From Nitrospira sp. (GTDB taxonomy: Bacteria > Nitrospirota > Nitrospiria > Nitrospirales > Nitrospiraceae): a stretch of 10,042 nucleotides of DNA. The notes beneath the pieces were generated by a model, which made no database searches, was not told the origin of the DNA, and saw only the letters and a program-made list of their open reading frames with translations. The stretch's first letter is position 1. Each line of letters opens with the position of its first letter. Where the stretch lies: contig JANYAJ010000172.1 in NCBI GenBank assembly GCA_025361385.1, positions 1 to 10,042 on the forward strand, written 5' to 3'. The translations under genes were made by a program, and so were the position numbers. This document shows positions 1 to 10,042 of the stretch, piece after piece.

Positions 1-23
1 CAAGGACACCACCAACTTGTTAG

Positions 24-3000
24 TTACTGCCCGCCCATCGAGGTCCGCGAGATACTCCCGCCACCATTCTCCTGATCCGCCGTCTTGACGGGTGGAACTT
101 GAGGCGTCAATGGGAGAATCCGTTGATCCTCGACCGGAAGCACTTTGAAGAGACCCCATTGCCCGGCATTCGCAAATGCCGGACGCTGGTTCTTCCACAT
201 ATAATCGCCAACGATTTTATTCGGTCCACCAGCGCCGCCCGTGAGATAGGCGTTGATAACCTCGGACCCGCCGAACTCCATGGTGCTGACTTGGTCGGCA
301 CCCTGCATGTACGGCTCGTGCGGCCACTCATGGCCATCCACGGTAAACAACTGCACCTGCTCGCTGAATGCGCCGAGCACGTGAACCGCCACCGGGTCTC
401 CCACGTGCGCCTGCAATAGCGGCGTGGAAGGCGTATCTCCGGCCTTCACGCAACTGAAGACTTCGGAGATCTCACAGCCCTTTTCGATCCGCCAGGCGGT
501 CGGTTCTGACCGGTAATTGACCGCCGTGATGCCGGCCACCTGTTGGATGTAGGGCATGAAACTGACGCCCACGATGTTATCCTCGTCCTGGAACATCAAC
601 GAGAAATCGCGGTAGTTCTTCCGGTTATCGTTCCCGGGAATCGTCCGATCCACGAGCACGTCGGCGCGCCAGCTGCTCTTCATCGTGATGTCAGTGCCAG
701 TCACCGGGTCGCGGTAGCGCGATCCCTTCGGACCGACAATGATCGAGCCGAACAGACCGTTTCGTGGATTCTCGACCACGTTACCCCAATCCTGAATGAG
801 GGCGGCCAATTCTCCGTACTCCGGATGCGCGTAGTACGTGTAGGTCTTGCTCTGGCCAGGAGCGATCGTTTGATCGCCCGGATTGTTGCCGACATTGGCG
901 CCGAACGAATCTTTCGGATCGAACGCCATCATATCGACGTGGAATCCGGCTCGTTCCTTGGCCATCTCATTTTTCAGATTCACCTTTACGCAATCCCCAA
1001 CGTTGACATGCAGGGTCAGCGGGCTCGGCCTCAGCTCCCCGGCCTTCACCCGACCCCGATCCTCGTCGAGGACGTACATCTTGCCCTGCTCGTTCCCGAA
1101 GACCATCTTCCGTTCGAGATCGACTTCCATCGTACCGGGCGTTCCTTCGTGGTACCGGATGTTCTGATCGATCGCCGACACGTTGAAGCTCTTCACCGGT
1201 GCATCAGCCGGGCAGACCGACGGGGCAGACTTTTGGATCTGCTCACGACTCGGCAAGGGCTTCAGATCCCCTTGCAGTTCATCGAAAACCCGGAAGAGGC
1301 CCCAACTGCCTTCCGCAAAGTGCGAGGCACGGCCACTGTAATACATGTAGTCGCCGGCCTGTTTCTGTGGACCACCGGCAGCTGGAATCGCCGGGTCGTA
1401 GCGCTCTCCGATCGCCAAGTGAATCGTGCTTCGCGGCATGGCCATGATGCCGTACCGTTCCATCGGGAACCAGTGGCCCGTCACGTGCCACGTATGGACT
1501 TCATTGGCAGAACCAACGAGTGCACGAACCAGAATCGGATCGCCGAGATAGGCCCGCAGCAACGGCGTGCCCGGATCTCCGTGAATACCGGACACAAACA
1601 GCTTCGACGGATCCGGATTGTTGGCCAAACGCACACTCAACGGCTCGACGCGCATGCTGTAGCCGCTGCCCGTCGTTGCCTCTCCACCATTCAGAAACGT
1701 CATGGCCGATTTGTTAATGCGCTCAGGGAACTGATGCGACGGAGGCCCGTCGACGGTCGTCGCCCCCATTCTAGCTTGGGGATTGTCGGTGCTGATGAGC
1801 TCTGCCGTCCGCGCATTGCTGTCCATGATATGCATCATGACCTCGCGGAAACTCCCACGGATGTGGGCCGACACAGGCTCCAAGGTGTGAATGTCGGCGA
1901 TGGGGCCGCTCCGGATCTCCTTCCCGGTCACAGGATCGTGATAGGTCGAGCGCGGCGGCTCGGTAATGAAGGCAGAGAACAGTCCATGTCCCCAGGTATC
2001 GGTCCCGAAGACGTGATCGTGCCAGTAGACCGTCCCGAAATCGGCATCCACATACCAGCGTTCGCGGATGAACTCGACGCTCGCAATGTCCTTCTTCTTA
2101 TGCGCGTACTTGAGCGGCGCATCGAAGGTGATCGTATTGCCCTTGATGCTCTTGATCCGCACCACCTCAAAATACTTAGGATCGTCCATCCCCACGCCGA
2201 GTTCGATGTTCTCGTGGAACTTGGACGGATTGCTCACCGTGATGCTGCGTGCGCCGGCCTTGGTATCCGCCGTCAGTACCGTGTTGCCCGGCAGTGGCAT
2301 CCCCTTGTCCGGCTGCGGGTCTTCCAACATCGTGAAGGCCCGCAGCGACATGTCGTAGGAGAATCCGATCGTGGGTCCATCGGACGCGCTGGTGTCGAAC
2401 TGGAAGAAATGCGGATGGAGATTGATCTTATTCGCCCATCCTGTCCTCGCATCGTCGGGAATTTCATTCTTGAAAATGATATCGACGCAATCATACACAT
2501 TGCCGCGGATGACCAGCGGCAACTGCTTCTTGGGGTTCTTGCGAACCTCTTCCTCTTCTTCATGCAACACATAGATCATGCCGATCGGATCGACAATCGC
2601 AGGAGAGTTTTTGGTCGCCGGCTTGAGCGTGATCGGCAGCGTAATGGAATGAGTCGTGTAGAACTTCCGTGGAGAATGCTCCGGACACAAACTCCAAGGT
2701 CCCTGTTCACCGGGTCGGGCCTGCTCCGTACTCTTTGTTCCATCTTCACGCACATGGAACGGCTCCAGCCACGGTGCGCCACCATGATTCGGCGCAAACG
2801 GCGGGCGCTTTCCAAGATGTGGGCGCAGCCAGGGGAATGCCAGCTTCCCGGTCTGCGGATCGAAGGTAATCGCCGGGCGCTTCAACGGAGTCGGCGAGAC
2901 ATAGTCCGCCCACTTGTGCGGCGTTTCCGGCTCGTTCAGCGCCAATGCGCCCTCCCACTTCCAATTCACGACCGTCGCATCGTGCGCCTGGGCCTGCTTT

Positions 3001-4742
3001 ACCTGATCTTCCGTCTTGCCGGGCAATCCTTGCGGCGGCAGCATGTATTCGACCCAATCCTTGATCGAGACCTTGACCGGGTTGGCCTTCCAATCCGTCT
3101 TATCCTTGGTGATCTCGTACTTCTTTCCGCCGTACCAATCCACCGTCGTACCGACCAACTTGTCCGAACCGACTGCAAGCTTGATCTTCCCCTTGCGATC
3201 CGGCAGCTCGACGAGCGGCTTCATCACATCGGTCTGGAACCCGGTCGACTGCAACGTGTTGTACACACGCCAGAACCCCCACATCCCCGTCACATAATGC
3301 TGCGGGATATGGCAGTGAAACACGAACTCGCCGGCTAGAGCCTGCAAACCACCGGACCCGCCCTCGGTCACTTCATCGTAAATCTCGGACGGCCCAATGG
3401 ATTGCACATCCAGCCGATCCGACACATCGCTGATCGGCGGAAACTTCACCGGGCCATTCTTGGACAGGGTCGGATCGAGCTTGCTCGTGCCGGGCTGTCT
3501 GGCCCAGCGGATCGATCCACCATGCAGGTGGTGCGAATGTACGATTTCCGAACCGCCGATCATCCGGAACTTGGCGGGATCGCCCAGATAAGATCGCGGA
3601 ACCGTCGTCGCCGGATCGCCGAAGGTGTAGGACCCATAACCCTGCGATTCATCCGCAAACCCGATCAAATGTGCCTGCAACTCCAACCGTTCGCCGTGCG
3701 GTTCACTCCGGTAATTCAGCAAGCGAGCGGACGGCCGATAGGTGTCCGTATGGGCGTCACGCTGCGGCAGCATGTCGCCTTTGCGATCCAGAAGACGGAA
3801 GGTTTCGTCGCCCGCCTCATGATAGAAAATCACGAATTCGCGGAAGTCGGAACCCTTCTCGAGATCGATCATGGCTTCCCACCCGCTCTTCATCTCCTCC
3901 GCCGTAAAGGGGCTGAGATGGCGGGAGCCCCGCGGCTCCACGACGACCGAGCCCAGCAAACCCAAGGAATATTGATCCCTGCTCGCGTGGCTATGGAACG
4001 CGCGGCCGCCTTCCTGCAGATCGATGGGGATGAACCATTCGAATTCCCCGCTCTTCCCTGAAGGCACCAGGGCTTCAGGATTATTGGTGGTCGCCGGCTT
4101 GCCGGTGCTCGCCACGAGCATCTGGGAGCCGTTGATGATCATGTTCGTCGGCTCGTCGGCAATCTGATTCCGCAACGTGATCCGCAGGCAATCTCCCTGA
4201 TTCGCCCGAATCACGAGCGGCTGAATGAGATCGCCCTGCAGGCCATTCGAAACGGCGCCGCCGGCAAAGGTCGGATCCTCACTCTCCCGGGCAGCCTTGT
4301 TCTTCGTTTCTTCCTCGCGCACCCCGGCCACATTCTCCGTCAGCACATACATGAACCCCGGGTAGAAATCGCCGAATCGATTGACGGTGATTTCGACATT
4401 CATCGCCGTGACATCATAGGCTCGGACAGGGGCGGTCACTGGACAGCGAGCGCCCTGCGTCACTTGCACCTTGTCCGGGTCCTCAGCCACGAGCAACACA
4501 CCCTGCTGCATGGCATGGGCGCCGGCCCCCTGGAACGGTCCTTTCGTCTTGACCTCCCGCTCGATCTGCAGGACTGCCTTCGACATCTTGTCCTGCATCA
4601 TCGGACCGGCAGCCTGATGGACGACCGTCGCCTCCGCGGCCGCGTGTTGATGAGGAGTCGTTTCCGCCCATGTCTGCGTGACGCCTAAAACGGCGGCAAG
4701 CAACGCGACTCCTGCCCGACTCATAATCTTTCTACTGGTCAT
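24..4742 (-). CDS. Giant exported six-cupredoxin multicopper oxidase (MnxG/ceruloplasmin-like)
   Basis: Predicted secreted copper oxidase coupling one-electron oxidation of a substrate to reduction of O2 to water. Residues are counted from the ATG at 4742, chosen because AGGAGG lies 8 nt upstream; a GTG 15 codons earlier lacks this. A Sec-type signal (MTSRKIMSR, then a hydrophobic AGVALLAAVLGV core) probably ends at TWA-ET, about residue 26. Three repeats start with Cys-Pro at 100, 686 and 1177, each with an MYVL-type strand, a GDC/YDC segment and a final WGxF(R/K)V strand, so about six cupredoxin domains. Copper ligands form one set: H402, H405, H407 (HxxHxHG); H476, C477, H478, H482, M487 (HCHxxxHxxxGM); H776, H778 (HPH); H908, H910 (WHDH). 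The blue-copper half precedes the HPH/WHDH half, the reverse of laccases. Equivalent positions in domains 4 and 6 lack the Cys. Manganese, iron or another substrate is possible; the sequence does not decide. Confidence 0.93.
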   Translation of the reverse strand: MTSRKIMSRAGVALLAAVLGVTQTWAETTPHQHAAAEATVVHQAAGPMMQDKMSKAVLQIEREVKTKGPFQGAGAHAMQQGVLLVAEDPDKVQVTQGARCPVTAPVRAYDVTAMNVEITVNRFGDFYPGFMYVLTENVAGVREEETKNKAARESEDPTFAGGAVSNGLQGDLIQPLVIRANQGDCLRITLRNQIADEPTNMIINGSQMLVASTGKPATTNNPEALVPSGKSGEFEWFIPIDLQEGGRAFHSHASRDQYSLGLLGSVVVEPRGSRHLSPFTAEEMKSGWEAMIDLEKGSDFREFVIFYHEAGDETFRLLDRKGDMLPQRDAHTDTYRPSARLLNYRSEPHGERLELQAHLIGFADESQGYGSYTFGDPATTVPRSYLGDPAKFRMIGGSEIVHSHHLHGGSIRWARQPGTSKLDPTLSKNGPVKFPPISDVSDRLDVQSIGPSEIYDEVTEGGSGGLQALAGEFVFHCHIPQHYVTGMWGFWRVYNTLQSTGFQTDVMKPLVELPDRKGKIKLAVGSDKLVGTTVDWYGGKKYEITKDKTDWKANPVKVSIKDWVEYMLPPQGLPGKTEDQVKQAQAHDATVVNWKWEGALALNEPETPHKWADYVSPTPLKRPAITFDPQTGKLAFPWLRPHLGKRPPFAPNHGGAPWLEPFHVREDGTKSTEQARPGEQGPWSLCPEHSPRKFYTTHSITLPITLKPATKNSPAIVDPIGMIYVLHEEEEEVRKNPKKQLPLVIRGNVYDCVDIIFKNEIPDDARTGWANKINLHPHFFQFDTSASDGPTIGFSYDMSLRAFTMLEDPQPDKGMPLPGNTVLTADTKAGARSITVSNPSKFHENIELGVGMDDPKYFEVVRIKSIKGNTITFDAPLKYAHKKKDIASVEFIRERWYVDADFGTVYWHDHVFGTDTWGHGLFSAFITEPPRSTYHDPVTGKEIRSGPIADIHTLEPVSAHIRGSFREVMMHIMDSNARTAELISTDNPQARMGATTVDGPPSHQFPERINKSAMTFLNGGEATTGSGYSMRVEPLSVRLANNPDPSKLFVSGIHGDPGTPLLRAYLGDPILVRALVGSANEVHTWHVTGHWFPMERYGIMAMPRSTIHLAIGERYDPAIPAAGGPQKQAGDYMYYSGRASHFAEGSWGLFRVFDELQGDLKPLPSREQIQKSAPSVCPADAPVKSFNVSAIDQNIRYHEGTPGTMEVDLERKMVFGNEQGKMYVLDEDRGRVKAGELRPSPLTLHVNVGDCVKVNLKNEMAKERAGFHVDMMAFDPKDSFGANVGNNPGDQTIAPGQSKTYTYYAHPEYGELAALIQDWGNVVENPRNGLFGSIIVGPKGSRYRDPVTGTDITMKSSWRADVLVDRTIPGNDNRKNYRDFSLMFQDEDNIVGVSFMPYIQQVAGITAVNYRSEPTAWRIEKGCEISEVFSCVKAGDTPSTPLLQAHVGDPVAVHVLGAFSEQVQLFTVDGHEWPHEPYMQGADQVSTMEFGGSEVINAYLTGGAGGPNKIVGDYMWKNQRPAFANAGQWGLFKVLPVEDQRILPLTPQVPPVKTADQENGGGSISRTSMGGQ

Positions 4743-4750
4743 CCTTTTCC

Positions 4751-4756
4751 CCTCCT
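4751..4756 (-). promoter_or_regulatory. Strong ribosome binding site of the multicopper oxidase
   Basis: On the minus strand AGGAGG lies 8 nt before the ATG at 4742. It decides the start: the upstream in-frame GTG at 4787 has no comparable site, and the protein from 4742 begins directly with a well-formed signal peptide. Confidence 0.85.
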
Positions 4757-4769
4757 GAACAACAACTGT

Positions 4770-4797
4770 TGAATACCGTTCATCCACAGCAGCTCAA
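4770..4797 (-). promoter_or_regulatory. Weak candidate sigma-70-type promoter for the oxidase
   Basis: On the minus strand TTGAGC (plus 4792-4797) is followed after 16 nt by TATTCA (plus 4770-4775). Each is only a partial match to TTGACA and TATAAT. If used, transcription would start about 20 nt upstream of the ribosome binding site. This is pattern matching only; the real promoter may lie elsewhere in the intergenic region. Confidence 0.25.
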
Positions 4798-4811
4798 TGC
4801 TTTCGACGACG

Positions 4812-4827
4812 GTGCGCTCAAGCGCAC
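4812..4827. promoter_or_regulatory. 16-bp palindrome, candidate operator upstream of the oxidase
   Basis: GTGCGCT-CA-AGCGCAC: perfect 7-bp arms around a 2-bp centre, about 70 bp upstream of the oxidase start codon. This size and symmetry is typical of a binding site for a dimeric regulator. No regulator is identified; a short hairpin in a transcript is the alternative. Confidence 0.4.
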
Positions 4828-4850
4828 TCGCGTCCTCTCTACTAAAAATA

Positions 4851-4925
4851 GTCCGGTGAAGGGTCCGCTCTTCGCGGTTGCGATTTCAGGAGGCCAGTCC
4901 ATTCATGACGCAGCCTTCACCGGAC
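4851..4925. repeat. 75-bp element bounded by an exact 12-bp inverted repeat
   Basis: GTCCGGTGAAGG at 4851-4862 and CCTTCACCGGAC at 4914-4925 are exact reverse complements separated by 51 bp. Inside, CCGC-TCTTC-GCGG (about 4865-4877) can form a second hairpin. The flanks show no clear target-site duplication. It could be a structured leader or small RNA, a palindromic intergenic repeat of the REP/MITE type, or a paired regulator site. The sequence does not tell which. Confidence 0.5.
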
Positions 4926-5260
4926 AGATCTTGAATGCTCATTCACACAACAAATCAGACAGTGAGGGAGCAAGTCCCGTTCCATCGAAGGTTGGTGAAG
5001 TCGAAGAATGGTTTTCTCAACGATTCAGGCAGATTTCGATTCTGCCGGAGGCGAATCGCGTTAAGTCATGGGACAGCAACGCCCCCTGACTCGCGACGAG
5101 ATCACGATAAATAGCTGATGAGAGAAGTCGATTGTGAATTGTCTGAAAATACCGCCCGATGGGGCGCTGACGTCCCATTCATCCTGAATAATTCACCACC
5201 GCACGATGACAAGGACACACAAGGCTCGATGCCTGAAGTTTATCCCTTCATCCTTGTGCC

Positions 5261-5280
5261 GATAATATCCTCGTATTATA
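5261..5280 (+). promoter_or_regulatory. Candidate -10 region with a 6-bp dyad, upstream of the FGE-fold gene
   Basis: GATAAT (5261-5266) matches TATAAT at five of six positions, and TATTAT lies at 5274-5279. ATAATA (5262-5267) and TATTAT (5274-5279) are exact reverse complements 6 bp apart, so a repressor or activator dimer could cover the -10 region. No good -35 box is visible at the right spacing, which would fit an activated promoter. The site sits 34 bp upstream of the ATG at 5314. Confidence 0.3.
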
Positions 5281-5313
5281 GTGACCCCCTTTTTGTCCTT
5301 GTATCGGATCATC

Positions 5314-6258
5314 ATGCAGAACAGCACTCGCACGATCAGACGCACGCGCCGAATTCCGGCTTGCCTCTACGCCTTCGGCGGCTGCATCGTCATCGTCGTG
5401 CTCATGGGGGCACCCTTAACCCGTGGCTCTACCGAAATGAGAAACTATGAGCAGAGCCCTCTCGATGCAATCGTCGCACGTTCGGGCGAATCTCCGATGC
5501 TGGCGGTCCCCGAAGGCACGTTCGTCATGGGTACCGCCCGCTACACCGACAAACCATTTAGTCTGGAGCTTCAATATGACGACACGGAGCAGCCCCAACG
5601 GCGCGTCTGGCTCAATCGGTATGAAATCGATCGGAACGAAGTGAGTCTGGGAGAATACTTGCTGTGGCTGAAGCAGCAACAACGCCTCCTCCCCGAGGAA
5701 GTACGCAAACTGATCGATCACGTCACGACCATCCATGCCCTATCGCCCGACACATTGGCACGGTGGCCTGCACTCTACGTCACCTGGTCTGATGCCTCGG
5801 CTTTCTGTCACGCGCACGGCACTCGGCTCCCGACGGAAGCCGAGTGGGAAAAAGCGGCTCGCGGAGACAGCGGCAACCTGTTTCCTTGGGGGCAGAAACC
5901 TCCCACTCCGGCGCTCGCGATGTTCGGACAGTATCATGTTCACGAGATTCCCCTCGTGGCGCCCGTTGATCGCGGAGCAGATGGTCGAAGCCCCTATGGC
6001 CTGCATCACATGGCTGGCAATGCCGCCGAGTGGGTCGAAGACTGGTTCGGAATCGACTACTATATGACCATGCCGGACCGCAATCCGCGCGGTCCAGCCA
6101 ACGGGCGCTACAAGGTGGTGCGCGGAGGCTCGTGGAAAAGCACGCCCGTGTTGTTGCGAACGGCCACCAGAAGCGGGGCCTCGTCGGACCAGCGCGCCGC
6201 GACCATCGGTTTTCGCTGCGCGCAATCCGTCACGTCCCCCACCCTTCCGACTCCATGA
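5314..6258 (+). CDS. Exported FGE/SUMF1-fold protein, NirV-like, lacking catalytic cysteines
   Basis: A 314-aa protein from the ATG at 5314. A GTG at 5281 is in frame but abuts the candidate promoter and has no ribosome site; the ATG has only a weak GGA 5 nt upstream. An Arg-rich start (RTIRRTRR) and a hydrophobic stretch at about residues 18-32 indicate a signal anchor or signal peptide, placing the rest in the periplasm. Residues about 62-304 form a full formylglycine-generating-enzyme (FGE-sulfatase) domain: EGTFVMGT, TRLPTEAEWEKAARG (170-184), GNAAEWVEDW (235-244), RGGSW (270-274) and a final GFR (299-301). The active-site cysteines of true FGE, which follow the GGS motif, are absent (GGSWKSTPVLLR), so sulfatase activation is unlikely. 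The same fold occurs in NirV, a partner of copper nitrite reductase, and in PvdO. It shares a regulatory region with the copper oxidase and overlaps the next gene by 4 bp. Confidence 0.88.
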   Translation: MQNSTRTIRRTRRIPACLYAFGGCIVIVVLMGAPLTRGSTEMRNYEQSPLDAIVARSGESPMLAVPEGTFVMGTARYTDKPFSLELQYDDTEQPQRRVWLNRYEIDRNEVSLGEYLLWLKQQQRLLPEEVRKLIDHVTTIHALSPDTLARWPALYVTWSDASAFCHAHGTRLPTEAEWEKAARGDSGNLFPWGQKPPTPALAMFGQYHVHEIPLVAPVDRGADGRSPYGLHHMAGNAAEWVEDWFGIDYYMTMPDRNPRGPANGRYKVVRGGSWKSTPVLLRTATRSGASSDQRAATIGFRCAQSVTSPTLPTP

Positions 6259-6881
6259 AGATCGCTATGTACTGGACCTATATGCTGCTCGTGATCGGGC
6301 TCAGCCTCGGCATGATGACACCGGCCTTCCCAGGCGCTTCACCTGACCAAGAACACCTGGTATGGAACAGCTACACCAACGCCCGCTTCGGCTTTTCCGT
6401 CCGCTATCCCGGCATCTGGAAGCTCGGCAATCCGCTTCCGAACGGCAGTGGCATCACCTTCCAGCCGCCGATTGACCAGAGCCTCATCGCCCTCTCAGGC
6501 CACATGAACCTCATAGAGGGATCGAGCCAGGATACACGGCAGACACTCGACGAGTTCGCCACCGCCCATCGGCGCATCCTCACCAACCTATTCGAAAAAA
6601 AGAAGATCGCCCTCGCCTGGCAAAATGAGCAGGACACCACTCTGGCTGGATTCCCGGCCAAGCGCCTGGCCTTCACGTACCAAGACGAGCACCAGACCTC
6701 GATGTTCGAACTGCACATTTTTTCGTTGGGACGTAACGAAGGACGGGGGGTGCGGATCAAGGTGCCGGTCTCAGCACAGGCAGACCTGCTACCGTCCGTC
6801 ACGAAAATGCTGGAGACCTATCAGCCCGGACGCGATCAAAACGCGGTCAGCCCTCTGGCGCAGAAATCAGCCACTCCGTAA
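6255..6881 (+). CDS. Small exported PsbP-like protein
   Basis: A 208-aa protein whose ATG overlaps the preceding stop (ATGA). No purine-rich ribosome site is seen before it, so translation is probably coupled to the FGE-fold gene. A signal peptide (MKIAMYWTYM, then LLVIGLSLGMM) probably ends after AFPGA, about residue 28. The mature part opens with YTNARFGFSVRYPGIWKLG (residues 40-58), the typical start of PsbP-like and related single-domain lipid- or membrane-associated proteins, followed by an AGFPAKRLAFTY strand (121-132) and a C-terminal helix ending at VTKMLETYQP. It has no cysteine and no obvious metal site. The bacterial family has no agreed function. The context suggests a periplasmic accessory role to the FGE-fold protein or the oxidase, which is inference. 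An alternative start at 6267 is less likely. Confidence 0.8.
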   Translation: MKIAMYWTYMLLVIGLSLGMMTPAFPGASPDQEHLVWNSYTNARFGFSVRYPGIWKLGNPLPNGSGITFQPPIDQSLIALSGHMNLIEGSSQDTRQTLDEFATAHRRILTNLFEKKKIALAWQNEQDTTLAGFPAKRLAFTYQDEHQTSMFELHIFSLGRNEGRGVRIKVPVSAQADLLPSVTKMLETYQPGRDQNAVSPLAQKSATP

Positions 6882-6893
6882 ACTGCAGACCTC

Positions 6894-8276
6894 TTAACTC
6901 GGCTCGCGCAGACCATGCCGCTTGACCATCCGTTCGATGGTCTTGCGGTCCACACCGGCTTCCTGAGCCGCATTGCTCATGTGCCACTGGTGGCGCTGAA
7001 GAAGTTCAAGGAGAAAGCAGCGCTCGAACGAACGAACCACTTCTTGTTTGACCTGCTTATAGGACCCTCCTTCCAGAGAAGCCGTATCGCCGGAAGCAGC
7101 CAGCCCCAGGCCGGATGGTAAATGCTCGAGACGGACCACCGGGCCGTCGGCCAATGCCGCCGCTCGCTCGATCACGTTCTGAAGCTCCCGAACATTGCCC
7201 GGCCAGCTATGGCTCATCAAGGCCGCGACCGCCGCAGGCTCGAAGGTCGGAGTGGCGCCGGCATCCGTTCGATGCTGCTGCATGAAGCGCTGCAAAAATT
7301 CGCGCGCCAATACTTCGATATCACCCTCCCGCTCTCGCAAGGGGGGAAGGACGACGGGAATGACGTTGAGGCGATAATAGAGATCTTCTCGAAACTCGCC
7401 CTTCTTCTGTGCCTCCGCCAGATCCCGATTCGAGGCCGCAATCACTCGCACGTCGATATCGATATACCGTGTCCCGCCAACCCGGCGAAACTGGCGTTCC
7501 TGCAACACTCTGAGCAATCGCGATTGCAGCGTCTGGCTCATCCCGCTGACTTCGTCCAAGAACACCGTGCCGCCATGGGCCGTTTCAAACAGACCTGGTT
7601 TGGCTGCATGGGCTCCGGTAAATGCGCCCCGCTCATGCCCTAATAGCTCCGATTCCAGCAAGGCATCCGGCATGGAGACACAGTCCACCGGCACAAATGG
7701 CTTATTCGCTCGCTGACTATGGTCATGGATCGCGCGGGCAACCAGCTCCTTGCCTGTTCCGCTTTCCCCATAGATCAGAATGTTTGCATCCGTTCTGGCC
7801 ACCTTAGTGACCAGACTCAAGACGGCTTGAATGGCCAAACTCTTGCCCACAATCTGTCGCAGCGGGTGCTTCGTTCGCGCGAGGACCGGAGATAGATTCT
7901 GCCGAGGCGACTCCTCGAAAGCCCGGTGCGCGACTTCTTCAAGATCCCTGCTCGTATAGGGTTTCAGGATGTAATCCAGCGCCCCTTGCCGCATGGAGGA
8001 CACCGCGGTTTGTACGGTCGCAAAGGCCGTCATCAGGACGACCTTGATGGTCGGATCGAACCGTTTTGTCGCGTTGAGCACATCGATGCCGCTCAGACCC
8101 GGCATGCGCAAATCGGTGAGCACAAGACCTGGGCGCTCCTGTTGAACGACGTTCAGCGCACGAACCGGATCATGCTCCGTCAAACATTCATGGCCGAGCC
8201 GGCTCAAAATGCGACGACAGTTTTCGAGCGCCTCCACTTCGTCATCGACGATCAGTATTTTTCCTGCATGTCCCAT
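6894..8276 (-). CDS. NtrC-class sigma-54-dependent response regulator
   Basis: A 460-aa transcription activator of standard NtrC length. The receiver domain (about 1-120) has acidic residues D11 and D12, phospho-acceptor D55 (LVLTDLRMPG), T83 and K105. The AAA+ domain (about 140-375) has Walker A GESGTGKE at 170-177, an intact GAFTGA loop at 217-222 that contacts sigma-54, Walker B GGTVFLDE at 235-242, FREDLYYRLNV at 296-306 and SWPGNVREL at 357-365. A Fis-type helix-turn-helix ends the protein (about 415-457, with NAAQEAGVDRKTIERMVKR). AGGAGG lies 4 nt before the ATG, inside the end of the kinase gene, and the two genes overlap by 25 bp, so they are co-expressed partners. Phosphorylation by the kinase should trigger ATPase-driven opening of sigma-54 promoters. 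No such promoter is visible in the window, so its targets are unknown. Confidence 0.96.
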   Translation of the reverse strand: MGHAGKILIVDDEVEALENCRRILSRLGHECLTEHDPVRALNVVQQERPGLVLTDLRMPGLSGIDVLNATKRFDPTIKVVLMTAFATVQTAVSSMRQGALDYILKPYTSRDLEEVAHRAFEESPRQNLSPVLARTKHPLRQIVGKSLAIQAVLSLVTKVARTDANILIYGESGTGKELVARAIHDHSQRANKPFVPVDCVSMPDALLESELLGHERGAFTGAHAAKPGLFETAHGGTVFLDEVSGMSQTLQSRLLRVLQERQFRRVGGTRYIDIDVRVIAASNRDLAEAQKKGEFREDLYYRLNVIPVVLPPLREREGDIEVLAREFLQRFMQQHRTDAGATPTFEPAAVAALMSHSWPGNVRELQNVIERAAALADGPVVRLEHLPSGLGLAASGDTASLEGGSYKQVKQEVVRSFERCFLLELLQRHQWHMSNAAQEAGVDRKTIERMVKRHGLREPS

Positions 8277-10042
8277 CCGGCCTCCTGAGATGTTTCGGAC
8301 ACGATCGCGAGTGCGGGAAAGATCGCCGTCGCCACGGCTCCCACCTCTCCATTCGCAACTTCCAAGCGCCCCCGATGATCAGACACAATCCCATAGCTCA
8401 AAAACAGCCCCAGCCCTGTCCCTTGGCCGGCATCCTTCGTTGTAAAGAACGGATCGAAAATGCGACCGAGGATCTCTTCCGGGATACCAGGTCCATTATC
8501 AGTTACCTTAATCGTGGCCCACTTTTCTCCCTCCCGTTGCAGCCGGTCCGACTGAACCGTCACCACCCCTTCACGGTCGCATCCCCGCACGGCATCGATG
8601 GCATTATTGATGAGATTGAGGACGACCGTTTCCAGCCGATCGCGATCACCCATGATCACCGGCACATCGAGGGACAAGACCGATTCAAGACGGACTCCCT
8701 GGGTCGCCGCCCGTTCCCGTGCCATGTCCACACAAGAACGAAGCACACAGTTGAGATCGATCGGCTTCAGCGTCGTGGCGGAACCATGTGAGAGGGCCAA
8801 CATGCTCTTGGTGATCCGGCTGATCCGTTCTGCTTGGGACCGGATTGCCAGCAGATCGCGCTGCATTTCCGCCGGCAGCTTCAGTTCAGAGGCTTCCGCT
8901 TCGATACATTCAATCCGGTTGAGCATGATGCCCAAGGGATTGTTAATCTCATGGGCAATCCCGCTCGCCACCTTGCCCAGCGTCGCCAAACGTTCCGAAA
9001 GATGGAGCTGCTTCATGTGCCGAGTGACCTCGGTGGTCTTTTCCTCCACCCGCCTGGTCAAGTCGTTGTTCAACGATTCCATTTCGGCATGGGACGCGTT
9101 CAGCTTGTCCGCCATCCGATGCACCGCCGTCGCCAATTCTTCGAATTCGTCTCCTGTTCGAATGTCGAGCGGTCCCCCATAGGTTCCCCGGCTGATCGCC
9201 TCGACCCCCGCCTGCAGAGTTTGAATCGGGCGAGCAATTCTGGCCGCCACATAGCGGCCGATGGCCCACAAGAGTCCGATCATGACGAAACCGATGATGG
9301 CGAGATTGCGGAGTTGATCCCTGATCGGTGCGTAACTTTCAGCAGGCTGTTGCCGGACAAAGACATGCCAGGTATTGCCAGGAGCGCCAAGAGCCGGTAC
9401 CGGCGCAAAACCGACCACGGTATCACGAGCGCCATGCCCATCGTCTTCGGCAATCCCCCACCCAGGGTCATCGGACACGATCATAGCCATGAGGGGCACA
9501 GCAATCCGGTGGGCCTGACGGGGCAGGATCGGACAGATGAGCGGCTGGCCATCGGCGCTGAACAGCATCGCATGACCGGTCTGACCGATGCGGATTTGAT
9601 TGATCATCCCGAAGAGGGTATCGAACCGGTAGGAGACCTTGATCGCGCCGATCACGATACGCTGATGGTCGTCGAAGATCGGGACCGCCACATCGATCGT
9701 CTCGTCCGGAGCCCGAAAGGAACCGCCACGCCCGGCCGTGAGTCCGCCCAGATAGACCTGTTCACCGTTTCCGCTCTGAATCGCCTTCCACCAAGGCTCC
9801 TCCCCAAAAAAATAGTGGTCTGGCTCCGATGTGGCCGCGACAAGCGCGCCATGCTGATCCGTGATGAGGATCCCGACCATCTTGTCCCCATCCCGCACTT
9901 TCGTCTCCAACAAAAATCGTGAGAGCTCGGTGTTCAACAGGCGCGCGGCCGCGTCTGTGCCTTGCTCCCAGGCTCGGGCACGATCTTGGTTTAGCGCGAT
10001 GGCCTTGGAGGGATCCCCGGGATAGGAACGATTGGCGAGTTC
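8252..10042 (-). CDS. Cache-like sensor histidine kinase, 5' end outside the window
   Basis: The frame stays open to the right edge, so the start is missing; 596 codons are visible, counted here from the edge. The TTG at 9937 is in the middle of the sensor domain and is not the start. Residues about 36-235 look like the extracytoplasmic part of a dCache domain ([42 protein letters not shown]). A membrane segment lies at about 247-264 ([16 protein letters not shown]), followed by a HAMP linker, a coiled coil (about 315-350) and the kinase core: H-box [11 protein letters not shown] with H364, N-box [10 protein letters not shown] (N480), [11 protein letters not shown] (D515), FDPFFTTK (529-536) and GQGTGLGL (540-547). 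The H-box is of the NtrB-like HisKA type often paired with NtrC-class regulators, as here. The ligand is unknown; Cache domains usually bind small molecules in the periplasm. The first membrane segment should lie beyond the edge. Confidence 0.94.
8281..8286 (-). promoter_or_regulatory. Ribosome binding site of the response regulator inside the kinase gene
   Basis: AGGAGG on the minus strand, 4 nt before the ATG at 8276 and within the last codons of the kinase. The spacing is rather short, but the motif is complete, and it supports the 25-bp gene overlap. Confidence 0.6.

Follow-up and report, generated by a model that had tools for sequence, protein, structure and literature searches.

The stretch of DNA analyzed here, referred to below as the window (10,042 nucleotides), makes up the entire contig C97 of a metagenome-assembled genome (MAG) of Nitrospira sp., which is 3.05 Mb in size and 82% complete. 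A 16S search of this MAG gave no match, and its assignment is based on relatives. A gene on the reverse strand (positions 24–4742) encodes a six-domain multicopper oxidase of 1572 amino acids (1572 codons in the ORF reading) with an N-terminal segment that appears signal-like by eye. The ATG at position 4742 is preceded by AGGAGGGG, and the ribosome site was rated good by eye. Upstream of the oxidase, the forward strand encodes a protein with an FGE-sulfatase domain (positions 5281–6258) and an exported-looking protein of 208 amino acids, P0001 (positions 6255–6881). These are followed on the reverse strand by an NtrC-type response regulator with a receiver domain, a sigma-54 activator domain, and a Fis-type HTH (positions 6894–8276), and by a sensor histidine kinase that contains dCache_1 and HAMP domains (positions 8252–10042), the 5′ end of which is cut by the contig end.

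The copper ligands of the oxidase were located using regex searches of the whole protein. Single matches were obtained for HxxHxHG (residue 402), HCHxxxHxxxGM (residues 476–487), HPH (residue 776), and WHxH (residue 907, as WHDH). While HxH has seven matches, five of these (402, 405, 476, 776, and 908) are parts of the four motifs and the remaining two (31 and 250) form no second ligand set, confirming the original prediction that the complete set occurs once. Ligand roles were assigned by alignment to MnxG together with known laccase chemistry. On the reverse strand, HSHHLH (residues 402–407; positions 3522–3539) would supply H402 to the type 1 site and H405 and H407 to the trinuclear site, while HCHIPQHYVTGM (residues 476–487; positions 3282–3317) would supply the trinuclear ligands H476 and H478 and the type 1 ligands C477, H482, and M487. 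The HPH motif (residues 776–778; positions 2409–2417) and H908 and H910 of WHDH (residues 907–910; positions 2013–2024) would complete the trinuclear site.

None of the 12 ligands (H402, H405, H407, H476, C477, H478, H482, M487, H776, H778, H908, and H910) varies across the alignment of 53 sequences, in agreement with the anticipated conservation of these motifs among homologues. This set is made up of the window oxidase and 40 type A, 11 type B, and 1 type C relatives, the 52 relatives having been picked from 80 ORF rows with short, broken, and split frames excluded. The invariance of the ligands led to rejection of a dead or structural oxidase, and the identical motif order across the 53 sequences led to rejection of a misassembled chimera; a chance set of copper motifs was likewise rejected. 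A second set of 40 sequences was composed of the window oxidase, 20 sequences from eight genomes of the same family, 10 plasmid-borne sequences from other phyla, and nine MAG loci. In this set H402, H405, H407, H482, H776, H778, and H908 are kept in all 40 sequences, H476, C477, H478, and H910 in 39, and M487 in 38, with Phe in Rubrobacter and Ala in Pseudonocardia at the latter position. The Pseudonocardia sequence, a single and possibly misaligned row, lacks both the HCH of domain 2 and the second His of the domain 3 WHxH, and this joint loss is what one shared site would predict.

Pfam matches within the oxidase correspond to Cu-oxidase_3 (two stretches) and Cu-oxidase_2 (one stretch). The MAG contains one copy of the window oxidase. 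A search of the same genome with PF07732 returned five matches that do not include the window gene, although hmmscan does find the domain in the oxidase. Three further Cu-oxidase_3 genes are present on contigs C219, C446, and C461 (L001–L005) in frames of 639, 650, and 352 codons, sizes that suggest smaller oxidases or nitrite-reductase-like proteins.

Internal triplication and the domain 2/domain 3 interface

The oxidase was divided into six cupredoxin domains, the borders of which were set by the authors before comparison of the domain profiles using hhalign. Domain 1 (residues 98–280; positions 3903–4451, reverse strand, as for all six domains) is without a complete copper site. Domain 2 (residues 296–500; positions 3243–3857) contains the only type 1 site and half of the trinuclear ligands, and in domain 3 (residues 680–950; positions 1893–2705) an insert separates HPH from WHDH. 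Domains 4, 5, and 6 (residues 955–1165, 1172–1350, and 1366–1545; positions 108–1880) are also without a complete copper site. The placement of the motifs in domains 2 and 3 had been proposed from the sequence, and the coordinates and the hhalign domain map agree on it.

Results from hhalign demonstrate that the odd domains are mutually homologous (probabilities of 97.2 for domains 1 and 3, 99.6 for 1 and 5, and 98.6 for 3 and 5), as are the even domains (97.6 for domains 2 and 4, 96.1 for 2 and 6, and 99.4 for 4 and 6), which bears out the predicted six-domain architecture. No odd–even kinship was detected by hhalign in the nine pairs compared (probability of at most 13.2). This pattern indicates that the oxidase is a two-domain unit repeated three times, making the 2/3, 4/5, and 6/1 interfaces equivalent. 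Two histidines of domain 1, H250 and H252, are present in 41 and 51 of the 53 sequences, respectively, and by eye look like relics. H1083 and H1086 were also considered as relics; this was rejected, as the profile alignment of domains 2 and 4 does not pair them with H402 and H405 and the label would be by eye only.

Two AlphaFold2 models were calculated. The first covered residues 96–1160 with 31 sequences (mean column identity 85%, too uniform) and has a mean pLDDT of 42.4, while the second covered residues 296–950 with 53 sequences (mean column identity 89%, too uniform) and has a mean pLDDT of 43.7. Blocks of domain 2 have pLDDT values of 19–35 in both models. To deepen the alignment, viral contigs were scanned as well; the 29 pattern stretches obtained include no relative. 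Since both models are poor in domain 2, the argument for convergence of the histidines is drawn from homology rather than from a model, and on this basis H405, H407, H476, H478, H776, H778, H908, and H910 are expected to come together at the 2/3 interface. The copper architecture described here is proposed with very high confidence.

Relationship to MnxG and other six-domain oxidases

The arrangement of ligands in the window oxidase can be compared with that of six-domain oxidases analyzed previously (Vasin et al. 2013, PMC3600357). In the portion of that study used here, the trinuclear histidines are placed in domains 2 and 3 in all of the bacterial six-domain oxidases analyzed there and in algal Fox1, the mononuclear site of the bacterial enzymes is placed in domain 2 only, and a common six-domain ancestor is proposed for all of the oxidases analyzed. 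The window oxidase likewise has six domains and a lone type 1 site in domain 2, and its trinuclear histidines are split between domains 2 and 3. Its length of 1572 amino acids falls inside the range of 1217–2681 amino acids of those oxidases, and, as no defining difference from the prokaryotic six-domain oxidases was found, it represents one more member of that group. The motif order given in the original prediction is therefore confirmed, with the qualification that published bacterial six-domain oxidases such as MnxG normally have this layout, which makes it a family rule rather than a peculiarity of this protein.

Ceruloplasmin and hephaestin share with the window oxidase the logic of a ring made of a triplicated two-domain unit. 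In ceruloplasmin, however, the trinuclear cluster is located between domains 1 and 6 and there are three type 1 sites, in contrast to the 2/3 location and single type 1 site of the window oxidase (PMC3600357, same portion). A ceruloplasmin-type 6/1 site was not found in the window oxidase, as the only HCH lies in domain 2 and domain 1 is without an HxH aligned to HPH. The suggested equivalence of the 2/3 interface and the 6/1 interface of ceruloplasmin is supported by the internal triplication, by the motif alignment with the MnxG structure 9bxa described below, and by the published analysis as far as it was available (PMC3600357).

The closest solved relative of the window oxidase by sequence is MnxG 9bxa (E = 1.6e-91; 5.4e-116 with a profile), and MnxG, named earlier as the closest comparison, is the right one. 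The HVFHYH, HCH...M, FHIHFVKFD, and FFHDH stretches of 9bxa align to the four motifs of the window oxidase, and their placement is the same, the first two (HVFHYH and HCH) lying in domain 2 and the other two (FHIH and FHDH) in domain 3. The window oxidase thus has both the homology and the ligand placement of Bacillus-type MnxG. Residue 340 of 9bxa is Ala, whereas His is found at this position in the Priestia megaterium MnxG ortholog (in L082; 1705 bits to 9bxa) and in the window oxidase (H482). H340A is what we take to be a known type 1 variant of MnxG, and the His of the Priestia ortholog suggests that 9bxa represents such a variant.

These proteins differ in length, the window oxidase being about 345 residues longer than Bacillus MnxG. 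The spacing that precedes the domain 3 ligands is 289 residues in the window oxidase versus 184 in Bacillus MnxG, and the spacing between HPH and WHDH in domain 3 is 130 residues versus 44 in Priestia MnxG. Residues 816–885 (window positions of about 2088–2297), which separate the HPH and WHDH ligands of domain 3, and residues 516–635 contribute to the greater length, and several of the rare blocks that the AlphaFold2 models predict well are found in them (pLDDT of up to 93). Additionally, no MnxE- or MnxF-like genes were detected in the window or in L006–L060 (tblastn, E up to 1). The queries were a pair of small ORFs that precede the mnxG ortholog in Priestia, their identity as MnxE and MnxF having been read from size and position.

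The similarity of the window oxidase to Pseudomonas-type MnxG (NCBIfam NF041487) is distant (E = 4.9e-41). Membership in the NF041487 MnxG equivalog was rejected, as the window oxidase scores 139.8 bits where 3100 are required; the Priestia MnxG ortholog, at 332.6 bits, is also below this cut-off. In an LG tree of 40 sequences, the root of which was picked by the authors and with which a FastTree analysis of the 40 sequences agrees, a bootstrap of 100 separates the 30 Nitrospira-type sequences from the rest. A second split, also with a bootstrap of 100, separates these and a Streptomyces plasmid protein from Priestia MnxG, haloarchaeal, and other proteins, such that the window oxidase does not group with MnxG among these 40 sequences. 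The Streptomyces plasmid protein (L081, 2335–7653; 1772 amino acids), which shows 33.6% identity across 92% of the query and adjoins a CopC gene, is the nearest relative outside Nitrospirota within the sequence set.

Distribution, gene neighborhood, and regulation

Of 147 genomes searched in the family, 146 contain a homologue of the window oxidase, including all 109 good genomes; in the class, 97 of 98 genomes do so, including all 86 good genomes. Across the phylum the count is 69 of 198 genomes, with 109 of the genomes lacking a match absent from the listing; four of the matches come from outside the class and are weak (best E values of 2.8e-9 to 4.3e-19). Homologues from the other families in the class include some that are 61–63% identical to the window oxidase. 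The 54 relative loci are titled as Nitrospira or Nitrospirota type in 53 cases and as Nitrosospira in one (L015), with identities that are mostly 84–94% (68–78% for L057–L059). Paralogues can be separated by identity to the window oxidase into type A (from about 84%), type B (about 69–71%), and others near 53–56%.

Downstream of the oxidase, relatives encode a CarboxypepD_reg protein, a 170-amino acid protein, and a small metal-binding protein (SMBP, PF16785), with not all three present at every locus. A locus that is 96.2% identical over window positions 1–1464 (L056) has the same first three genes past the contig end. An SHD...CxxHxxM stretch identified by regex in 37 of the 52 CarboxypepD_reg homologues of at least 200 amino acids resembles a type 1 copper site, suggesting from the motif that this neighbor may be cupredoxin-like. 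The 170-amino acid protein has no Pfam or NCBIfam match, and SMBP exceeds the Pfam cut-off in one of three copies tested. The FGE-domain protein and P0001, for which neither Pfam nor NCBIfam gave a match at E up to 1, recur beside either oxidase (A or B) in many Nitrospira loci.

A second full-length oxidase (type B) is located 2.2–4.1 kb away in 11 of the 54 loci, usually with a DUF4412-like protein and another copy of the CarboxypepD_reg protein, and often with another SMBP. L028 (9980–23694), L048, L034, and others combine giant A and B oxidases of about 69% identity in a single cluster. Each of the two is usually accompanied by a cupredoxin-like CarboxypepD_reg protein of its own, and often by an SMBP, giving the appearance of a duplicated metal module in Nitrospira.

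The kinase and regulator pair (at least 60% identity) is found upstream of the type A oxidase in 10 of the 54 relative loci (L008, L018, L022, L023, L024, L027, L035, L038, L044, and L054), a count that includes many loci with too little upstream DNA and others that carry a permease there. In L015 and L049 the regulator alone precedes the B gene, at the locus start. A sigma-54-type −24/−12 element, TGGAACGGGACTTGCT, is located on the reverse strand at positions 4969–4984, just over 220 bases upstream of the oxidase ATG, and differs by one mismatch from what we take to be the sigma-54 consensus. It is the only match with one mismatch in the window, where 0.30 would be expected, and its probability of arising by chance on that intergenic strand is 0.0074; matches with three mismatches are not in excess (41 versus 39 expected). 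Sites with at most one mismatch occur upstream of 6 of 39 A, 2 of 11 B, and 0 of 1 C genes, compared with 0.7% in base shuffles, although these rows are related and hence not independent. In eight of nine loci with the kinase and regulator pair (L054 excluded), GGAA[CT]-N5-TTGCT is kept while the flanks differ; it is not kept in L027. Taken from the available part of PMC11930936, mnxG and mcoA of Pseudomonas putida GB-1 have predicted IHF/sigma-54 promoters, with MnxS/MnxR as the proposed regulators. A putative sigma-54-type promoter is common to the window oxidase and Pseudomonas-type MnxG, and the element of the window oxidase parallels those predicted for P. putida mnxG and mcoA. The oxidase gene is probably switched on via the nearby kinase and sigma-54 regulator pair.

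Possible function of the oxidase

The window oxidase is probably a prokaryotic six-domain enzyme of the MnxG superfamily that would function as an exported periplasmic or cell-surface metal oxidase, with Mn(II) as the first candidate substrate. Three fused copies of a two-domain unit would form the six-domain protein, which may close into a ring and would retain the full copper set at the domain 2/domain 3 interface alone among three equivalent inter-unit interfaces. Following export to the periplasm or cell surface of Nitrospira, the type 1 copper of domain 2 would accept single electrons from the reductant. These electrons would then pass through Cys477 and the flanking His476 and His478 to the trinuclear cluster, to which domains 2 and 3 would each contribute four histidines and at which O2 would be reduced to water. 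The reductant is most likely a metal ion, and confidence in a metal-ion substrate is slightly greater than that in the overall proposal. Mn(II) is placed first, with Fe(II) or Cu(I) as possibilities, and its assignment as the physiological substrate is tentative. No report on the substrate or structure of the window oxidase was found in the open-licence literature on Nitrospira multicopper oxidases, as judged from titles and the starts of abstracts. An MnxG-like oxidase common to Nitrospina and Nitrospira is described in the consulted part of Luecker et al. (2013, PMC3578206), and the multicopper oxidase of Nitrospina gracilis and Ca. Nitrospira defluvii discussed there very probably belongs to the family of the window oxidase. 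In contrast to the present analysis, neither that text nor the consulted part of the sand-filter study cited below (PMC12070406) covers ligand order, paralogues, or promoter.

The main rival to Mn(II) is Cu(I), which would make the protein a cuprous oxidase like CueO/PcoA that keeps periplasmic copper as Cu(II) and serves copper homeostasis in copper-hungry nitrifiers. This is judged rather unlikely. The cupredoxin-like and small metal-binding neighbors in relatives favor it, as do the plasmid relatives: four of eight distinct annotated examples adjoin genes for copper or heavy metals (CopC, P-type ATPase, or CzcA-type efflux), making Cu(I) a real alternative, while the other four have no such genes within the stretch shown. 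On the other hand, a manganese oxidase is the closest relative by sequence among solved structures, and the sigma-54 element is reminiscent of P. putida mnxG and mcoA. Furthermore, CueO and PcoA/CopA are counted as the copper oxidases of nitrifiers in the accessible part of PMC13374858, such that the copper oxidase role may already be filled.

A defense against reactive oxygen, in which enzyme-made Mn(III) reacts with periplasmic superoxide, is held to be about as unlikely as cuprous oxidation, and is a purpose of Mn(II) oxidation rather than a separate chemistry. In the excerpted text of Luecker et al. (PMC3578206), an Mn(III)-based oxygen-radical defense was proposed for the Nitrospina/Nitrospira homologue, N. 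defluvii is described as having neither superoxide dismutase nor catalase, and the oxidase is similar to that of Bacillus SG-1 and located in the NXR gene cluster. The presence of the family across the class (97 of 98 genomes) would also suit a basic need. However, of eight single-contig genomes, only one has a listed homologue and a PF13247 (NxrB-like) match no more than 10 kb apart. An NxrB-sized frame with a PF13247 match is found about 4.6 kb from a 53%-identical paralogue (G033:C1:2308407-2312891), recalling the NXR-linked oxidase of the same paper.

A role in energy metabolism, with electrons from Mn(II) or another reductant feeding the cell and nitrite oxidizers acting as facultative manganese oxidizers, is improbable. 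Nitrospira have been tied to manganese removal in sand filters, with MnxG and Cyc2 cited in their genomes (PMC12070406, in part), and two multicopper oxidases are encoded by all members of Ca. Manganitrophaceae according to the available text of PMC9040806. However, energy conservation would need a periplasmic electron carrier instead (same text), whereas a four-copper oxidase passes electrons straight to O2. In addition, a family found in nearly all members does not mark specialists.

In two-domain laccases the cluster sits between subunits, and domain 2 of the window oxidase aligns to the second domain of such enzymes (4m3h, 3tas, and others). A cluster formed in the same trimeric style by domain 2 of one chain and domain 3 of another is nevertheless highly improbable, as the six fused domains already supply a three-unit ring and the Mnx complex contains one MnxG (MnxGE3F3; PMC5622069, in part).

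Returning to the proposed metal oxidase, a broader possibility can be put forward, although it is unlikely: the class that includes Nitrospira could have, as an ancestral core enzyme, a manganese oxidase that depends on O2, is controlled by sigma-54, and has a 2/3 trinuclear cluster. Nitrite oxidizers and comammox organisms would then routinely make Mn(III/IV) by this enzyme, and the manganese lithotrophs of the class would have built on it. The counts add to the literature the near-universal, less expected presence of the family in the class; the ligand order was already known and is settled as no oddity. These findings bear on the use of the gene as a marker. In the portion of a 2025 sand-filter study used here (PMC12070406), MnxG in Nitrospira MAGs is cited as a hint of manganese oxidation, and the gene so cited, from the same organisms, very probably belongs to this near-universal class family. 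As the family is present in 97 of the 98 sampled class genomes, presence alone cannot mark manganese oxidizers. The window oxidase thus represents a near-universal, strongly conserved, and apparently sigma-54-controlled oxidase present in widespread nitrifiers.
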